Of a DNA stretch of 64,000 nt, positions 1 to 64,000 are shown piece after piece. The notes under the pieces are model-generated. The model was not told the DNA's origin. It did no database searches and was given only the letters and a program-made list of their open reading frames with translations. Numbering within the stretch: the stretch's first letter is position 1; each line of letters opens with the position of its first letter. The DNA comes from Algoriphagus iocasae (GTDB lineage: Bacteria > Bacteroidota > Bacteroidia > Cytophagales > Cyclobacteriaceae): the NCBI RefSeq assembly GCF_014206875.1, contig NZ_JACIJO010000004.1, positions 124,001 through 188,000 on the forward strand, given 5' to 3'. The position numbers and the translations under genes are program-made.

Positions 1-2
1 AT

Positions 3-2411
3 AACTCGGTGGATACACCGTTTTATGTAGAAACTCAAATCACCATTGACCCTTTTATCGGAGTCAATAACTCTCCGGTTTTGACCATCCCTCCGGTAGA
101 CAATGGAGCAATTAATTCCAGATATATCCACAACCCAGGAGCTTATGACCCAGATGGAGATAGCTTAGCTTATGAAATGGACATTCCAAAGCAGGCTTTC
201 CAAAGACCTGTAAATAATTACAGAAGTCCTGCATCATCTGAATTCAGTTTCAATCAGCAAGATGGCAGCACCCCTGCATTTCTAACACTTGATGAGATTT
301 TTGGTGATTTGGTTTGGGATGCCCCCGGCACCGCCGGCCAATTTAATGTTGCCTTCCGAATCAAAGAATACCGGAAACTCAATGGAGAGTGGGTACTGAT
401 TGGCTATGTCGTCAGAGATATGCAGATCATTATCGAGAACTCGAATAACCGAAGACCAGAATTAATACTGCCTCCAGATCTCTGTGTGGAAGCAGGCACC
501 AATATCCAGGAAATCATCCAAGGTTCTGATCCTGACGGAGATCCTATCAAAATTGAAGTTTATGGTGAGCCAATTTCTATCACTACTTCTCCAGCATCCT
601 TCTCTCCAAACGATGGAGAATATCAGTCAAGTCCAGGAATTGTAAATTTCGAATGGCAAACTGTCTGCAACCATGTAAGAGCACGTGAATATGACGTGAG
701 GGTAAGAATTTCTGATCAGCCTGAATCAGGCCCAAGTCTAGTAGACATACAGACCTGGCGAATAAAAGTCATAGGTCCACCACCTGTTTTCGATGACATC
801 GAACAGCAAGCTGGTAGGACAGCCGAACTCACTTGGGATCCATATACTTGCTCTAACTCAGCCAATGAAATGCAGATCTGGAGAAGAATTAATTCAGATC
901 CATACGAACCAGACAGTTGTGAAACTGGAATCAGGCCGGGCTATGAATTAGTTGGTATTACCGACATGCAGACATTTAGCTTTACGGATTTGAATGGCTC
1001 GGAAGGATTGGATCCAGGCAACACCTATTGTTACCGATTGGTAGCGGCATTCCCATCACCAAGATCGGGAGAGAGTGTCGTTTCGGAGGAAATTTGTATC
1101 ACCGTTGATGTGGATGTTCCGATCATCACCAATGTAAGTGTCGAAAACACAGATGCTACTGACGGGGAAATATTCGTCAAATGGACCCCTCCTTATGATA
1201 TTGATAAAACAGTCTATCCAGGTCCATTTACTTATGAACTATTAAGAAATACAGGCTTTACAGGTGATCAAGGACAGGTTTCATTGGGTGTAACATCGGA
1301 CACTTTGTTTACAGATACTGGTCTGAATACAGAAAATCTGGTCTACAATTACGAAGTCATATTATTAGATAGAAATACCAAAATTGACACTTCTTCAAAA
1401 GCCTCTTCAGTTTGGCTTCAGCCAACGATCATTAATGAGGCAATAGAATTGAATTGGGAATTCCAGGTTCCTTGGAACAATGCTGTTCAGCAGTACAAGC
1501 ATGAGGTCTACAGAAACAGAACTGATGCTAACGCCGCAGATGAAGATACCTTCGTGAAAATTGCAGAAGTAGATGTTACTCAAGATGGTTTCACCTATCT
1601 GGATGATGGAAGCTTTAATGGTATCCCTCTGGAAAAAGAGACAGAATACTGCTATTATGTCATCACTAAGGGCTCTTACAATGTAGATGGACTAGTTTAT
1701 CCATTGGAAAACAAATCGCAAATAGTTTGTGCGAAGCCGGATGACAACAGACTTCCTTGTCCTCCAGTCTTGACTTTTGAAGGACCAGTTTGTGAAGAAT
1801 ATTTGGCTGAGCAGCCTTGTAATACTTCTACCTTCTATCATGATTTGAGCTGGACACCTGATTTCAGTGGAGAATGCGATGATGAGTTGAGCGGTTATAG
1901 ACTTTACTATACTCCAAACGGCGAGGATAGCGAATTCACGATGATTCAGGAAATCTCAGCGATTGATTTGCAAACAAGAGTAAGTCAATTGACTACTTAC
2001 AGAGGATGTTATTACATCACAGCAGTGGATAGATCTGGAAACGAAAGTGAGCCAAGCAATGTGGTTTGCGTTGAGAATTGTCCTTCTTACAATCTTCCAA
2101 ATGCATTCACTCCAAATGGTGACGGTATCAATGAAACCTTCATGGCATTTGACAATCCATTTGCCCAATGTCCAAGATTCGTTTTGGGAGTTGAAATCTT
2201 CATCGTGAACAGATGGGGCGTGGAAGTTTATTCTTACAACAGCCTTGAGTCTAACGAAAATGATATTTTCATCCGTTGGGATGGAAAAGACAAAAATGGA
2301 AATGATCTTCCTGCTGGCACTTATTTCTATTCTGGAACTGTCACTTATGACGTCTTAGATCCAAGCTTACAGCAAGAAAGTCTCAAAGGCACGATTGAAA
2401 TATTACGATGA
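3..2411 (+). CDS. T9SS-sorted multidomain surface protein, 5' truncated
   Basis: Large secreted surface protein whose beginning lies before the window: the frame is open from the first bases, and the GTG at 9 is probably just an internal codon. The 800 residues after it hold two cadherin/Ig-like segments marked by DPDGD (about residues 47 and 173), then several fibronectin-III-like segments with paired cysteines. They end (about 694-800) in the gliding-motility-type C-terminal domain recognised by FTPNGDGIN, NRWG and WDGKDKNG followed by PAGTYFY. That domain is a known type-B sorting signal for the type IX secretion system, so surface display or release is expected. The ligand is unknown, and an adhesin role is only inference. 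The stop overlaps the next start as ATGA, suggesting coupled translation. Confidence 0.88.
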   Translation, partial: NSVDTPFYVETQITIDPFIGVNNSPVLTIPPVDNGAINSRYIHNPGAYDPDGDSLAYEMDIPKQAFQRPVNNYRSPASSEFSFNQQDGSTPAFLTLDEIFGDLVWDAPGTAGQFNVAFRIKEYRKLNGEWVLIGYVVRDMQIIIENSNNRRPELILPPDLCVEAGTNIQEIIQGSDPDGDPIKIEVYGEPISITTSPASFSPNDGEYQSSPGIVNFEWQTVCNHVRAREYDVRVRISDQPESGPSLVDIQTWRIKVIGPPPVFDDIEQQAGRTAELTWDPYTCSNSANEMQIWRRINSDPYEPDSCETGIRPGYELVGITDMQTFSFTDLNGSEGLDPGNTYCYRLVAAFPSPRSGESVVSEEICITVDVDVPIITNVSVENTDATDGEIFVKWTPPYDIDKTVYPGPFTYELLRNTGFTGDQGQVSLGVTSDTLFTDTGLNTENLVYNYEVILLDRNTKIDTSSKASSVWLQPTIINEAIELNWEFQVPWNNAVQQYKHEVYRNRTDANAADEDTFVKIAEVDVTQDGFTYLDDGSFNGIPLEKETEYCYYVITKGSYNVDGLVYPLENKSQIVCAKPDDNRLPCPPVLTFEGPVCEEYLAEQPCNTSTFYHDLSWTPDFSGECDDELSGYRLYYTPNGEDSEFTMIQEISAIDLQTRVSQLTTYRGCYYITAVDRSGNESEPSNVVCVENCPSYNLPNAFTPNGDGINETFMAFDNPFAQCPRFVLGVEIFIVNRWGVEVYSYNSLESNENDIFIRWDGKDKNGNDLPAGTYFYSGTVTYDVLDPSLQQESLKGTIEILR

Positions 2412-2842
2412 GTGAGCAAAAATCCATCATATTCTTTGATGGAGTCTGTAATCTCTGCAATGCATCCATCGACTTTGTCATTCGACATGATACGAATGAC
2501 CGGTTTCTGGTGGGTGCATTGCAGGATGAACTCAGCAGACGTATTCTTTCCAATTATCAAGTTGACCCCAATTACCTCGATTCTTTGGTTTTATTGGAAA
2601 ATGGAAAGATATTTTATCGAAGTACTGCTGCATTAAAAATCGCCAAAAAACTAACTGGTTTTGCACCTTTTCTATATCCTTTGATCTTTCTTCCAAAGTT
2701 TTTGAGAGATCCCGTTTATGATTGGATTGGTAGAAATCGCTATCGCTGGTATGGTAAAAAATCCACCTGCCGACTTCCTACTCCTGAGGAAAAAGCTAAA
2801 TTCTTAAGCCCCAGCAATTCACCACATCCTGTCACCGGTTGA
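2408..2842 (+). CDS. DUF393 / thiol-disulfide oxidoreductase DCC family protein
   Basis: Small soluble protein (144 aa) of the DCC (DUF393) family. The family hallmark DGVCNLC sits at residues 11-17, right after a hydrophobic beta strand (IIFF), and gives a CxxC thioredoxin-like pair. The middle has the usual RST.AALKIA segment and the end the WIGRNRYRWYGK basic stretch. Family members are predicted disulfide oxidoreductases, but the substrate is not known. No signal peptide is seen, so it should be cytoplasmic. The start is fixed by the ATGA overlap with the upstream T9SS protein. The functional link to that secreted, cysteine-containing protein is only suggestive. The family call is firm and the activity is not. 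Confidence 0.85.
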   Translation: MSEQKSIIFFDGVCNLCNASIDFVIRHDTNDRFLVGALQDELSRRILSNYQVDPNYLDSLVLLENGKIFYRSTAALKIAKKLTGFAPFLYPLIFLPKFLRDPVYDWIGRNRYRWYGKKSTCRLPTPEEKAKFLSPSNSPHPVTG

Positions 2843-2875
2843 ACCAATTAATGGAATCGGCTCAGGGAAAAGCTC

Positions 2876-2883
2876 TATATTTG
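2876..2883 (+). promoter_or_regulatory. Putative -7 element (TATATTTG) of fabD
   Basis: TATATTTG matches the Bacteroidota -7 consensus TAnnTTTG and ends 22 bases before the fabD ATG. No clear TTG at the -33 spacing (17-23 bases upstream) was found, so only half of the promoter is supported. Confidence 0.45.
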
Positions 2884-2905
2884 CCCCATAACAAAATCCA
2901 ATTGA

Positions 2906-3781
2906 ATGAAAGCATTTGTGTTTCCGGGCCAAGGAGCCCAATTTCCAGGAATGGGAAAAGCCCTTTACGAGGAAAATCCACAAGCGAAAGCATTATTTGA
3001 GCAAGCCAATGAAATTTTAGGCTTCAGAATTACAGACATCATGTTTGATGGAACTGTAGAGGAATTAAAAGAAACCAAAGTCACCCAACCGGCTATTTTT
3101 CTTCATTCTGTAATTTTGGCTAAAACCACTCCTGACTTTGCGCCAGACATGGTAGCAGGTCACAGTTTGGGAGAATTCTCTGCTTTGGTAGCAAACGGAA
3201 CATTGGCATTTGAGGATGGACTGAAACTAGTTTATCAAAGAGCATTGGCCATGCAGGAAGCATGTGAAATCAACCCTTCGACTATGGCAGCGATTTTGGG
3301 TTTGGCTGATGAAAAAGTAGAAGAAATCTGTGCAGGAATAACCGACGAGATTGTCGTGCCTGCCAACTATAACTGTCCAGGACAATTGGTGATTTCTGGA
3401 TCCAATAAAGGGATCAAAATTGCCTGCGAAAAAATGATAGAAGCTGGCGCAAAAAGAGCTTTGCCATTGCCTGTAGGTGGAGCTTTCCATTCTCCTTTGA
3501 TGGAGCCTGCCAGAGAAAAACTTCAAAAAGCTATTGAAGCAACTGAATTCAGCAATCCTATCTGTCCGGTTTACCAAAACGTAAGCACTACTGCAGTGAG
3601 TGATGTAGCAGAAATCAAATCTAATTTGATCGCCCAATTAACAGCGCCAGTAAAATGGACACAGTCTGTTCAAAACATGGCAAAAGACGGAGCTACTGAA
3701 TTTCTAGAATGTGGACCTGGAAAAGTTTTGCAAGGCTTAGTGAAAAAAATACATCCAGAGGCTGAAGTTTCAGGCTTATAA
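2906..3781 (+). CDS. fabD: Malonyl-CoA:ACP transacylase
   Basis: Transfers malonyl from CoA to acyl carrier protein, supplying extender units for type II fatty-acid synthesis in the cytoplasm. The 291-aa length is normal. It opens with the family strand AFVFPGQGAQFPGMG, carries the nucleophile elbow GHSLGE (Ser87), the arginine region LVYQRALAMQ, the catalytic histidine in GGAFHSPLM (about residue 196) and the C-terminal ECGPGKVLQGL. It stands alone here rather than in a fab cluster, which is common in Bacteroidota. A -7 promoter element lies just upstream and a strong bidirectional terminator directly follows the stop. Identity is very secure. Confidence 0.97.
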   Translation: MKAFVFPGQGAQFPGMGKALYEENPQAKALFEQANEILGFRITDIMFDGTVEELKETKVTQPAIFLHSVILAKTTPDFAPDMVAGHSLGEFSALVANGTLAFEDGLKLVYQRALAMQEACEINPSTMAAILGLADEKVEEICAGITDEIVVPANYNCPGQLVISGSNKGIKIACEKMIEAGAKRALPLPVGGAFHSPLMEPAREKLQKAIEATEFSNPICPVYQNVSTTAVSDVAEIKSNLIAQLTAPVKWTQSVQNMAKDGATEFLECGPGKVLQGLVKKIHPEAEVSGL

Positions 3782-3783
3782 AT

Positions 3784-3812
3784 AAAAACCCGCTTCGGCG
3801 GGTTTATTTTTT
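3784..3812. terminator. Bidirectional rho-independent terminator fabD/folK
   Basis: Perfect 8-bp stem AAACCCGC/GCGGGTTT (3786-3793 with 3798-3805) closed by a TTCG tetraloop, with an A-run on the left and a T-rich run on the right. It serves fabD on the plus strand. Its right arm contains part of the folK stop codon (TTA at 3804-3806), so folK ends inside the hairpin. Confidence 0.9.
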
Positions 3813-4286
3813 AAATACCTGAACAGAAGATTTGTCCTTGCATTCAGCGACCAACTCCCGAATTGTTTTTTTCAAAACAGGGTGGACAAAATCAGGCATT
3901 ATCTCATTCAAAGGTTCTAATACAAACTTCCGCTCCTGTATAAATGGATGAGGAATATTCAATTCTGGAGTGGTAATTATCATCTTATCCCAAAAAAGAA
4001 TATCTATATCCATCGTTCGATCTCCCCAATGATCATTTCTCAAGCGTCCTAAATCGACTTCGATTTTCTGTATAAAAGCCAAAAGAACCATTGGAGTCTC
4101 ACTGGTCTCAATCTGAATTACCTGATTCAAAAAGGGTCCTTTGGCGATTCCTCCCCAAGCTTCTGTTTCATAAACGAGGGATTTGAACAAAAGCGAATAA
4201 CGCTTTGTTACTGACTCCACAGCAGTAGTTAACAGTAAATCCCGATCGCCTCTATTCCCTCCTAATAGTAATGTTACCCTTGACAT
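3804..4286 (-). CDS. folK: 2-amino-4-hydroxy-6-hydroxymethyldihydropteridine diphosphokinase (HPPK)
   Basis: Transfers pyrophosphate from ATP to 6-hydroxymethyl-7,8-dihydropterin in folate synthesis; cytoplasmic. The 160-aa protein is full length. It begins LLLGGNRGDR, has YETEAWGG-type pterin contacts and the signature WGDRTMDIDILFW, followed by IPHPFIQERKFVLEPL, which is diagnostic for HPPK. It is convergent with fabD and divergent from sppA, and no other folate gene is adjacent. Its stop codon lies within the shared terminator. Identity is secure. Confidence 0.96.
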   Translation of the reverse strand: MSRVTLLLGGNRGDRDLLLTTAVESVTKRYSLLFKSLVYETEAWGGIAKGPFLNQVIQIETSETPMVLLAFIQKIEVDLGRLRNDHWGDRTMDIDILFWDKMIITTPELNIPHPFIQERKFVLEPLNEIMPDFVHPVLKKTIRELVAECKDKSSVQVFKK

Positions 4287-4360
4287 TCTGTCATTCGTAT
4301 GATTGTACTTATTATGATTTGGTAAAATAGGTTATTTTCGCATCTTAAATCAATCCAAAT

Positions 4361-6127
4361 ATGAGATTCTTAGGTAATGTACTCGCAGTAATTGTGGGTT
4401 TAATAATATTCAGTGTTTTGAGCATTCTGGTTTCTTTTGGCATCATTGGAATGATCGCTGCCTCAGGAAATGAAGAAGTGACAGTAAAAGAGAACTCGAT
4501 ACTTCACCTCAATCTTGATGGCCGTACCATCGTAGAAAGAACAAACGATGATGACTTGGATTTATCCATTTTTGGAGCTGCCTTTGGCCAGCCAAACGTA
4601 GCAGGTTTAGTCAATCTTAAAAAAGCAATTGAAGCTGCCAAAACCAATGAAAGTATCAAAGGGATTTACCTAAATGCAGGAATGGTGATGGCTGGACAAG
4701 CCAATCTTTTGGAACTGAGAGAAGCTTTTGAAGACTTCAAGAGCTCTGGGAAATTCATCCTTGCTTATGATGAAGCCTATACAGAAGGAGGCTATTACCT
4801 GGCTTCTGTCGCAGATGAAATCTACTTAAACCCAATGGGAGGAATTGATTTCAATGGATATTCTTCAGATATATTATTCTTTACAGGTCTTTTTGAAAAA
4901 ATCGGAATTAAGCCTGAAGTATTCAGAGTCGGCGAATTCAAAAGTGCTGTTGAGCCATTTATCCTTAAGCAAATGTCAGATGAAAACAGATTGCAGACTC
5001 AAGCTTTCTTATCTGACATGAATGACAATGCCTTGAAAAGCATCGCAGCATCCAGAAATATTAATTTGGATACTTTGACCAAGGTAAATAATCAGATGCT
5101 GGTGAGAGAACCTGAAGACGCGGTCACTTATCAATTGATCACAGATTTAGCATATGAAGATGAGATCCATGCAAAATTGAGAGAAAAACTAGGTCTTAGT
5201 GAAGATGATGATATTTCCACCATCAATGCTACCAAGTTAAACTCTACTGTAAGATCTTCTAATATCACCTCTCCAAACAGGATAGCAGTGATTATCGCTG
5301 AAGGAGAAATCGTCAGTGGAAATGCAGACGGAGTAATCAGTTCAGAAAAATTCGCCAAAGAAATTCGCAAAGCCAGAAAAGATGACAATATCAAAGCGAT
5401 TGTTTTGAGAGTCAATTCCCCTGGGGGATCAGTTTTAGCTTCAGAAGTGATCTGGAGAGAAATGAAGGAAGCAAAAAAAGCAAAACCTGTTTATGTTTCT
5501 ATGGGTGAGGTAGCAGCTTCAGGAGGTTATTATATCTCTGCTCCGGCTGACACCATTGTTGCCCAACCAAATACCATCACAGGCTCCATCGGAATATTTG
5601 GACTTTGGTTTAATACTCAGGAATTACTGAATGATAAACTAGGGATCACCACAGATGTCGTAGAAACCGGCGAGCTTTCTGATTTTATGAACCCTACTCG
5701 TCAATTAACTGAAGTAGAACGGAACATTGTCCAAAAGAACGTGGAACAAGGTTACGAAACCTTTATCTCCAGAGTGGCTGATGGCAGAGGGATGACTCCG
5801 GATGCTGTAAAAGAAGTTGCATCGGGAAGAGTCTGGACAGGAAATCAAGCTATCGAAAGAGGATTGGTGGACGTCTTAGGTGGTTTGGATGACACTATCG
5901 AACTTGCTGCTGAAAGAATCGGTGCAGGAGATGATTTCAGAGTTGTCTACTATCCTCAGCAAAAACCTTGGTTCGAAGAACTAATAAGTGACTTTGGAAA
6001 TAACGTCAAACTGAAAATGTTAAAATCCGAATTGGGTGAGAACTTCGGTTTGTTTAAGCAAGCACAAAAGCTAAAAGACTATCATGGAATCCAAGTTCGG
6101 ATGCCAATTGAATACATCATCAAATAA
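4361..6127 (+). CDS. sppA: Signal peptide peptidase SppA, long (67K) type
   Basis: Membrane-anchored serine protease that degrades cleaved signal peptides. It has 588 aa, the long two-domain form. An N-terminal membrane segment (about residues 5-32) precedes the first protease-like domain, which carries the likely general-base lysine in VGEFKSAVEPF (about residue 193). The second domain carries the nucleophile serine in VAASGGYY (residue 387), followed by ITGSIGIFG. This Lys/Ser split across two repeats matches what is known for long SppA proteins. It is transcribed away from folK, and a hairpin terminator follows the stop directly. No neighbour suggests a special substrate. Confidence 0.95.
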   Translation: MRFLGNVLAVIVGLIIFSVLSILVSFGIIGMIAASGNEEVTVKENSILHLNLDGRTIVERTNDDDLDLSIFGAAFGQPNVAGLVNLKKAIEAAKTNESIKGIYLNAGMVMAGQANLLELREAFEDFKSSGKFILAYDEAYTEGGYYLASVADEIYLNPMGGIDFNGYSSDILFFTGLFEKIGIKPEVFRVGEFKSAVEPFILKQMSDENRLQTQAFLSDMNDNALKSIAASRNINLDTLTKVNNQMLVREPEDAVTYQLITDLAYEDEIHAKLREKLGLSEDDDISTINATKLNSTVRSSNITSPNRIAVIIAEGEIVSGNADGVISSEKFAKEIRKARKDDNIKAIVLRVNSPGGSVLASEVIWREMKEAKKAKPVYVSMGEVAASGGYYISAPADTIVAQPNTITGSIGIFGLWFNTQELLNDKLGITTDVVETGELSDFMNPTRQLTEVERNIVQKNVEQGYETFISRVADGRGMTPDAVKEVASGRVWTGNQAIERGLVDVLGGLDDTIELAAERIGAGDDFRVVYYPQQKPWFEELISDFGNNVKLKMLKSELGENFGLFKQAQKLKDYHGIQVRMPIEYIIK

Positions 6128-6128
6128 A

Positions 6129-6153
6129 GAAAGCGGCTTAGGCCGCTTTTTTT
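6129..6153 (+). terminator. Terminator after sppA
   Basis: Stem AAGCGGC/GCCGCTT (6131-6137 with 6142-6148), loop TTAG, followed by a run of T to 6153. The A-rich left flank would also let it serve the convergent flavin reductase gene. Confidence 0.85.
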
Positions 6154-7045
6154 ATCTCTTCTGAAGCAATATCAACCAGGCTTCTTCTACCTCTCCTAGT
6201 TCTAATTTTTCCTTTGCCAATAAATGAATATGATCCAGCCAGGATTCTACATCATTTACAAACCTCAACCTGATTTCCCGGATTTCCTGACGAAGAGAAT
6301 ATTCCTCCACATCACTTTCCATCGGCAAGGATTCTACATTCCCTAAACGTCCCAGATTATTTCCTGTCAGTATACTACTGTTTCTGATTTCATCAGGAAT
6401 TTGATCAATCCCAATTCCTTTTGTTCTAAGAGGCTTTGGAATCTGAAAAAGAGAATCGCCATTTGCACGGCTATACCAATTACCTCCTAACCTTGCCACT
6501 GCATCAAGCTTCCTAGGATCAATGACGCCAGAATCATCCAAAATCGCTTCATTCACATGAGAAACAAGAACCTCGCAAATCACTAAATTCCCTGCACCAC
6601 CGGTTTCTCCCAAGGACTTCACTTCGTTTACTTTACATTCAAATGCCACATGTGCTTCTTTGATTCTAGGCGGTTTTACTTCTAAAGAAGGAACTTCTGT
6701 AAACCCAGCCTTTTTGAATTCATTGACACCTTTTTCATATTCGGTACTGGCCAAAGACATCTGCTCCACAATCCCGAAGTGAACCACATGGATGACCACT
6801 TCTGGCACTTCCAATACATTTTCCAAGGTATGTTTGGTGGTATTATCTCTCACTCTTCTGGATGGAGAAAAGACCAAAATCGCCGGGTTGGTACTGAATA
6901 AATTGAAAAAACTAAAGGGACTCAAATTGACATTTCCTGCCGCATCAATTGTACTGACGAAAGCAATGGGTCGAGGAGCCACACTTCCTTGTAGCAATGC
7001 ATGAAATTCAACTGGGGCAAGGTCTTTGGGATAAAAGGTTTTCAT
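6152..7045 (-). CDS. Flavin reductase family protein (FMN-binding split barrel)
   Basis: Protein of 297 aa in the DIM6/NTAB flavin-reductase-like family. The FMN-binding signature PRPIAFVSTIDAAGNVNLSP occurs near residues 25-44, followed by SPFSFFN and FSPSRRVRDNT, typical of members that bind FMN non-covalently and reduce it or a small substrate. The domain spans about residues 15-215. The remaining 80 residues are helical and unrecognised. No signal peptide is seen. Such proteins often partner an oxygenase, but none is adjacent, so the substrate is unknown. The ORF converges on sppA. Confidence 0.85.
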   Translation of the reverse strand: MKTFYPKDLAPVEFHALLQGSVAPRPIAFVSTIDAAGNVNLSPFSFFNLFSTNPAILVFSPSRRVRDNTTKHTLENVLEVPEVVIHVVHFGIVEQMSLASTEYEKGVNEFKKAGFTEVPSLEVKPPRIKEAHVAFECKVNEVKSLGETGGAGNLVICEVLVSHVNEAILDDSGVIDPRKLDAVARLGGNWYSRANGDSLFQIPKPLRTKGIGIDQIPDEIRNSSILTGNNLGRLGNVESLPMESDVEEYSLRQEIREIRLRFVNDVESWLDHIHLLAKEKLELGEVEEAWLILLQKR

Positions 7046-7107
7046 ATTCTGAAATTAGAATGCAATTTTAAAACTTAAATACTTTTCCACGATTAACTTC
7101 ATCTTTT

Positions 7108-7965
7108 ATGAAAACTACCCTGTTTAAATCTTTGTTCACCGCAGCAATTGTCAGCTTCCTGATTTTTGGGATCCAGGCAAATGTGATGGCTCAAACACAC
7201 AATTTCGCAACCTTCAACATTCGGTATGCCAACCAAAATGATGTAGGAAATCTTTGGAAAGACAGACTTCCGCATGTGATTAGCCTAATTCAATTCCATC
7301 AAATTGAACTTTTTGGAATCCAGGAAGGACTTCATCATCAAGTCACTGAATTGACTGAAGGATTAAATTACAAATACATCGGCGTGGGTAGAGATGATGG
7401 AACAGACAAAGGTGAATATGCCGCTATTCTTTACGATGACAAGAAATTCAAACTTTTAGATCATGGTACTTTTTGGCTTTCTCCAACCCCTGAGAAGCCA
7501 AGTAAAGGCTGGGATGCCGCTTTGAACAGAATCTGTACTTGGGGGAAATTCGAAGATTCGGATGGAGTTAAATTCATGGTTTTCAACATTCATTACGATC
7601 ACATCGGGCAGCAGGCAAGAGAGGAAAGCAGTAAACTAGTTGTTGCTCAAGCTGAGAAAATGAACACTGAAAACTTACCGGTTATTTTAATGGGCGATTT
7701 TAATGTGAAACCAGATAATGAGGCCTATAAAACCATCGTTTCCAAGGATGGCTGGAAAGATGCTCGTTTGGTTTCTGAAATCCCGTCTTATGGGCCTGCT
7801 GGAACATTCACAGGGTTTGATTGGGAAAGGATGCCTGATGGAATCATTGATCACATCTTTGTAAAAGGAAAATTAACGGTGGTTCGACATGGAATTTTGA
7901 CTGATAATTATGGTAAAAAATATCCCTCTGATCATTTTCCTGTTCTTGCAGAAATTAAATTCTAA
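7108..7965 (+). CDS. Exported endonuclease/exonuclease/phosphatase family hydrolase
   Basis: Secreted member (285 aa) of the EEP metal-dependent phosphoesterase fold. Residues 1-28 form a signal peptide with likely cleavage after NVMA. The catalytic set is visible in order: FNIRYAN (Asn), GIQEG (metal-binding Glu), FNIHYDH (His), GDFNV (Asp/Asn), IDHIF (Asp) and SDHFPV (final Asp-His). Bacteroidota members of this subgroup are usually annotated as endonuclease/exonuclease/phosphatase proteins, and sugar-phosphate, lipid or nucleic-acid phosphodiesters are all possible substrates. A strong terminator follows. Family is certain and substrate unknown. Confidence 0.9.
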   Translation: MKTTLFKSLFTAAIVSFLIFGIQANVMAQTHNFATFNIRYANQNDVGNLWKDRLPHVISLIQFHQIELFGIQEGLHHQVTELTEGLNYKYIGVGRDDGTDKGEYAAILYDDKKFKLLDHGTFWLSPTPEKPSKGWDAALNRICTWGKFEDSDGVKFMVFNIHYDHIGQQAREESSKLVVAQAEKMNTENLPVILMGDFNVKPDNEAYKTIVSKDGWKDARLVSEIPSYGPAGTFTGFDWERMPDGIIDHIFVKGKLTVVRHGILTDNYGKKYPSDHFPVLAEIKF

Positions 7966-7974
7966 ATCATAAAG

Positions 7975-8004
7975 AAAGGCTGCTAATCTGATTAGCAGCC
8001 TTTT
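7975..8004. terminator. Bidirectional terminator between EEP gene and pgk
   Basis: Perfect 13-bp stem AAAGGCTGCTAAT/ATTAGCAGCCTTT (7975-7987 with 7991-8003), loop CTG, then T. It sits between convergent genes. Confidence 0.88.
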
Positions 8005-8022
8005 CATTTCCTTGAATATTTC

Positions 8023-9222
8023 TTAAGGTTCCAAGGCAGCAACACCTGGAAGTACTTTACCTTCCATGTGCTCAAGCAATGCTCCTCCACCTGTAGATAC
8101 AAATGAAACTTCCTCGCCGAAGCCAAACTTATTCACTGCAGCTGCAGAATCACCTCCACCGATTAATGAGTAGGCACCACCCTTTGTAGCTTCAACTACC
8201 GCCTCGGCAATTGCTTTTGTTCCTTTGTCAAAAGAATCCATTTCAAAAACTCCCATTGGACCATTCCAAAGGATAGTTTTCGAAGCCAGAATGACTTCAG
8301 CAAATTTTTCTCTAGTTTCTGGTCCGATATCCAAGCCCATCCAGCCATCAGGAATTTGACCGCTAACTGCCAAACCTTGCTCCGCATCATTTGCAAAAGC
8401 TTTAGAAATCACGGTATCCACTGGAAGCAAAAGGTTCACACCTTTCTTCTTAGCTTTTGCCATCAATTCGAGAACAAAATCCATTTTATCTGGCTCCTGC
8501 AATGAGTCACCAATAGAACCACCTTGTGCTTTCGCAAAAGTGTAAGACATTCCTCCGCCTATGATCAAGTTGTCCACTTTTTCAAGTAACTGCTCGATGA
8601 TCAAAATTTTATCGGAAATTTTCGCACCCCCCATGATTGCAGTATAAGGTCTCTCAGGGTTACCCAAAACTTTGTCTGCATTTTTCAGCTCAGAAAGCAT
8701 CAAATAGCCACAAACTTTGTCAGTAAAAAACTGAGCAATAATCGAAGTAGAAGCGTGTGCTCTGTGAGCAGTTCCGAATGCATCATTTACATAGATATCA
8801 CCAAGTTTGGACAATTTCTTTGCAAATTCTTCGTCGCCTTTTTCCTCTTCTTTGTAAAATCTAAGGTTTTCCAACAACAACACTTCTCCTGGCTTCAGGG
8901 ATTCTGAAAGAAGCTCTGCTTCTTGTCCGATGCAATCCGGAGCGAATTTCACTGGTCTTCCCAATGCCTTCTCCAAATCTAACACGATATGTTTTAGGGA
9001 AAACTTATCTTCAGGGCCGCTTTTTGGTCTTCCCAAGTGGGACATTAAAATTGCGGATCCTCCATCATTCAGAATTTTATTGATCGTAGGAATGGCTGCT
9101 TGAATTCTAGTGTCATCAGTCACATGAAATTCACTATCCAAAGGCACATTAAAATCAACTCGAACTAGTGCTTTTTTCCCCTCAAAGCTGAGGTTATCTA
9201 CATTTTTGATTCTAGGATTCAT
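8023..9222 (-). CDS. pgk: Phosphoglycerate kinase
   Basis: Glycolytic and gluconeogenic enzyme interconverting 1,3-bisphosphoglycerate + ADP and 3-phosphoglycerate + ATP. The 399 aa are full length. Visible hallmarks: [24 protein letters not shown], the hinge region [11 protein letters not shown], then [10 protein letters not shown] and the C-terminal GGGDSAAAV and STGGGALLE nucleotide loops. It lies at the 3' end of a long minus-strand run, 118 bases after the Sua5 gene, so it probably has its own promoter. Just upstream the minus strand carries AATCTTTG, one base off the -7 consensus. Identity is secure. Confidence 0.98.
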
Positions 9223-9340
9223 ATTAGGTTAATAGATTTTTTGAATTTCTGCTTTTAAAAAGAAGGTGAATTTATCAAAGATTCGCTCAATTACCGAATT
9301 CAGGGCATTTGAATTCAAAATGATAAAGAAAAAGAAACAC

Positions 9341-10306
9341 TTAAACTTCTGCCGCAGCTCGTTTCAATCGATCATTAATCGCATTTCCTAAGCCGATGGC
9401 AGGCATTTTTTCAGCCAAAATCACATCAACTTCCTGCTCATCTAAAAATCTCATGCTGGCAAAAAGTTTCTGAGCTGCCTGATTCAAATCACCCAATTCA
9501 CTCAGTTGGATTTGAAGACCTTCTCCAATCTGATCAAAGCTTCTGGACAAACTCATCACTGCGAAACGTTTGTTCTCCCTAGAATATTTCTCCACGAGCG
9601 AATCCAGATCTCCCAGGACAAAAGGTTTTCTCGGCGCATAATGACTTTCCAACAAACCCGGAGCTTGCGGATTAGAGGAACTATGATCACGAATATGGAC
9701 TGGCCCTACTATCTTTTCTATTTTGGATATTTCTAATCCACCCAAACGGTAGATGACAATTTTCTCTTCCTCCATGCCAACAATGGTGCTTTCCAGTCCC
9801 ACCTGGCAATTACCGCCATCAAGGATGTAAGGAATTTTCCCACCCAGCTGCGATTCCACATGCATGGCGGTAGTCGGAGAAATATAGCCAAAGGGATTTG
9901 CACTAGGTGCCGCCAAGGGAAAATCCAAAGAGGCTAATAGTTCGCTCGTCAAAGGATGCTTTGGAACTCGGACGGCAACTCTATCGAGCCCAGAGGTTAC
10001 TAAATCAGGTATAATTTTCTTTCTTGGTAGCAATAAAGTCAAGGGACCCGGCCAAAAAGCCTCTGCAAGTTTGCGAAGCGGATCTGGAAATGATGCTACA
10101 AAATCATTCACTCTTTCCAGTGAGGAAGTATGAATGATCAATGGATCAAAACTAGGTCGGTTTTTGGTTTCAAAAATTGAGGCTACGGCAGAAGGATTCA
10201 ATGCATTCCCTCCCAAACCATAAACAGTTTCGGTAGGAATGGCCACCAATTTCCCTGATTCAAGAAATTTCTTGGCTTGTATGATATCCTGACCTATTTC
10301 CGCCAT
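9341..10306 (-). CDS. Threonylcarbamoyl-AMP synthase, Sua5 type
   Basis: Makes L-threonylcarbamoyladenylate from Thr, bicarbonate and ATP for the universal t6A37 modification of ANN-decoding tRNAs. The N-terminal YrdC/TsaC domain (about residues 8-205) shows PTETVYGLGG, NRPSFDPLI, PGPLTLLL, RVPKHP and APSANPFG. An additional C-terminal Sua5 domain, opening with PGLLESHYAP, brings the length to 321 aa, so this is the long Sua5 form rather than the short TsaC. It starts 3 bases after the TPR lipoprotein stop and is almost certainly co-transcribed with it. Confidence 0.94.
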   Translation of the reverse strand: MAEIGQDIIQAKKFLESGKLVAIPTETVYGLGGNALNPSAVASIFETKNRPSFDPLIIHTSSLERVNDFVASFPDPLRKLAEAFWPGPLTLLLPRKKIIPDLVTSGLDRVAVRVPKHPLTSELLASLDFPLAAPSANPFGYISPTTAMHVESQLGGKIPYILDGGNCQVGLESTIVGMEEEKIVIYRLGGLEISKIEKIVGPVHIRDHSSSNPQAPGLLESHYAPRKPFVLGDLDSLVEKYSRENKRFAVMSLSRSFDQIGEGLQIQLSELGDLNQAAQKLFASMRFLDEQEVDVILAEKMPAIGLGNAINDRLKRAAAEV

Positions 10307-10309
10307 ATG

Positions 10310-11017
10310 CTATTCACAAAAATCGTCTATCCAGGTTTTTGCCTCTGTGTATCCAAGGCTCAATGCCATTTTTAAATCTGCACAGCCTTCTTCTTTTTCA
10401 CCGGTAGCACTCATACGGGTAACTCCTAATAAATAATATGCCGCACCATTTCTTTTATCCAAGTTGACGGTATTCGTCAAAGACTCCAGTGCACCCGCAG
10501 GATCATTATTGCCTATCTGAGCTTTGGCACGATTGAAATAAACCAATGGCTGATTTGGATTCACTTGCAAAGCCGCATCAAAATCCAACAAAGCATCTTC
10601 GTATTCTTCCAATCCCAAAAGTGCCAGACCTCTGTTATAGTAAATGTCTGTTTGGCTTTGATCCAAACCGTTGGCCATGTTATAATCCGCTAGGGATTCC
10701 TTGTAATTCCCAAGTTCAAAGTTTGCATTGGCACGATTGAACCAAGGCTTGTACATCGTGCTATCGGCAGAAATGGATGCGGTAAATACAGGAATTGCCG
10801 CCTCATATTCACCCTCCTGAAAAAGAGCCACGCCTTTCGCGTTTAAAGCAGCAGCATTCTTTGGATTTTCTTCCAGCGCCCGGTCAAAATAAACGATTGC
10901 CTCTTTCCAAGCTTGCTGGTCCATTTTCTCAATTCCAGCTTGAAACAATTCCTCTTCACTTGGGCTACAGCTACTCATTCCTACTGCCAAAAGGCAAACA
11001 ATCAACAATCTTTTCAC
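10310..11017 (-). CDS. TPR-repeat lipoprotein
   Basis: Lipoprotein of 235 aa. The signal peptide ends in lipobox GMSSC, so Cys17 would be lipidated. The rest is built from about five tetratricopeptide repeats: each has the W/A..A..YF..AL..NP pattern, for example AIVYFDRALEENPKNAAAL, then ADYNMA and LLDFDAALQVNPNQP. TPR lipoproteins act as periplasmic-face scaffolds, and the partner is unknown. Tight linkage (3 bases) to the Sua5 gene is probably operonic convenience. An outer- or inner-membrane location cannot be decided by eye. Confidence 0.88.
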   Translation of the reverse strand: MKRLLIVCLLAVGMSSCSPSEEELFQAGIEKMDQQAWKEAIVYFDRALEENPKNAAALNAKGVALFQEGEYEAAIPVFTASISADSTMYKPWFNRANANFELGNYKESLADYNMANGLDQSQTDIYYNRGLALLGLEEYEDALLDFDAALQVNPNQPLVYFNRAKAQIGNNDPAGALESLTNTVNLDKRNGAAYYLLGVTRMSATGEKEEGCADLKMALSLGYTEAKTWIDDFCE

Positions 11018-11065
11018 GGGCTTAAATTTTCGGCAAAGATAGGGAATCTGACTTTGGAAAGGTAC

Positions 11066-11497
11066 TTAACTCTGAAGTTTACTTCGGTAGGTATCAGGAA
11101 TACTGACAGGTTTCATGGTTTTCATATCGACAGAAACCAGTGTACAATGACATTTAGAGAAAATCACATCCTTTCCTTCAGCAGTTTTTCCGATTAGATA
11201 TTGTTCCAAATCAAAAGAGGTATTTCCTACTTTGGAGCATCTAACGTATGCTTTTAAGGTGTCATTCAGATGAATTGGTAAAAAATAATCGATCCCGACA
11301 TGTGCTACTACAGACCCAACTTCCATCAAATCCCAGCCACAATGGTCTAATAAATATGCTGCTCTGGAATGCTCGTAATAATTGAAATAGATCCCATTAT
11401 TTACATGCTGGTATCCATCGATATCCGAAAAGCGAATTTGAATGGGGATAAAAAAATCGAGCTCTCCAATGATTTCAGACAGGTCAATTCTTGGCAT
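11066..11497 (-). CDS. Acyl-CoA thioesterase, hotdog fold (4HBT family)
   Basis: Single hotdog-domain protein of 143 aa, cytoplasmic. The characteristic FSDIDGYQHVNNGIYFNYYE (about residues 23-42) carries the catalytic-type Asp and the HVNN turn of 4-hydroxybenzoyl-CoA/YbgC-like thioesterases, followed by EHSRAAYL. The physiological acyl-CoA is unknown. Its start overlaps the stop of the NUDIX gene by one base (TAATG), so they are translationally coupled. Confidence 0.88.
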   Translation of the reverse strand: MPRIDLSEIIGELDFFIPIQIRFSDIDGYQHVNNGIYFNYYEHSRAAYLLDHCGWDLMEVGSVVAHVGIDYFLPIHLNDTLKAYVRCSKVGNTSFDLEQYLIGKTAEGKDVIFSKCHCTLVSVDMKTMKPVSIPDTYRSKLQS

Positions 11498-12048
11498 TAG
11501 AGGACGATTTCTGATTTACTTGTTTTCTCCAGCATTCGTAAGATAGATGGGTTGTAGCCAATCATATCCACTACAGAATCGAAGGTAATCCAGGCAAGCG
11601 AAATACTCTCATCGCTGATATGTAATGGTTCGTTGATATCCGCCTCCAAAATGTATCTGACATCGTAGTGAAAATGCTCAGGCACATGTGGACGCTCAGG
11701 AATGATGTGCTTATCCAAATCAAAAATGGTAGAATCTACCAACTCCAAAGACTTCAGACCACTTTCCTCTCTGGCCTCTTTCAAAGCTACTTCGATTAGA
11801 TTTTCATCGCCATCAGCATGTCCTCCAAGCTGTAGCCAACGACCTAATTTTCTGTGCAAAGTCAATAAAGTATGTGTTCTTCGTCTATTTACGACCCAAG
11901 CAGACGCGGTAAAATGACCTTCCAATCTCTCTCTCCTATAAGCCAAAGGATCATTTGTTAATTCGATAAACGAATCAATGAATGCGGATTCCTCTTCGTA
12001 AGGAGTTCTGTACTTCTCAAGCTGACTTTTTAATATCGTTCTATCCAT
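11497..12048 (-). CDS. NUDIX hydrolase
   Basis: Hydrolase of nucleoside-diphosphate-linked compounds, 183 aa. The Nudix box is complete at about residues 75-97: GHADGDE, then KEAREESGL, with Lys in the position usually Arg (GX5EX7[K]EUXEEXGU). Before it comes LLTLHRKLGRWLQLGG, the usual strand leading to the box. The preferred substrate cannot be told from the sequence. It starts 6 bases after the unknown 195-aa gene and overlaps the thioesterase by one base, so it sits in the middle of an operon. Confidence 0.9.
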   Translation of the reverse strand: MDRTILKSQLEKYRTPYEEESAFIDSFIELTNDPLAYRRERLEGHFTASAWVVNRRRTHTLLTLHRKLGRWLQLGGHADGDENLIEVALKEAREESGLKSLELVDSTIFDLDKHIIPERPHVPEHFHYDVRYILEADINEPLHISDESISLAWITFDSVVDMIGYNPSILRMLEKTSKSEIVL

Positions 12049-12054
12049 TTTAAT

Positions 12055-12642
12055 TTAATCAAATAGTAAATCCAGAAATTGATCAAATGGTTTTGGGTCT
12101 TTGTATAATCGATCAGAATATATGGTAACCAAAAGCTTGATATAGCTCGGTTCATTGTCAATACTAATCTTTTCCAAGGTAACATTCCCAAAAAGTTGAG
12201 AAATTAAATCACCTTTTTTTGGTGCAGAAAGAGGAGGCTTGAAATAAAACTTTTCAGTAAGCCTCATTTGATCGTTTATTTCCTCGTATTTCCGATCTAA
12301 ACTTACCTGCCTATAACCCAAAGCTAAAACACGCTGGCTAAAAGCCAAGAAAAGCTTAGAAAAAGATTGCGGATCAAGTGGTTCTTGATAACTGACTGCC
12401 AATCCATTGGCATAGGGAGATTCGAAAATGTGAACTTCCGGTCTTTCGTTAATCTGAGTTCTTTTGAAGTGATAATTTTTATAAATCAGATCCAAAATTG
12501 CCCTCCCATCTTCCGTTTTAGTCCAGTTGACGGCTTCTTCAATTTCCTTTGTAGACAGAGAGTAATTCTCCTTATGATTCACAGCTATCTTTTCAGAAGC
12601 TGGAAACACTTTATTGATTAAGTCTTCAAAGAAATTTCCCAT
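12055..12642 (-). CDS. Conserved-looking hypothetical protein co-translated with recQ
   Basis: Protein of 195 aa that I do not recognise. It has no signal peptide, no membrane segment and no cysteine cluster. The composition is mixed and globular, with aromatic-rich strands near residues 55-80 and an acidic C-terminus. Its start codon lies 17 bases inside the 3' end of recQ in another frame, so translation is probably coupled to recQ, and the NUDIX gene follows after 6 bases. The context (helicase, NUDIX, thioesterase) does not point to one function. It is a real gene by placement and length. Confidence 0.7.
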   Translation of the reverse strand: MGNFFEDLINKVFPASEKIAVNHKENYSLSTKEIEEAVNWTKTEDGRAILDLIYKNYHFKRTQINERPEVHIFESPYANGLAVSYQEPLDPQSFSKLFLAFSQRVLALGYRQVSLDRKYEEINDQMRLTEKFYFKPPLSAPKKGDLISQLFGNVTLEKISIDNEPSYIKLLVTIYSDRLYKDPKPFDQFLDLLFD

Positions 12643-14557
12643 GATTTGAAATTAGGTATTTACCTTCGGAAGTTGAGGAAATCATGTCAGAATCTTCCAT
12701 TCTTCTTAGAATTGAAAATAGCTTTTCAGAACCGGGAACTTTCAACCTTTCAAGCAATTCCTTCTCACTTAACTCTCCAAATTGGCTTAAAGTTTCGACA
12801 ACTTTCTTTTCCAGATTTTTTTCTTCCAAAGCCAGGCCGGTGGATTTTTTATTTTCAATACACCAATCACAAATTCCACATTGGGAATCTGTCTCCTCAC
12901 CAAAATACTCCTGAATGAATTGAGTTCGACAGATTTTGTTCTGATGCGCATAGGCAACCATACTTTTCGCATGGTCCAAAGTCAACTCTCTTCTGGCTTC
13001 AATTCTCTTAAAATTCAATGGCAATTTACCTGCATCGTACCTTGGCGTCAGAAATGTCAGTTGAGGTTTATCCTTTCTTTGGTCGTAATCCATCACCTCC
13101 AGTTCGGCAAGTTTTCTAAGCCTGCTGATGACATCTATTTCCCGAATCTCCAACACTTTGGCCAGCTTTGCTTCCTGAATGGATAAGTACTCTGAAAAGA
13201 GATTTCCCCCATAAGTTCTCAAAAGCACTTTTACCAAAGGATCTAAATTGGCATAGGCAATTTGGACTTCGTAAAGCCTTGCCGGGTCTACCAAAAAATG
13301 AATTCTGGATGGCGCATAGAAGCTTTCATTGAGAGAAATCAAGCCTTCCTCTTCAAGCACTTTTAAAGCATAAAAGGTCTCTAAAACGCCCAGTTCATAA
13401 TTATTCGCAAACTCGTGGTAGACAAAATCAAAGCTGCTGAACATATTACTGCCCACTGCCAATTTGTAATAATTGGCCAGACATTGGTAGACTCTTTTGA
13501 TGAATTCAATTGGAGGATAAACAAGAGCCGCTCTATTCATCAACAATTCAAAATCCTGCTCATTGCTCATCAAAACTGCAAAAGCTTTGGTTCCATCTCT
13601 TCCGGCTCTGCCTGCTTCCTGATAATAATTTTCCAGATTTTCTGGAAGATCACTGTGCAAAACGACCCTAACATCCGGTTTGTCAATTCCCATCCCAAAA
13701 GCATTGGTACTGACCATCACCCGAACTTGATTTTTCATCCAGGAATTCTGAACTGCATCCCGATCCGCCATATTCATCCCTGCATGGTAAGCAGCCGATG
13801 TGATTCCAAGTCTTTGAAGAGATTTTGCTATTTGATGCGTTCCTTGGCGATTGCGAACATACCAAATCGCCGAGCCCGGCACTCTTGATAGTACCTCAAC
13901 TCCCTTTTCAAATTTATTTTCTACCAACCTGACGCTGAAGCTCAAATTTTCCCGGGCAAAACTTTGATGAAATTGCTTTTCATTCTTCATCAGTAGTTTT
14001 TCCACAATATCCTCGCAGACTTTTGGAGTGGCAGAGGCGGTCAAAGCCAACACAGGAACTTTGGGATGGTATTGTCTGATCTCAGCGATCTCCAGATACT
14101 GTGGTCTAAAATCGTATCCCCACTGAGAAATACAATGCGCCTCATCCACAGCAATCAAATTGACATTCATCTGCTTAAATCGCTCGATAAACAAATCAAC
14201 TTTCAACCTCTCTGGCGAAACATATAAAAATTTAAAGTCTCCATAGATGCAATTATCAAGAGTCGTATCGATTTCACGGTAACTCATTCCAGAAAAAATT
14301 GCTGCAGCTTTTACGCCTTTGCTTTTGAGTGCGTCTACCTGATCTTTCATCAAAGCAATCAAGGGGCTTATCACCAAGCAAATTCCATCTTGTGCCAATC
14401 CTGGAATCTGGTAACACAAAGATTTCCCTCCACCTGTCGGCAAAAGGGCTAAAGTATCCTGCTTCGACAGGACAGCTTCTATGACCTCTTTCTGTACAGA
14501 TCTGAAAGTTTCATATCCGAAGGTTTCCCGAAGTATTTCTTTGATGCGGTTTTCCAA
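12626..14557 (-). CDS. recQ: ATP-dependent DNA helicase RecQ
   Basis: 3'-to-5' SF2 DNA helicase of recombination and fork repair. Helicase motifs in order: FRSVQKEVI, Walker A PTGGGKSLCY (about residues 40-49), SPLIALMKDQV, DEAHCISQWG, ALTASATP, AAYHAGM, STNAFGMGIDKPDVR and QEAGRAGRDG. The zinc-binding domain follows, with cysteines in KICRTQF and CGICDWC (about residues 520-560). The last part is a winged-helix-like region, and no HRDC domain is evident, giving 643 aa, short of the E. coli-type architecture but common for second RecQ copies. It begins immediately after the upstream crotonase-fold stop (no gap) and overlaps the downstream hypothetical gene by 17 bases. Confidence 0.96.
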   Translation of the reverse strand: MENRIKEILRETFGYETFRSVQKEVIEAVLSKQDTLALLPTGGGKSLCYQIPGLAQDGICLVISPLIALMKDQVDALKSKGVKAAAIFSGMSYREIDTTLDNCIYGDFKFLYVSPERLKVDLFIERFKQMNVNLIAVDEAHCISQWGYDFRPQYLEIAEIRQYHPKVPVLALTASATPKVCEDIVEKLLMKNEKQFHQSFARENLSFSVRLVENKFEKGVEVLSRVPGSAIWYVRNRQGTHQIAKSLQRLGITSAAYHAGMNMADRDAVQNSWMKNQVRVMVSTNAFGMGIDKPDVRVVLHSDLPENLENYYQEAGRAGRDGTKAFAVLMSNEQDFELLMNRAALVYPPIEFIKRVYQCLANYYKLAVGSNMFSSFDFVYHEFANNYELGVLETFYALKVLEEEGLISLNESFYAPSRIHFLVDPARLYEVQIAYANLDPLVKVLLRTYGGNLFSEYLSIQEAKLAKVLEIREIDVISRLRKLAELEVMDYDQRKDKPQLTFLTPRYDAGKLPLNFKRIEARRELTLDHAKSMVAYAHQNKICRTQFIQEYFGEETDSQCGICDWCIENKKSTGLALEEKNLEKKVVETLSQFGELSEKELLERLKVPGSEKLFSILRRMEDSDMISSTSEGKYLISNHGKFL

Positions 14558-15334
14558 TTACCAAGAAGGATTTGTCTTATTTAGAAATGCAGAAATCCCC
14601 TTGATACAATCTTCGTGAGATCTTGATTTAGCATTGACCTCAGAGGCATGAAGTAAAGATTTTTCTCTGGCATCCCGATTAAGCGAACGAAGGAGGGTTT
14701 TGGTAGCTGACATTGAAAATCCAGAGTTTTGAGCAATCAGTTTGGTAGCAAAATCCATCACTCCTTTTTCCAGAAATTCATCGTGACAAACTTCCGTAAT
14801 TAATCCCAATTCCGCAGCTTTCGCAGCAGAAATCAACTCTCCTGAAAGCAATAATTCCTGTGTTTTGGCGATGCCTATTTGCTCCGATAAAAAGACAGAA
14901 ACCAAAGCCGGCACAAAGCCAATTCTTACCTCAGTATATCCAAAAAGGGCATTGGGAACAGAAAAAGCAAAATCGCACACTGTCACCAATCCACATCCTC
15001 CTGCCAAGGCATGCCCTTGCACCTTTGCGATGACTACTTTCGGCATATTGTAAATCAAGGTCAATAAATCTTTGAGATGTAAACTGTCTTCCAAATTTTT
15101 CGAATACGAATTACCTTGCAGTTCCTGCAAATATGCTAAATCCGCACCTGCACAGAAAGCTTTCCCTTCCGCTTCGAGCACGATAACTTTTACCTCAGAA
15201 TTCTGATCCATTTCTTTAAAAGCCTGATGTAGGGACGAAATAAGTTCAGGTCCCAAAGCATTCCGTTTTTCCGGTCTATTCAGCTTGATGAAACCAATCC
15301 TATTCTCTACTCTTGTCAATACCGCATTTGTCAT
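14558..15334 (-). CDS. Enoyl-CoA hydratase/isomerase family protein
   Basis: Crotonase-fold CoA enzyme of 258 aa. It shows RPEKRNALGPELI, the oxyanion segment AFCAGADL and GHALAGGCGL, and FGYTEVRIGFVPALV. Compared with classical enoyl-CoA hydratase, the second catalytic glutamate is present (YTEV) but the first (GGGCE) is Gly (AGGCG), so a simple hydratase mechanism is not assured. Isomerase or methylglutaconyl-CoA-hydratase-like roles in acyl/leucine catabolism are possible. It directly abuts recQ and follows comEC by 61 bases. The family is certain and the reaction open. Confidence 0.87.
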   Translation of the reverse strand: MTNAVLTRVENRIGFIKLNRPEKRNALGPELISSLHQAFKEMDQNSEVKVIVLEAEGKAFCAGADLAYLQELQGNSYSKNLEDSLHLKDLLTLIYNMPKVVIAKVQGHALAGGCGLVTVCDFAFSVPNALFGYTEVRIGFVPALVSVFLSEQIGIAKTQELLLSGELISAAKAAELGLITEVCHDEFLEKGVMDFATKLIAQNSGFSMSATKTLLRSLNRDAREKSLLHASEVNAKSRSHEDCIKGISAFLNKTNPSW

Positions 15335-15395
15335 GAATCAATCTTTTTGGGAAAAGAATCAATTTACTTTCCTAATAACTCAAAGCCAAAAAAGT

Positions 15396-17327
15396 CTAGA
15401 AAAGTATTCTCATTGCTGCTTGATCGGAAGTGATTTTTTCTGAAACCGAGATTTCCTCCCAACGCCCTTTTGACCATCTTTGCACGGATTTAGGCGACTT
15501 TTTAGAAATATCCAGTTCTTGCTTTTCCATATCGATACTGAAACTTTCCAAAGGAAAATAAAAAGTCGATGGATCATTTTTAATGCCTGCCAATGATTTG
15601 GGAATCTGATCCCAGTTTCTGGCAAGTCGATAGGAATCTACCTTAAATCGGATATCCTCTGGCGTCACTCCAACATTCCAGCTACGTACATTCCCATTTG
15701 AAACATAATCCAGAATTATCCCACTTTTGGTATGATATAGAATTAGTTCTTCTGAAGTAGCATGCAACGATTCAAATAGTCTCATCCCAGACCAAAAAAA
15801 GCCTAGAAAAAGAGTTAGCCAAACCAGTTTTCGCTTTTGTCCTTCTTCCCACATCGCCCAAATCATTAAAACCAGCCAAACAAAGATCATTGTCGAGATA
15901 GAAATCGTCAGTCTGTCCAATTGAGAAAATGGCAACTTTTGGATCAGGTCTATAAGCCAATTTTGTACTAAAATTAAATAGCTTACCAAAACACCTAAGA
16001 AGTCACTCAGAAATGGAACCCAGCTAAAAACAACCAATGGAACACCTATTTGCATGACCAAAAAAGCCATTGGGAGGACTACTAAATTCCCCAACAAAAA
16101 GAACGTTGGAAAAGAGTGGAAGTAATAGACTGTAAGAGGAAAAGTAGCGAGTTGAGCAGAAATACTCACAGCAATCAATTGCCAAATGTATTCAGAAACC
16201 TTGGTAGCTGGCGTCCAAAGCCTAGCCACCAAAGGATGAATTAAGACAATTCCTCCTACCGCCAAATACGACAACTGGAAACCGACTTCGAAGATTACTT
16301 CAGGATTTAAAGTGATCATCAAAATGGCTGAGAATGCAAGCACATTGAAAATGGAAGGTTTTCTTTCCCTCATTTGTCCAAAGGTGATTAAAGTAAACAT
16401 GGTGGCAGCTCTAAGCACCGAAGGTGACATTCCTGTGATCAATGCATAAAGCCAGATACAAAAAACCACAAAGATTAAGTAGCTTTTTAGACCGACTTTC
16501 TTCAGACCAAAGGGTTTGATCAAAAACATCAGAAACAAATAAATTATCCCAACATGTAAACCAGATACTGCAAGAACATGCATCACTCCAGATTGTGAAT
16601 AAGCGGTTTTGGTGTCTTGATCCAAAAATTGTTTTTGGCCTAAAAGCAATGCCTGAGCTACTTGATTAGACCTTGGGTCTGGGATTTTTTCTTTTAACTG
16701 TAAACTGATGGAATTCCGAAGATTTTCAATCCAATAAGTCGTTTTTTGACTTGGATGATTTCCAATCAATTCCGCTTTCTTCCCGATAAAATGTCTGCTT
16801 CCTATCCCTTTTCTGGCCAAATAAGAAGCATAATCAAATTCGGATGGGTTACTGGGTTTTTCAATATATTCTGGTATTCCCTGAACAAAAAGAATCATTC
16901 CAGGTCTTAACTCCTGGTCTAATTGATGGTAAACCAATACTTCGCCAAATGCCTCTTCCCATCGCCCACTTTTGAGAATAGATTTTACCTCTAAAATATT
17001 TTGTCTTGAATTTGGTTTCTCTTCATCAAACTGAATTACTTCTGCCAAATATCCTTGCGAGTCCGTCCAATCAATCTTTTGCTCAGAGTATTTATTTAAA
17101 GAAACCAGCATTCCGCCAAACAAAAAGAGGCAAAGGTAGGCCAGTGAAGCGATTCCCATACTGCCTAAAAAATTCCTCAAAAGTAGAATACTAGTCAGGT
17201 ATAGCAACCAACAAATGGCAAGAGCAATTCCCCAAAAAAACGGAGGTGATTGGAGATGATTTTCTGAAATTATCCCTATAAGCAGAAAAGGTAGATATCG
17301 TAAAAAAGGAAAGTCTGAAAACCTCAT
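15396..17327 (-). CDS. comEC: ComEC/Rec2 family DNA-uptake channel protein
   Basis: Polytopic inner-membrane protein (643 aa) of the ComEC family, the channel that moves transforming single-stranded DNA into the cytoplasm. N-terminal membrane segments are followed by the soluble DUF4131 domain (about residues 70-190: ASYLARKGIGSRHFIG). The Competence domain (about 215-500) has the conserved SGVMHVLAVSGLHVGIIY and ITGMSPSVLRAATMF, with many membrane helices. The C-terminal metallo-beta-lactamase domain found in Firmicutes ComEC is absent, and only a short (~120 aa) soluble tail remains, as in many Bacteroidota. No other competence gene is nearby except yifB (comM-like), 34 kb away. Confidence 0.92.
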   Translation of the reverse strand: MRFSDFPFLRYLPFLLIGIISENHLQSPPFFWGIALAICWLLYLTSILLLRNFLGSMGIASLAYLCLFLFGGMLVSLNKYSEQKIDWTDSQGYLAEVIQFDEEKPNSRQNILEVKSILKSGRWEEAFGEVLVYHQLDQELRPGMILFVQGIPEYIEKPSNPSEFDYASYLARKGIGSRHFIGKKAELIGNHPSQKTTYWIENLRNSISLQLKEKIPDPRSNQVAQALLLGQKQFLDQDTKTAYSQSGVMHVLAVSGLHVGIIYLFLMFLIKPFGLKKVGLKSYLIFVVFCIWLYALITGMSPSVLRAATMFTLITFGQMRERKPSIFNVLAFSAILMITLNPEVIFEVGFQLSYLAVGGIVLIHPLVARLWTPATKVSEYIWQLIAVSISAQLATFPLTVYYFHSFPTFFLLGNLVVLPMAFLVMQIGVPLVVFSWVPFLSDFLGVLVSYLILVQNWLIDLIQKLPFSQLDRLTISISTMIFVWLVLMIWAMWEEGQKRKLVWLTLFLGFFWSGMRLFESLHATSEELILYHTKSGIILDYVSNGNVRSWNVGVTPEDIRFKVDSYRLARNWDQIPKSLAGIKNDPSTFYFPLESFSIDMEKQELDISKKSPKSVQRWSKGRWEEISVSEKITSDQAAMRILF

Positions 17328-17370
17328 TTAGCTTTATAAAAATTAAAACTTAAGTTACAGATTTTCAGAC

Positions 17371-17399
17371 AAAAAAAAGAGCTCCAACTTGAAGCTCTT
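17371..17399 (-). terminator. Terminator after the 190-aa outer-membrane protein gene
   Basis: Stem AAGAGCT/AGCTCTT (17377-17383 with 17393-17399), 9-base loop. A run of eight A on the plus strand (17371-17378) gives the U-tract for minus-strand transcription. Confidence 0.82.
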
Positions 17400-17419
17400 A
17401 ATTTTATAGTATGATTTTC

Positions 17420-17992
17420 TTAGAATCTATAGCCAAGATTAAATCCTGCGTTAAATTCAATACTGGTAAATCTGTCTGCTACTTCATCGCTGAAGTTTCT
17501 ACCGACACTGGCATATGGTCCAAATGCAAAGTTCCTTGATAACTCCCACTTGTATCCAGCACCCACTCCAATGATAAATGCTGTCATATCAGTAGTATCG
17601 ACACCTCCTCCATCAGCTGGTTCTTCAAAATCCCCAAATCGGATTTTTGCCAAAGGAAATAAATAGATGTTCCCTTTATCACTTTCACCGAAGTAAAAAT
17701 TCATGGAAACCTGAACCGAATTGGTTTTGTATTTCTTTCCTTTTCCTTCTGAGTTAAAGCCAAATCTATCATTAATAAAGCCTTTGAATTCCAAAGAATG
17801 ATCATCGCTTAGATATCTTTCATATCCTACCTCGAAGGTTCCGTAAAGAATCAGATTCACAAAGTTCACCTTTACTTCATTATTGAAGTCTCCTGCGTAG
17901 GTATTTCCAGAGCTACTTGAAACCACCTCCTGTGCCATGCCCATGCTTATAAAACCAAGCATCATTGCCAATGTAAAAATTGATTTTCTCAT
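17420..17992 (-). CDS. Exported outer-membrane beta-barrel protein, unknown function
   Basis: Secreted protein of 190 aa. The signal peptide ends at about residue 20 (GMAQ/E). The body alternates hydrophobic and polar residues with many aromatic strand ends (FEVGYERYL, VSMNFYFGE, GAGYKWEL) and ends in LGYRF, the terminal aromatic typical of outer-membrane barrels. Resembles small 8-stranded OmpA/OprF-like barrels, but no specific family is recognised. A stand-alone minus-strand unit with a good terminator, located between the GNAT/phoH pair and comEC. Confidence 0.78.
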   Translation of the reverse strand: MRKSIFTLAMMLGFISMGMAQEVVSSSSGNTYAGDFNNEVKVNFVNLILYGTFEVGYERYLSDDHSLEFKGFINDRFGFNSEGKGKKYKTNSVQVSMNFYFGESDKGNIYLFPLAKIRFGDFEEPADGGGVDTTDMTAFIIGVGAGYKWELSRNFAFGPYASVGRNFSDEVADRFTSIEFNAGFNLGYRF

Positions 17993-18024
17993 AGTTATTT
18001 AGTTTTCAAAGGTTAATACAATTC

Positions 18025-18456
18025 TTAAGCCAGCTGCATCTTGTAATGTAAGATGTTACATTCTTCGAAAATATCACCTACTTTTTTAAAGTTAAATTTG
18101 CTGTAAAGTGGTACTGCATCAATTTGAGCATGCAGATATTTCACTTTCCCCTCAGTCGCTGCGTCAGATTTAATATCAGTCAGTACAGTTTCTACCAAAG
18201 CATGTCCCACACCTTTTCCTCTGGCTTCTTTGAGAACTGCAAAGCGCTCTAGCTTCACTCCTTTTTCTGTTATTCTCCACCTTGCTGTTCCAACAGGAAC
18301 TCCGTCAAGAGTTGCCAGAAAATGACTGGAAATATTCTCAAACTCATCGTATTCATCTTCCGAAGCTACTTCTTGCTCTTCAACAAAAACTTTATTCCGG
18401 ATCGAAAAAACTTCCTTTAGATCCTCTTCAGTTGATATTTTTTCTACTCGAAGCAT
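18025..18456 (-). CDS. GNAT family N-acetyltransferase
   Basis: Acetyl-CoA-dependent N-acetyltransferase of 143 aa, cytoplasmic. The segment FAVLKEARGKGVGHALVE (about residues 70-88) is motif A with the R/QxxGxG/A acetyl-CoA loop, and YSKFNFKKVG near the C-terminus is motif B. The form resembles the YjcF/ElaA group, and the substrate is unknown. The start lies 29 bases inside the phoH coding end in another frame, indicating co-transcription and probably coupled translation with phoH. Confidence 0.9.
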   Translation of the reverse strand: MLRVEKISTEEDLKEVFSIRNKVFVEEQEVASEDEYDEFENISSHFLATLDGVPVGTARWRITEKGVKLERFAVLKEARGKGVGHALVETVLTDIKSDAATEGKVKYLHAQIDAVPLYSKFNFKKVGDIFEECNILHYKMQLA

Positions 18457-19417
18457 CGTATTTCATTTGATCTTTTTCTGCTTGATCTTTTTCGTAAGCC
18501 TCAATGATAGACTTCACCAATTTGTGTCTGATAACGTCTTTTCCACTCAGGTTCACAACTCCAATGCCTTTTACATTTTTCAAAATCTTTAAGGCTTCTG
18601 AAAGCCCTGATTTTTGTCTTACAGGCAAATCCACTTGAGTTTGATCACCAGTAATAATGACCTTCGAATTAGGCCCCATTCTGGTTAAGAACATTTTTAT
18701 TTGCTCATTTGTTGTGTTTTGCGCCTCATCGAGCAAAACAAAAGCATCGTGAAGTGTTCTACCTCTCATATACGCCAAAGGCGCTATTTCTATCACTCTG
18801 GTTTCTTGATAAAATTTCAGTTTCTCTGGAGGTACCATGTCAGCAAGCGCATCATAGATTGGCCTCAAATAAGGGTCTAATTTTTCCTGCAAATCCCCTG
18901 GAAGAAAACCTAGATTTTCACCGGCTTCCACAGCAGGTCTGGTAATAATGATTCTCTTGACTTCTCGATTTTTCAGCGCCCGCACAGCTAAAGCAACAGC
19001 GATGTAAGTTTTACCGGTTCCGGCTGGCCCCAGTGCAAAAACCAGATCGTTATTCATCGCCGATTCCACTAATTTTCTTTGGTTTGGGGACTTAGGTTTG
19101 ATGACCAATCCCTTATTACCAAAAACAATCACCTGATCTCGACTTGCTTCTTCAAACGGAATCCCCTCTACGTCAAGATAATCCTTCACATTTTCAGGAG
19201 TAAGATGCCCAAAACGCTCCAGGTGCTCCAGCAAAAGATTGATCACATCATTGATGCGCAAAATCTCCGGAGCTCCTCCTTTGATTCGGATCTCATTTCC
19301 TCTGGATACAATTTTACTTTGAGGGAAAGCAAGTGCGATTTGCTTGATATTTTCATTGGCAGTACCTAAAAACTCAGCCAATGGCACATTTTCTAAAGTG
19401 ATTACTTTTTCTACCAA
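18428..19417 (-). CDS. PhoH family ATPase (PhoL type)
   Basis: Cytoplasmic P-loop ATPase, 329 aa, of the PhoH/PhoL family, which in some bacteria works with YbeZ/YbeY in RNA metabolism. After an N-terminal KH-like segment (about residues 15-100), the ATPase domain shows Walker A LGPAGTGKTYIA (about residues 130-141), ITRPAVEAGENLGFLPGDL, Walker B FVLLDEAQNTT and the sensor VIITGDQTQVDLP. The start is TTG: the frame upstream hits a stop ten codons earlier with no ATG, so TTG at 19417 is the best choice. Divergent from the duf62 gene. Confidence 0.92.
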   Translation of the reverse strand: MVEKVITLENVPLAEFLGTANENIKQIALAFPQSKIVSRGNEIRIKGGAPEILRINDVINLLLEHLERFGHLTPENVKDYLDVEGIPFEEASRDQVIVFGNKGLVIKPKSPNQRKLVESAMNNDLVFALGPAGTGKTYIAVALAVRALKNREVKRIIITRPAVEAGENLGFLPGDLQEKLDPYLRPIYDALADMVPPEKLKFYQETRVIEIAPLAYMRGRTLHDAFVLLDEAQNTTNEQIKMFLTRMGPNSKVIITGDQTQVDLPVRQKSGLSEALKILKNVKGIGVVNLSGKDVIRHKLVKSIIEAYEKDQAEKDQMKYDASSRKNIN

Positions 19418-19463
19418 TCTGTTTTCTTTGATTAGATTATCCTTTCACGAACGAATAAATTTC

Positions 19464-19471
19464 TATTTTTG
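19464..19471 (+). promoter_or_regulatory. Putative -7 element (TATTTTTG) of the duf62 gene
   Basis: TATTTTTG fits TAnnTTTG, 48 bases before the ATG at 19520. The -33 position offers only TTTC at 17 bases spacing, so the call is tentative. Confidence 0.4.
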
Positions 19472-19519
19472 TCCGCAGCTACACTAACAAAAGTACACAA
19501 TTTTAATTGACATGCTCCT

Positions 19520-20290
19520 ATGGCTTTGGTGACTTTCCTTTCAGATTTTGGGGATAAAGATTATTACGTACCTGCGGTAAAAGCCAAAATGCTTGCAGTA
19601 AATCCACAGTTGAATATCATAGATATTTCCCATTCTATAGATACGTTTGACATAGCACATGCGGCTTTCGTTTTGAGGTCGACGTTTCGGGATTTCCCAA
19701 AAGGGACTGTCCATTTGGTGGCAATGAATACCACAGGTGCCTTGACGCAGGGATACATTGGGATCAAACTGGAAGAACATATTTTCGTCGGTCCAAACAA
19801 TGGAGTTTTAAGTCTTTTGGCGGATCATGACCCAGGTATTATGGTTCAGTTCGCAGATATTCACGTTCAGGATTCTACTTTTCCCGCAAAAGATATCTTA
19901 GCGCCTATTGCTGCAAAAGTAGCAAGCGGTGCGGCCATCCATGATTTTGGTGGACCTTTGAGTGGTTTCAGAAAACTGATGGCTCGTCAGGCCAAAGCCA
20001 CAAGAGAACAAATCTTAGGTCATGTTATTCGTGTTGATAGGTACGGAAACCTGATTACCAACATCCAAAAAGAGGTTTTTGAAAAACTGAATCCGGGTAA
20101 GTTCAGCATCGAATTTGGCAGAGAAGAACTATTTAGCCTAAACAAAGGATATGATCAGGTTGAGCCAGGCGATTGCTTTGCTTTTTTCAATAGCTTGAAC
20201 TTGCTGGAAATCGGCATCAATCATGGTCATGGTGCGGATTTATTAGGCTTGAAATACGATAGCGTAGTTTTTGTGAATTTCAATCTCTGA
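19520..20290 (+). CDS. SAM hydroxide adenosyltransferase-like (duf62) protein with altered active site
   Basis: Protein of 256 aa in the duf62 / SAM-dependent halogenase fold family: FLSDFGDKDYYV, NIIDISHSI, FVGPNNGVLSL and the C-terminal RVDRYGNLITNI are all present. Characterised duf62 enzymes hydrolyse S-adenosylmethionine to adenosine and methionine using an Asp-Arg-His triad located in VDPGVG..R and FHGRD. Here those segments read VAMNTTGALTQG and FPAKD, so none of the three appears to be conserved. Either the Bacteroidota branch uses other residues or the role differs. Followed after 3 bases by the ABM-domain gene. Confidence 0.85.
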   Translation: MALVTFLSDFGDKDYYVPAVKAKMLAVNPQLNIIDISHSIDTFDIAHAAFVLRSTFRDFPKGTVHLVAMNTTGALTQGYIGIKLEEHIFVGPNNGVLSLLADHDPGIMVQFADIHVQDSTFPAKDILAPIAAKVASGAAIHDFGGPLSGFRKLMARQAKATREQILGHVIRVDRYGNLITNIQKEVFEKLNPGKFSIEFGREELFSLNKGYDQVEPGDCFAFFNSLNLLEIGINHGHGADLLGLKYDSVVFVNFNL

Positions 20291-20293
20291 GCG

Positions 20294-20593
20294 ATGTTGA
20301 TTCGGATTGTAAGGATGACTTTCCACGCTGAAAATGTCCCTGCATTTTTAGAAAATTTCGAACTTCATAAAAAATCAATCCGGAATTTCCCCGGTTGTGA
20401 GCATTTAGAGCTGTGGCAAGACGAAAATCAAAAAAATATTTTCACTACTTACAGTCATTGGAAAAGTGAAGAACATCTGAATCAATATCGTGATTCTGAG
20501 TTATTTAAATCTGTCTGGAAGTTTACCAAAGCGCTGTTTTCCGAAAAACCTCTTGCTTTCAGTTCAAAAAAAATTGAAGAAGTGAGAAAATGA
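20294..20593 (+). CDS. Antibiotic biosynthesis monooxygenase (ABM) domain protein
   Basis: Small ferredoxin-like-fold protein of 99 aa: MLIRIVRMTFHAENVPAF at the start, CEHLELWQDE in the middle and YSHWKSEEHLNQYRDSELF, the usual W...L..Y..S pattern of ABM/quinol monooxygenase dimers. No cofactor site is needed in this family, and the substrate is unknown. It starts 3 bases after the duf62 gene, so they form an operon; the same pairing in related genomes would support a shared function. Confidence 0.82.
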   Translation: MLIRIVRMTFHAENVPAFLENFELHKKSIRNFPGCEHLELWQDENQKNIFTTYSHWKSEEHLNQYRDSELFKSVWKFTKALFSEKPLAFSSKKIEEVRK

Positions 20594-20594
20594 G

Positions 20595-20626
20595 TTTGTA
20601 GAAAAAAAATTCTTTACTCATATTTG
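20595..20626 (+). promoter_or_regulatory. Putative promoter of tRNA-Leu
   Basis: TTTG at 20595-20598 (-33), 20-base spacer, then CATATTTG at 20619-20626, one base from TAnnTTTG. Transcription would begin near 20631, exactly where the first leader hairpin starts. Confidence 0.5.
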
Positions 20627-20630
20627 CATC

Positions 20631-20672
20631 CCGTTACGAAAGCAACGGACCGAGATTCTGAGAAATCAGGAT
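20631..20672 (+). other. Two GAAA-tetraloop hairpins in the tRNA-Leu leader
   Basis: Hairpin 1: CCGTT/AACGG (20631-20635 with 20644-20648) with an inner C-GAAA-G cap. Hairpin 2: ATTCTGA/TCAGGAT (20655-20661 with 20666-20672, one G-U) closed by GAAA. Both lie between the predicted start of transcription and the tRNA, so the primary transcript would carry them before processing. Confidence 0.5.
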
Positions 20673-20681
20673 TTACCAAAA

Positions 20682-20763
20682 GCCCAGGTGGCGGAATTGG
20701 TAGACGCGTTGGTCTCAAACACCAATGCCTTCGGGCGTGCCGGTTCGACTCCGGCCCTGGGTA
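20682..20763 (+). tRNA. tRNA-Leu (anticodon CAA)
   Basis: Class II tRNA of 82 bases. Acceptor GCCCAGG pairs with CCTGGGT (first pair G-U), discriminator A, and CCA is not encoded. The anticodon stem TTGGT/ACCAA encloses CTCAAAC, giving anticodon CAA, which reads UUG. The long variable arm (TGCCTTCGGGCGT region) and the T arm CCGG-TTCGACT-CCGG are clear. It is a lone tRNA followed at once by a GAAA-loop terminator. Confidence 0.96.
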
Positions 20764-20764
20764 C

Positions 20765-20792
20765 AAAAGCCTGCTGAAAAGCAGGCTTTTTT
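20765..20792 (+). terminator. Terminator after tRNA-Leu
   Basis: Stem AAAAGCCTGCT/AGCAGGCTTTT (20765-20775 with 20780-20790), loop GAAA, T run. Confidence 0.92.
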
Positions 20793-20850
20793 CGTTTATT
20801 CCAATTTCCATTCCATCAACTACCAGAGCTACTTTTTGAATGATATATTT

Positions 20851-20920
20851 TCAGATTACATGAATTTAAGTAAAAAACCATGTAATCTGAAAGTTTCATT
20901 TTCATATTGCATGGTTTTTT
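20851..20920. repeat. Two overlapping, mutually exclusive inverted repeats
   Basis: IR1: TCAGATTACATG (20851-20862) and CATGTAATCTGA (20879-20890), a perfect 12-bp repeat with 16-base spacer. IR2: AAAAAACCATG (20872-20882) and CATGGTTTTTT (20910-20920), a perfect 11-bp repeat. They share CATG at 20879-20882, so an RNA could form one or the other, not both. No gene is seen here. IR2 ends in a T run like a terminator. Confidence 0.6.
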
Positions 20921-20953
20921 GAACCTATTTTTTAACTCCAACTCTTATCATAA

Positions 20954-20979
20954 GAAAAGGCCCACATTTCTGTGAGCCT
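20954..20979 (-). terminator. Terminator after the ABC transporter permease gene
   Basis: Stem AGGC.CACA/TGTG.GCCT with one mismatch (20958-20966 with 20971-20979), loop TTTC. A-rich plus-strand flank gives the U-tract for the minus strand. Confidence 0.7.
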
Positions 20980-21019
20980 CTCCTATTATTCAGACTTCTA
21001 AATTCAGCCTTCTGCTTTT

Positions 21020-23542
21020 CTAATTTCCTCTCAATATCTCCATCGGAGGTTGATTGATGATTTTCCTTCCATTCAGCCAACCTAATACGATGGTCAAGGC
21101 AGTAATTGCCAAGTAGAGGTACAACGCCTCTAACCAGGCCCCTCTAAACGGAATATTGAATAGAAACTCACTCAATAAAAAGGTCGCCAAAAAGGATAAA
21201 ATAATCCCAGACAAGGAAGCCAAACTTCCCAAGAAGAAATATTCAAGTGTATTGATTTTGCTGACAATAGCCGAGTTTGCACCCAAAGTCCTTAACAAAA
21301 TACTTTCTCTCATTCTCTGATATTTCGAAATAATCAATGAACTGATCAATACTAGAACTCCTGTGGCAATACTAAAAAAGGCCATAAACTGGATTACAAA
21401 GCTGATTTTACCAAGGATTTCTTCCAAAGTTGCAACGATGGTCCCCAGATTAATAATGGAAATATTTGGGAAAGCCCTTACGATATCTGCCTGTACATCC
21501 GCTGCTTCTCGGTCATTTTTTGTTTTGGTGATTATCACATGAAACTTTGGAGCCTGCTCCAAAACTCCAGAAGGAAACAATACCAGGAAATTGGTAGAAA
21601 CCTGATTGAATTTTACATCTCGAAAACTTCCGATATATGTCTTGATCGGTCTTCCCTGCACATTGAATTCAATTTCATCTCCGATTTTCAGACCATTCCC
21701 CTCTGCAAATCCTTTTTCGAAACTCACAAAGACAGAATCTCCTCTTGCGCCTACAGGAATCAATTCGCCGTCAGTCAATGTTTCAGATGAGATCAATGTA
21801 TCGCGATAGGTCACCCGGAATTCTCTGTTATAAATCCATCTGGAATAATCCTCTTCATCGGGCAGCTCCTCATTCGCCTGCTTATCTATGCCATTGATAG
21901 CATTCAGTTGCATTGTTACAATTGCTACTTCTTGCATAATCGGCAAATTTCTTGACTCAACTTTCTCCTTGACATCCTGAAGCTGAGCAGTTTGAATATC
22001 AAACATCAACATGTTTGGCTGATCTTCTTTATCTGCAAACCTCGCCTCCTCGAGTAATTGATTTTGAAGGAAAAATAGCGTAGAGATCATTGCTGTTCCC
22101 AAGCCAATCGTCGCTATCAAAGAAACAGTTTGGTTGTTGGGACGATAAAGATTTGCTAATGATTGACGAAGTGGATAAGAAAATGTGATTGGTAGGAACC
22201 TGCGAACCGCCCAAATAATCACCTGTGCAATTCCCCATAATATCCCGAAGGCGAATACTACGAATGCAGTAAATCCAAACGCAAAAACCGCCTGACCCAA
22301 AAGATAAAAGCTAAATCCCCAAATGAAAGTCAGAATCCCTAAAATAACCAACCATCGAAGCGGATCTTTCAATAAAGTAGTATCTGCTGTTTCTGGTCTA
22401 AGAGTTGCCATTGGCGACACATTTCTCACTTTAAGAAGTGGCAACAAGGCAAAAAGCACAGAAACGAATAAGCCAGTGATAACACCGAAACCAACAGAGA
22501 GCCAAGAAATCCCAAAGCTTACCTCCACCGGAAGGAAATCTGAGAAAACTGCCGGCAAAACGTATTGTAAAAGCGTTCCAAAGAATGCTCCAAGAATCGC
22601 TCCTACCAAACCCATGATTTTGATTTCGGTCAGGTAAATCAAAAGCACATCTCTAGATGATACACCTAGACATCTCAATACTGCCACAGAAGCAAGTTTC
22701 TCCTTTACAAAAACATTGACAGCACTTGCCACTCCTACACATCCTAAAAGCAAGGCAATGAAAGCTACCAAACTCAAGAAATTGGACATGTTTTCAAAAG
22801 ACCTGCCTGTGGATCGTTTTTGGTCCTCCACCGTATCCGCATCTACCCGGTCAATCTCCCATTGATCTTCAAATGGCTTAATCAGTTCATCAACGTCAGT
22901 ATTTGGAGCAAACTGATAATACCTGCTATAATTCACCCGGCTACCGTATTGAACAAGCCCGGTTTCTTCCAGGTATTCCATAGGTATGTAAACTGCCGGT
23001 GCAACAGTCGCTGTAATTCCTGTTTGCCCGGGAACGGCCTGAAGCTCCCCAGTAACAGTAAACTCAACCATTCCAACTTTGATCTTATCGCCAACTTCAG
23101 CTCCAAATTGTGCCAAAAGCGCTTTTTCTACCAAAGCTTTCTTTCCTCCGCTGCGAAATTCTGCTTCACCAGATGCAGGAATAGTTTCCAAAATACCATA
23201 AAATGGAAACGCACCTTCCAATGCGCGAACTTGAGTCAAGCGACTTGCACCAGTTTTCGGATACGCCACCATCGAAGCAAAATTCACTTCTGATGCTGTT
23301 TCAATTGCGATGGAATCAACAGGTTGGTCTCCGAGTGGCTGGTTATTTTCCAAAACCAGATCCGCTCCCAAAAGCTCCATTGCCTGATTATCAATATCAT
23401 TAGTCAGGTTTTCCCCGAAGCTACTAATCGCTACTAATGCAGCAATCCCCACCACTATGGAACTTACAAAGAGTAAAAGTCGAGAGATGTTTTTCCTGAA
23501 GTCCCGGAAAGCCATCTTCATGATCCATCCGAAATCAGGCAT
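21020..23542 (-). CDS. ABC transporter permease, FtsX/MacB-like (YbbP type)
   Basis: Inner-membrane permease of 840 aa with the double-FtsX layout of YbbP-like exporters. An N-terminal helix (about 18-40) is followed by a large periplasmic domain (about 45-245), three helices of the first FtsX unit (about 250-375), two further helices (about 395-450), a second periplasmic domain and a final FtsX unit near 690-840. Substrate unknown; relatives move lipids, lipoproteins or hydrophobic compounds toward the periplasm. Overlaps the upstream ATPase gene by 8 bases, confirming the pair. A terminator follows. Confidence 0.9.
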   Translation of the reverse strand: MPDFGWIMKMAFRDFRKNISRLLLFVSSIVVGIAALVAISSFGENLTNDIDNQAMELLGADLVLENNQPLGDQPVDSIAIETASEVNFASMVAYPKTGASRLTQVRALEGAFPFYGILETIPASGEAEFRSGGKKALVEKALLAQFGAEVGDKIKVGMVEFTVTGELQAVPGQTGITATVAPAVYIPMEYLEETGLVQYGSRVNYSRYYQFAPNTDVDELIKPFEDQWEIDRVDADTVEDQKRSTGRSFENMSNFLSLVAFIALLLGCVGVASAVNVFVKEKLASVAVLRCLGVSSRDVLLIYLTEIKIMGLVGAILGAFFGTLLQYVLPAVFSDFLPVEVSFGISWLSVGFGVITGLFVSVLFALLPLLKVRNVSPMATLRPETADTTLLKDPLRWLVILGILTFIWGFSFYLLGQAVFAFGFTAFVVFAFGILWGIAQVIIWAVRRFLPITFSYPLRQSLANLYRPNNQTVSLIATIGLGTAMISTLFFLQNQLLEEARFADKEDQPNMLMFDIQTAQLQDVKEKVESRNLPIMQEVAIVTMQLNAINGIDKQANEELPDEEDYSRWIYNREFRVTYRDTLISSETLTDGELIPVGARGDSVFVSFEKGFAEGNGLKIGDEIEFNVQGRPIKTYIGSFRDVKFNQVSTNFLVLFPSGVLEQAPKFHVIITKTKNDREAADVQADIVRAFPNISIINLGTIVATLEEILGKISFVIQFMAFFSIATGVLVLISSLIISKYQRMRESILLRTLGANSAIVSKINTLEYFFLGSLASLSGIILSFLATFLLSEFLFNIPFRGAWLEALYLYLAITALTIVLGWLNGRKIINQPPMEILRGN

Positions 23543-24212
23543 TTTCTCCCTCCTGTATTTTGCCTCCCTTGATATGAATGATTCGCTGTGTTTTGGCTGC
23601 CAGATCTAAATCATGCGTCACCAAAACAAGAGTGGTCCCTTGCTCCTTATTCAGGTCAAAAATCAATTTCTCTATCATTTCACCTGTTTCAGTATCCAAA
23701 TTCCCTGTTGGCTCATCTGCGAAAAGAATTTTTGGTTCATTGGCAAAAGCCCTGGCAATGGAAACTCTCTGTTGCTCACCTCCTGAAAGTTGAGTTGGAT
23801 AATGTGTTCCACGATCACCAAGCCCCACTTTGTTAAGTAGCTCCTGAGCTTTGGAGCGGGCATCTTTTCTTTTCTTTAACTCTAGCGGCACCATCACATT
23901 TTCCAAAGCAGTCAAAGTTGGAAGCAATTGGAAATTCTGAAAAATAAAGCCGACATGTTGGTTGCGAACAGCTGCTCTTTGATCCTCATTCATCGTTTGA
24001 AGATTTTCGCCATTCAAACTCACATTACCGGTACTTGCCGAGTCTAATCCTGCACAAAGACCAAGCAAAGTCGTCTTGCCGCTTCCTGAAGGGCCCACGA
24101 TGGAGATGATTTCCCCGGCTTTGATATCAAAATTAACTTCATCCAGTACAGTCAGCTTTCTGCTGCCGCTTTGGTAAACCTTACTCAGGTTTGAGACTGA
24201 TAAAATATTCAT
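23535..24212 (-). CDS. ABC transporter ATP-binding protein (LolD/YbbA type)
   Basis: ATPase partner of the FtsX-type permease. Walker A GPSGSGKTTLLG, Q-loop in FIFQNFQLLP, signature LSGGEQQRVSIARA, Walker B ILFADEPTGNLD and the H-loop VTHDLDLA are all intact. The ATG at 24212 (reading MNILSV) is chosen; a TTG four codons further up (24224) is the only longer option. At 225 aa it is the usual size for MacB/LolD ATPases. The upstream region is shared with the divergent siderophore receptor gene. Confidence 0.93.
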   Translation of the reverse strand: MNILSVSNLSKVYQSGSRKLTVLDEVNFDIKAGEIISIVGPSGSGKTTLLGLCAGLDSASTGNVSLNGENLQTMNEDQRAAVRNQHVGFIFQNFQLLPTLTALENVMVPLELKKRKDARSKAQELLNKVGLGDRGTHYPTQLSGGEQQRVSIARAFANEPKILFADEPTGNLDTETGEMIEKLIFDLNKEQGTTLVLVTHDLDLAAKTQRIIHIKGGKIQEGENA

Positions 24213-24232
24213 AGGTGAAAACAAGAGAGTGA

Positions 24233-24314
24233 AGGGTTAAGCTAAAACATAACGGATAACCCTCTGAATAGTTGGTGGAAGATAGCAATCAAGCCCTAAT
24301 TCAACAAATTAGGC
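24233..24314. promoter_or_regulatory. Two inverted repeats upstream of the ABC exporter
   Basis: AGGGTTA/TAACCCT (24233-24239 with 24257-24263) and CCTAATT/AATTAGG (24296-24302 with 24308-24314). Neither is followed by a U-tract on either strand, so they look more like operator or structured-leader elements than terminators. No regulator is encoded nearby. Confidence 0.35.
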
Positions 24315-24407
24315 AACGAAATAGCCAGAGTCTTTAAAAAATGTAAATGAACACCCCGGTTTATTGCCAACAAATTGATTTACAATAGGATTATAATTTT
24401 TATTTAA

Positions 24408-24481
24408 AATTAATCTAAATAAGCTTTGCGAATAAAAAATCCACTCCTACTTTTGTCTTATCAATAATTAATCTAAATAAG
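24408..24481 (+). repeat. 16-bp direct repeats bracketing the siderophore receptor promoter
   Basis: AATTAATCTAAATAAG occurs exactly twice, at 24408-24423 and 24466-24481. The first ends next to the -33 element; the second lies between the expected transcription start and the ATG at 24484. The first copy sits in a 9-1-9 imperfect palindrome (24402-24420, 7 of 9 pairs), the geometry of a Fur box; the second copy matches less well (5 of 9). Iron-dependent repression is an inference from this and from the gene controlled. Confidence 0.6.
24425..24455 (+). promoter_or_regulatory. Promoter of the siderophore receptor operon
   Basis: TTTG at 24425-24428 (-33), exactly 19 bases of spacer, then TACTTTTG at 24448-24455 (-7), a full match to the Bacteroidota consensus TTG-N19-TAnnTTTG. 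Transcription should begin near 24460. Confidence 0.8.
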
Positions 24482-24483
24482 AA

Positions 24484-26928
24484 ATGAGAGGAGTTTTTAC
24501 CTGTTTTTCCTTTGTCCTGTTCATCTGCATCAACGCTTTTGGACAATCAAACTTTGAATTAAAGGGCAAAATCACAGACATATCTGGAGAACCATTGATC
24601 GGAGCAAGTATCCAAGTGGCAGGTACGTCATTTGGAACAATAACAGATCTAAATGGTAACTATCAATTGAACTTTGAGAATACTGGCGACTATCAGTTAA
24701 AACTTTCATTCATTGGTTTTTCCAGCATCCAGGAGAAAGTCACTATCTCCAAACGTTCTATGGTTAGGAATTACCAAATGGAGGAAGAAACTTCCAACCT
24801 ACAGGAAGTAGAAATCATTGGAAGGAAAGAAGAAGGCTATAAAAACACTTCCACTTTTATCGGAAGTAAGACCCAAACAAACATCAAGGATCTTCCACAA
24901 TCTGTTTCTTATGTGACAAAGGAGTTGATCCTAGATCAAGGCTTGATGCGTGTAGGAGAAACTGTCAAAAACTTCTCCGGAGTCAGCCAATTCACTTTTT
25001 ATGATGACATCACGATTCGTGGCTTTAGAATTAACGGCGGCAGCAATACACAACTAGTAAATGGTATGCGATCCACTTCTGGATTCTGGAAGCAGCCATT
25101 GATCAATTACTTGGAAAGAGTTGAAGTTTTGAAAGGTCCATCATCCGCACTATTTGGAAATGCCAGTCCCGGAGGAGTAGTAAATAGAGTGACTAAAAAG
25201 CCTTTGGACATCAACAGAAATAGCCTGAGTTTTTCAATAGGCAGCTTTAACAATTTCAGAGCACTGGCAGATTTTACCGGTCCGGTAAATGAATCCAAAA
25301 CTTTACTTTACAGATTGAATTTGGGCTATGAAGATGCCCAAAACTTTAGAGACCTTCAGTTTGACAAAAACGTTGTCGTCGCTCCATCACTTTCATTCAT
25401 CCCTTCGGATAAAACGCGAATTAACTTGGATTTGGTTTTCAATAATTCCAGTAGCCGACTTGACCGAGGGCAATCTACCTTTGAAAATGATCTTTACTCT
25501 ACTCCTATCACTAGGTCGCTCAATACCGCAAATGACTATTTAAAGGAGCAGACATATACGATCACTACTTCCTTAAACCATCAGATCAGTAAGAATATCA
25601 GCTTCAATGCTTCTTACATGAAAACCGGTTACAACGAAGATCTTACCGAGCATCGCTCTTCAAACAGCTATGCAGTAGATGGAGAAGGAAACAATATCGG
25701 CACCATGGTAGGACGTCAGGTTTTCATCCGAAAAAGATCAAGATTTGTCGATAACCTTTCTGCTTATTTCAACATCCAAAAATCTACTGGCAAGTTCACT
25801 CATAAGTTAGTGGTTGGATATGATTACGCACAGGAAACTTTACCAGCTGGAGGTTCTCAATTGACAGCAAATGGTTACAGAAATGCTTCAAATACTGGAT
25901 CAATCGCAAAATATAACCCTGCAAACAAAGAAGCTTATTTGTTAGATGTCAATGGAAATCCAGTACCAAATGTGACTCATTTTGACTTGAAAAATCCGAT
26001 TGGATCCCAGACCATGCAGGACATGTCCAAGTACTTCTATGCCCAGCGTAGTTATGACCCGACCTTGTATCATTTGAATGGATTCTATGTCCAAGACCAA
26101 ATCACTTTTGGAAAACTTGAAGCGATGATTGGTTTAAGATATGAGGTATACACTGACTTTGAGAATTACAAAAAAGAGAACGAGCAAAAGGTAAATCAAA
26201 ACGCGCTTCTTCCAAGACTTGGTTTAGTATTCAAGGCTAATGAAAATGTAAACTTCTACGGTACTTATGTAGAGGGTTATAATCCACAGACAGCATCATC
26301 TATCTCCAATCCAAATGCAGGAGGTCCTTTTGATCCTTTGATCAGCTCAATGGTGGAGTTCGGCATGAAGTCCGATTGGTTTAACAAGCGTTTGGAATTG
26401 ACAACTGGCATTTATCAAATCGACCAAAAGAATACTCTTTACCAAGTACCCGGAGAAACTGATTTACTTCAGCAGATTGGAAAAGAAACTGCGAAAGGAA
26501 TTGAGTTTGATGTGACTGGAAGAATTCTGATGAACTGGAGTGTGATGGCTTCTTATGCCTACAATGTGGCTGAAATCACTGAAAGTCCAAATGAAATTGA
26601 TTTGGGAAGACAAAAGCCAAATGCTCCGAAACACCAAGGAAACCTTTGGACAAAATATGAATTTGATCAAGGCAAAATATCCGGTTTGGGAATAGGTCTT
26701 GGCGCAAATTTCGTCACAGAAAGAAACCTTTCCCTTAACGACACCCAAACAATTCCTGGTTATGCTGTTTCCAACGCAGCTTTGTATTACACCACAGGGA
26801 ATGTTCGCCTCCAAATAAACATCAACAACCTGACTGATAAAACCCATTGGGTTGGCGGCTATGATTATCTGAGATTATTCCCAGGAGCACCAAGAAATCT
26901 TCTAGGCACGGTCACTTTCAATTTCTAA
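24484..26928 (+). CDS. TonB-dependent siderophore receptor
   Basis: Outer-membrane receptor of 814 aa importing ferric siderophores with TonB energy. A signal peptide (1-20, NAFGQ) is followed by a carboxypeptidase-regulatory-like domain (about 24-105: GKITDISGEPLIGASIQV), typical of Bacteroidota. The plug domain (about 120-235) shows LPQSVSYVTKELI, TIRGFRINGG and RVEVLKGPSSALFG, the FhuA/FpvA-type siderophore signature, then a 22-strand barrel ending in VTFNF. The PepSY membrane gene follows after 12 bases. The promoter is flanked by direct repeats that look like operators. The siderophore is unknown, and no biosynthesis gene is in the window. Confidence 0.95.
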   Translation: MRGVFTCFSFVLFICINAFGQSNFELKGKITDISGEPLIGASIQVAGTSFGTITDLNGNYQLNFENTGDYQLKLSFIGFSSIQEKVTISKRSMVRNYQMEEETSNLQEVEIIGRKEEGYKNTSTFIGSKTQTNIKDLPQSVSYVTKELILDQGLMRVGETVKNFSGVSQFTFYDDITIRGFRINGGSNTQLVNGMRSTSGFWKQPLINYLERVEVLKGPSSALFGNASPGGVVNRVTKKPLDINRNSLSFSIGSFNNFRALADFTGPVNESKTLLYRLNLGYEDAQNFRDLQFDKNVVVAPSLSFIPSDKTRINLDLVFNNSSSRLDRGQSTFENDLYSTPITRSLNTANDYLKEQTYTITTSLNHQISKNISFNASYMKTGYNEDLTEHRSSNSYAVDGEGNNIGTMVGRQVFIRKRSRFVDNLSAYFNIQKSTGKFTHKLVVGYDYAQETLPAGGSQLTANGYRNASNTGSIAKYNPANKEAYLLDVNGNPVPNVTHFDLKNPIGSQTMQDMSKYFYAQRSYDPTLYHLNGFYVQDQITFGKLEAMIGLRYEVYTDFENYKKENEQKVNQNALLPRLGLVFKANENVNFYGTYVEGYNPQTASSISNPNAGGPFDPLISSMVEFGMKSDWFNKRLELTTGIYQIDQKNTLYQVPGETDLLQQIGKETAKGIEFDVTGRILMNWSVMASYAYNVAEITESPNEIDLGRQKPNAPKHQGNLWTKYEFDQGKISGLGIGLGANFVTERNLSLNDTQTIPGYAVSNAALYYTTGNVRLQININNLTDKTHWVGGYDYLRLFPGAPRNLLGTVTFNF

Positions 26929-26940
26929 TCCCCAGCTTAA

Positions 26941-28263
26941 GTGGCGAAAAAATCTAAAAATATCCTCTGGAAAATCCATCAATGGGTGGGCCTTTATGTA
27001 GGAATAGTCATTGCAGCGCTCAGTTTAACTGGCGCTGCAGCTGTTTTCATTCCTGAAATTGACCACTTCCTCGAGCGGAAATACGAGTTATCGGAGGTAG
27101 GAGATACTTACATCCCAATGGACTCAATTATTGCCGAAGTCCAACTGAGAAATCCTGACTTTAGAATTTTGGGAGCGATGCCTCCAGAATCAAAAACTTC
27201 TCCTTTGATAATGGATATTTTTAAAGAAGATGGAGCCACCTCTTCTCAGCGTGTTCAAATTTTCATTGATCCGTTTACAGGGGAAATATTGGGTCAAAAG
27301 TCCCATACCGATAGCCTTTCAAATTTCCTGAGACAGGTTCATGTTCGTCTAATGGATTCTTGGTGGGGAAGGCAAATTGTCGGTCTTGCCGGAATCGGAC
27401 TTTGCCTGCTTTGCATCTCAGGCTTGTTGATTTACGGTAAATTCATGAAGAATCAGGTTTTCGGAGCCATCCGAAAAAAGAACCTTAGAATCTTGATGGC
27501 CGATTGGCACAAAATGGTCGGAATTGCTGCCCTTCTTTTCAATTTAATGATTGGTGCCACCGGAGCATGGCTGGGCTTGCAACCAGTTTTGATCAAAGCT
27601 TTTGACATCAAAGCACCAAACACATTCAAAAGGTCCGAGAAAATTCTATCTCCGGAAGAAGATATTCTTCAACCCTATGCTTATTGGGAATCTCTGGAAG
27701 TTGCAAAAAATCAAATCCCTGATTTCAAAATCACACAAGTCATTCCATCAAAGGATGGAACAAATACTTTGGAGCTTAAAGGTGACGCCGGACATCTGCC
27801 GTTTGAGCCTCATATTTCCAAAGTAGTTTTGGACAAATCAACCCTTCAGGTATTGGATGTTTACGACATACGAGACCAAGAATTTTCGGACAAGTTCTAT
27901 TACATGCAGGAAGGTTTACACTTCGGAAGATTTGGGGGCATTTTACTCAAAATCGCCTATTCCTTATTGGGATTGACCACTGGCATCTTATCAATTACTG
28001 GTTTTCTTATCTACATGCTTCGCTCCAAAAAAACCGAAAAGGAGAAGAGCCAAGTCAAAAAAACCATCTTCATTTATTCCGTCGGAGTTATTCTTTTGAT
28101 CGTTCTCCTTGGAGCAGTAACAGTCTTCGTAAGTTATGCGATTGCCACGATGATCGTGACTCCGATGGTTTATATTTTCCTATCCCTATTTATCCCCTTG
28201 CAAATCATGTGGCACATCAGAAAAAAGCGTGAAATCAATAAGCCTGAATATGAAAAAGTATAA
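26941..28263 (+). CDS. PepSY-associated transmembrane protein (PiuB/iron-regulated type)
   Basis: Inner-membrane protein of 440 aa with a GTG start directly after the receptor gene. It opens with WKIHQWVGLYVGIVIAALSLTG (the PepSY-TM family's first helix; residues about 11-33), has PepSY-like periplasmic segments (about 50-125 and 240-320), further helices near 145-165, 190-215, 340-360 and 380-430, and conserved histidines (DWHKMVG, HFGRFGG). Proteins of this kind accompany siderophore receptors and are thought to reduce or release iron from ferric siderophores at the inner membrane; this role is family knowledge, not shown here. Ends by overlapping the next small gene by 14 bases. Confidence 0.9.
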   Translation: MAKKSKNILWKIHQWVGLYVGIVIAALSLTGAAAVFIPEIDHFLERKYELSEVGDTYIPMDSIIAEVQLRNPDFRILGAMPPESKTSPLIMDIFKEDGATSSQRVQIFIDPFTGEILGQKSHTDSLSNFLRQVHVRLMDSWWGRQIVGLAGIGLCLLCISGLLIYGKFMKNQVFGAIRKKNLRILMADWHKMVGIAALLFNLMIGATGAWLGLQPVLIKAFDIKAPNTFKRSEKILSPEEDILQPYAYWESLEVAKNQIPDFKITQVIPSKDGTNTLELKGDAGHLPFEPHISKVVLDKSTLQVLDVYDIRDQEFSDKFYYMQEGLHFGRFGGILLKIAYSLLGLTTGILSITGFLIYMLRSKKTEKEKSQVKKTIFIYSVGVILLIVLLGAVTVFVSYAIATMIVTPMVYIFLSLFIPLQIMWHIRKKREINKPEYEKV

Positions 28264-28504
28264 CAAATTCACCGAGCATTTTCTTTTACCATGCAACTTT
28301 TGCCTGCTTACATTTTGGGGGTTACTTACATTTTATTGGCTAGATCTTTTGATGACGGAACCCAATTTTGATCTTTCAATTTTGCCATGCTCTGTAACCA
28401 TTCTATCCACTGCATTACTGGCTTTATCCATAAAATTCAGAAACTCATTATTCCAGGCATTTTGCGGAATATTGGGAATAGTTTCTTTGGCAATTTTATT
28501 TTAA
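28250..28504 (+). CDS. Small two-helix membrane protein in the siderophore locus
   Basis: Unrecognised 84-aa protein. The ATG at 28250 lies 14 bases inside the PepSY gene and is preferred over the GTG at 28229. Two clear hydrophobic helices are seen: LLPCNFCLLTFWGLLTFYWL (about residues 12-31) and a long one from about 43 to 84 with a central break. A CNFC pair occurs in the first helix. Overlap and co-orientation place it third in the iron-uptake operon. A helper of the PepSY protein is plausible, but there is no direct evidence. Confidence 0.68.
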   Translation: MKKYNKFTEHFLLPCNFCLLTFWGLLTFYWLDLLMTEPNFDLSILPCSVTILSTALLALSIKFRNSLFQAFCGILGIVSLAILF

Positions 28505-28579
28505 CCTAGATTTTATCGAACCTTTTGGCCTAAAATTCCTTTTGGGTATATAGTTTTACAAATCAATCTCTTGATCTCT

Positions 28580-29266
28580 ATGAACTTCCCTAAAAAAGGC
28601 ATTAAACTTCTTCTTCTATCTCTCATAGTAAACTTCGCTCTTTTTTCTTGCTCTGAGAAAAAAACAGAACAGACACAGACGGAGGCCAAAACTGAAACTC
28701 AAGAAGTTAAAGAGGATCAAAAAATCATTTTATTCTTCGGAAACAGTTTGACTGCTGGATATGGCATCGAGCAAGATCTCGCTTTCCCTGGCCTTACTCA
28801 AGACAGACTAGATAGTCTTGGGAAAAATTACAAAGTAATCAACGGTGGACTGAGTGGAGAAACTACCGCTGGGGGATTGAGCCGCTTGGATTGGTTTTTA
28901 GAAGACCAGCCGGACATTTTTGTATTGGAACTTGGAGGAAATGACGGTTTGAGAGGTATCCAACTTAGTGAGACTAAAAAGAACCTGCTTGCTATTATTG
29001 ACAAGGTTCAATCAAAATACCCTGATACAAAAATTATTTTGGCCGGGATGCAGATTCCACCGAACATGGGGCCAGAATATTCTGAGGAATTCTCTCAGAT
29101 TTATCCGAGTGTCGCTGAGGAGAAAAATGTCACACTGATTCCATTTTTATTGGAAAATGTCGGAGGCATCAAAGAATTAAATCTTCCGGATGGAATTCAC
29201 CCAACAGAAGAAGGCCACAAAATCGTTTTTGAAAATGTTTGGGAATATTTGAAAGAGGAAGTTTAA
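28580..29266 (+). CDS. SGNH/GDSL lipoprotein esterase (TesA-like arylesterase)
   Basis: Lipoprotein of 228 aa; signal sequence and lipobox LFSC (Cys about 24), then a charged Lys/Glu/Thr linker. Block I reads FFGNSLTAGYG, with the catalytic serine kept but Asn in place of the usual Asp of GDSL. Block II glycine is in GGLSGETTAGG, block III in LELGGNDGLRG and block V is DGIHPTEEGH with the Asp-His pair. This is the multifunctional TesA/arylesterase group acting on acyl esters or thioesters in the periplasm. The ATG at 28580 is chosen over a TTG three codons upstream. Confidence 0.88.
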   Translation: MNFPKKGIKLLLLSLIVNFALFSCSEKKTEQTQTEAKTETQEVKEDQKIILFFGNSLTAGYGIEQDLAFPGLTQDRLDSLGKNYKVINGGLSGETTAGGLSRLDWFLEDQPDIFVLELGGNDGLRGIQLSETKKNLLAIIDKVQSKYPDTKIILAGMQIPPNMGPEYSEEFSQIYPSVAEEKNVTLIPFLLENVGGIKELNLPDGIHPTEEGHKIVFENVWEYLKEEV

Positions 29267-29394
29267 AGAAAGACATCCTTCACAATTTCAAACATTTTCA
29301 CCGTTTATTGAAAAATTCACATTCCTAAGAAGCTGATAATTTCATTTTAGAAAAAATTGAAGTAATTTTTAAACTTCATTAAAAAATTTCAAAA

Positions 29395-31137
29395 ATGAGT
29401 TTTCAGATAAAATCATCCGGAGATAGCTACGATGTGATCATCGTGGGATCAGGTGCCGGAGGGGGTATGGCCTCCAAAATTCTTTCTGAGGCTGGCTTAT
29501 CCGTAGCAGTAGTGGAAGCGGGGGGAGATTTTGACCCAGCAAAAGACGAAGATCGGACTCAGCTTCGACCACCATGGGAATCTCCAAGAAGAGGTGCAGG
29601 AACGAGAATCCGACCTTTTGGTGACTTTGACGCAGCTATCGGTGGCTGGGACATCGAAGGAGAGCCATATACCAGAGCCAATGGAACCAAATTTGACTGG
29701 TTCAGATCCAGAATGGTCGGTGGAAGAACCAACCACTGGGGAAGAATTTCACTTCGTTTCGGACCTAATGATTTTAAAAGAGCAAGTATTGACGGTCTAG
29801 GTGATGACTGGCCTATCGGATACGATGATCTGAAACCTTATTATGACAAAGTAGATAAGCTGATTGGGGTTTTCGGATCCAAAGAAGGCATCTACAATGA
29901 ACCGGATGGATTTTTCTTACCTCCTCCGAAGCCTAGACTTCACGAACTTTTCCTGAAAAAAGGAGCTGACAAAGCAGGAATGCCAATGATCCCTGGCAGA
30001 CTTTCCATGCTTACCCGTCCGATCAACAACGAACGTGGTGTTTGTTTCTTCTGTGCCCAGTGTAATAGAGCCTGTCAGGTGTATGCTGATTTCTCAGCAG
30101 GAACTTGTCTGGTTCACCCAGCGATGAAAAAAGGAAAAGTTGATCTTTACACTCATTCGATGGTAAGAAAAGTGACTACCGATGACAGAGGTAAAGCAAC
30201 AGGTGTTTCTTTCGTGAGCAAAGTGGACATGAAAGAATACAAGCTAAAATCAAGAGTGGTAGTTCTTGGCGCATCTGCCTGTGAGTCTGCCCGAATCATG
30301 ATGAACTCCAAATCCAAAACCCATCCAAACGGAATCGGAGGTGATTCTGGAGCATTGGGAAGATACCTACACGACTCTACCGGAGCTGACAGAATGGGAA
30401 TTCTTCCGGACATGATTGACAGAGAGCGATACAATGAAGATGGCGTGGGCGGAATGCACATGTACACTCCTTGGTGGCTGGATAATAAGAAACTGGATTT
30501 TGCCAGAGGATATCATATCGAATATTGGGGTGGAATGGGTCAACCTTCTTATGGTGCAGGTGGCGGCATGGATACCATGCGTAAATTCATCAAAGATGAG
30601 TTTGGCAATCCAAGTCCAAACGGTGGATATGGCGAAGGTCTGAAAAAAGACGTGAGAAAAATCTATGGATCTACTTTGGGCATGTCCGGACGTGGAGAAA
30701 GTGTACCTCGTTATGAAAACTATTGTGAGATCGATCCTAACACCGTCGATAAATACGGAATCCCTGTTTTAAGATTCAACTACAACTGGACTGATCAGGA
30801 ATTGAAGCAGGCCAAGCACATGCATGACACCTTTGAGGAAATCCTGACTAATGCAGGGGCGATTCTTCTAGGTGAAAAGCCAGGACCAGAATCTCAATAT
30901 GGACTGCATGCTCCGGGAAGAATCATTCACGAAGTAGGTACAACCAGAATGGGTAAGAGCCCTAAAGGCTCTGTGGTAAATTCCAATTGCCAGGCTCATG
31001 ATTGCGACAACTTATTTGTGGTGGATGCAGGTCCATTTGTTTCCCAGGCGGATAAAAACCCAACCTGGACTATCCTTGCTTTGAGCTGGAGAACTTCTGA
31101 ATACATTGTGGATCAATTGAAACAAAAAAACATTTAA
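29395..31137 (+). CDS. GMC family oxidoreductase (FAD), large subunit
   Basis: Flavoprotein of 580 aa in the glucose-methanol-choline family. N-terminal dinucleotide fold DVIIVGSGAGGGMASKIL with VVEAGG, the GGRTNHWGR loop (about residue 115), VVLGASACESARIMM, the C-terminal HEVGTTRMG and NPTWTILALSWRTSEYI. An unusual CX2CX2CX3C cluster, CFFCAQCNRAC, lies at about residues 216-226 and may hold a metal or Fe-S centre. No signal peptide is present, yet the partner encoded 3 bases downstream carries a Tat signal, so export as a folded complex is likely. Related to the large subunit of membrane gluconate-type dehydrogenases; the substrate is unknown and no cytochrome subunit is adjacent. Confidence 0.93.
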   Translation: MSFQIKSSGDSYDVIIVGSGAGGGMASKILSEAGLSVAVVEAGGDFDPAKDEDRTQLRPPWESPRRGAGTRIRPFGDFDAAIGGWDIEGEPYTRANGTKFDWFRSRMVGGRTNHWGRISLRFGPNDFKRASIDGLGDDWPIGYDDLKPYYDKVDKLIGVFGSKEGIYNEPDGFFLPPPKPRLHELFLKKGADKAGMPMIPGRLSMLTRPINNERGVCFFCAQCNRACQVYADFSAGTCLVHPAMKKGKVDLYTHSMVRKVTTDDRGKATGVSFVSKVDMKEYKLKSRVVVLGASACESARIMMNSKSKTHPNGIGGDSGALGRYLHDSTGADRMGILPDMIDRERYNEDGVGGMHMYTPWWLDNKKLDFARGYHIEYWGGMGQPSYGAGGGMDTMRKFIKDEFGNPSPNGGYGEGLKKDVRKIYGSTLGMSGRGESVPRYENYCEIDPNTVDKYGIPVLRFNYNWTDQELKQAKHMHDTFEEILTNAGAILLGEKPGPESQYGLHAPGRIIHEVGTTRMGKSPKGSVVNSNCQAHDCDNLFVVDAGPFVSQADKNPTWTILALSWRTSEYIVDQLKQKNI

Positions 31138-31140
31138 GCC

Positions 31141-31848
31141 ATGAACAGAAGAGAAAACCTAAAACTACTCTTTACCGGCTCTGTCGGTACTGGATTAATG
31201 TTAGCAGGATGCTCTCCAGAGGAGCAGAAATTGCCGGCAGCGGCAGCATTTTCCGGAGGTACCAAAGGATACAGAACTGACGAAGAAAGACAAAGAGATA
31301 AGGAACTGCTTTCGGAAACCTTTTTTACGGAAGACGAACTGAAGAAACTGGATATTCTGGTAGACATCATCATACCTAAGGATTCTGAATCCCCTTCGGC
31401 AACTGAAGTGGGCGTTCCGGAATTTATGGAGTTCATCATGAAAGACATGCCTTACAATCAGACCCCGATGCGCGGCGGATTGATGTGGCTGGATTATGAA
31501 GCGGATGAAAAGTTCGGAAAACCATTTTTGGAACTTTCCAAAGACCAGGTAATTGAGATTGTGGAATTAGTGGCGTGGCCAGAAAAAGCTACTCCGGAAT
31601 ATGAAGGAGCTGTAAAATGGTTTAACATGCTAAGAAACCTTACCTGCTCCGGATATTTTTCTACCGAGGCTGGATGGAAGTACATGGGATACAAAGGAAA
31701 CACCCCAAATGTTTGGGATGGTGTGCCACAGGAAGTCATGGACAAACACGGCTTCACGCTTCCGGAAAAATATGTACCGATCTACCTGAAACCTGAAGAT
31801 CGCGGTACGGTCGCTCAATGGGACGATGAAGGGAATCTAATCGGATAA
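31141..31848 (+). CDS. Gluconate 2-dehydrogenase subunit 3-like protein, Tat lipoprotein
   Basis: Small subunit partner of the GMC oxidoreductase, 235 aa. The N-terminus combines a twin-arginine motif (NRRENLKLL) with a lipobox (LAGC, Cys about 23), so it should be Tat-exported and lipid-anchored. The domain from about residue 55 shows FFTEDELKKLDILVDIIIPK and VGVPEFMEFIMKD, the hallmark of the subunit 3 family, and ends in AGWKYMGYKGN. It is read directly after the GMC gene and ends in a terminator, giving a neat two-gene unit. Hitch-hiker export of the GMC subunit is inference from known two-subunit enzymes. Confidence 0.92.
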   Translation: MNRRENLKLLFTGSVGTGLMLAGCSPEEQKLPAAAAFSGGTKGYRTDEERQRDKELLSETFFTEDELKKLDILVDIIIPKDSESPSATEVGVPEFMEFIMKDMPYNQTPMRGGLMWLDYEADEKFGKPFLELSKDQVIEIVELVAWPEKATPEYEGAVKWFNMLRNLTCSGYFSTEAGWKYMGYKGNTPNVWDGVPQEVMDKHGFTLPEKYVPIYLKPEDRGTVAQWDDEGNLIG

Positions 31849-31854
31849 AAACTT

Positions 31855-31884
31855 AAAACTCGGTCAATCAGGCCGAGTTTTTTT
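31855..31884 (+). terminator. Terminator after the GMC/subunit 3 pair
   Basis: Stem AAACTCGG/CCGAGTTT (31856-31863 with 31873-31880), 9-base loop, run of T to 31884. Confidence 0.85.
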
Positions 31885-31941
31885 GTATCTAATTTTTTAG
31901 CTACTATCTTATTTATTCCTAGACTTATACGACTATTTTTT

Positions 31942-33135
31942 ATGAAAAAAAATCCACTAATACTTTGGAGTATTGCTTTTATAATTTTCGTGAGTTCATG
32001 CTCAGAAAAGACAGAAGTCATCACTCAGGAAGAAAAAAATTATGAATGGGTACTGATAGATTCATTAGATCTGAATTTTCTGGGAAACCCGATGCTTTCA
32101 GATGTCAGCAAAGATGGGGAGACCCTACTTTTCTATGATTATACCAGCAAACAAATTCTAGTGGTAGATAAGGAAGGAACCATAAATTCAAGTTTTTCAA
32201 AAGAAGAAGACACTCCGGATTCTTATGGGAATTTGTTAGAAAGACCTGGTTTTTTCAAAAGCAATCAACTCACGGCCTTTGGTAGAAATGGCTTGTTTTT
32301 TTACAACTTAGAAGGTGAGTTGATTAAAAAAATCCCGCACCCAGAAACTCTTGGCGCTACAGGATCAATCAATCATGCCGGCAAATCAACTGAAACGATA
32401 ACGCTCCAAGGAAAAGAATACATTCTTACTAAATCTGTAAGAACAAGGAATACTTTCCCAGGAGAGCAGTTGTTTTATGACTCTTATAGAGCAATAGAGT
32501 TGGTAGACAAAGATTCTGAAACAATGACTGAAATGATTCCATTTGAAGAAGGGAGTCTTTTTTTAAATGGAAAAGGATATCATCCAAGTGATTACACCGC
32601 GGCTTATGAAGCCTATGACGGAAAATTATATTTCGTACACGGAGGTGACCCAAAGCTTTTCAGCTACCAGATAAGCCCTGAAGAAGCAACACTAGACACT
32701 ATCATTCAATTGGATATTCCGAACTTTTTCTCACCTGAAGGAAAAGACCGGGCAGAATTTCAGAAAGGTACGGTCACTATTTATGGAGGTACTGCAGCAG
32801 TTAGGAATATCCATGTTATAGACAATTTGCTTTTATTAGACTTTTATTCTGGACAAGATCCTATAAAAGCGGAAGAGGCTGAATCCCTTTGGGCTGGGGG
32901 AAATGAAGAAGAAGCAAGAGCTTTGTACAAAAAGCTGGAAGATGACACCCCTAAGGGAACGATACTTTATAGCCTTCCAGATCTCAAATATCTGGGAATG
33001 GTCCCTCCCCCTGAGAATACCGGTGGAAGATCTTATGCTAGCGCAAATGGATTTGCATGGTTTCAAAAACTCCCGGATCCTGATGTTGAAGAAGATTTTT
33101 TGAGAATTTATAAAATGAAACTAGTCGAAAAATGA
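31942..33135 (+). CDS. Lipoprotein, beta-propeller-like (DUF4221/BF3164-like), paralogue 1
   Basis: First of three tandem paralogues, 397 aa. A lipoprotein signal ends in VSSC (about residue 20). The mature part opens with EWVLIDSLDLNFLG and runs through repeated four-strand blades with a G.L/V..D..G pattern (ILVVDKEGTI, FFYNLEGELI, KLYFVHGG, PKLFSYQI), suggesting a propeller. The end FLRIYKMKLVEK is shared by its neighbours. A D/E-rich insertion lies near residues 310-335. No catalytic motif is seen. The DUF4221/6-bladed propeller name is a best guess from appearance. Overlaps the next gene as ATGA. Confidence 0.75.
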   Translation: MKKNPLILWSIAFIIFVSSCSEKTEVITQEEKNYEWVLIDSLDLNFLGNPMLSDVSKDGETLLFYDYTSKQILVVDKEGTINSSFSKEEDTPDSYGNLLERPGFFKSNQLTAFGRNGLFFYNLEGELIKKIPHPETLGATGSINHAGKSTETITLQGKEYILTKSVRTRNTFPGEQLFYDSYRAIELVDKDSETMTEMIPFEEGSLFLNGKGYHPSDYTAAYEAYDGKLYFVHGGDPKLFSYQISPEEATLDTIIQLDIPNFFSPEGKDRAEFQKGTVTIYGGTAAVRNIHVIDNLLLLDFYSGQDPIKAEEAESLWAGGNEEEARALYKKLEDDTPKGTILYSLPDLKYLGMVPPPENTGGRSYASANGFAWFQKLPDPDVEEDFLRIYKMKLVEK

Positions 33136-34268
33136 ATTACAAAAGTTTTTTAAAGCTCTTTTTAATCTTCTCCATTCTTTCCTGTTCTTCAAAAGAAAAA
33201 AAAGAAACCCAAGCAATCAATTCCAATGAATGGGAGCTGGAAATTCTGGATTCTATAAAGGTGGATTATTTGGGGACGGTAGATGGTGGGGATTTTAATA
33301 ATGGGACTGGCGTTATTTTTAATTTCAAAGAAAATAAACTTATCAAGTTTGATGAAAAGGGAAAAATACTTTCCGAACAATCCTATCCTTTTGAGGGTCC
33401 AGGTAAAATTTATTATCCGACCCAAATTAAAATTCTAGACAATGGGGAAGTCCTCGCATCGAGCTTTATTGGTTGGTTGTATAAAATGAATTCAGATCTT
33501 TCGTTTGAAAAAGAAATAAAATTGGAATTCCCTACCGAAGCAAAAGATGGAGGGGGACTATTGAAAAATCTGGACATTTGGAATGAAAAAATCATTACCT
33601 ACTACCCCGGCAGGGATGGGGCAAATCCATATGATCCACATTTTATAAGAGACCATTTTCTACTTGAAAAAATTGATCCTCTTACCGAAACATCTGAACC
33701 AATTATTCGAATTCCCAATACCTCAAGGTATTCGTCAGATAAATTTTATGAGCGCCCATTTATCCAGTTCGTTGTATTACAAAACAATCTCTACCTGACC
33801 CTTGAAAATGAACCATTGATACATGTCTATGACCTGTCCAAAAACAATGAGTATTTGCATACTTTTAATTTCGAACCAACAAAGTTTCTGGATAATGGGG
33901 AACATTCAAAAGCTTATGAATATATAAATTTCAGAAAAATGCGGGATGGAAATATCCAGCAATTCTTCCCTACAAAAGAGGGTATTGTAGTTTTTTATAC
34001 AGAAGGAATATCTGAAGATATTTATGCCCAATATGAATTAAAAAAACCAGAAAACTTCCCTCAACATAAAGACCATCAAAGGCAGATTATTAAAGTAATA
34101 AACCCTGACTCAACGCTTTCCAATGAAATTGATGTCCCTTATTCTATCGGGCGAATTCTAAACATTAAATCTTTATCTGAGCCATTCTACGCCCTCAGAA
34201 ACGATGAATACATCGGAGAAGAGCAGGATTATCTAACTTTTTATAAACTACAACTAGTTCAGAAATGA
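33132..34268 (+). CDS. Lipoprotein, beta-propeller-like (DUF4221/BF3164-like), paralogue 2
   Basis: Second paralogue, 378 aa, with lipobox ILSC (about residue 18) and a Lys-rich linker. It shares NEWELEILDSI, VDYLGTV and the closing YLTFYKLQLVQK with its neighbours, and the blade-like strands LIKFDEKGKIL, WLYKMNSDL, LIHVYDLSK. The segment IVVFYTEGISEDIYAQYE near residues 290-307 is characteristic of this family in Cyclobacteriaceae as I recall it. ATGA overlaps at both ends make the three genes one translationally coupled unit. Substrate or partner unknown. Confidence 0.75.
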   Translation: MNYKSFLKLFLIFSILSCSSKEKKETQAINSNEWELEILDSIKVDYLGTVDGGDFNNGTGVIFNFKENKLIKFDEKGKILSEQSYPFEGPGKIYYPTQIKILDNGEVLASSFIGWLYKMNSDLSFEKEIKLEFPTEAKDGGGLLKNLDIWNEKIITYYPGRDGANPYDPHFIRDHFLLEKIDPLTETSEPIIRIPNTSRYSSDKFYERPFIQFVVLQNNLYLTLENEPLIHVYDLSKNNEYLHTFNFEPTKFLDNGEHSKAYEYINFRKMRDGNIQQFFPTKEGIVVFYTEGISEDIYAQYELKKPENFPQHKDHQRQIIKVINPDSTLSNEIDVPYSIGRILNIKSLSEPFYALRNDEYIGEEQDYLTFYKLQLVQK

Positions 34269-35443
34269 AAATACACCAACTCCTATTTCTCCTAACAATC
34301 GCAATTTGTACGTTCTCCTGTTCGGGAGGAAATGAAGACGAAAAAAAAACCTCCACACCACTGTCAGAGCAACAGCTGGAATTTGAAATATATGATTCTT
34401 TGGTAGTGGATTACCTTGGCACCTTGGAGTTACAAGATGTAAGTCCTGATCAAAAAACCTTCTTATTAAGAGACCAAAATAGTGACAGCATTTTCGTGTC
34501 AAATAATAAAGGTGATATATTAGAAAGATTTAAACTAAGTGGTGAAGGGCCAAATCAATTTAAGGAAAGGCTATATGGATTATATCAATTTCTTACGAAT
34601 GAGGAGTTTTTAATTCCTACTACTGGTGGTGTTTATCGATATGACCTACAGGGAAAGCTCATCAAACATTACAAACCAGATTTTACCGGTATGGCCCAGA
34701 TAATTATCTCCGGGAGGGATAATTTATTCATCAAAGACGAAAAAGTCTATCTCAACCTTCCGGGAAGAGGCTCAGATGAATACGGACAGCAAGGGGTAGA
34801 TTACCAGACAAAATCAACTCATGTTGAGGTTTTAGATCTCCAAAAAGAAGAATACACTCCTGCCATCAAATTCCCAAACACATCCAAATTCAGCAGTAAT
34901 GAAAAAGCTTATAAATTCTATTCTTATTACCCAACACTGACCTTATCCGAAGACAGTCTATTTATTTCCTACCGACATGAACCAAAAATATTTGGCTATC
35001 CCTTATCCGATTTAAATCAATTAGGATCTACGAAAACATTGCCTTTTGAAACCTTTGTCCAAAATGAACCGAAAGATGACAAAGTCAATAATAACATAGA
35101 AATCAGTGAATTATATGCTGGAACAATTAACAGCATCCACTTTATAGATGACAACCATTTCTTGGTAGATTATTTAGGGGGAATCACCAAAGAAGAATAT
35201 ACCGAGGCGAATGCAGTTGCTGAAGAAAATGGCGAACAACCATGGGAAGAAATTGGAAAAATAAATAAAGGAGGACTCGTAATTTTTAATGGATCTGAAC
35301 TGAGCATGCGTATCCATAAGCCTTCATTCCTTGGAAACTTAAACAAATTTGTTTCAAAGGATGAGGTTTGGTTTTCCCTTAATTTTTCGGAAGCAGAAAA
35401 CGATTATTCAGTTATTTATAAAACCAGAATAGTCGAAAAATAG
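34265..35443 (+). CDS. Lipoprotein, beta-propeller-like (DUF4221/BF3164-like), paralogue 3
   Basis: Third paralogue, 392 aa; lipobox TFSC (about residue 19) followed by an acidic/lysine linker. Shared features: EFEIYDSLVVDYLGTL, blade strands SIFVSNNKGDIL and VYRYDLQGKLI, an LISGEGPNQF-like turn (LSGEGPNQF), and the end YSVIYKTRIVEK. Near residues 315-340 it has a Glu-rich stretch (EEYTEANAVAEENGEQPWEE). The perfect 15-bp terminator directly after it closes the operon. Sequence divergence from the other two is considerable, so the duplications are old or fast-evolving. Confidence 0.75.
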   Translation: MKIHQLLFLLTIAICTFSCSGGNEDEKKTSTPLSEQQLEFEIYDSLVVDYLGTLELQDVSPDQKTFLLRDQNSDSIFVSNNKGDILERFKLSGEGPNQFKERLYGLYQFLTNEEFLIPTTGGVYRYDLQGKLIKHYKPDFTGMAQIIISGRDNLFIKDEKVYLNLPGRGSDEYGQQGVDYQTKSTHVEVLDLQKEEYTPAIKFPNTSKFSSNEKAYKFYSYYPTLTLSEDSLFISYRHEPKIFGYPLSDLNQLGSTKTLPFETFVQNEPKDDKVNNNIEISELYAGTINSIHFIDDNHFLVDYLGGITKEEYTEANAVAEENGEQPWEEIGKINKGGLVIFNGSELSMRIHKPSFLGNLNKFVSKDEVWFSLNFSEAENDYSVIYKTRIVEK

Positions 35444-35451
35444 AGACATAA

Positions 35452-35485
35452 AAAATCCCGATTGAATCGTTTCAATCGGGATTTT
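35452..35485. terminator. Perfect bidirectional terminator after the lipoprotein triplet
   Basis: 15-bp perfect stem AAAATCCCGATTGAA/TTCAATCGGGATTTT (35452-35466 with 35471-35485), loop TCGT, A and T flanks on both sides. Serves the convergent barrel gene too. Confidence 0.93.
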
Positions 35486-35497
35486 AATTTTCCTCCT

Positions 35498-36091
35498 TTA
35501 AAATAGCCTGAAGCCAAGGGAAAGAATCCATTGGTTCAACCTGTGGTCTGTTTCAAAATTCCCCACATTATCTGAAATATTTCCTAATGAGCTTTCATAT
35601 TTCGCATCTATAATCAAGTTGCCAATATCCAATCCCAGTCCTGCTTGATATCCAATAGTCGACTTTTTAAAATCAGCATTACTCACATCATTTCCTGCAT
35701 CTTTTAATTCAGAATTGACATCAAAACTGGCAATCGGACCTGCTTGTAACCTTAATAGGTTAAACAATTTAAAGCCAACCATAATTGGCACATCCAAACG
35801 ATTGAAGCTTGATTCATATTCCGAAGAGGAAGAAGATCCCATTTCATCAAATGAAAACTGAGCTTTTGTTTGGGTATAAAGGATTTCCGGTTGAACGAAA
35901 AATCCACCAAACCCGACACGACCGAAAAGCCCGACATGATAGCCAAACCTGGCATCTCCCGATTCGAAATTTTCTTTAGATAGATCTAATTTGGATTGAC
36001 TGATCCCCACTTTGGGGCCAATTGAGAAATCCTGGGAGAATGCCGCTAGGGTCATACTCATCATTGCGATAGTAAAAAGAAGTTTTTTCAT
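35498..36091 (-). CDS. PorT-like outer-membrane beta-barrel protein
   Basis: Secreted 197-aa protein starting at MKKLLFTIAMM, with signal cleavage after AAFSQ. The mature part reads DFSIGPKVGISQSKLDLS and then GYHVGLFGRVGFGGFFVQPEILYTQ (in separate strands), a pattern of the PorT-family porin-like barrels of Bacteroidota, ending in LSLGFRLF. Eight amphipathic strands fit. Function is unknown beyond an outer-membrane location. An ATG four codons upstream (36103) is also possible, but the shorter start gives a normal signal peptide. Confidence 0.83.
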   Translation of the reverse strand: MKKLLFTIAMMSMTLAAFSQDFSIGPKVGISQSKLDLSKENFESGDARFGYHVGLFGRVGFGGFFVQPEILYTQTKAQFSFDEMGSSSSSEYESSFNRLDVPIMVGFKLFNLLRLQAGPIASFDVNSELKDAGNDVSNADFKKSTIGYQAGLGLDIGNLIIDAKYESSLGNISDNVGNFETDHRLNQWILSLGFRLF

Positions 36092-36169
36092 GGCTGTAAA
36101 CATTGGTTTAGGAGAATGATAACGACGATTCTCAAAAAAAATTTAGCAATGTTCTTGCCAAGTCATAAT

Positions 36170-36541
36170 TCAGTTCATCGGAGAACTGGCTTTTAGTTTC
36201 GCCAAATGATACAAATCCCAAAAATCCATGGGTTTGGAAACCAAGGAATCAAATTGGACAGGAGTGCTTTTTCTATAATACTCCACATCTCCTGAAGTAA
36301 ACCCAATCACTGGAATGGAATGAGAGGCTTCGCTATTTTTCAGATTAACCAGTAGCTCGATCCCATCCATTTCAGGCATCATGATATCTGTCAGAATAAC
36401 CTGAAAACTTGGATTTAACTCTAAAATTTTTAGCGCTTCAATCCCATTATGAGCCACTTCAACAAAATCCATTGATTTCTCAAATATTCTTCTGAGAATC
36501 AATAAGTGGATTTCATCATCATCAACAAGTAAAACGCGCAT
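36170..36541 (-). CDS. Orphan single-domain response regulator (CheY-like receiver)
   Basis: Receiver domain alone, 123 aa from the ATG (MRVLLVDDDEI); an in-frame TTG 7 codons further up is less likely. The acidic pocket is in LLVDDDE, the phospho-acceptor Asp in VILTDIMMPEMDG (about residue 54), Thr/Ser in GFTSG and the conserved Lys in VSKPMDF. No output domain and no histidine kinase is adjacent, so it must receive phosphate from a kinase encoded elsewhere and act by protein interaction. Confidence 0.92.
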   Translation of the reverse strand: MRVLLVDDDEIHLLILRRIFEKSMDFVEVAHNGIEALKILELNPSFQVILTDIMMPEMDGIELLVNLKNSEASHSIPVIGFTSGDVEYYRKSTPVQFDSLVSKPMDFWDLYHLAKLKASSPMN

Positions 36542-36621
36542 GGCGGGCGATTTAGTAATCAAATACTTTTATAAGTATATGAAATTCATTTTGATCCATC
36601 AGCTTTTTTCCTTTATAAAAT

Positions 36622-36648
36622 AAAAAAAGGGAGCTTAAAGCTCCCTTT
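36622..36648 (-). terminator. Terminator after the NSS transporter gene
   Basis: Stem AAAGGGAGCT/AGCTCCCTTT (36626-36635 with 36639-36648), short loop, seven plus-strand A giving the U-tract on the minus strand. Confidence 0.88.
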
Positions 36649-36668
36649 CCAATGTTATCAAATTTCAA

Positions 36669-38054
36669 TTAGGCTGCTTGAGGATCTCCAAACACACCTA
36701 CCATATTCAAAATCAAAAGGATAATTACCAAAGGACAAACCCACTTGATAAAGAACATCCATCCTGTTCTGAAAACGCCTTTAAAGCCTGGAGCACCAGA
36801 AGCTAATTCGTCTGCATATTCAGAAAGTTTAGACGCCCAACCTGTATACAAGGCAAGCATCAAACAGATCACGATTACCGCAAAAGTTCCGAATACAAAG
36901 TCCATGATACCAAAGAATCCTTCAAGCTTATTTCCGAAGAAATTCAAGTGGAAAGAATGGAAGAAGTTACCTGGAATCTGAGACAAAGCAGAAGGTACAG
37001 ACAATGCCATGGCTGCAATACCAACCGTCCAAGTTGATCTTTTTCTACCCCATTTTCTATCATCAATCAGGTAAGCAACCGGAACTTCCAACATGGAAAT
37101 AGTCGACGTCAAGGCGGCTACCATCAATAGGATAAAGAACAATCCTCCGATAATATTCCCTCCTGGCATCGCATCGAATACTCTTGGCAACACGTCAAAA
37201 ACCAAAGCTGGACCTGCAGCTGGATCTTTCCCCGGAAGTAAAGCAAAAAGCGCTGGAAACACCATCAAACCACCCAATAGAGCAACCGATGTGTCCATCC
37301 CAGCAATCCAGCCAGATGACTGGATAATGTTTGATTTTTTAGGCAAATAAGATCCGAAAGTGATCATCAATCCCCATCCTACAGACATGGAGAAAAATGC
37401 TTGTCCCAGTGCCTGAAGCACTACCGCTGCATTGATTTTAGAGAAGTCAGGCTTCAGATAATATTCAATCCCTGCCTCTGCACCTTCAAGCGTTACAGAT
37501 CGGCCAGCAATGAAGATAATGATGATGAACAATACAGGCATCAAGAACTTGGATGCTTTCTCAATTCCGCCAGAAACCCCACCTAGTACAATCAAGATGG
37601 TCATCATGATAAACAAAAAGGTCAATGGGATGACATACAAAGGAGTCTCTACAAAGACTTCAAAATCAACCGGAATATTGATGATTTCAGTAAATATGTA
37701 ACCTACTGTCCATCCAGCAATTACTGAATAGTAGCTAAAAACAAAAAAGCAGACTAATACACAAAGTACGCCTGCTAATTGCCAAAATTTATTTCCTCCC
37801 GTTTCACGAATCGCTCCAATCGGGTTTTTACCAGATTTTCTACCCAATGCAATTTCATTGAAAAGTAGTGGTAAAGCGATAAGAAGTACACAAAGGATGT
37901 ATACAAAAACAAAGGCTCCTCCTCCGTTTTCACCTACTAGATAAGGGAATCTCCAAATATTTCCCAAGCCTACTGCAGAACCTGCGGCGGCCATAATAAA
38001 CCCGAGGCTTGACCCCCATTGCCCTCTTTCTTCGGTGTTTGGACTTGCTGCCAT
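36669..38054 (-). CDS. Sodium:neurotransmitter symporter (NSS/SNF) family transporter
   Basis: Inner-membrane Na+-coupled transporter of 461 aa with about 11-12 helices. It begins with WGSSLGFIMAAAGSAVGLGN and IWRFPYLVGENGGGAFV, the unwound helix 1 and sodium-site region diagnostic of LeuT-fold NSS proteins. QALGQAFFSMSVGWG matches the helix 6 binding region. Bacterial members usually carry amino acids such as Trp, Tyr, Met or Leu; the substrate here is not deducible. Monocistronic with its own terminator. Confidence 0.94.
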   Translation of the reverse strand: MAASPNTEERGQWGSSLGFIMAAAGSAVGLGNIWRFPYLVGENGGGAFVFVYILCVLLIALPLLFNEIALGRKSGKNPIGAIRETGGNKFWQLAGVLCVLVCFFVFSYYSVIAGWTVGYIFTEIINIPVDFEVFVETPLYVIPLTFLFIMMTILIVLGGVSGGIEKASKFLMPVLFIIIIFIAGRSVTLEGAEAGIEYYLKPDFSKINAAVVLQALGQAFFSMSVGWGLMITFGSYLPKKSNIIQSSGWIAGMDTSVALLGGLMVFPALFALLPGKDPAAGPALVFDVLPRVFDAMPGGNIIGGLFFILLMVAALTSTISMLEVPVAYLIDDRKWGRKRSTWTVGIAAMALSVPSALSQIPGNFFHSFHLNFFGNKLEGFFGIMDFVFGTFAVIVICLMLALYTGWASKLSEYADELASGAPGFKGVFRTGWMFFIKWVCPLVIILLILNMVGVFGDPQAA

Positions 38055-38120
38055 AAGATAATTTCTAAATTAAATTTGAGTGATACTAAAGTTAAATATT
38101 GGGTAAGACATGCTGTTTTA

Positions 38121-39065
38121 CTAGCTGGCTAAGATAATTTGTTTTGATAAAATAGCAATTGCCGTTCGGAAAGTTTTAGGCTCATAACCAAGCTCTTTTT
38201 GCGCTTTATCAATGATAAACCCGGTAATTAAGGGCCTTTTTGCAGGCTGAGTGAAAATTTTCGAATCCACACGAGCGATCAGGGACTGATCCAAATTGAA
38301 ATACTCAGCGGTCATAATGGCCATTTCGTAAGGAGACATAAAATCCTTCCCCGAAATGTTAAAAATCCCCTCCGCCTCTTTTTCTGCAATCAAAATACAT
38401 CCTTCTGCCAAGTCTTCTGCCAAAGTAGGAGTTCTAAATTGATCATCGACTACCTGAATATTCTTCCCTGCTTCTAAAGAGGATTTTACCCACAGGATAA
38501 TATTGCTTCTACTCATGTCATGAGCAATCCCAAAAACCAAAACTGTTCTGGCAATGGCCCATTTCGTAGAGGAAGCCTGCACGATTCGCTCGGCTTCCAG
38601 CTTTGTCTCACCATAATAATTAACTGGTGCTGGAATGGCATTTTCGTCCAACGGTCCTTTTTCACCTGAAAAGATGAAATCTGTAGAAACAAAAATGAAA
38701 TGGGAGGAAATTTGCTCAGCAGCTTTCAGCAAATATTCTGTTGCTTTTACATTGACAATGTAGGCTGCTTCTTGATTGAGTTCACATTCATCCACATTGG
38801 TCATCGCTGCACCATGAAGAATAATATCTGGTTTAATCGATGAGATCACCCGATCAACCTCTTCTTTTTCAGTAATATCTAAAGTGACATAGTCAAATTT
38901 TTGATCTGGAATCCGACAAGGACCTTTTCCACAACCATAAATTTCAAAAGTACCTCTTTCAGCTAATTGGGCGACCAATTTTTGACCAAGAAGACCATTA
39001 ACTCCTGTGATGAAAATTTTCCTCTTACTTGATTTCGGGGTATTGGTACCCATATTCTTTTTCAA
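38121..39065 (-). CDS. RmlD-like NAD(P)-dependent sugar-nucleotide reductase (SDR extended)
   Basis: Extended short-chain dehydrogenase of 314 aa. The NAD(P) loop GVNGLLGQKLV lies at about residues 21-31, DITEKEEV and HGAAMTNVDECE follow, and the catalytic Y..K pair is in YYGETKLEAE with Thr/Ser in FVSTDFIFSG. This is the pattern of dTDP-4-dehydrorhamnose reductase (RmlD), but no other rhamnose genes are near, so the true substrate is uncertain. The start at 39065 overlaps the cyclophilin gene by 41 bases; an ATG at 39053 would shorten the overlap to 29. Last gene of the rpmE2-to-rmlD-like minus-strand run. Confidence 0.88.
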   Translation of the reverse strand: MKKNMGTNTPKSSKRKIFITGVNGLLGQKLVAQLAERGTFEIYGCGKGPCRIPDQKFDYVTLDITEKEEVDRVISSIKPDIILHGAAMTNVDECELNQEAAYIVNVKATEYLLKAAEQISSHFIFVSTDFIFSGEKGPLDENAIPAPVNYYGETKLEAERIVQASSTKWAIARTVLVFGIAHDMSRSNIILWVKSSLEAGKNIQVVDDQFRTPTLAEDLAEGCILIAEKEAEGIFNISGKDFMSPYEMAIMTAEYFNLDQSLIARVDSKIFTQPAKRPLITGFIIDKAQKELGYEPKTFRTAIAILSKQIILAS

Positions 39066-39870
39066 TTTTCTTTTTAGACATCTTTTCTACAGTCACCTTC
39101 ATGAACACAGGATCTATTGGTCTGTCTCTGAAATCCGTTGTTTCTTCTCCGATTTTCTCCACTACATCCATCCCTTGGATTACCTGTCCAAACACCGTGT
39201 ATTCTCCATCCAAATGGGGAGTTCCGCCCACAGTGGTATATGTTTCAATCTGCTCAGGTGAAAAGTCTTTGGTAGCGTTAATATTCAAGGATTTCTCGAT
39301 CTCCTCTCTTTTTGAAACCAAAAGAGCAGTCAAGCTGTCAAATTCCTGAGCTTCATAAAGTCTGATATATTCTTTCTTGAGATCTTCCTGGCTACCCAAT
39401 TGGATGTATTTCATAAAAGCCGGTTGCAGCTTTGTAAAATCCACCAAAAGTTCTGGTTCAGTATAAACTTTACCTAAAACAATGTAAAACTGCGAGCCGT
39501 TGGACCTTTTTTCAGGATTTACGCCATCTGGCTGTCTGGCTGCAGCGATCATTCCTTTCTTATGAAAATGATTCCTTTTGATTTCTGCAGGTAAGGTAGG
39601 CCAATCGGCCGGAGGTAAATCTTCTTTGGTAAAAACATCTCCTCCTTGTGCCATAAAGCCTTTCATCACTCGCTGAAACTCCGTGGAGTCAAAACGTCCC
39701 GCTTCTGCTAATTCTATAAAATTTGATTTATGAACAGGCGTGTCGTCAAAAAATACAGCGACAATCTTTCCATGTCTGGTTTCAATAGTTGCCACATAAT
39801 CCTTGTCTCCTGCGCATGCCCAGGAGCTTACCAATAACAAAGCAAAAAGGAAACTTTTCAAATACCTCAT
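39025..39870 (-). CDS. Cyclophilin-type peptidyl-prolyl isomerase lipoprotein
   Basis: Envelope prolyl isomerase, 281 aa. The signal ends in lipobox SSWAC (Cys about 19). The cyclophilin fold begins ATIETRHGKIVAVFFDD, has FQRVMKGFMAQGGDV and NGSQFYIVLGKVY, then an insertion of roughly 70-75 residues, rich in Glu/Leu and probably helical, before the fold resumes at GEYTVFGQVIQGMDVVEKI. The Arg and Gln of the active site (FQRV, MAQGGD) are kept. Such inserted cyclophilins are known in Bacteroidota. Its start shares one base with the hemC stop, so translation is coupled. Confidence 0.92.
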   Translation of the reverse strand: MRYLKSFLFALLLVSSWACAGDKDYVATIETRHGKIVAVFFDDTPVHKSNFIELAEAGRFDSTEFQRVMKGFMAQGGDVFTKEDLPPADWPTLPAEIKRNHFHKKGMIAAARQPDGVNPEKRSNGSQFYIVLGKVYTEPELLVDFTKLQPAFMKYIQLGSQEDLKKEYIRLYEAQEFDSLTALLVSKREEIEKSLNINATKDFSPEQIETYTTVGGTPHLDGEYTVFGQVIQGMDVVEKIGEETTDFRDRPIDPVFMKVTVEKMSKKKIEKEYGYQYPEIK

Positions 39871-40808
39871 TATTTATTCAAAGTTGATTTAATCTGATCT
39901 AATATTTCCTTACCTCCAAGCGCAAAAACTTCCTCAGCCAATTTTTCACCTATTGCTTCTGGTTCTTCTGAGGAACCCTTCACTTCAATACTGATTCTTT
40001 TTTGACCATCTAAGCTGACAATTCCTCCTTTCAAAGAGATTTCTTCATTATCCATCTTTGCCAAAGCAAAAACAGGAATACTACAACCTCCTTCTAAGAC
40101 ACGCAAATAGGCTCTTTCCGCTCGTAATTTCTTTTCAGTTTCGGGATGATTACAAGCAGCAATAATCTGGTTTCTTGTCTCTGGGTTGAGGTTTTTTGAC
40201 ACTTCTATGGCAACAGACCCCTGACCAACTGCTGGAGTAAATTCCTCTAATTTCAACTTCTCTACAATCATATCATCGTAGCCCATTCTGTGCACTCCTG
40301 CATAAGCCAATAACAAAGCATCGCAAAGCCCCTCCTCCATTTTCCGGATACGGGTTTGCAGATTACCTCTTACCTCCACAGTCTTCACATGAGGATAAAA
40401 ATGTTTCAGAGTCGCTACTCTTCTAGTTGAAGAAGTTCCTAAAACTAGAGGTTTGGAAGGGTCCGAAATTGAAATATCTTTTTTGGAAGAGGCTATCACA
40501 TCATTTTCGGTTTCGCGTTCTGTGAAAGCAATGATTTCAAACCCCTCCGGTAGATTCGACTGCATGTCTTTGGCACTGTGAACAGCAATATCTATTCGAC
40601 CATCGGACAGCTGATCTTCCAGTTCTTGGGTAAAAACTCCTTTGCTACCGATTTTGGAAATAGAAACATCTAAAACTTGGTCCCCTTTGGTATCAATGAT
40701 GACAATCTCTGTTTCTAACCCATTTTTCTGTAGAAGCTCCTCTACATAATATGCCTGCCAAAGCGCCAATTTGCTTCCCCTTGTCCCTATTTTGATCAAT
40801 TTACTCAT
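39870..40808 (-). CDS. hemC: Hydroxymethylbilane synthase (porphobilinogen deaminase)
   Basis: Polymerises four porphobilinogens into hydroxymethylbilane in haem synthesis. Its 312 aa cover the full enzyme: [53 protein letters not shown] and the dipyrromethane-attaching cysteine in [11 protein letters not shown] (about residue 240). It is embedded between rimK (4-base ATGA overlap) and a cyclophilin (1-base overlap), and no other hem gene is adjacent, so its expression is tied to the operon. Confidence 0.97.
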
Positions 40809-41713
40809 TGATTATTTACTCTACTGGTAGTTTTTTTCTTTACTCCTAACTCAATAAACTTCACGATTTCTCCCGCAATATCGATCCCAGTTGCCTTTTC
40901 GATTCCTTCTAATCCCGGCGAGCTGTTCACTTCTAAAATCAATGGTCCTCTTGCCGACTGCAACATATCCACCCCAGCCACATCCAATCCTAAAGCTTTT
41001 GCCGCACCTAAAGCAGCTGCTTTTTCTGCTCTGGATAATTTGATGACGGTTGCCATGCCACCGCGGTGAAGATTTGAGCGGAATTCTCCTTCTGCACCCT
41101 GACGTTTCATCGCTCCTACCACTTTTCCATTTACTACAAAGGCTCTAATGTCAGCTCCTTTAGCTTCTTTGATAAATTCCTGAACAATTATCCTTGCCTT
41201 CAGTCCATGAAATGCTTCGATTACCGATTGTCCTGCTTTTTTGGTTTCAGCCAAAACCACTCCGAGACCTTGAGTTCCTTCGAGCAATTTAATGATCAAA
41301 GGCGCACCACCCACATGCTCTACGATTTGCTTTTCTCCACCTTTTGAGAAGTTGGTGAAAGCAGTTTTTGGCATCCCTAAACCAGCTTTTGACAAAATCT
41401 GCAAGCTTCTCAATTTATCTCTGCTTCGCACAATTGCCTGTGAATTGACAACAGAAAAAGATCCCATCAACTCAAATTGTCTGACTACAGCGGTTCCATA
41501 AAATGTCACAGAAGCGCCGATTCTTGGGATGATGGCATCTACTCCGGTGATCATTTCTCCTTTGTAAATTATCGAGGGTCCATCTTGCTCAATTATCAGA
41601 TCGCAAATGCTGTGATTGATAATGAGAGCCTCATGACCTGCCTCAACAATTGCTTGGTGTAGTCTTTTAGTTGAGTATAAATTTGGGTTCCTAGATAGGA
41701 TGGCAATTTTCAT
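40805..41713 (-). CDS. rimK: ATP-grasp ligase RimK (ribosomal S6 glutamate ligase-like)
   Basis: ATP-grasp ligase, 302 aa, that in gamma-proteobacteria adds glutamates to the C-terminus of ribosomal protein S6. The ATG at 41713 ([15 protein letters not shown]) is the right start; the frame stays open further up through the neighbouring gene, but that part is not RimK-like. Visible: [18 protein letters not shown] (ATP-grasp lysine and glycine loop), [28 protein letters not shown] and the metal site [16 protein letters not shown] RimB-like protease is encoded 28 bases upstream. Whether S6 of this organism has a target tail is not visible here. Confidence 0.93.
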
Positions 41714-41741
41714 GGGATTGATTTTTGCGAAAGAAAACGGA

Positions 41742-42191
41742 CTATACTTTTGTTTCCTTTTTGCGGTAAATTTTAGCAAGATTAAATCCTGATACATCCA
41801 CGAGAAATCTATTTCTGAGGATTTTTCTTCCCAGCAATATGGCATTGCGCATGCTGGACCTGTCGGAAAGCGTGAACTCCGCGGGATATTCTTCTCCCGC
41901 AAATTTGAAAGTTATTTCTATCAAATACCTACTTTCTGCCTGGCCAAATGAGTTTTTGACCCGCTTTTCCCTAAATTTTTCAAACTCAAGAGTCTTCCCA
42001 GTGTAGGATTTGTGATCGGGCATCAACACCTGAAAACAAAGTACTTTTTTTCCTTCCTTTTCGACAACTTGGATGTTTTCTGCGTGAATGCTGCTGGTAT
42101 ATGCACCTGTATCTACTTTGGCCCAAGCCAATTTTAGATCAAATTCAGGAATGGAAATTTTCTCTTTTCTACCGATGATTTTCTTTTCCAT
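41742..42191 (-). CDS. RimB-like retropepsin-type protease (ATP-dependent zinc protease family)
   Basis: Protein of 149 aa in the DUF785/RimB family, predicted aspartic (retropepsin-like) proteases despite the zinc-protease label. The catalytic-type motif [13 protein letters not shown] (about residues 26-38) is the DTG-A/S of retropepsins, and [18 protein letters not shown] near residues 108-125 is the second family block. In Pseudomonas, RimB acts together with RimK on ribosomal protein S6. Adjacency to rimK here supports the same pairing. It follows holB by a single base. Confidence 0.87.
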
Positions 42192-42192
42192 C

Positions 42193-43323
42193 TCAATTTG
42201 TTTTGGCCATTGACAAGAGTACTTTCATCGAAAGATCTGTAAAAATCATCTTGGCATTTCCATTTCTTTCCAAATGATAATGGGCTTGATTAAAGGATTC
42301 GTAAAGCTCAAGGACGTGATTTTCGTCCAAAACCTTTCCACTGATCTTATCAATAAATCCTCGATCATCACCAGTGGTCCTCAGCAAAGTCTCCAAGCTC
42401 AGGTTTTTCAACATGATCTCTCTCAAGACATTCAAACCGGTCAAAACGGTAGATTTTTGAGCCTCTTTATCCGCTTTATGAAAGTCATCCGCCAAGGCAA
42501 AGATATCTTTCAGCTTTTTACCATAGCATAGCAAAAACCAGTTTCTGATCTTGCTTACCTGCTCATCCTCCACCTCATTGACCAATCGATAGGCGGTTCT
42601 CAAGTCTCCGTCTGCCAGCATTGCAATTTGCTCGGCAAGTTTTTCTTCACACTTACCAGAGCTGACCAAATGATTTTTGACTTCCTCATCAGAAAATGCG
42701 CGAACCATCACTTTTTGCGTTCGCGAAAGAATAGTCGTCATTAATTGGTCAGGCTGAGAGGTGATCAGCATAAAAACCGTTTTCGCAGGTGGTTCTTCAA
42801 TGATTTTCAACAATGCATTTGCTGCAGATGGGTGTAAATACTCCACTCCCCAGATCATCATCACTTTATACCCTCCCTCAAACGACATCAGCGAAAGAGA
42901 TTGTATGATTTTTTTTGCCGCTCCTTTGGAGATATTTAATTGTTTCTTCTCGAAGCCATTGAAATAGATAAAATCATACATATTTCCATAAGGCTGCTCG
43001 GTGGCAAAAGTCCTCCAATTCGCTAACTCGTTATTCTTTTCATCCTCATCTCCTTCCTTGTCTTTTGAAATGGAAGGAAATGCAAAATTCAAATCCGGAA
43101 CAATGAGCTTTTCCATTCTTTTACAATAAGAACATTCTCCACAGGCATCTTTTTCACCCGGATTTTGGCAAAACAGGTAGGTAGAAAGTGCCAAAGCCAT
43201 CGTCAAACTGGCTGATCCTTCTGGGCCATGGAAAAGCAATGCATGCGCCAAATGATTGTTTTTGACTGCATTGATCAGATTCTCTTTTGTTTCGGGCAAG
43301 CCCGGTATATCGGCAAAAAGCAT
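42193..43323 (-). CDS. holB: DNA polymerase III clamp-loader subunit delta'
   Basis: Clamp-loader subunit of 376 aa. The AAA+ fold starts FADIPGLPETKENLINAV and HALLFHGPEGSASLTMALAL, where the P-loop lacks the GKT, as expected for the ATPase-inactive delta'. A zinc module with four cysteines (CQNPG..ACGECSYC) follows, then VEYLHPSAANALLKIIEEPP, the highly conserved sensor region, and LSRTQKV in place of the SRC motif. The C-terminal collar region fits. It starts 12 bases after the GlmU-like gene and is one base from the RimB-like gene. Confidence 0.94.
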   Translation of the reverse strand: MLFADIPGLPETKENLINAVKNNHLAHALLFHGPEGSASLTMALALSTYLFCQNPGEKDACGECSYCKRMEKLIVPDLNFAFPSISKDKEGDEDEKNNELANWRTFATEQPYGNMYDFIYFNGFEKKQLNISKGAAKKIIQSLSLMSFEGGYKVMMIWGVEYLHPSAANALLKIIEEPPAKTVFMLITSQPDQLMTTILSRTQKVMVRAFSDEEVKNHLVSSGKCEEKLAEQIAMLADGDLRTAYRLVNEVEDEQVSKIRNWFLLCYGKKLKDIFALADDFHKADKEAQKSTVLTGLNVLREIMLKNLSLETLLRTTGDDRGFIDKISGKVLDENHVLELYESFNQAHYHLERNGNAKMIFTDLSMKVLLSMAKTN

Positions 43324-43335
43324 GATTTGATTTTA

Positions 43336-44532
43336 TCAGGAAGATATCTCCCAAATTCTGTAGGTTTTGGTTAATTCAAAAATCCATTGGAGGATTTCTT
43401 CATCTTTTTTTGTCCACTCGACTTTTCTTCTTGCCATCACTGCCATGGCTGTTTCCTGAAATTTCGCGAATTGATAGGTTGAAATTCCATTTTTCCCTCC
43501 CCAAGAAAATGAGGGAATAAAGTTCTTGGGATATCCTTCTCCAAAGATATTTGCTCCTACTCCAGCGACAGTTCCTGTATTAAACATGGTATTGATCCCG
43601 CATTTCGCATGATCACCCATCATTAATCCACAAAACTGAAGACCGGTATTTGAGAAATTCCCTTTGGTATAATCCCAAAGTTTAACAGAAGCGTAATTAT
43701 TTTTAAGATTACTGGTATTGGTATCAGCTCCTAGATTACACCATTCTCCAATCACTGAATTCCCTAAGAATCCTTCGTGTCCTTTATTGCTGTATCCAAA
43801 TATTACTGAATTGGAGACCTCACCTCCTACTTTGGAAAACGGTCCAATGGTCGTATCTCCTCGAAGCTTCGCTCCCATGTTTACAGTAGAACCTTCGCAT
43901 AGCGCAAATGGTCCACGAATCAAAGACCCTTCTTGAATTTCAGTGTCTTTCCCAATGTAAATAGGCCCATTTTCAGCATTCAAAACGGAAGCTTTGATGA
44001 TTGCCCCTTCTTCAATAAAGACATTTTCAGGGGAATATACCTTGGTAAATGGATCCGTGATTTCAGCAGATTTTCTTCCTTTGGTGATCAATTGAAAGTC
44101 AGATTTAATTTCAGAACCATTCAATTGAAATATATTCCAGGTTTTTTGAAGCAAAGTAGGTTCAAATGTTAACTGAACAACCTTCTTTTCTTTAGCTCGA
44201 TCGAGATTTTTCTCAGTTTCTCCGATATAGGTAGCTAACAAAGTCTTACCAAAATAAAGAGACTGATCTTCTTGGAGTTCTTCCAAAGCGGCTAAGTCCT
44301 TTTCTCCCGGAATCCACGAACCGTTTATTGCTAAATGATCTCCTTTTGCTCTTGGAAACTTTGATTCCAGGTATTTCTGGGTGAGAAATGAAACCTCAGT
44401 ACAAAAAAGCTTCTGCCACTTTTCTGAAATTTTTAAAATCCCCACACGAATATCCGCAACCGGCCTGGTAAAAGTAAATGGGAGCAGCGATCCCCTTATC
44501 GCCGGATCATCAAACAATAACAAGTTATCCAT
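43336..44532 (-). CDS. GlmU-like left-handed beta-helix protein (putative sugar nucleotidyltransferase)
   Basis: Protein of 398 aa that Bacteroidota genomes call a GlmU-family or putative sugar nucleotidyl transferase. The N-terminal half (MDNLLLFDDPAIRGSLLPF) lacks the pyrophosphorylase signature LxxGxGTRM. The C-terminal half (about residues 185-350) is hexapeptide-repeat left-handed beta-helix: IYIGKDTEIQEGSLIRGPF, KLRGDTTIGPFSKVGG, SVIGEWCNLGADTNTSNLKN. So acyltransferase-type activity is plausible, and UTP transfer is doubtful. A perfect TATTTTTG -7 element ends 4 bases before this ATG, which favours 44532 as start and a leaderless mRNA. Confidence 0.85.
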   Translation of the reverse strand: MDNLLLFDDPAIRGSLLPFTFTRPVADIRVGILKISEKWQKLFCTEVSFLTQKYLESKFPRAKGDHLAINGSWIPGEKDLAALEELQEDQSLYFGKTLLATYIGETEKNLDRAKEKKVVQLTFEPTLLQKTWNIFQLNGSEIKSDFQLITKGRKSAEITDPFTKVYSPENVFIEEGAIIKASVLNAENGPIYIGKDTEIQEGSLIRGPFALCEGSTVNMGAKLRGDTTIGPFSKVGGEVSNSVIFGYSNKGHEGFLGNSVIGEWCNLGADTNTSNLKNNYASVKLWDYTKGNFSNTGLQFCGLMMGDHAKCGINTMFNTGTVAGVGANIFGEGYPKNFIPSFSWGGKNGISTYQFAKFQETAMAVMARRKVEWTKKDEEILQWIFELTKTYRIWEISS

Positions 44533-44536
44533 GGGG

Positions 44537-44544
44537 CAAAAATA
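44537..44544 (-). promoter_or_regulatory. -7 element (TATTTTTG) giving a leaderless GlmU-like mRNA
   Basis: On the minus strand TATTTTTG is followed by CCCC and then ATG, so transcription would start at or next to the start codon. The element overlaps the U-tract of the rpmE2 terminator. At -33 there is only TGG at 17 bases spacing. Confidence 0.5.
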
Positions 44545-44582
44545 AAAAAGTCTCCCGGAATCCATGCTCCGGAAGACTTTTT
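44545..44582 (-). terminator. Terminator after rpmE2
   Basis: Stem AAAAAGTCT/AGACTTTTT (44545-44553 with 44574-44582) continued after one mismatch by CCGGA/TCCGG (44555-44559 with 44568-44572), 8-base loop. The A-rich plus-strand flank gives the U-tract. Confidence 0.85.
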
Positions 44583-44601
44583 AGAATGTGATGTGGAAGA
44601 A

Positions 44602-44850
44602 TTACTTCTTCTGAGCGTATCTTCTGTTGAATTTCTCAACTCGACCAGCTGTGTCAAGCATCATTTTCTTACCAGTGTAGAAAGGGTGAGACTGAGAGCT
44701 CACTTCAATTTTATACACAGGATATTCGTTGCCATCTTCCCAAACGATTGTTTCGCTGGTTTCGATAGTCGACTTGGTCAAAAACTTGAACTCGCTAGAA
44801 GTGTCATAGAAAACCACGTCTCTGTAGTTTGGATGAATATCGGCTTTCAT
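44602..44850 (-). CDS. rpmE2: 50S ribosomal protein L31, type B
   Basis: Ribosomal protein of 82 aa: [52 protein letters not shown] and the ending VEKFNRRYA are diagnostic of L31 type B. It has no cysteine, unlike zinc-binding type A L31 with its CxxC pairs. In bacteria with both forms, type B replaces type A during zinc shortage; in Bacteroidota it is often the only one, and which applies here is unknown. It has a textbook promoter (-33/-7) and its own terminator. Confidence 0.97.
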
Positions 44851-44889
44851 TGTATCGTTAGTTTTATAGTACCTTTTTCAAATGAGGCA

Positions 44890-44919
44890 CAAAGTTACCC
44901 TTTTTCAGAAATTCCGCAA
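44890..44919 (-). promoter_or_regulatory. Consensus promoter of rpmE2
   Basis: Minus strand: TTG at 44919-44917 (-33), exactly 19 bases of spacer, then TAACTTTG at 44897-44890 (-7). Full match to TTG-N19-TAnnTTTG. The predicted 5' leader is about 35 bases. Confidence 0.85.
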
Positions 44920-45031
44920 AAAGTTTATCAAGTATTTCTGCCTGAATTATTAAAATCCTTGAACTTTAGCTTCGAAATCCAAAAATACTGCCTTATTTTA
45001 AGAATCATACACTTTTTTCAGGCTTTACCGA

Positions 45032-46732
45032 ATGGAAAAAAATTCTACTTCACCCATCAGAATCAAAAGTTTACTTATTCTAACTCTGGTTTTCTTACCA
45101 TTACTGGGTTTTTCCCAAGGAAGTTACATTCCTTATAACAGAGACTATTACCATATCCTGGACCGCTACGAGATCCTTCGAGGACAAAATAACCCAGTCT
45201 ATCGATCAGCGACCAAACCATATCGAAGAGATGATGTGGCAGCCTTTCTCGATACCCTAGCAAGTGATCCTGTCATTCGTTCTCGAGCTGATGAATTTAA
45301 CTTAGCTTATTTAAGTCAAGACAATTGGGAATTTGTCAGCAGAGAAACTCCTGAATCCAAGAAGCCATTCTTAAAATCAATCTACAGAAGACCAGGTGAT
45401 TTTGCGCACTATTATAGTGAGGACTTTGATATCCATGTAAGTCCAGTGATTTACCTCAATGGAGGAATCGAGCCTGATAATGATCAAAATCCAAATCGCC
45501 TTTCCCGAGGAGTAGTTTTAAGAGGGTCGATTGATAAAAAAGTTGGCTTCTACACCTATTTCACCTCTTCTGAAGCTTTTTTTCCAAGCTGGGTTAAAGG
45601 GTATGCCGAATACAATGGCGCTGTGCCGGGGGAAGGTTTTTGGAAAGAATACAATGGCAATGGGTATAGCTACTTTTCTGCTATGGGACACATTAGCTAC
45701 AATATCACCAAGCATATTGAAGTGGAACTGGGTCACGATCGGAATTTTATCGGAGAAGGCTACCGTTCTTTTCTTCTTTCAGACTTTTCGAATCCCTACA
45801 TGTTTGTCAAGTTCAATACAAGAATCTGGAAATTCCAATTGACAAATATCTGGACCCAGATGACAGCAGATGTGGATTATGACCGCGGCAGACCAACGGA
45901 TGGAAGATATCCTCACAAATTATTTTCATTTCACCGGCTTGGATTCAACATTGGAAAAAGTCTAAACCTAGGATTCTTCGAATCTGTGATGACCGATAAA
46001 GCTGATTTCAACTACTTTAATCCGATAGTCTTTTACAGATGGGTAGAACAATCCCTAGGAACACCAGACAAAGTAATGCTTGGACTGGATGGCAAATGGA
46101 ATTTCTATTCAGGAATGCAGCTTTATGGTCAGTTTGCTTTAGATGAATTCGTGTTTTCTGAATTTTTTGGCCAAGATGGAAAAGGATCGAAACGAAACAA
46201 ATATGGAATCCAAGCTGGCTATAAGTACATGGATTTGTTTAAAATCTCCAACCTTGATCTTCAGCTAGAATTTAATTCTGCCAGACCGTATACATTTCAG
46301 GAGAAAAACGACTATCAATCTTATAGCAACTGGAGAACACCACTCACTCACCCAAGAGGAGCGAACTTCAGAGAGTTTTTAGGAATAATCCGATATCAAC
46401 CTATTCCTAAGTTAAATCTAACCTTACTTGGGATGTACCAATATTATGGTGCAGATCCTGATGAAGCGACCAACTGGGGAGGAGATGTGCTGAAAAATAG
46501 ATTGGAAGGAAGCCCAACAGGTTTATTTGGGAATGAGATAGGCCAAGGCATAGAAAACAGAGTGATTCAATCCAATCTAAATGCCAGTTATATGCTGAAA
46601 CACAACTTCTTCATAGACGCATCTCATTCTTTCAGGAAAAGAACGGCACAGGATTTAGACAGTCCAGAAACCACCAATTATCTTCAATTAGCTTTCCGAT
46701 GGAACTTCACAAGACCTGACTACAATTATTAA
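45032..46732 (+). CDS. Large outer-membrane beta-barrel, Wzi/capsule-assembly-like
   Basis: Secreted 566-aa protein; signal peptide about residues 12-29 (LGFSQG). The opening YIPYNRDYYHILDRYEILRG, then a helical pre-domain (RRDDVAAFLDTLASD), and a long barrel with many aromatic strands (GYAEYNGAVPGEGF, IEVELGHDRNFIGEGYRS, AFRWNFTRPDYNY at the end) resemble the Wzi-type capsule-assembly barrels of Bacteroidota. The HDRNFIGEGYRS segment is the most Wzi-like. A gliding-related barrel is an alternative. No capsule genes are adjacent, so the role is open. Confidence 0.7.
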   Translation: MEKNSTSPIRIKSLLILTLVFLPLLGFSQGSYIPYNRDYYHILDRYEILRGQNNPVYRSATKPYRRDDVAAFLDTLASDPVIRSRADEFNLAYLSQDNWEFVSRETPESKKPFLKSIYRRPGDFAHYYSEDFDIHVSPVIYLNGGIEPDNDQNPNRLSRGVVLRGSIDKKVGFYTYFTSSEAFFPSWVKGYAEYNGAVPGEGFWKEYNGNGYSYFSAMGHISYNITKHIEVELGHDRNFIGEGYRSFLLSDFSNPYMFVKFNTRIWKFQLTNIWTQMTADVDYDRGRPTDGRYPHKLFSFHRLGFNIGKSLNLGFFESVMTDKADFNYFNPIVFYRWVEQSLGTPDKVMLGLDGKWNFYSGMQLYGQFALDEFVFSEFFGQDGKGSKRNKYGIQAGYKYMDLFKISNLDLQLEFNSARPYTFQEKNDYQSYSNWRTPLTHPRGANFREFLGIIRYQPIPKLNLTLLGMYQYYGADPDEATNWGGDVLKNRLEGSPTGLFGNEIGQGIENRVIQSNLNASYMLKHNFFIDASHSFRKRTAQDLDSPETTNYLQLAFRWNFTRPDYNY

Positions 46733-46792
46733 CAGGAAACTTCCGAGACCAATTTTGCGTAACTTGCGGGATTATTCCATGAATTTTCGTTT

Positions 46793-48625
46793 ATGAAGAC
46801 CTATCTACGAATTCTTTCCTATGCTAAGCCCTACGGAAAGTTCGTGCCTATTTATATATTCTACGCATTTCTTTCCATCGTTTTTGGCTTACTTAATTTC
46901 ACCTTACTGAAGCCACTTTTCGATGTGATTTTTGAGCAGGTGGATCCGGAGGTTTTGACGGCTTTCCAGCAAAAACCTGAATTCAGCTTTTCGGTCGAGT
47001 ATTTCACTCATTTATTCAATTATAATTTTCTGCAGGTAGCAGAAGAATACGGCAAACTGGGCACGCTCTTTTATGTCTGTATCATCATAGTTGTCTCGGT
47101 TTTCTTATCAAACCTTTTCACGTATCTGTCTGGAGTTGTTTTAGCCAAAGTCCGTGCAATTGTGATCAAGAAAATGCGAATGGACATTTTCGGCCAAGTC
47201 AGTAAACTTCACATCGGTTATTTCTCCAATGAAAGAAAAGGAGACTTAATGTCAAAAATGACGAACGATGTACAAGAGGTAGAAAACACCATTGTCCAAT
47301 CGCTAAGAGTGGTTTTCCGTGAACCGGCAACCATTATATTGTATTTCGCAGTTCTCTTTTTCATGTCAGCCAAGCTGACATTTTTCACCATTTTAATTAT
47401 CCCAATTACTGGCGCGATCATCGGAGGAATTACCAGAAGACTGAAGAAAAAAGCGGTGGAAAGCCAACAGTCCTTAGGAAGATTAGTGAATATTCTGGAT
47501 GAAACTCTTGGAGGAATGAGAGTGATCAAAGCTTTCAATGCTGAGAATTTCATGAAAAGGAAATTTGATCATGAAACTGATTATTACTCTGGCGTGAATA
47601 TCAATATGGCCAGGAAGAATGAACTTGCTTCACCTATTTCCCAATTCTTAGGTGTGACCGTAGTGGCGGGCATTCTGGTATATGGAGGAAGTTTAGTCCT
47701 TAGCGGAAATTCTCAACTTGGAGCCAGTGATTTTATTACCTATATCATCATTTTCACACAAGTATTAAATCCAGCAAAAGAAATCTCCAGAGCTGTAAGT
47801 AGTATTCAAAGAGGGATTGCATCCGCAGAGAGAATTTTTGAAGTAGTCGATACTCCTTCTAAAATCACTTCACCTGAGAATTACACGGAATTAAAATCTT
47901 TTGAAAATCAGGTTTCCTTTAAGAATGTCAATTTCGCTTACCAAGATCAATTGGTCTTAAAAAACATCAATTTTGACCTTGAAAGAGGAAAAACCATTGC
48001 GCTAGTGGGCCCATCAGGTGGCGGAAAGTCTACTTTGGCGGATTTGGTACCGAGGTTTTATGATCCGTCCGAAGGCGAAATTTTATTGGACGGGGTAAAT
48101 CTCAAAAAATTCAAGCTTGAGTCATTGCGTTCATTGATGGGAATAGTCACTCAGGAATCCATTCTTTTCAATGATTCAGTTTATAACAACATAGCTTTTG
48201 GGATCGAGCATGTCAGTGAAGAGCAAGTGATAGAAGCTGCTAAAATTGCAAATGCCCATCAGTTTATTTCCCAAATGGAAAATGGATATCAAACCTCCAT
48301 TGGAGAAAGAGGATCCAAACTTTCGGGAGGTCAAAGGCAACGAATCAGTATTGCACGGGCAGTTTTAAAGAATCCTCCTATTTTGATTTTGGATGAAGCC
48401 ACATCGGCATTGGATTCTGAATCTGAATTGCTGGTCCAAGAAGCTCTCACCAAATTAATGTCGAATCGAACGACACTTGTCATTGCCCATAGGTTGAGTA
48501 CGATCCAGCATGCAGATGAAATTTTAGTCATAGAAAAGGGTGAAATCGTACAAAGAGGAACCCATTTGGAACTGATTGAAAAAGAGGGCTTGTATCAGAA
48601 ACTTTCGAGTATTCAGTCGGTTTAG
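46793..48625 (+). CDS. ABC exporter, fused permease-ATPase (MsbA-like)
   Basis: Half-transporter of 610 aa that would act as a homodimer. Six membrane helices (about residues 15-330) form a type I exporter domain. The ATPase (about 365-610) has Walker A GPSGGGKSTLAD, the Q-loop GIVTQESILF, signature LSGGQRQRIS, Walker B ILILDEATSALD and H-loop IAHRLSTI. Lipid-A-core flippase (MsbA) is the usual annotation for such a protein in Bacteroidota, but multidrug export is possible. The 121-aa membrane protein gene follows after 25 bases. Confidence 0.92.
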   Translation: MKTYLRILSYAKPYGKFVPIYIFYAFLSIVFGLLNFTLLKPLFDVIFEQVDPEVLTAFQQKPEFSFSVEYFTHLFNYNFLQVAEEYGKLGTLFYVCIIIVVSVFLSNLFTYLSGVVLAKVRAIVIKKMRMDIFGQVSKLHIGYFSNERKGDLMSKMTNDVQEVENTIVQSLRVVFREPATIILYFAVLFFMSAKLTFFTILIIPITGAIIGGITRRLKKKAVESQQSLGRLVNILDETLGGMRVIKAFNAENFMKRKFDHETDYYSGVNINMARKNELASPISQFLGVTVVAGILVYGGSLVLSGNSQLGASDFITYIIIFTQVLNPAKEISRAVSSIQRGIASAERIFEVVDTPSKITSPENYTELKSFENQVSFKNVNFAYQDQLVLKNINFDLERGKTIALVGPSGGGKSTLADLVPRFYDPSEGEILLDGVNLKKFKLESLRSLMGIVTQESILFNDSVYNNIAFGIEHVSEEQVIEAAKIANAHQFISQMENGYQTSIGERGSKLSGGQRQRISIARAVLKNPPILILDEATSALDSESELLVQEALTKLMSNRTTLVIAHRLSTIQHADEILVIEKGEIVQRGTHLELIEKEGLYQKLSSIQSV

Positions 48626-48650
48626 TATATTCGTAAAAATATTAGTTGAC

Positions 48651-49016
48651 ATGAAAAAATTCCATCAATTTACCCAGATAGCACTACTGATCTTTTTTGT
48701 AGCCTACCTCATTTTCTTTATGGCTTTCGATACCGTAGGAGGAATGTTTGGCATGGATGAAATCACTTCAGTAGGAATGGTCAAAATCCTTTTGGTTGGG
48801 TTTATTTTATTTTTGCTGTCATGGACCATTTCTTATTTTGCTATGAAGAAGCAATCTGATCTTCTTGCTAAAAAAGAAGCTGAAATGAACCAGCTTAAAG
48901 CAAAATTATACGATTTGGAGCATCCAAATATTCCGGGTACTCCTAAAAAACCAACTCCAACAAAACCATCGGACACTGATCCAACAAATCTGCCACCAAG
49001 GCAAAACATTACATAA
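48651..49016 (+). CDS. Small two-helix membrane protein with Pro/Thr-rich tail
   Basis: Unrecognised protein of 121 aa from ATG 48651 (MKKFHQFTQIALLIFF); the longer frame through the ABC gene end is rejected. Two membrane helices lie at about 8-27 and 45-64, followed by a coiled-coil-like charged segment (LLAKKEAEMNQLKAKLYDLE, about 75-94), then a Pro/Thr/Lys-rich disordered tail of 25 residues ending at QNIT. Likely inner membrane. It is co-directional with and 25 bases behind the MsbA-like gene, so probably co-transcribed. Function unknown. Confidence 0.72.
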   Translation: MKKFHQFTQIALLIFFVAYLIFFMAFDTVGGMFGMDEITSVGMVKILLVGFILFLLSWTISYFAMKKQSDLLAKKEAEMNQLKAKLYDLEHPNIPGTPKKPTPTKPSDTDPTNLPPRQNIT

Positions 49017-49045
49017 TTCCCATTTCAGTAGAGCACAAATTATAG

Positions 49046-49074
49046 AAAGGAAACAAATTCGGTTTCCTTTTTTT
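49046..49074 (+). terminator. Terminator after the small membrane protein gene
   Basis: Stem AAAGGAAAC/GTTTCCTTT (49046-49054 with 49062-49070), 7-base loop, T run. Confidence 0.85.
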
Positions 49075-49218
49075 ATGCCTTGAAATAGAAGGATTGGGAA
49101 TTCCTTTTTAGAAATTGACTGAAAAATAGTATCCATTTCCACTGGAAAGTATCAATTTTACCTGTTGATGAATTATCCATTAACAACACCCATTTTCAAA
49201 CACTCTGTATTTTTAAGC

Positions 49219-50895
49219 ATGAAAAACTCCAGAAGTATCATAGTAGCCTTGCTTTCAATTTTCGCATTTTCCTGCGCTACTAAACCAACTGAAGAGGTTA
49301 AAAAATCTCCTAACATCATCTTAATTCTCGCAGACGACTTAGGCTTTTCTGACTTAGGAAGTTTCGGCGGAGAAATCCAAACTCCGAATTTAGACTGGCT
49401 TGCAAGCCAAGGAATTAGATTTACACAATTTTATAATACTTCCCGCTGCTGTCCCACTCGGGCCTCTTTGCTCACAGGACTATATAATCATCAGGCAGGA
49501 ATCGGTCAAATGACTACTGATACGGGACAAGAAGCCTATCGAGGCCATATTTCAAATTCAGCAGTCACAATAGCCGAAGTTTTAAAAAGCTCTGGATATC
49601 ACACTGGAATGGTTGGAAAATGGCATGTTTCTAATACGGTGGTTCAAGATACACCCGAAAAACAATTGGCCTGGCTAAACCATCAGGAGCAGCACCCTCT
49701 CTTTTCTCCAATAGAACAATATCCTACAAATCGAGGCTTTGAAAAGTATTTCGGAAACATTTGGGGAGTGGTGGATTTTTTCGATCCATTTAGCCTTGTA
49801 AATGGTACTGAACCAGTTACAGAGGTACCTGAAAATTACTATCACACCGATGCTATCAATGATACTGCATCAGTCTACATCCGGGAATTTGCAAAGCAAG
49901 ACAAACCATTTTTCTTATATGTAGCCCACACCGCCCCGCACTGGCCGCTTCATGCATTGCCTGAGGATATTGAAAAATACAAAGACACTTACACTGTAGG
50001 ATGGGATGCGATTCGCGAACAACGCTACAAAAAACTGATTGAATTAGGCATCATCGAGGAGAACAGTTACCCTCTCTCGGAAAGATGGGACAATGAACTC
50101 AGTTGGGAAGATAATCCGGACAAAGAATTTGACGCAAGAGCGATGGCAGTACATGCGGCAATGATCGATCGAATGGATCAGGGAATCGGAAGAATAATCG
50201 AAACACTAAAAGAGACTGGGGAATTAGAAAATACCCTAATTGTATTTTTAAGTGACAATGGCGCGAGTTCAGAAAGCAGCATGCGCTATGGACCTGGGTT
50301 TGATCGACCTAGTCAGACTCGAAAAGGAGAGCCAATCGCTTACCCCGTTGATAAAAAAGTGATGCCTGGCCCCCAAACGACTTTCACTTCCATAGGTCAA
50401 CGATGGTCTAATGTATCCAACACACCTTTCCGCTATTGGAAAATGGAATCTTTCGAAGGAGGAGTTCACACTCCGATGATTGCTTTTTGGCCAGCGGGGA
50501 TTACCGCTGAAAAAGGAAGTATTTCAGATCAAATAGGTCATGTCATGGATTTCATGGCTACATTCATTGATGTTGCTGGAGCAGAATATCCCACTGATTT
50601 CGCAGGTAATAAAATAAAGCCAATCGCTGGAAAAAGCTTAATGCCAGTTTTCCAGGGTAAAGTGAGAGAAGGCCACCCGATTTTATTTAACGAACATGAA
50701 GGGGGAAGATCAGTGCGGACAAAAGATTGGAAACTTGTGACTCTAGATGCCAGAGAACCTTGGCAATTATTTCAGATCAATCAAGACAGAACCGAGACTA
50801 AGAATGTAGCCGATAAATTCCCAAAAGTTGTTCAAGAGCTAGACAGCCTTTGGCAAAACTGGGCAAAAGAAAACAAAGTAATCCCAAAACCTTAA
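49219..50895 (+). CDS. Sulfatase (arylsulfatase family) lipoprotein
   Basis: Sulfate-ester hydrolase of 558 aa from ATG 49219; TTG/ATG codons 17-18 positions earlier would spoil the signal peptide. Lipobox FAFSC (about residue 18). The alkaline-phosphatase-like fold shows PNIILILADDLGFSDLG (metal Asp pair), the formylglycine motif C-C-P-T-R followed by ASLLTGLYNHQAG (first Cys is the modified one), VGKWHV, HTAPHWPLHA, FLSDNGASSES and GGVHTPMIAFWP. The motif needs a maturation enzyme (formylglycine-generating or anaerobic SME), not in this window. Substrate probably a sulfated glycan or aryl sulfate. Confidence 0.94.
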   Translation: MKNSRSIIVALLSIFAFSCATKPTEEVKKSPNIILILADDLGFSDLGSFGGEIQTPNLDWLASQGIRFTQFYNTSRCCPTRASLLTGLYNHQAGIGQMTTDTGQEAYRGHISNSAVTIAEVLKSSGYHTGMVGKWHVSNTVVQDTPEKQLAWLNHQEQHPLFSPIEQYPTNRGFEKYFGNIWGVVDFFDPFSLVNGTEPVTEVPENYYHTDAINDTASVYIREFAKQDKPFFLYVAHTAPHWPLHALPEDIEKYKDTYTVGWDAIREQRYKKLIELGIIEENSYPLSERWDNELSWEDNPDKEFDARAMAVHAAMIDRMDQGIGRIIETLKETGELENTLIVFLSDNGASSESSMRYGPGFDRPSQTRKGEPIAYPVDKKVMPGPQTTFTSIGQRWSNVSNTPFRYWKMESFEGGVHTPMIAFWPAGITAEKGSISDQIGHVMDFMATFIDVAGAEYPTDFAGNKIKPIAGKSLMPVFQGKVREGHPILFNEHEGGRSVRTKDWKLVTLDAREPWQLFQINQDRTETKNVADKFPKVVQELDSLWQNWAKENKVIPKP

Positions 50896-50973
50896 GTTTG
50901 AACTCTCAAGTAGGAGCTGCATGAGTAAATATTTTTGAAATATTAAGACTTTAATTTTCTTAAACCTTATATT

Positions 50974-51003
50974 AAGGAGACCATTTCAGTTTCCTTTTTT
51001 TTT
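50974..51003 (+). terminator. Terminator between the sulfatase and yifB genes
   Basis: 8-bp stem AAGGAGAC/GTTTCCTT with one G-U (50974-50981 with 50989-50996), 7-base loop, nine T in all. Its T run ends only 6 bases before the yifB ATG. Confidence 0.85.
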
Positions 51004-51009
51004 CTAATT

Positions 51010-52548
51010 ATGGTAGCAAAAACTTTTGGAAGTGCTGTTTCAGGTGTTGATGCAAATCTGATCACAATCGAAGTAAATGTAGGACAAGGCACCAGTTTTT
51101 ATTTGGTGGGTCTTCCTGATTCTGCAGTTAAAGAATCTCAACAACGTGTGGAATCGGCATTAAAATATTTTGGCTATAGAATGCCAAGGCAAAAAATCGT
51201 CATTAATCTAGCTCCAGCAGATATTCGGAAAGAAGGTTCTTCTTATGACCTCCCGATTGCTATGGGAATCCTTCAGGCATCGGAACAGGTAGAATTTCCC
51301 GAACTAAGCAATTACATCTTCATGGGTGAATTATCACTGGACGGTAATCTTAGACCCATTAAAGGTGTATTGCCGATTGCAATTGAGGCCAGAAAAAAAG
51401 GATTCAAGGGATTCATACTTCCAAAAGAAAATGCCCAAGAAGCTTCAATTGTCAATAATCTAGATATCATTCCTGTAGAAACACTTGAAGAAGCATCTCT
51501 GTTTTTACAGGGCTTATTAGAAATCCAACCTCTTGTCACAGATACCAGGGATATTTTTTATCATTCGCTAAATGAAAATGAGTTTGATTTTGCGGATGTA
51601 CAGGGACAGGAAAACATCAAAAGAGCCATGGAGATCGCCGCAGCCGGAGGTCATAATGTCATCATGATTGGCCCTCCAGGAGCTGGAAAAACGATGCTCG
51701 CTAAAAGACTACCATCGATTTTACCTCCTTTGACTCTTCAAGAGGCCTTGGAATCAACAAAGATTCATTCTGTGGCAGGAAAGCTAGGAAAAAATGGAAG
51801 TCTTTTGTCTCAAAGGCCATTCAGAAGCCCCCATCATACCATTTCAGATGTGGCTTTGGTGGGAGGAGGTGGAAACCCCCAACCAGGAGAAATTTCTTTG
51901 GCACATAATGGTGTTCTTTTTTTAGATGAACTCCCAGAATTTAAAAGAACAGTTTTGGAGGTGATGCGTCAACCTTTAGAAGAGAGAAAAGTCACTATTT
52001 CTAGAGCTAAAGTATCAGTTGATTATCCTGCTAATTTCATGCTGATCGCAAGCATGAATCCTTGCCCTTGTGGGTATTATAATCATCCTGAAAAAGAATG
52101 TGTTTGCGGCCCGGGTATAGTCCAACGCTATCTGAATAAGGTTTCAGGACCTTTGTTAGATAGGATAGACTTGCATGTGGAAGTAACACCGGTCAGGTTT
52201 GAAGAAATGACTTCGACTAGAAAATCTGAATCTAGTCAGGCTATCAGAGAGCGGGTTATTATAGGACGTGAAAGACAAAAGGAACGATTTAAAGATAATC
52301 CTGAAGTTTTCTGTAATGCGATGATGCCATCGCATCAAGTAAAAGAAGTTTGCCAAATAAATGAAGCAGGAAAAGCTTTGCTGAAAACTGCAATGGAAAG
52401 ACTTGGACTCTCTGCCAGAGCTTATGATCGGATTTTAAAAGTAGCTAGAACAATTGCTGACATTTCAGAATCCGAAACGATTCGTGTAGAACATTTGGCA
52501 GAAGCAATTCAATACCGAAGTCTGGATCGTGAAGGGTGGGCAGGTTAG
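51010..52548 (+). CDS. YifB/ComM-family Mg-chelatase-like AAA ATPase
   Basis: AAA+ ATPase of 512 aa. N-terminal ChlI/Lon-protease-like domain (about 1-165) with GLPDSAVKESQQRVESAL and INLAPADIRKEGSSYDLPIA. The ATPase core (about 195-400) has Walker A GPPGAGKTMLAKRLPSILP, FRSPHHTISDVALVGGG, Walker B LFLDELPEF and MNPCPCGYYNHPEKECVC (zinc-like cysteines). The Mg-chelatase C-terminal domain follows. ComM relatives are branch-migration helicases helping integrate transforming DNA, so it may work with the ComEC in this window, though the genes are far apart. The start codon is pressed against an upstream terminator. Confidence 0.94.
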   Translation: MVAKTFGSAVSGVDANLITIEVNVGQGTSFYLVGLPDSAVKESQQRVESALKYFGYRMPRQKIVINLAPADIRKEGSSYDLPIAMGILQASEQVEFPELSNYIFMGELSLDGNLRPIKGVLPIAIEARKKGFKGFILPKENAQEASIVNNLDIIPVETLEEASLFLQGLLEIQPLVTDTRDIFYHSLNENEFDFADVQGQENIKRAMEIAAAGGHNVIMIGPPGAGKTMLAKRLPSILPPLTLQEALESTKIHSVAGKLGKNGSLLSQRPFRSPHHTISDVALVGGGGNPQPGEISLAHNGVLFLDELPEFKRTVLEVMRQPLEERKVTISRAKVSVDYPANFMLIASMNPCPCGYYNHPEKECVCGPGIVQRYLNKVSGPLLDRIDLHVEVTPVRFEEMTSTRKSESSQAIRERVIIGRERQKERFKDNPEVFCNAMMPSHQVKEVCQINEAGKALLKTAMERLGLSARAYDRILKVARTIADISESETIRVEHLAEAIQYRSLDREGWAG

Positions 52549-52549
52549 T

Positions 52550-53395
52550 CTATTCTGCGCCACTTAGGCAATACACTGCGCCCTCTCTACAAAGCTCGAC
52601 CGAAAACTGAGGATTTCTTTTTTCTATACTGGATTTAAACATCTGCTCCAATCGTTCATCTGTGTTTAAAGGGTCATGGTGAAATATTCCCAATTTCCTC
52701 ACTCCGCATAGTCTTCCAAAATCAATCGCACCTTCTATAGAGCTATGCCCCCATCCGATTCTATTTTGGTACTCCTCTTCGGTATACTCACCATCGTGCA
52801 AGAGTAAATCCGCATTTCTAGCTAATTCATATCCACTTGTCCACTCAGGATCATAAGGGAAATTTGAAGAGCCTAAGGCAGGTTCATGGTCCGGCATGTA
52901 AGTAAACACACTCTCCCCATCATCCAGTCTGAATCCTAAAGTAGGTCCTGGATGACATATGTAGCCAGATTTAATTTTGATATCACCAATTTCAAATTCT
53001 GAATTAGCAATCTCATGTATCACTGGATGATTTGGCAAATCGTTCATTCTCACCGGAAAAAGTGGAGGAGAAAAATACCTTCTCAGCCTTTTGATCAATG
53101 GCTCGACGGTGGTAGATGGACCCCATAAATGGACGGTAACATCTGGGTTATAGAGTGGCTGAAAGAAACCTAAACCCATAGTATGATCAATATGCAGATG
53201 GGTTAGAAGGATATGCACTTCAGTAATAGAAGGATCAAGGTATTTCCCTAACCTTTGAATACCCGACCCCCCATCCAATATGATACAGATGTCCATATTC
53301 TGCACCTGAATACAGGAAGTATTTCCTCCATAAATGACATTTTCGGGACCAGGCGAAGGCAGAGACCCCCTACATCCCCAGATTTTTATTATCAT
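52550..53395 (-). CDS. Metallo-beta-lactamase-fold hydrolase
   Basis: Protein of 281 aa with the MBL motif THLHIDHTMGL (HxHxDH, about residues 66-76), additional metal ligands in ICHPGPTLGF, DHE and LLHDGEYTEEEY, and FHHDP near the end. The opening IKIWGCRGSLPSPGPENVIYGGNT is typical of a cytoplasmic MBL group related to RNase Z-like or class II cyclic-phosphodiesterase enzymes. Substrate unknown. Its first codon overlaps the PAS-domain gene by 4 bases, so the two are made together, and the gene ends one base from the convergent yifB stop. Confidence 0.9.
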   Translation of the reverse strand: MIIKIWGCRGSLPSPGPENVIYGGNTSCIQVQNMDICIILDGGSGIQRLGKYLDPSITEVHILLTHLHIDHTMGLGFFQPLYNPDVTVHLWGPSTTVEPLIKRLRRYFSPPLFPVRMNDLPNHPVIHEIANSEFEIGDIKIKSGYICHPGPTLGFRLDDGESVFTYMPDHEPALGSSNFPYDPEWTSGYELARNADLLLHDGEYTEEEYQNRIGWGHSSIEGAIDFGRLCGVRKLGIFHHDPLNTDERLEQMFKSSIEKRNPQFSVELCREGAVYCLSGAE

Positions 53396-53781
53396 GAGAA
53401 ATTAGAATTCCAAAACAAAGCCAAAGCTCCTAAAAACCGATCTGGACGTCCTTCTAAAGGAAAAGAAGTCACTGTAATGAAGTGGCTTTCTCCTTTTAGG
53501 TTTTTGATATAAAATGATCCGTGAGCGGGCTTTTTATTTGTTAATGTCTGCACTAATGGCAGACCTTCAGGAGGCAAAGGCTTTCCGTCAATGTCAGTTG
53601 GAGAAAAAACAGTCGACCATTCCTCCACGCGCATACTTCCCGTTTCTCCAAACCTTAATCCTAAAATTGATTCTGCAGGCTCATTATAAAAAACCAAGGT
53701 ACCTTCGGTATCAACCAAAAAAACAGGCATACTCATGCTATCTGCAAATTGTCTGCCCAGGATCATTTCAATAGGTTGCAC
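53392..53781 (-). CDS. Stand-alone PAS domain protein
   Basis: 129 aa made up of one PAS domain and nothing else: MPVFLVDTEGTLVFYNEPAE, ILGLRFGETG, FSPTDIDGKPLPPEGLPLVQTL and VTSFPLEGRPDRFLGALALFWN. No kinase, cyclase or DNA-binding output is fused. A GTG at 53781 gives the full length; an ATG five codons later (53766) is an alternative. The 4-base overlap with the MBL hydrolase gene suggests that the PAS protein senses a ligand and acts on or through that enzyme; this is inference from coupling. Confidence 0.85.
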   Translation of the reverse strand: MQPIEMILGRQFADSMSMPVFLVDTEGTLVFYNEPAESILGLRFGETGSMRVEEWSTVFSPTDIDGKPLPPEGLPLVQTLTNKKPAHGSFYIKNLKGESHFITVTSFPLEGRPDRFLGALALFWNSNFS

Positions 53782-53828
53782 TGCTTAAAATTTAATTTTT
53801 AGATACAAATAGTGATAGAATATAGTAA

Positions 53829-53921
53829 TTTTTTTATAAAAAAATCTTTTTCACTCCTAGATAGTCCAAACCACTTAAGAACTTACTGAATTCAACACAT
53901 GGATTGGGCTTTAAAGTGGTT
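53829..53921. repeat. AT palindrome and long-spaced inverted repeat in an intergenic region
   Basis: TTTTTTTATAAAAAAA is a perfect 16-bp palindrome at 53829-53844. AACCACTT (53869-53876) and AAGTGGTT (53914-53921) form an 8-bp inverted repeat 37 bases apart. The 233-base gap between the divergent PAS and UlaG-like genes holds nothing else recognisable. Confidence 0.4.
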
Positions 53922-54014
53922 GTAATAAACTGATCCATTTTTTGTTGCGAAGCGGCGATTTCCTTTCTTAAAACAAGTTATGTATTTTAAAGGTTAGCAC
54001 TAAAAATACTTGTT

Positions 54015-54755
54015 ATGAAAAACCTTTTGATTCTATTTTTCTTTTTGACCTCAGCAGCTTTTGGTCAAGACCTTATTCCCACTTCTAAAGGAGATATCAA
54101 AATTACTCCTATCCTCCATGGTACTTTAGTGCTTGAATATGAAGGTAAAACAATTTATGTGGATCCATATGGTGGCGCCTCATTATTCTCTGGTCAAAAA
54201 TCACCCGACATAGTTTTGATTACTGATATTCATGGAGACCATCACAATCAGGAAACTTTGGATGGTCTGGATTTGAAAAACGCAATCATTGTCGCCCCAA
54301 AAGCTGTCGCAGAGAAACTTCCATCTGGATCAAGTAAATCAATCCAAGTCATAAATAATGGTGAAACAGAGACAATTTCTGGTATTAATATTTCGGCAAT
54401 TCCCATGTATAATTTGCCAGAAACTGATGACAGTAGACATCCAAAAGGAAGAGGCAATGGCTACATTGTGCAGTTAGGAAACAAGAAAGTTTACTTATCT
54501 GGTGACACAGAGGATATTCCTGAAATGAGATCTTTGAAAGGAATTGATGTAGCTTTTGTTTGTATGAATTTACCTTACACTATGGACATTAATCAGGCCG
54601 CAGATGCTGTATCAGAATTTAAGCCTGCTATTGTGTATCCTTATCATTACCGAGGAACAGAAGGATTAGCCGATGTTGAAGAATTCAAATCAATTGTCAA
54701 TTCCAAGGCTCCAGAGGTTGAAGTCAGGTTAGGGAATTGGTATCCCCAAAATTAA
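54015..54755 (+). CDS. Exported UlaG-like metallo-beta-lactamase-fold hydrolase
   Basis: Secreted protein of 246 aa; signal peptide 1-18 (AAFGQ). It has the UlaG/MBL-fold (Lactamase_B_3 type) layout: LILHGTLVLEYEGKTIYVDPYGG-like opening (ILHGTLVLEYEGKTIYVDP), metal motif TDIHGDHHNQE (HxDHH, about residues 74-84), VYLSGDTEDIPEMR and the final histidine in YPYHYRGT. Periplasmic, function unknown. It is divergent from the PAS/MBL pair, so two different MBL proteins are near neighbours. A terminator follows. Confidence 0.88.
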   Translation: MKNLLILFFFLTSAAFGQDLIPTSKGDIKITPILHGTLVLEYEGKTIYVDPYGGASLFSGQKSPDIVLITDIHGDHHNQETLDGLDLKNAIIVAPKAVAEKLPSGSSKSIQVINNGETETISGINISAIPMYNLPETDDSRHPKGRGNGYIVQLGNKKVYLSGDTEDIPEMRSLKGIDVAFVCMNLPYTMDINQAADAVSEFKPAIVYPYHYRGTEGLADVEEFKSIVNSKAPEVEVRLGNWYPQN

Positions 54756-54805
54756 CAAGGTAAACGGTTTTACTTTAGTCTTTTAGAATAAGGCTCTCAT
54801 ATAAG

Positions 54806-54842
54806 AAAGACAGCAGGTTTATATAAAATTTGCTGTCTTTTT
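54806..54842 (+). terminator. Terminator after the UlaG-like gene
   Basis: Stem AAAGACAGCA/TGCTGTCTTT (54806-54815 with 54831-54840), 15-base loop, T tail. Confidence 0.8.
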
Positions 54843-54906
54843 CATTGGATTAATTTTCCTTTGCAAAGCATTTTGAATTAATCTCTCCTTTTGAAAACTA
54901 TAAAAT

Positions 54907-55272
54907 ATGACACCTCAAAAAATCTCTATCAAAGAAAAACTGGATATGTTCTCAGATTATTGGAATCCAAAAATTGTAGGTGATTTAAATAATCAACATG
55001 TAAAACTGGTCAAATTCAAAGGAGAATTTGTTTGGCACCACCATGAACAAGAGGATGAGATGTTTTTGGTGATAGAGGGAGAGTTTGACATGCATTTTAG
55101 AGACAAGATTGTTAAACTCACAAAAAACGAATTTATTATTGTACCACGAGGAATCGAGCATAAACCAGTTGCAAAGGATGAAGTCAGTGTTTTACTTTTC
55201 GAGCCAAACACTACTTTAAACACGGGAAATACCGTAGGAGAGCTTACAAAGTCAGCATTAGAAAAAATCTAA
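54907..55272 (+). CDS. Cupin-domain protein
   Basis: Single small cupin barrel of 121 aa, cytoplasmic. The metal ligands of cupin motif 1 are visible in WHHHEQEDEMFLVIEGE (His, His, Glu) and of motif 2 in IVPRGIEHKP (His). Typical of mannose-6-phosphate-isomerase-like stand-alone cupins of unknown substrate. No partner gene is adjacent. The long region downstream ends in a plus-strand terminator, so either its mRNA has a 230-base tail or another small transcript lies there. Confidence 0.88.
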   Translation: MTPQKISIKEKLDMFSDYWNPKIVGDLNNQHVKLVKFKGEFVWHHHEQEDEMFLVIEGEFDMHFRDKIVKLTKNEFIIVPRGIEHKPVAKDEVSVLLFEPNTTLNTGNTVGELTKSALEKI

Positions 55273-55499
55273 GTACTCTTAAAAAAGTATAACTTAATTT
55301 CTAGATGTATAACTGGCTTACTTTCAATCATTTCAAAACCTTTTGTTTAAAAACTAATCCCTTCAAGTAATTATTGCCTCGAAAAACTAAAACAATTGAT
55401 ATTTTGTATTTCGTATTAGGAAAAAAGTAGTTAATTTACGTTTAAATCAAATTTGTAAAAGTTGATTGATCACCATCCTTAAGTTCCCTTAAGATTAAT

Positions 55500-55524
55500 A
55501 GGCTGCCTTTCGGCAGCCTTTTTT
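55500..55524 (+). terminator. Plus-strand terminator with no gene directly before it
   Basis: Perfect stem AGGCTGCC/GGCAGCCT (55500-55507 with 55512-55519), loop TTTC, six T on the plus strand. On the minus strand the U-tract is missing (TATTAATC), so it points rightward although the adjoining gene is on the minus strand. Confidence 0.85.
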
Positions 55525-56624
55525 CATTTTAGCGCTTCTTCAAAATCTTCTAATAAATCATCTAAATGCTCTAATCCTAAGGATAGGCGTATCAGATTTT
55601 GTGGTGTTAAAGTATCTGGCCCTTCAGAAGCTGCTCTTCTTTCAATCAAGCTCTCAACTCCCCCCAAACTAGTTGCATTGGTATAATATTTCAGTTTTGA
55701 AATTAACCTATCTGCAGCATCTGCTCCTTCTTTAACCTGAAATGACAAAATCCCTCCGAAACCAGACATTTGCTTAGCGGCAATTTCATGTCCTGGATGG
55801 GCTTTGAGACCTGGGTAAAACACTTTTTCGATTTTTGAATTCTGTGAGAGGTAATTTGCCAAAACCATTGCATGTTCTGCATGGCCTTTCATCCGATATG
55901 GCAAGGTTTTAATACTTCTACAGAGATAGTAACAGTCCATTGGAGAAGGGACAGCTCCTCCCGTGATCTGTACATTTTTGATTTTCTCCCAAAATTCATT
56001 CTTTGATTTTGTGATCAATGCGCCTCCTAAAATATCGGAATGACCTCCGAAATATTTGGTACTGGAATGCATTACAATATCTGCTCCAAATAAAATTGGA
56101 TTTTGAAAAACCGGCGTAGCAAAAGTATTATCACAGGCCAGAATCGCGCCATGAGCTTTGGCCAACCTCGAAATGGCTTCTATGTCACTAATTTTTAAAA
56201 GTGGATTAGATGGAGTTTCAACCCATATCAATTTTGTATTGGACTTGAAAGCTTGCTCGACTTTATCCAAATCCGTCATATCAACAAAACTTGCTTCCAA
56301 AACACCAGCAAACAATGTCTGAATTCCTTTTTTCAGTCCGTGGTACATGTCATCAGGAGCGATAATATGAGACCCCGGTTCTAAAGCTTGAAACACTGAA
56401 ACTCCAGCGGCATTTCCCGAACTGAAAGCAGCCGCATCAGCTCCCTGCTCAAGCTTTGCAAGTAAATTCTCGAGAGAAGCTCGGTTTGGATTATTGGCCC
56501 GGGAATAAATCATTGAGTCTTCTTGATGAATAAAAGTGGTGCTCAATGTGATTGGTTGAATTACTGGTTTTTCGGAATCGGTTACAATATTCCCTCCATG
56601 TATCGCTAATGTTTCTAGTCTCAT
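55524..56624 (-). CDS. Trans-sulfuration PLP enzyme (cystathionine gamma-synthase/lyase type)
   Basis: PLP enzyme of 366 aa in the Cys/Met metabolism family. Hallmarks: TLAIHGGN, YSRANNPNRASLENLLAKLE, FSSGNAAGVSVFQ, the cofactor-binding ETPSNPLLKISDI, ACDNTFATP and the Schiff-base lysine in MHSSTKYFGGHSD (about residue 193), then GAVPSPMDCYYLCRSIKTL and RLSLGLEHLDDLL. It could be cystathionine gamma-synthase, gamma-lyase or a methionine gamma-lyase-like enzyme; motifs alone do not decide. It stands alone, convergent to the cupin unit. Confidence 0.9.
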   Translation of the reverse strand: MRLETLAIHGGNIVTDSEKPVIQPITLSTTFIHQEDSMIYSRANNPNRASLENLLAKLEQGADAAAFSSGNAAGVSVFQALEPGSHIIAPDDMYHGLKKGIQTLFAGVLEASFVDMTDLDKVEQAFKSNTKLIWVETPSNPLLKISDIEAISRLAKAHGAILACDNTFATPVFQNPILFGADIVMHSSTKYFGGHSDILGGALITKSKNEFWEKIKNVQITGGAVPSPMDCYYLCRSIKTLPYRMKGHAEHAMVLANYLSQNSKIEKVFYPGLKAHPGHEIAAKQMSGFGGILSFQVKEGADAADRLISKLKYYTNATSLGGVESLIERRAASEGPDTLTPQNLIRLSLGLEHLDDLLEDFEEALK

Positions 56625-56901
56625 TTGATCAATTTTTCTGGTCTTGAAAATCTGATTTCAAATTAGCACTATAAACGACCTAATGGAAATCTTTCTGCCC
56701 TCTTATCTCCAAAATTCTTTTCAATTCACACCTCTTCAATCAAGACATTTGTTAATAATTCTTTATCATTCAGGACTTTCCAATAGACTTTACTTACTTT
56801 TTACCCCCTCAAAACAACTTTAAAAGCGGTTTGAAAAAATATTATCAGTCAATTCCAACTTTTAAGACACTCTGCCACTCTTTTATATAGACAGCAAAAA
56901 A

Positions 56902-57432
56902 ATGAGTATTCAAAAAATTGATTCAAATCTAGTATCAAGGGTTATTCGACAAGAAAGATCTGCTCAGTTTCAGCTGTTTGAATTGACAAAAGGAATGATG
57001 TTTTCGATTTGTTATCGGGTTTTAGGAGACGAGGATGAAGCCAATGATGTGTTGCAGGACTCATATGTGGAGATTTTCCAAAACATCCGAAAACTAGCAC
57101 ATCCTGAGGCTTTGACTTCATGGATGAAAACGATCACTATTAGAAAAGCAATCCACCAGAGCAAGAAGAAAATTTACTTTGAACCAATTGAAAATAATGA
57201 AACTGAAACTACCGAGGATTTTGATGCTTGGTTTGATGCGGACCTACTTGATCAAGCGATCGAAAGCCTTCCAAATGGGGCAAGAGCCGTTTTCCTTTTA
57301 GTTTCCGTGGAGGGCTATTCCCATCAGGAGTCCGCTCAACTTCTTGGAATCTCAGAAAGCACCTCAAAGTCACAGCTGAACTACGCGAAAAACCTGCTTA
57401 AAAAACGAATCTCTAAACTACTCCAGGCATGA
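56902..57432 (+). CDS. ECF-type RNA polymerase sigma factor
   Basis: Sigma factor of 176 aa, regions 2 and 4 only. Region 2: QLFELTKGMMFSICYRVLGD and EANDVLQDSYVEIFQNI (about residues 26-65). Region 4: LPNGARAVFLLVSVEGYSHQ, ESAQLLGISESTSKSQLNYA (about 125-165), the helix-turn-helix that reads the -35. It overlaps the following membrane protein gene as ATGA, and a barrel gene follows, so a cell-envelope stress or surface-sensing role is likely. The promoter it reads is probably its own, but no match could be tested. Confidence 0.93.
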   Translation: MSIQKIDSNLVSRVIRQERSAQFQLFELTKGMMFSICYRVLGDEDEANDVLQDSYVEIFQNIRKLAHPEALTSWMKTITIRKAIHQSKKKIYFEPIENNETETTEDFDAWFDADLLDQAIESLPNGARAVFLLVSVEGYSHQESAQLLGISESTSKSQLNYAKNLLKKRISKLLQA

Positions 57433-58112
57433 AAAAGTATTCACCAAATCCGGATTTATGGAGTAAGATCCAACAGCAGAAAGATTTTGACAGTCAAGTA
57501 AAGATGCATGCTTCCAATCTGCCTCAGCGAATGCCCAAGGCTGATTTATGGAATGCTATTGAAAAGGAGCTTGATCAAAAAAAGCCTATGATTCCACTTT
57601 GGAAGTATCTGGCGGTAGCTGCATCACTTGCTTTTATTCTGATGCTTTCCGGACTCGCCTATTGGAAGGTTGGAGATAATAAAACAGACAATCAATTGAT
57701 TACTGAAGTAGTGGTTCCAGTGGAAGAAACCGTAAAACCAGAAAACAATTCTCCTGTTCAATTGGAATCAACCACTGAAGAAATAATAAAAACTAAATCG
57801 AATGCGCTTAAAGAGGAAACACCTGAGAAACCTAAAATCAAAAGAAGTAACCTTGAACCTTTGGAACTACCTGAAATCGAAAGGACTGGACTAACTATTG
57901 AAAACACTTTAATTTCCGAGCTCATTTTTCCGCCAAAACAAGAAGAATTGGCGCAAGAGACTTTTCACAAAGTGCAAATATCCTGGGGATTGAAAGAAAA
58001 AATTAAAGTAAGAACACAATTCGCAAGTAGTGAGACAGATCCATTGTTAAACCAACAAGTAAGTCGCATGGAACCTTCCAAGAATTCGATTAAAATAAAA
58101 TTTCAAAAATAA
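57429..58112 (+). CDS. Probable anti-sigma factor with duplicated DLW motif
   Basis: Single-pass membrane protein of 227 aa encoded directly behind the ECF sigma gene. The cytosolic N-terminus has a duplicated NPDLWSKI / KADLWNAI element (residues 7-14 and 37-44), the membrane helix is about 57-78, and the rest is a Lys/Glu/Pro/Thr-rich periplasmic tail with no recognised fold. It lacks the HxxxCxxC zinc motif of ZAS anti-sigma proteins. The position, topology and 4-base overlap are those of an anti-sigma factor; the family itself is not one I recognise. Confidence 0.68.
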   Translation: MKKYSPNPDLWSKIQQQKDFDSQVKMHASNLPQRMPKADLWNAIEKELDQKKPMIPLWKYLAVAASLAFILMLSGLAYWKVGDNKTDNQLITEVVVPVEETVKPENNSPVQLESTTEEIIKTKSNALKEETPEKPKIKRSNLEPLELPEIERTGLTIENTLISELIFPPKQEELAQETFHKVQISWGLKEKIKVRTQFASSETDPLLNQQVSRMEPSKNSIKIKFQK

Positions 58113-58144
58113 TAATTCACTGAACCTTCTATAAATCTAAGATT

Positions 58145-58903
58145 ATGAAACGACTATTAATAGTTCCTTTCCTGGCATTGCTATGCGCTTTTCAAACGCA
58201 AGCACAGGAAGTAGAAAACCCATTAGGAGCCAGCAACCAAGAGTGGCTTGACCGAGATTGGCCAGTCACAGATACCTTGGTTTTTGATTTCCCAAACGAA
58301 AGTGCATTGGTACTTTATTTCAACAACACAGAATTTACAGCCTCTGAATTGACTGAAGAGCTTGAACCCTTGCTTCGCAAAGCCACAGATTTTCCTGAAT
58401 TTACGACGGTTGCCTATAGACTTGGAGAACAATTCTCCAACACCTCACTAAAGCATGTAAAATATCAAATTGAGAAAAAATACGTCCCCTATGTGGACAG
58501 TTTAGAAATGACTTTTCCTGTTGGGCTGGATTTTACAGGAGGAGATTTCACTCCAGTAGTAGGGTTTAGAGCGCATCTCAATTGGAGAAACTTTTCACTT
58601 GGCGGATCAATTACCAATACTATTTATTTTCCAGAGCGAATAGAAAAAAACATCAAAGTGAACAGCAGCTGGTTTGCAAATGCTGAATTTGCTTGGGAAT
58701 TCGGAAATCTGGAAGGGCCAAGACGAAACACATTTGGAATCGGTTATTTAATCAATGAAAACAAAAGCCAGCTTTTCAGCGGAACTACGATGCAGGCATA
58801 TTACAATAGAAAAATCAACAAAAACCTTTCTATCCAAGTTGGAGTGATTTCAACTGAAAACTTCAAAACATTCTACCCTACTTTAGGAATTAGGTTTTGG
58901 TAG
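58145..58903 (+). CDS. Exported outer-membrane-like protein in the sigma operon
   Basis: Secreted 252-aa protein; signal peptide about 1-21 (TQAQ/E). The first half (residues 22-110) is a soluble domain with helical segments (LTEELEPLLRKATDFPEF). The second half (about 120-252) has beta strands of a barrel type (VGLDFTGGDFTPVVGFRAHL, NLSIQVGVISTENF) ending in LGIRFW. No family recognised. Third gene of the ECF operon, so it may be the sensor, target or output of that system. A strong terminator follows. Confidence 0.72.
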   Translation: MKRLLIVPFLALLCAFQTQAQEVENPLGASNQEWLDRDWPVTDTLVFDFPNESALVLYFNNTEFTASELTEELEPLLRKATDFPEFTTVAYRLGEQFSNTSLKHVKYQIEKKYVPYVDSLEMTFPVGLDFTGGDFTPVVGFRAHLNWRNFSLGGSITNTIYFPERIEKNIKVNSSWFANAEFAWEFGNLEGPRRNTFGIGYLINENKSQLFSGTTMQAYYNRKINKNLSIQVGVISTENFKTFYPTLGIRFW

Positions 58904-58930
58904 AAATCTGAAACAATAATATTAGGCACA

Positions 58931-58960
58931 AAAAAAGCCAGCAAAAATGCTGGCTTTTTT
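58931..58960. terminator. Bidirectional terminator between the ECF operon and the DUF4293 gene
   Basis: Perfect 12-bp stem AAAAAAGCCAGC/GCTGGCTTTTTT (58931-58942 with 58949-58960), loop AAAAAT. Confidence 0.92.
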
Positions 58961-58981
58961 TATTTTTAACTCTTTCGATTT

Positions 58982-59458
58982 TTATCTGATTCTATCTACT
59001 GATCTCACCAAAGCTTCATCTTTTCTGATAAATCTATTGGCAAGCATATTACAAACCATAGCAGCTAATACCGCCCAGAAACCAATTTGATATTGACCAT
59101 TGTCGTTAGCTCCCAGTTCTGAATTAATACCGTTTGTTGTCAAAAAGATAGTAGCTACTAACCCTACCATGAGCAAAGAATTGACCATATTCAACATCAT
59201 CTGCCTTCCTCTATTTCTATATTGAAAGATGGAAATAATTGCTAAAAACCCTACAAATGACGCCAGGGCAGCGATATACCATTTGGATTCGGACAAGATT
59301 ACTTCTCCGGAATTATCATACTTTTCTAAAAACAGCGCTGTCAAAGTGAAGCTTTCTCCAGAATCGGCAATCACTTGATGCCAAAGATCCATTCCTAAAG
59401 TAACTCCCATGGCAGCTGCTACAAGGAACAAGAATATTGATTGAACTCGTTGAATCAT
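58982..59458 (-). CDS. DUF4293 family four-helix membrane protein
   Basis: Inner-membrane protein of 158 aa from ATG 59458 (MIQRVQSIFLFLVAA), the family's usual opening; a TTG seven codons earlier is rejected. Four hydrophobic helices lie at about 5-23, 60-80, 90-110 and 125-143, with a polar loop between helices 1 and 2. DUF4293 is nearly confined to Bacteroidota and has no known function. It is divergent from truA, with 101 bases between the starts. Confidence 0.88.
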   Translation of the reverse strand: MIQRVQSIFLFLVAAAMGVTLGMDLWHQVIADSGESFTLTALFLEKYDNSGEVILSESKWYIAALASFVGFLAIISIFQYRNRGRQMMLNMVNSLLMVGLVATIFLTTNGINSELGANDNGQYQIGFWAVLAAMVCNMLANRFIRKDEALVRSVDRIR

Positions 59459-59545
59459 TTGAATTAAAATTTTTTGCAAATTAACAGGCTTAAAAGATCA
59501 TTCACAAGGAATAAAGGTTTCTCTACCTCTTTTGCTTCGGAATAG

Positions 59546-59553
59546 TATCTTTG
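59546..59553 (+). promoter_or_regulatory. -7 element (TATCTTTG) giving a leaderless truA mRNA
   Basis: TATCTTTG, then six bases, then ATG at 59560. Transcription would start at or beside the start codon. The -33 is not clear. Confidence 0.55.
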
Positions 59554-59559
59554 CACCCG

Positions 59560-60318
59560 ATGAACCAAATCAAGAGATATTTTCTGGAATTGAGCTATAA
59601 AGGGACTCCTTATCATGGATGGCAAATCCAGAATAATGCATTTACTGTTCAAGAATGTCTGGAATCGGCTCTTTGCACGTATTTCAGAAAAGAGGTGCCG
59701 ATCATGGGAAGTGGCAGAACAGATACAGGTGTTCATGCTACGATGCAGGTATGTCATTTTGATTGGGAAGGAGAACTGGAGAGAGTTAAGTTTATCAGGG
59801 CTATCAATGGAATTCTCCCTAAAGAAATTTCCATTAACTCCATCCGTGAAGTAAAACCGGATGCACATGCTCGTTTTGATGCAGTCAAAAGATCTTATTT
59901 CTACCGTATTATCTTGCAGAAAAATCCTTTTTTGGAAGAAATGGCTTGGTTGAGTTATTTCAGCCCAGATATCTCAAAAATGAATCTGGCAGCGGAAGCA
60001 CTCTTAAGACATGAGGATTTTGAATGTTTTAGCAAAGTCCACACAGAAGTGAATCACTTTAGATGTAAAATATTTTCAGCAGGATGGGAACAAAAGGACG
60101 GTGAATTGTTATTTCATATAACCGCAAACCGTTTTTTACGTGGAATGGTGAGAGCAATTGTGGGAACACTTGTGGAAATCGGACTTGGTAAAAGGAGTCC
60201 TGAAGCCATGGATGAAATAATTTTATCTAAAGACCGATCAAAAGCTGGAAAATCAGCACCTGCCCAAGGGCTTTTTTTGAGCCGGATTATTTACCCAGAA
60301 CAAATCTATTTAGACTAA
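59560..60318 (+). CDS. truA: tRNA pseudouridine(38-40) synthase
   Basis: Converts uridines 38-40 of the tRNA anticodon arm to pseudouridine. 252 aa from ATG 59560; a TTG three codons earlier would overlap the -7 element. Visible: LELSYKGTPYHGWQIQ, the catalytic aspartate in GSGRTDTGVHATMQ (about residue 53), RRYFYRI-type segment VKRSYFYRIIL, FLRGMVRAIVGTLVEIG and SAPAQGLFLSRI. Full length and intact. The exporter gene follows after 6 bases in the same frame and is likely co-transcribed. Confidence 0.96.
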   Translation: MNQIKRYFLELSYKGTPYHGWQIQNNAFTVQECLESALCTYFRKEVPIMGSGRTDTGVHATMQVCHFDWEGELERVKFIRAINGILPKEISINSIREVKPDAHARFDAVKRSYFYRIILQKNPFLEEMAWLSYFSPDISKMNLAAEALLRHEDFECFSKVHTEVNHFRCKIFSAGWEQKDGELLFHITANRFLRGMVRAIVGTLVEIGLGKRSPEAMDEIILSKDRSKAGKSAPAQGLFLSRIIYPEQIYLD

Positions 60319-60324
60319 GAGATT

Positions 60325-62097
60325 TTGAGCCTAGAGAAAGAAAAACATTCATCCGGTGAAATTGTAGACACCAAGGTATTAAAAAGGCTTTACCAGCAGG
60401 TAAAACCATACCGGGCACAATTTTATTTCCTGATATTCCTGACGATTGCCCTGGCAATATTGGCACCTACAAGACCTTATTTTATTCAGGTTGCGATTGA
60501 CGATTATGTGGCCAAAGGAGATGGTCCCGGCTTGCTTCAGATTATTTATATTCTTGTGGGATTGATGCTCCTTCAGGCATTAGTCCAATGGGCACACACC
60601 TTTTATTCTGGTTGGATCGGACAGGTCATTATCAAAGACATCCGGGTTGATCTATATAAACACCTACTAAAACTAAGACTGAAATTCTTTGACAATACTC
60701 CAATAGGAAGATTGGTCACAAGGAATGTATCCGACATAGAAACGCTTGCAGATGTTTTCAGCGAAGGACTTGCTGCCATCATTGGAGATTTACTTCAGTT
60801 GGTTACGATCCTTGGAGTGATGTTTTACATCGATTGGAAGTTGACTCTGGTAAGTTTGTGTACTCTGCCACTGATGATCATTTCCACTTATATTTTCAAA
60901 GAGAAAATCAAAGTGACTTTCAATGATGTGAGAAACGCTGTTTCTAATCTGAATTCATTTTTGCAGGAGCACATCACAGGGATGAACATCGTCCAGATTT
61001 TCAATAGAGAAGATCGGGAGTTTGCGAAATTCAAAGAAATCAACAGAGAGCATAGAACAGCGCATATTCGTTCTGTCCTTTATTATTCTATTTATTTTCC
61101 AGTAGCTGAAATTATTCAAGCAATTGGGATTGGGCTGGTAGTTTGGTACGGAGCTGTTGGGGTTTTAGGAATGGATCTTCAAGTCGGAATCCTGATTTCA
61201 TTCATTATGTATCTCCAGTTGTTTTTCCGACCGATCCGAATGATTGCAGATCGATTCAATACCCTACAAATGGGCGTGGTAAGTTCTTCCAGAATTTTCA
61301 AATTATTGGAAAGCAAAGAACATATTGCGAATGAAGGAAGCTACAAGCCGAATTCTATCGGTGGAAACATCAAGCTTGATCATGTTTGGTTTGCTTACAA
61401 TGACGAAGAGTATGTCCTAAAAGACATCAATTTCGAAGTGGAAAGTGGGCAAACTGTAGCTTTGGTTGGAGCTACCGGAGCAGGAAAGTCATCCATCATC
61501 AATTTGATTTCAAGGTTTTACGAAATCAACAAAGGAAGCATTTCCATTGACGGAACAGACATCCGTGAGTTTGAGCTTGGTATTTTGAGAAAACATATTG
61601 GTGTAGTACTTCAAGACGTTTTTCTCTTTTCTGATACGATTTATTACAATATTACACTTGGCAATCCGTCTATAACCAAAGAGCAAGTCATGGATGCAGC
61701 GGAACAGGTTGGTGCAAGAAAATTCATCGAAAGACTTCCTGGTGGGCTCGATTACAATGTCATGGAGCGAGGAGCTACTTTGTCCGTAGGACAGAGACAA
61801 TTAATTTCCTTTGTCCGGGCAATGGTTTACAATCCTGAAATCATCATTCTGGATGAAGCTACCTCCTCTGTAGATACAGAGACTGAAGAATTGATTCAGG
61901 AGTCTATAGACAAAATGATGAAGGGCAGAACCTCGATTGTGATTGCGCATAGGTTATCCACTATCCAAAAAGCTGATAAAATTATTGTGCTTCACAAAGG
62001 AGAGATTGTGGAAACAGGCACACATGAAAGCCTGTTGGAGCAAGGCGGATATTATACTCAATTGCATCAAATGCAGTTAAAAACAATGGCTATCTAG
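60325..62097 (+). CDS. ABC exporter, fused permease-ATPase (multidrug/lipid type)
   Basis: Half-transporter of 590 aa. A six-helix exporter domain (about residues 35-320) precedes an ATPase with Walker A GATGAGKSSIINL, Q-loop VLQDVFLFS, signature LSVGQRQLISF, Walker B IIILDEATSSVD and H-loop IAHRLSTI. The start is TTG (no ATG before residue 75, and the truA stop lies two codons upstream in the same frame), so weak initiation and coupling to truA are likely. Differs from the MsbA-like protein in sequence, so the two exporters are not a recent duplication. Substrate unknown. Confidence 0.92.
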   Translation: MSLEKEKHSSGEIVDTKVLKRLYQQVKPYRAQFYFLIFLTIALAILAPTRPYFIQVAIDDYVAKGDGPGLLQIIYILVGLMLLQALVQWAHTFYSGWIGQVIIKDIRVDLYKHLLKLRLKFFDNTPIGRLVTRNVSDIETLADVFSEGLAAIIGDLLQLVTILGVMFYIDWKLTLVSLCTLPLMIISTYIFKEKIKVTFNDVRNAVSNLNSFLQEHITGMNIVQIFNREDREFAKFKEINREHRTAHIRSVLYYSIYFPVAEIIQAIGIGLVVWYGAVGVLGMDLQVGILISFIMYLQLFFRPIRMIADRFNTLQMGVVSSSRIFKLLESKEHIANEGSYKPNSIGGNIKLDHVWFAYNDEEYVLKDINFEVESGQTVALVGATGAGKSSIINLISRFYEINKGSISIDGTDIREFELGILRKHIGVVLQDVFLFSDTIYYNITLGNPSITKEQVMDAAEQVGARKFIERLPGGLDYNVMERGATLSVGQRQLISFVRAMVYNPEIIILDEATSSVDTETEELIQESIDKMMKGRTSIVIAHRLSTIQKADKIIVLHKGEIVETGTHESLLEQGGYYTQLHQMQLKTMAI

Positions 62098-62135
62098 CCA
62101 AAAATCATATAAGTAAATTCAAATCTGATTACCAC

Positions 62136-62717
62136 GTGAAATTCAAAATTTTAGCAATTGCCTTTTTTATTCCTTTTTTAAGCATGGCCCAAGAGCGGGG
62201 AATAGGAATTAGAGTCGGTGAACCGTTTTCAATCACTTACAAAGATTTCATCAGCGATTACATTTCTGTAGAAGGAATGATCGGCAGTGCCGGTGTGAAT
62301 GGAGCCAGTTATTATCAGAGAGATTTTACCAATAATCCACCGACAAATAATTCATTCTATATTGGCCATTCGGTTAAAAAAGGTCTCTCCCTTAATGCAA
62401 GAGCAGCTTATCACGAGGACTTCACGGACAGTTTTGGAATCACACAAGGCTACCTGCTAGCGTATGGTGGAGCTGGGATTCAATTCCGAACTACTCGTGT
62501 AAACTATACTTATTCAGTAGATCAAATATCCGGGACTAATCAACAAGAAGAGCGTGTAAATGCTGACTTCGGCCCTGAAGCGTTCATTGGCTCTGAATAT
62601 TATTTCTCCGATCTCCCAATGAATGTCTTTGCTGAATTTGGGCTTTTTGTAGAGCTCCTGGATCGAGTAGGTCATATGAAGGCACAAGGTGGAGTTGGTG
62701 TCCGATATCTTTTCTAA
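62136..62717 (+). CDS. Exported small outer-membrane protein, unknown
   Basis: Secreted 193-aa protein with GTG start; signal peptide 1-18 (LSMAQ). The mature sequence opens GIGIRVGEPFSITYKDFISD and continues with strand-like, Gly/aromatic-rich segments (LLAYGGAGIQF, RVNYTYSVDQ, FAEFGLFVELLDRV) to the ending GVRYLF, typical of a small outer-membrane barrel. No family recognised. The GyrI-like gene follows after 3 bases. Confidence 0.75.
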   Translation: MKFKILAIAFFIPFLSMAQERGIGIRVGEPFSITYKDFISDYISVEGMIGSAGVNGASYYQRDFTNNPPTNNSFYIGHSVKKGLSLNARAAYHEDFTDSFGITQGYLLAYGGAGIQFRTTRVNYTYSVDQISGTNQQEERVNADFGPEAFIGSEYYFSDLPMNVFAEFGLFVELLDRVGHMKAQGGVGVRYLF

Positions 62718-62720
62718 AAA

Positions 62721-63245
62721 ATGAACAAGAAAATTGCCATAGGCGGACTGATCTTATTTGTGATCGCTTTTGGAGCCTATTTCGGTTTTGACAAACTAGG
62801 CGGAAACAATCCGATAGAAATAACCTTAGTCGAAAACAAACCTTACAGTTTAGTGGGTTTATCCTATCGGGGAACTCCTCAAGACCCGGATCTGGAACGA
62901 GCATTTAAAAATGTAGAAGCACAAAAAGGCCTCCATCCCGGAAGTTCTTTGCATACGATTTATTACAGCGAACCTGCCGGCAAACTGGACACCATGGAAG
63001 TTTTTATAGGAATTGATCAAAATTTACCGATTGATAACTTTGAAGTTTTGACCTTTGACGAAAGCAGTTATTTGCTTGCTTCAATTAAAGGAAGCAAATG
63101 GGTGATGCCAAATCCAACCACAGTTCAGGACGAAATCAAGGAATATGCCGAGAAAAACAAGCTAAAATTAAGTGGAGTATTCATTGATAAAATTGTATCA
63201 GAATCAGAGGTTCAGGTGATCGCTCCCATCCTTTCACAGAATTAA
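62721..63245 (+). CDS. Membrane-anchored GyrI-like/effector-binding domain protein
   Basis: 174 aa with an N-terminal helix (about 5-24, IAIGGLILFVIAFGAYFGF) that anchors it, leaving a GyrI/AraC-effector-binding-like domain outside: ITLVENKPYSLVGLSYRGTP, DTMEVFIGIDQNLP, YLLASIKGSKW. In cytosolic relatives this fold binds small hydrophobic ligands. Here there is no DNA-binding domain. Co-directional and 3 bases after the small barrel gene, so the two probably form an operon. The domain call is by eye. Confidence 0.68.
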   Translation: MNKKIAIGGLILFVIAFGAYFGFDKLGGNNPIEITLVENKPYSLVGLSYRGTPQDPDLERAFKNVEAQKGLHPGSSLHTIYYSEPAGKLDTMEVFIGIDQNLPIDNFEVLTFDESSYLLASIKGSKWVMPNPTTVQDEIKEYAEKNKLKLSGVFIDKIVSESEVQVIAPILSQN

Positions 63246-63340
63246 TTTACTTTTTTTAACAAAGTCTGTTAGTAAAATTAACCAACCTGAGCACAGTTAT
63301 TGCCGTGAAAGGAATTATGTTCAAATTTAACCAAACCAAC

Positions 63341-63868
63341 ATGAGAAAAATTACTGCCCTAGTTGGACTAATCGGTCTAATGATATTCCAAGCGTGCGAA
63401 GGTCCTGTAGGGCCAGAAGGACCTATGGGTCCAGAAGGTGAACCAGGAATAAATATTCTTGGCACAACCTACGAGGTTGAAATTGACTTTACTGAAACAA
63501 ACGATTACGCTGACCTATTTGAATTCCCTCAAGACTTAATAGAAAGTGATGCAGTTTTAGTTTATAGGCTTTCTGGAATAGACAATGGTAGAGATGTTTG
63601 GAGGATCCTTCCTCAAAATTATTTCTTTCAGGAAGGTGTATTGATTTACAACTTCGATTATACCATTAGTGATTTTTCGATTTTCTTAGATGGTCCACTT
63701 GATTATTCATTGCTAGGATCAGAATGGACTGATGGACAAATTTTCAGAGTGGTCGTTCTTCCTTCTGACTTCCCAGATGCTAGAATTGATTATTCTGATT
63801 ATGAAGGCACTATGAAATTGCTGAACATTGAAGAAAATGACTTCGTTAGGATTGAGCCTAAAAAATAA
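63341..63868 (+). CDS. Lipoprotein with short collagen-like Gly-X-Y stretch
   Basis: 175-aa lipoprotein from ATG 63341 (MRKITALVGLIGLMIFQAC; lipidated Cys19); the longer GTG start gives a poor signal peptide. Immediately after the Cys come about six Gly-X-Y triplets (GPVGPEGPMGPEGEPGIN), then a beta-rich domain of some 135 residues (YEVEIDFTETNDYADLFEFP, YRLSGIDNGRDVW). This layout is common in Bacteroidota; the triplets may trimerise or act as a stalk. Function unknown. A terminator follows. Confidence 0.82.
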   Translation: MRKITALVGLIGLMIFQACEGPVGPEGPMGPEGEPGINILGTTYEVEIDFTETNDYADLFEFPQDLIESDAVLVYRLSGIDNGRDVWRILPQNYFFQEGVLIYNFDYTISDFSIFLDGPLDYSLLGSEWTDGQIFRVVVLPSDFPDARIDYSDYEGTMKLLNIEENDFVRIEPKK

Positions 63869-63897
63869 AATATTAATCTAAACCAACTGATTACCAC

Positions 63898-63935
63898 AAA
63901 CAGGATTTTTGCAATGCGAAGGTCCTGTTTTTTTT
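63898..63935 (+). terminator. Terminator after the collagen-like lipoprotein gene
   Basis: Outer stem AAACAGGA/TCCTGTTT (63898-63905 with 63923-63930), with an inner TTTGC/GCGAA pairing, eight T at 63928-63935. Confidence 0.75.
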
Positions 63936-63973
63936 ATGTTCGATTTTTTCAGTGCCAAAATTAATTTGGCTGT

Positions 63974-63981
63974 TATCTTTG
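63974..63981 (+). promoter_or_regulatory. -7 element (TATCTTTG) of the last gene, leaderless layout
   Basis: TATCTTTG followed by CGGC and ATG at 63986, the same spacing (4 bases) as the GlmU-like gene. Confidence 0.5.
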
Positions 63982-63985
63982 CGGC

Positions 63986-64000
63986 ATGGAATTACAAAAT
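63986..64000 (+). CDS. Start of a further gene, cut by the window end
   Basis: Only five codons (MELQN) are visible, so no product can be named. It is supported as a gene start by the consensus -7 element placed 4 bases upstream and by the preceding terminator. Confidence 0.4.

Follow-up and report, generated by a model that had tools for sequence, protein, structure and literature searches.

A conserved pair of boxes at a siderophore-receptor promoter of Algoriphagus iocasae: very probably a Fur operator, known in kind and two-box in layout throughout related promoters of the genus

Iron-uptake genes are commonly under the control of Fur-type metal-dependent repressors. In Bacillus subtilis, the boxes for Fur, PerR and Zur are 7-1-7 odd-centred inverted repeats, and the siderophore genes of enterobacteria carry multi-box Fur operators. 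Among the Bacteroidota, iron homeostasis was called "largely unknown" in a 2022 paper (PMC9478572), which describes the MerR-like MliR as an activator of iron homeostasis in a member of the phylum other than Algoriphagus. The closest described system is that of Riemerella anatipestifer, for which the Fur box ATTTAGAATTATTCTAAAT was predicted and EMSA was reported on four promoters (PMC5609570). For ATTTAGAATTATCCTAAAT, upstream of R. anatipestifer rhuB, EMSA has likewise been reported, along with repression that depends on iron and on Fur (PMC10986502), and derepression is described both on deletion of fur and on mutation of the Fur box (PMC11967795). The R. anatipestifer box has also been printed as an E. 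coli-type sequence (PMC7976709), at odds with the 19-mer, for which PMC5609570 was the sole full-text match in the open-licence literature. Fur function varies within the phylum, since a Porphyromonas homologue is reported not to bind iron, nor to recognize the box of E. coli (PMC6613475). No description of a Fur box for Algoriphagus was found in the open-licence literature, where most matches were judged by their listing.

The window analysed here is a 64,000-nucleotide stretch of A. iocasae contig NZ_JACIJO010000004.1. On its forward strand, to which all coordinates below refer, it carries a gene for a TonB-dependent siderophore receptor (24484..26928; PF00593, PF07715 and PF13715; TIGR01783 at 301.6 bits against a cut-off of 223.5), the closest named homologue of which is from A. 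antarcticus (87% identity). A gene for a PepSY-associated membrane protein follows (26941..28263; PF03929, 193.9 bits), and because the intergenic gap is 12 bp the two genes probably form one operon. Two Fur-type boxes flank the −7 element of the receptor promoter, one on each side and near the start codon. Box 1, ATTTAAAATTAATCTAAAT (24402..24420), lies 82 bp upstream of the ATG at 24484, and the weaker box 2, ATCAATAATTAATCTAAAT (24460..24478), lies 24 bp upstream and ends five bases ahead of it. Between them are TTTG, a −33-like element (24425..24428), and, 19 bp further on, the −7 element TACTTTTG (24448..24455), which follows the TAnnTTTG consensus placed at −12 to −5 in Flavobacterium psychrophilum (PMC9723704). 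Given that placement, transcription is predicted to start at about 24460, so that box 1 would occupy −58 to −40, and box 2 the first 19 transcribed positions (+1 to +19). A sigma-70 scan returned two weak matches, one on each strand, with 1.5 expected, and was uninformative here.

Box 1 differs by a single base from the box listed for R. anatipestifer hmuR (Table 5, PMC5609570). The two systems share a 19-bp odd-centred consensus placed upstream of outer-membrane iron receptors, about 100 bp or less from the ATG, in a phylum with −33/−7 promoters. They differ in that Table 5 of PMC5609570 lists one box per gene, whereas the Algoriphagus promoter has two predicted boxes, flanking the core promoter.

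An earlier note on this DNA had pointed to the 16-mer AATTAATCTAAATAAG at 24408-24423 and 24466-24481, and both copies are exact. Each copy takes in the right half of a box and some additional bases, four for copy 1 (box 1) and three for copy 2 (box 2). The same note had placed the upstream copy within a 9-1-9 near-palindrome, which is found at 24402-24420 with 7/9 pairs complementary. No further exact copy was present in the window or in the 5.43-Mb genome. Apart from this pair, no 16-mer of the window recurs exactly at a distance of up to 100 bp, and 0/20 dinucleotide shuffles of the window contained such a repeat. Against this, near-matches to the 16-mer with up to three mismatches were not enriched in the window (5 versus a mean of 2.34 expected; 12/100 shuffles attained 5). 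With up to two mismatches they occurred at 18 places in the genome versus 9 for the reversed control, many of them intragenic. As its exact copies are confined to the receptor promoter, the 16-mer was set aside as the unit and replaced by a 19-bp odd-centred near-palindrome with the consensus ATTTAGAATnATTCTAAAT, which emerged from the surroundings of 16-mer near-matches ahead of TonB receptors and a PepSY gene. It comprises the half-sites TTTAGA and TCTAAA with a spacer of 5. The B. subtilis 7-1-7 boxes are likewise odd-centred inverted repeats, comparable to the Algoriphagus core TTAGAATnATTCTAA, but the bases of their half-sites are unlike those of the Algoriphagus box. Box 1 fits the consensus at 16 of the 18 fixed positions and box 2 at 14. 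When the 200-bp promoter was subjected to 5,000 dinucleotide shuffles, two attained a score of 16, that of the best box, and one contained two sites of at least 14/18. Box 2 is weak by score and, with four mismatches, was missed by the scan allowing up to three; it rests on its conservation.

Across the A. iocasae genome, 21 sites were found with up to three mismatches, versus 12 for the reversed pattern. Ten of these, among them all five sites with up to two mismatches, precede iron, heme, cytochrome or Fe-S genes; the other 11 are intragenic or near genes without an evident iron link. The ten comprise box 1 of the window receptor, two sites 26 bp apart ahead of a second siderophore receptor (C6:93100), two sites 22 bp apart ahead of a third boxed TonB receptor, on C3, and one each ahead of a PepSY gene, feoA of feoAB, hemA, a cytochrome c gene and a gene for a 2Fe-2S protein, the last so named because it resembles the L177 protein. 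The earlier note had proposed searching for the 16-mer at other iron genes; because the exact 16-mer is unique to the receptor promoter, that search taken literally would have misled, while the 19-bp box does precede TonB receptors, PepSY, feoAB and hemA. Paired boxes are carried by both receptors above the TIGR01783 cut-off, and no site scoring at least 14 was found at the 24 other scored TonB loci, from a control of 30 fetched loci out of 47 TIGR01783 matches in which the gene start lay outside the locus in four of the 30 and one of the 24 had just 39 bp upstream. The third boxed TonB receptor (L147) is absent among the TIGR01783 matches listed. Of four strong PepSY genes, that of the window and that on C6 follow boxed receptors, and a third (C1:700581) has a box of its own, scoring 15/18 and 97 bp upstream; the fourth full-length gene (C3:88646) has no site scoring at least 13. 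In the promoters of feoA and of the second receptor, the nearer box lies just upstream of the −7 element.

The search was extended to 40 genomes of the genus, including that of the window, in which 125 sites with up to two mismatches were found versus 13 for the reversed pattern, counts that are not independent over related genomes. At least one such site occurred in 38/40 genomes. Iron, heme, cytochrome or Fe-S neighbours were read at 27 of the 30 loci fetched, labels that we assigned by reading the starts of the neighbouring proteins, representatives of which were searched with Pfam. They were hemA (8/30), cytochrome c (7/30; L158, L159, L163, L169, L171, L172 and L178), DUF4856 proteins (3/30; L151, L153 and L175), PepSY (3/30), SdhC-like proteins (2/30, no Pfam match) and one each of feoAB, fur, a 2Fe-2S protein and a TonB receptor; three loci showed no evident link (L154, L168 and L173). 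These sites provide a predicted iron box and draft Fur regulon for the genus, covering siderophore receptors, PepSY, feoAB, hemA, a cytochrome c, a 2Fe-2S protein and probably fur. The candidate iron box for the lineage suggested in the earlier note thus precedes iron genes in the genome and the genus, although the unit is the 19-bp palindrome and not the 16-mer, and it is not new: an iron box already known from Flavobacteriales is, by its sequence, extended to Algoriphagus. Separately, the boxed cytochrome c gene encodes a multidomain protein, both in A. iocasae (L022, G000:C5:163668) and at the seven genus loci. The DUF4856 genes downstream of Fur-type boxes are lipoprotein-like, two of them (L151 and L153) having a second box-like site nearby, and their products are candidates for an iron-related role.

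In orthologous promoters, both boxes of the window receptor were kept in 15 of 17 cases, at a spacing of 58 to 61 bp. The 15 consist of nine close promoters, the window's included, and six at 48 to 50% identity; the boxes of L181 equal those of L047, and the two are perhaps the same species. The remaining two homologues (L188 and L189, 39 to 40% identity) had no site scoring at least 14. Over the 15 promoters, box 1 scored 13 to 17 and box 2 13 to 15, the end of box 1 lay 27 to 29 bp from the −7 element, and the −7 element lay 3 to 5 bp from the start of box 2. The −7 element read TAnnTTTG in 13/15 and TATTTTTA in 2/15. The promoter TTTG-N19-TACTTTTG described between the two copies in the earlier note reads as it said and its −7 element is conserved, but TTTG at a spacer of 19 was found in the window genome only among the 15 promoters, and at 21 in two of the distant clade. 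The expectation of conservation in the earlier note was borne out for the two boxes and not for the exact 16-bp identity, which was likewise found in the window genome only, relatives keeping just a core near AATCTAAATAA. Among eight close species, invariant columns made up 17/23 of box 1, 7/8 of the −7 element and 16/21 of box 2, and outside these elements 1/25 of the spacer and 3/116 of the upstream sequence. As in enterobacterial operators, there are several boxes per promoter; different from those is that the Algoriphagus boxes are split by the core promoter, 58 to 61 bp apart. The promoters of the second receptor (n = 13) keep their own box pair at 24 to 26 bp. In L045 and L180 the leader between box 2 and the ATG is 76 to 91 bp longer than that of the window, and alike in both species.

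In a wider set of 62 orthologues, all from named genomes, 50 had a site scoring at least 14, where shuffles predict 1.8 and the reversed consensus gave 3; distances in this set were counted from where the protein match begins, which in some proteins is as many as 25 residues in. By our own group labels, such sites were found in Algoriphagus (6/6), Sphingobacterium (6/6), Flavobacteriaceae (32/33), Hymenobacter (2/2) and Pedobacter (4/4), and in none of the Chitinophaga group (0/7) or the other and MAG entries (0/4). In Sphingobacterium, Pedobacter and Hymenobacter, too, orthologous receptors are preceded by the box reported from Flavobacteriales. Two sites were present in 5/6 Algoriphagus orthologues, 2/33 Flavobacteriaceae and 0/23 of the remainder.

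We put the probability that the receptor promoter is a two-box Fur operator at roughly 85%. The earlier note had inferred a two-site operator and pointed to Fur-type metalloregulators, and the match to the R. anatipestifer Fur box, the other iron genes with boxes and the orthologous promoters all argue for it. We infer that Fur is the binder, that it represses and that both boxes contribute. When iron is plentiful, metal-loaded Fur dimers would sit on box 1, just ahead of the −33 region, and on box 2, at the start site, and RNA polymerase would be unable to load or to leave; the receptor gene and the downstream PepSY gene would then be off. As iron falls, Fur would shed its metal, and transcription would begin from the promoter that the boxes enclose. 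A more specific form of this mechanism, which we hold only tentatively, is that the promoter is clamped by one Fur dimer just upstream of its core and a second, weaker one over transcribed bases 1 to 19. Both would keep a near-fixed register to the −7 element, and polymerase would be stopped at loading as well as at escape. The response to iron might then be two-stage, or steeper than at the single-box promoters of the regulon.

Box 2 might not be part of the operator. The phylum is described as lacking Shine-Dalgarno sequences (PMC6847099), and a box that scores only 14/18 and ends five bases from the ATG could be an A+U-rich, unstructured leader aiding the start of translation, with box 1 as the only operator. 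This is unlikely, since box 2 keeps its score of 14/18 in L045 and L180, where the ATG is 115 and 100 bp away, and since it holds its register with the −7 element (3 to 5 bp) and not with the ATG. The distant clade, moreover, has a box 2 of 14 to 15/18 with a left half closer to the consensus. If both boxes are operators, the recurrence of the pair in 15/17 related promoters could also mean that two Fur dimers interact over the promoter, either through a DNA loop or cooperatively through being in phase; the earlier note had raised cooperative binding or looping. The spacing argues against this: it is 58, 59, 60 or 61 bp, corresponding to about 5.5 to 5.8 turns at 10.5 bp per turn and thus to no whole number, and the second receptor's promoters space their boxes at 24 to 26 bp. 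With a varying spacing and non-integral turns, such an interaction is unsupported and highly improbable. That the direct repeat arose by chance or by a mutational event in an AT-rich promoter would agree with exact identity in the window genome only; shuffles, however, almost never yield such a repeat, and both sites are kept in relatives in which they are non-identical. Because both sites are conserved, chance stands solely for the last bases of identity, and as an account of the repeat itself it is scarcely credible. The two-box Fur operator remains our preferred reading.

The genome offers candidate binders. It has six PF01475 matches, two of them strong, L034 (G000:C5:5966-6400) and L035 (G000:C2:773120-773590). 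The best solved-structure match of both is Fur, and neither reached the NCBIfam Fur equivalog cut-offs. Both types have E at the position where B. subtilis PerR has D, which we take to mark the Fur-like E-type and not the PerR D-type. Their recognition helices, the position of which we assigned on our own assumption, differ by one residue. The L034 type was found in 40/40 genomes, at 46 to 50% identity to L035 and with an internal stop in one, and the L035 type in 37/40 at no less than 75% identity. Across the genus the two Fur-type proteins coexist, with recognition helices that are all but identical. Ahead of the L035-type gene, a box-like site scoring 12 to 16/18 lies at −91 to −97 in 27/30 promoters, a set in which the L267 row starts out of frame. 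By score, 8/30 promoters reached at least 14 versus 1 for the reversed consensus, and 26 versus 10 reached at least 13; since score alone is weak, it is the fixed place of the site that carries the argument for autoregulation of the L035 type. The L034 gene had no box in its short upstream gap, and its single match, scoring 13, lies 222 bp upstream. Because a box-like site precedes its own gene, the L035 type appears somewhat likelier than the L034 type to bind the boxes.

A repressor of the DtxR/MntR family could occupy the boxes in place of Fur. The genome has four PF02742 matches, and two of its DtxR-family genes (L040 and L041) are preceded by palindromes with a similar half-site, TTTAGA or TTAGA. 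These palindromes are even-centred with a spacer of 4, though, and the window boxes have a spacer of 5. In genus scans with equal numbers of fixed bases and mismatches, the spacer-5 pattern was enriched (236 versus 131) and the spacer-4 pattern not clearly so (101 versus 79), and the experiments reported in PMC5609570 tie a spacer-5 box to Fur. A DtxR-family binder was put aside on spacer length and is quite improbable. Comparison of the two palindromes suggests that one base of spacing, 4 versus 5, may separate two metal regulons. The palindromes of the DtxR-family genes lie at −54 and −131 from the gene start for L040 (G000:C3:1388730) and at −68 for L041.
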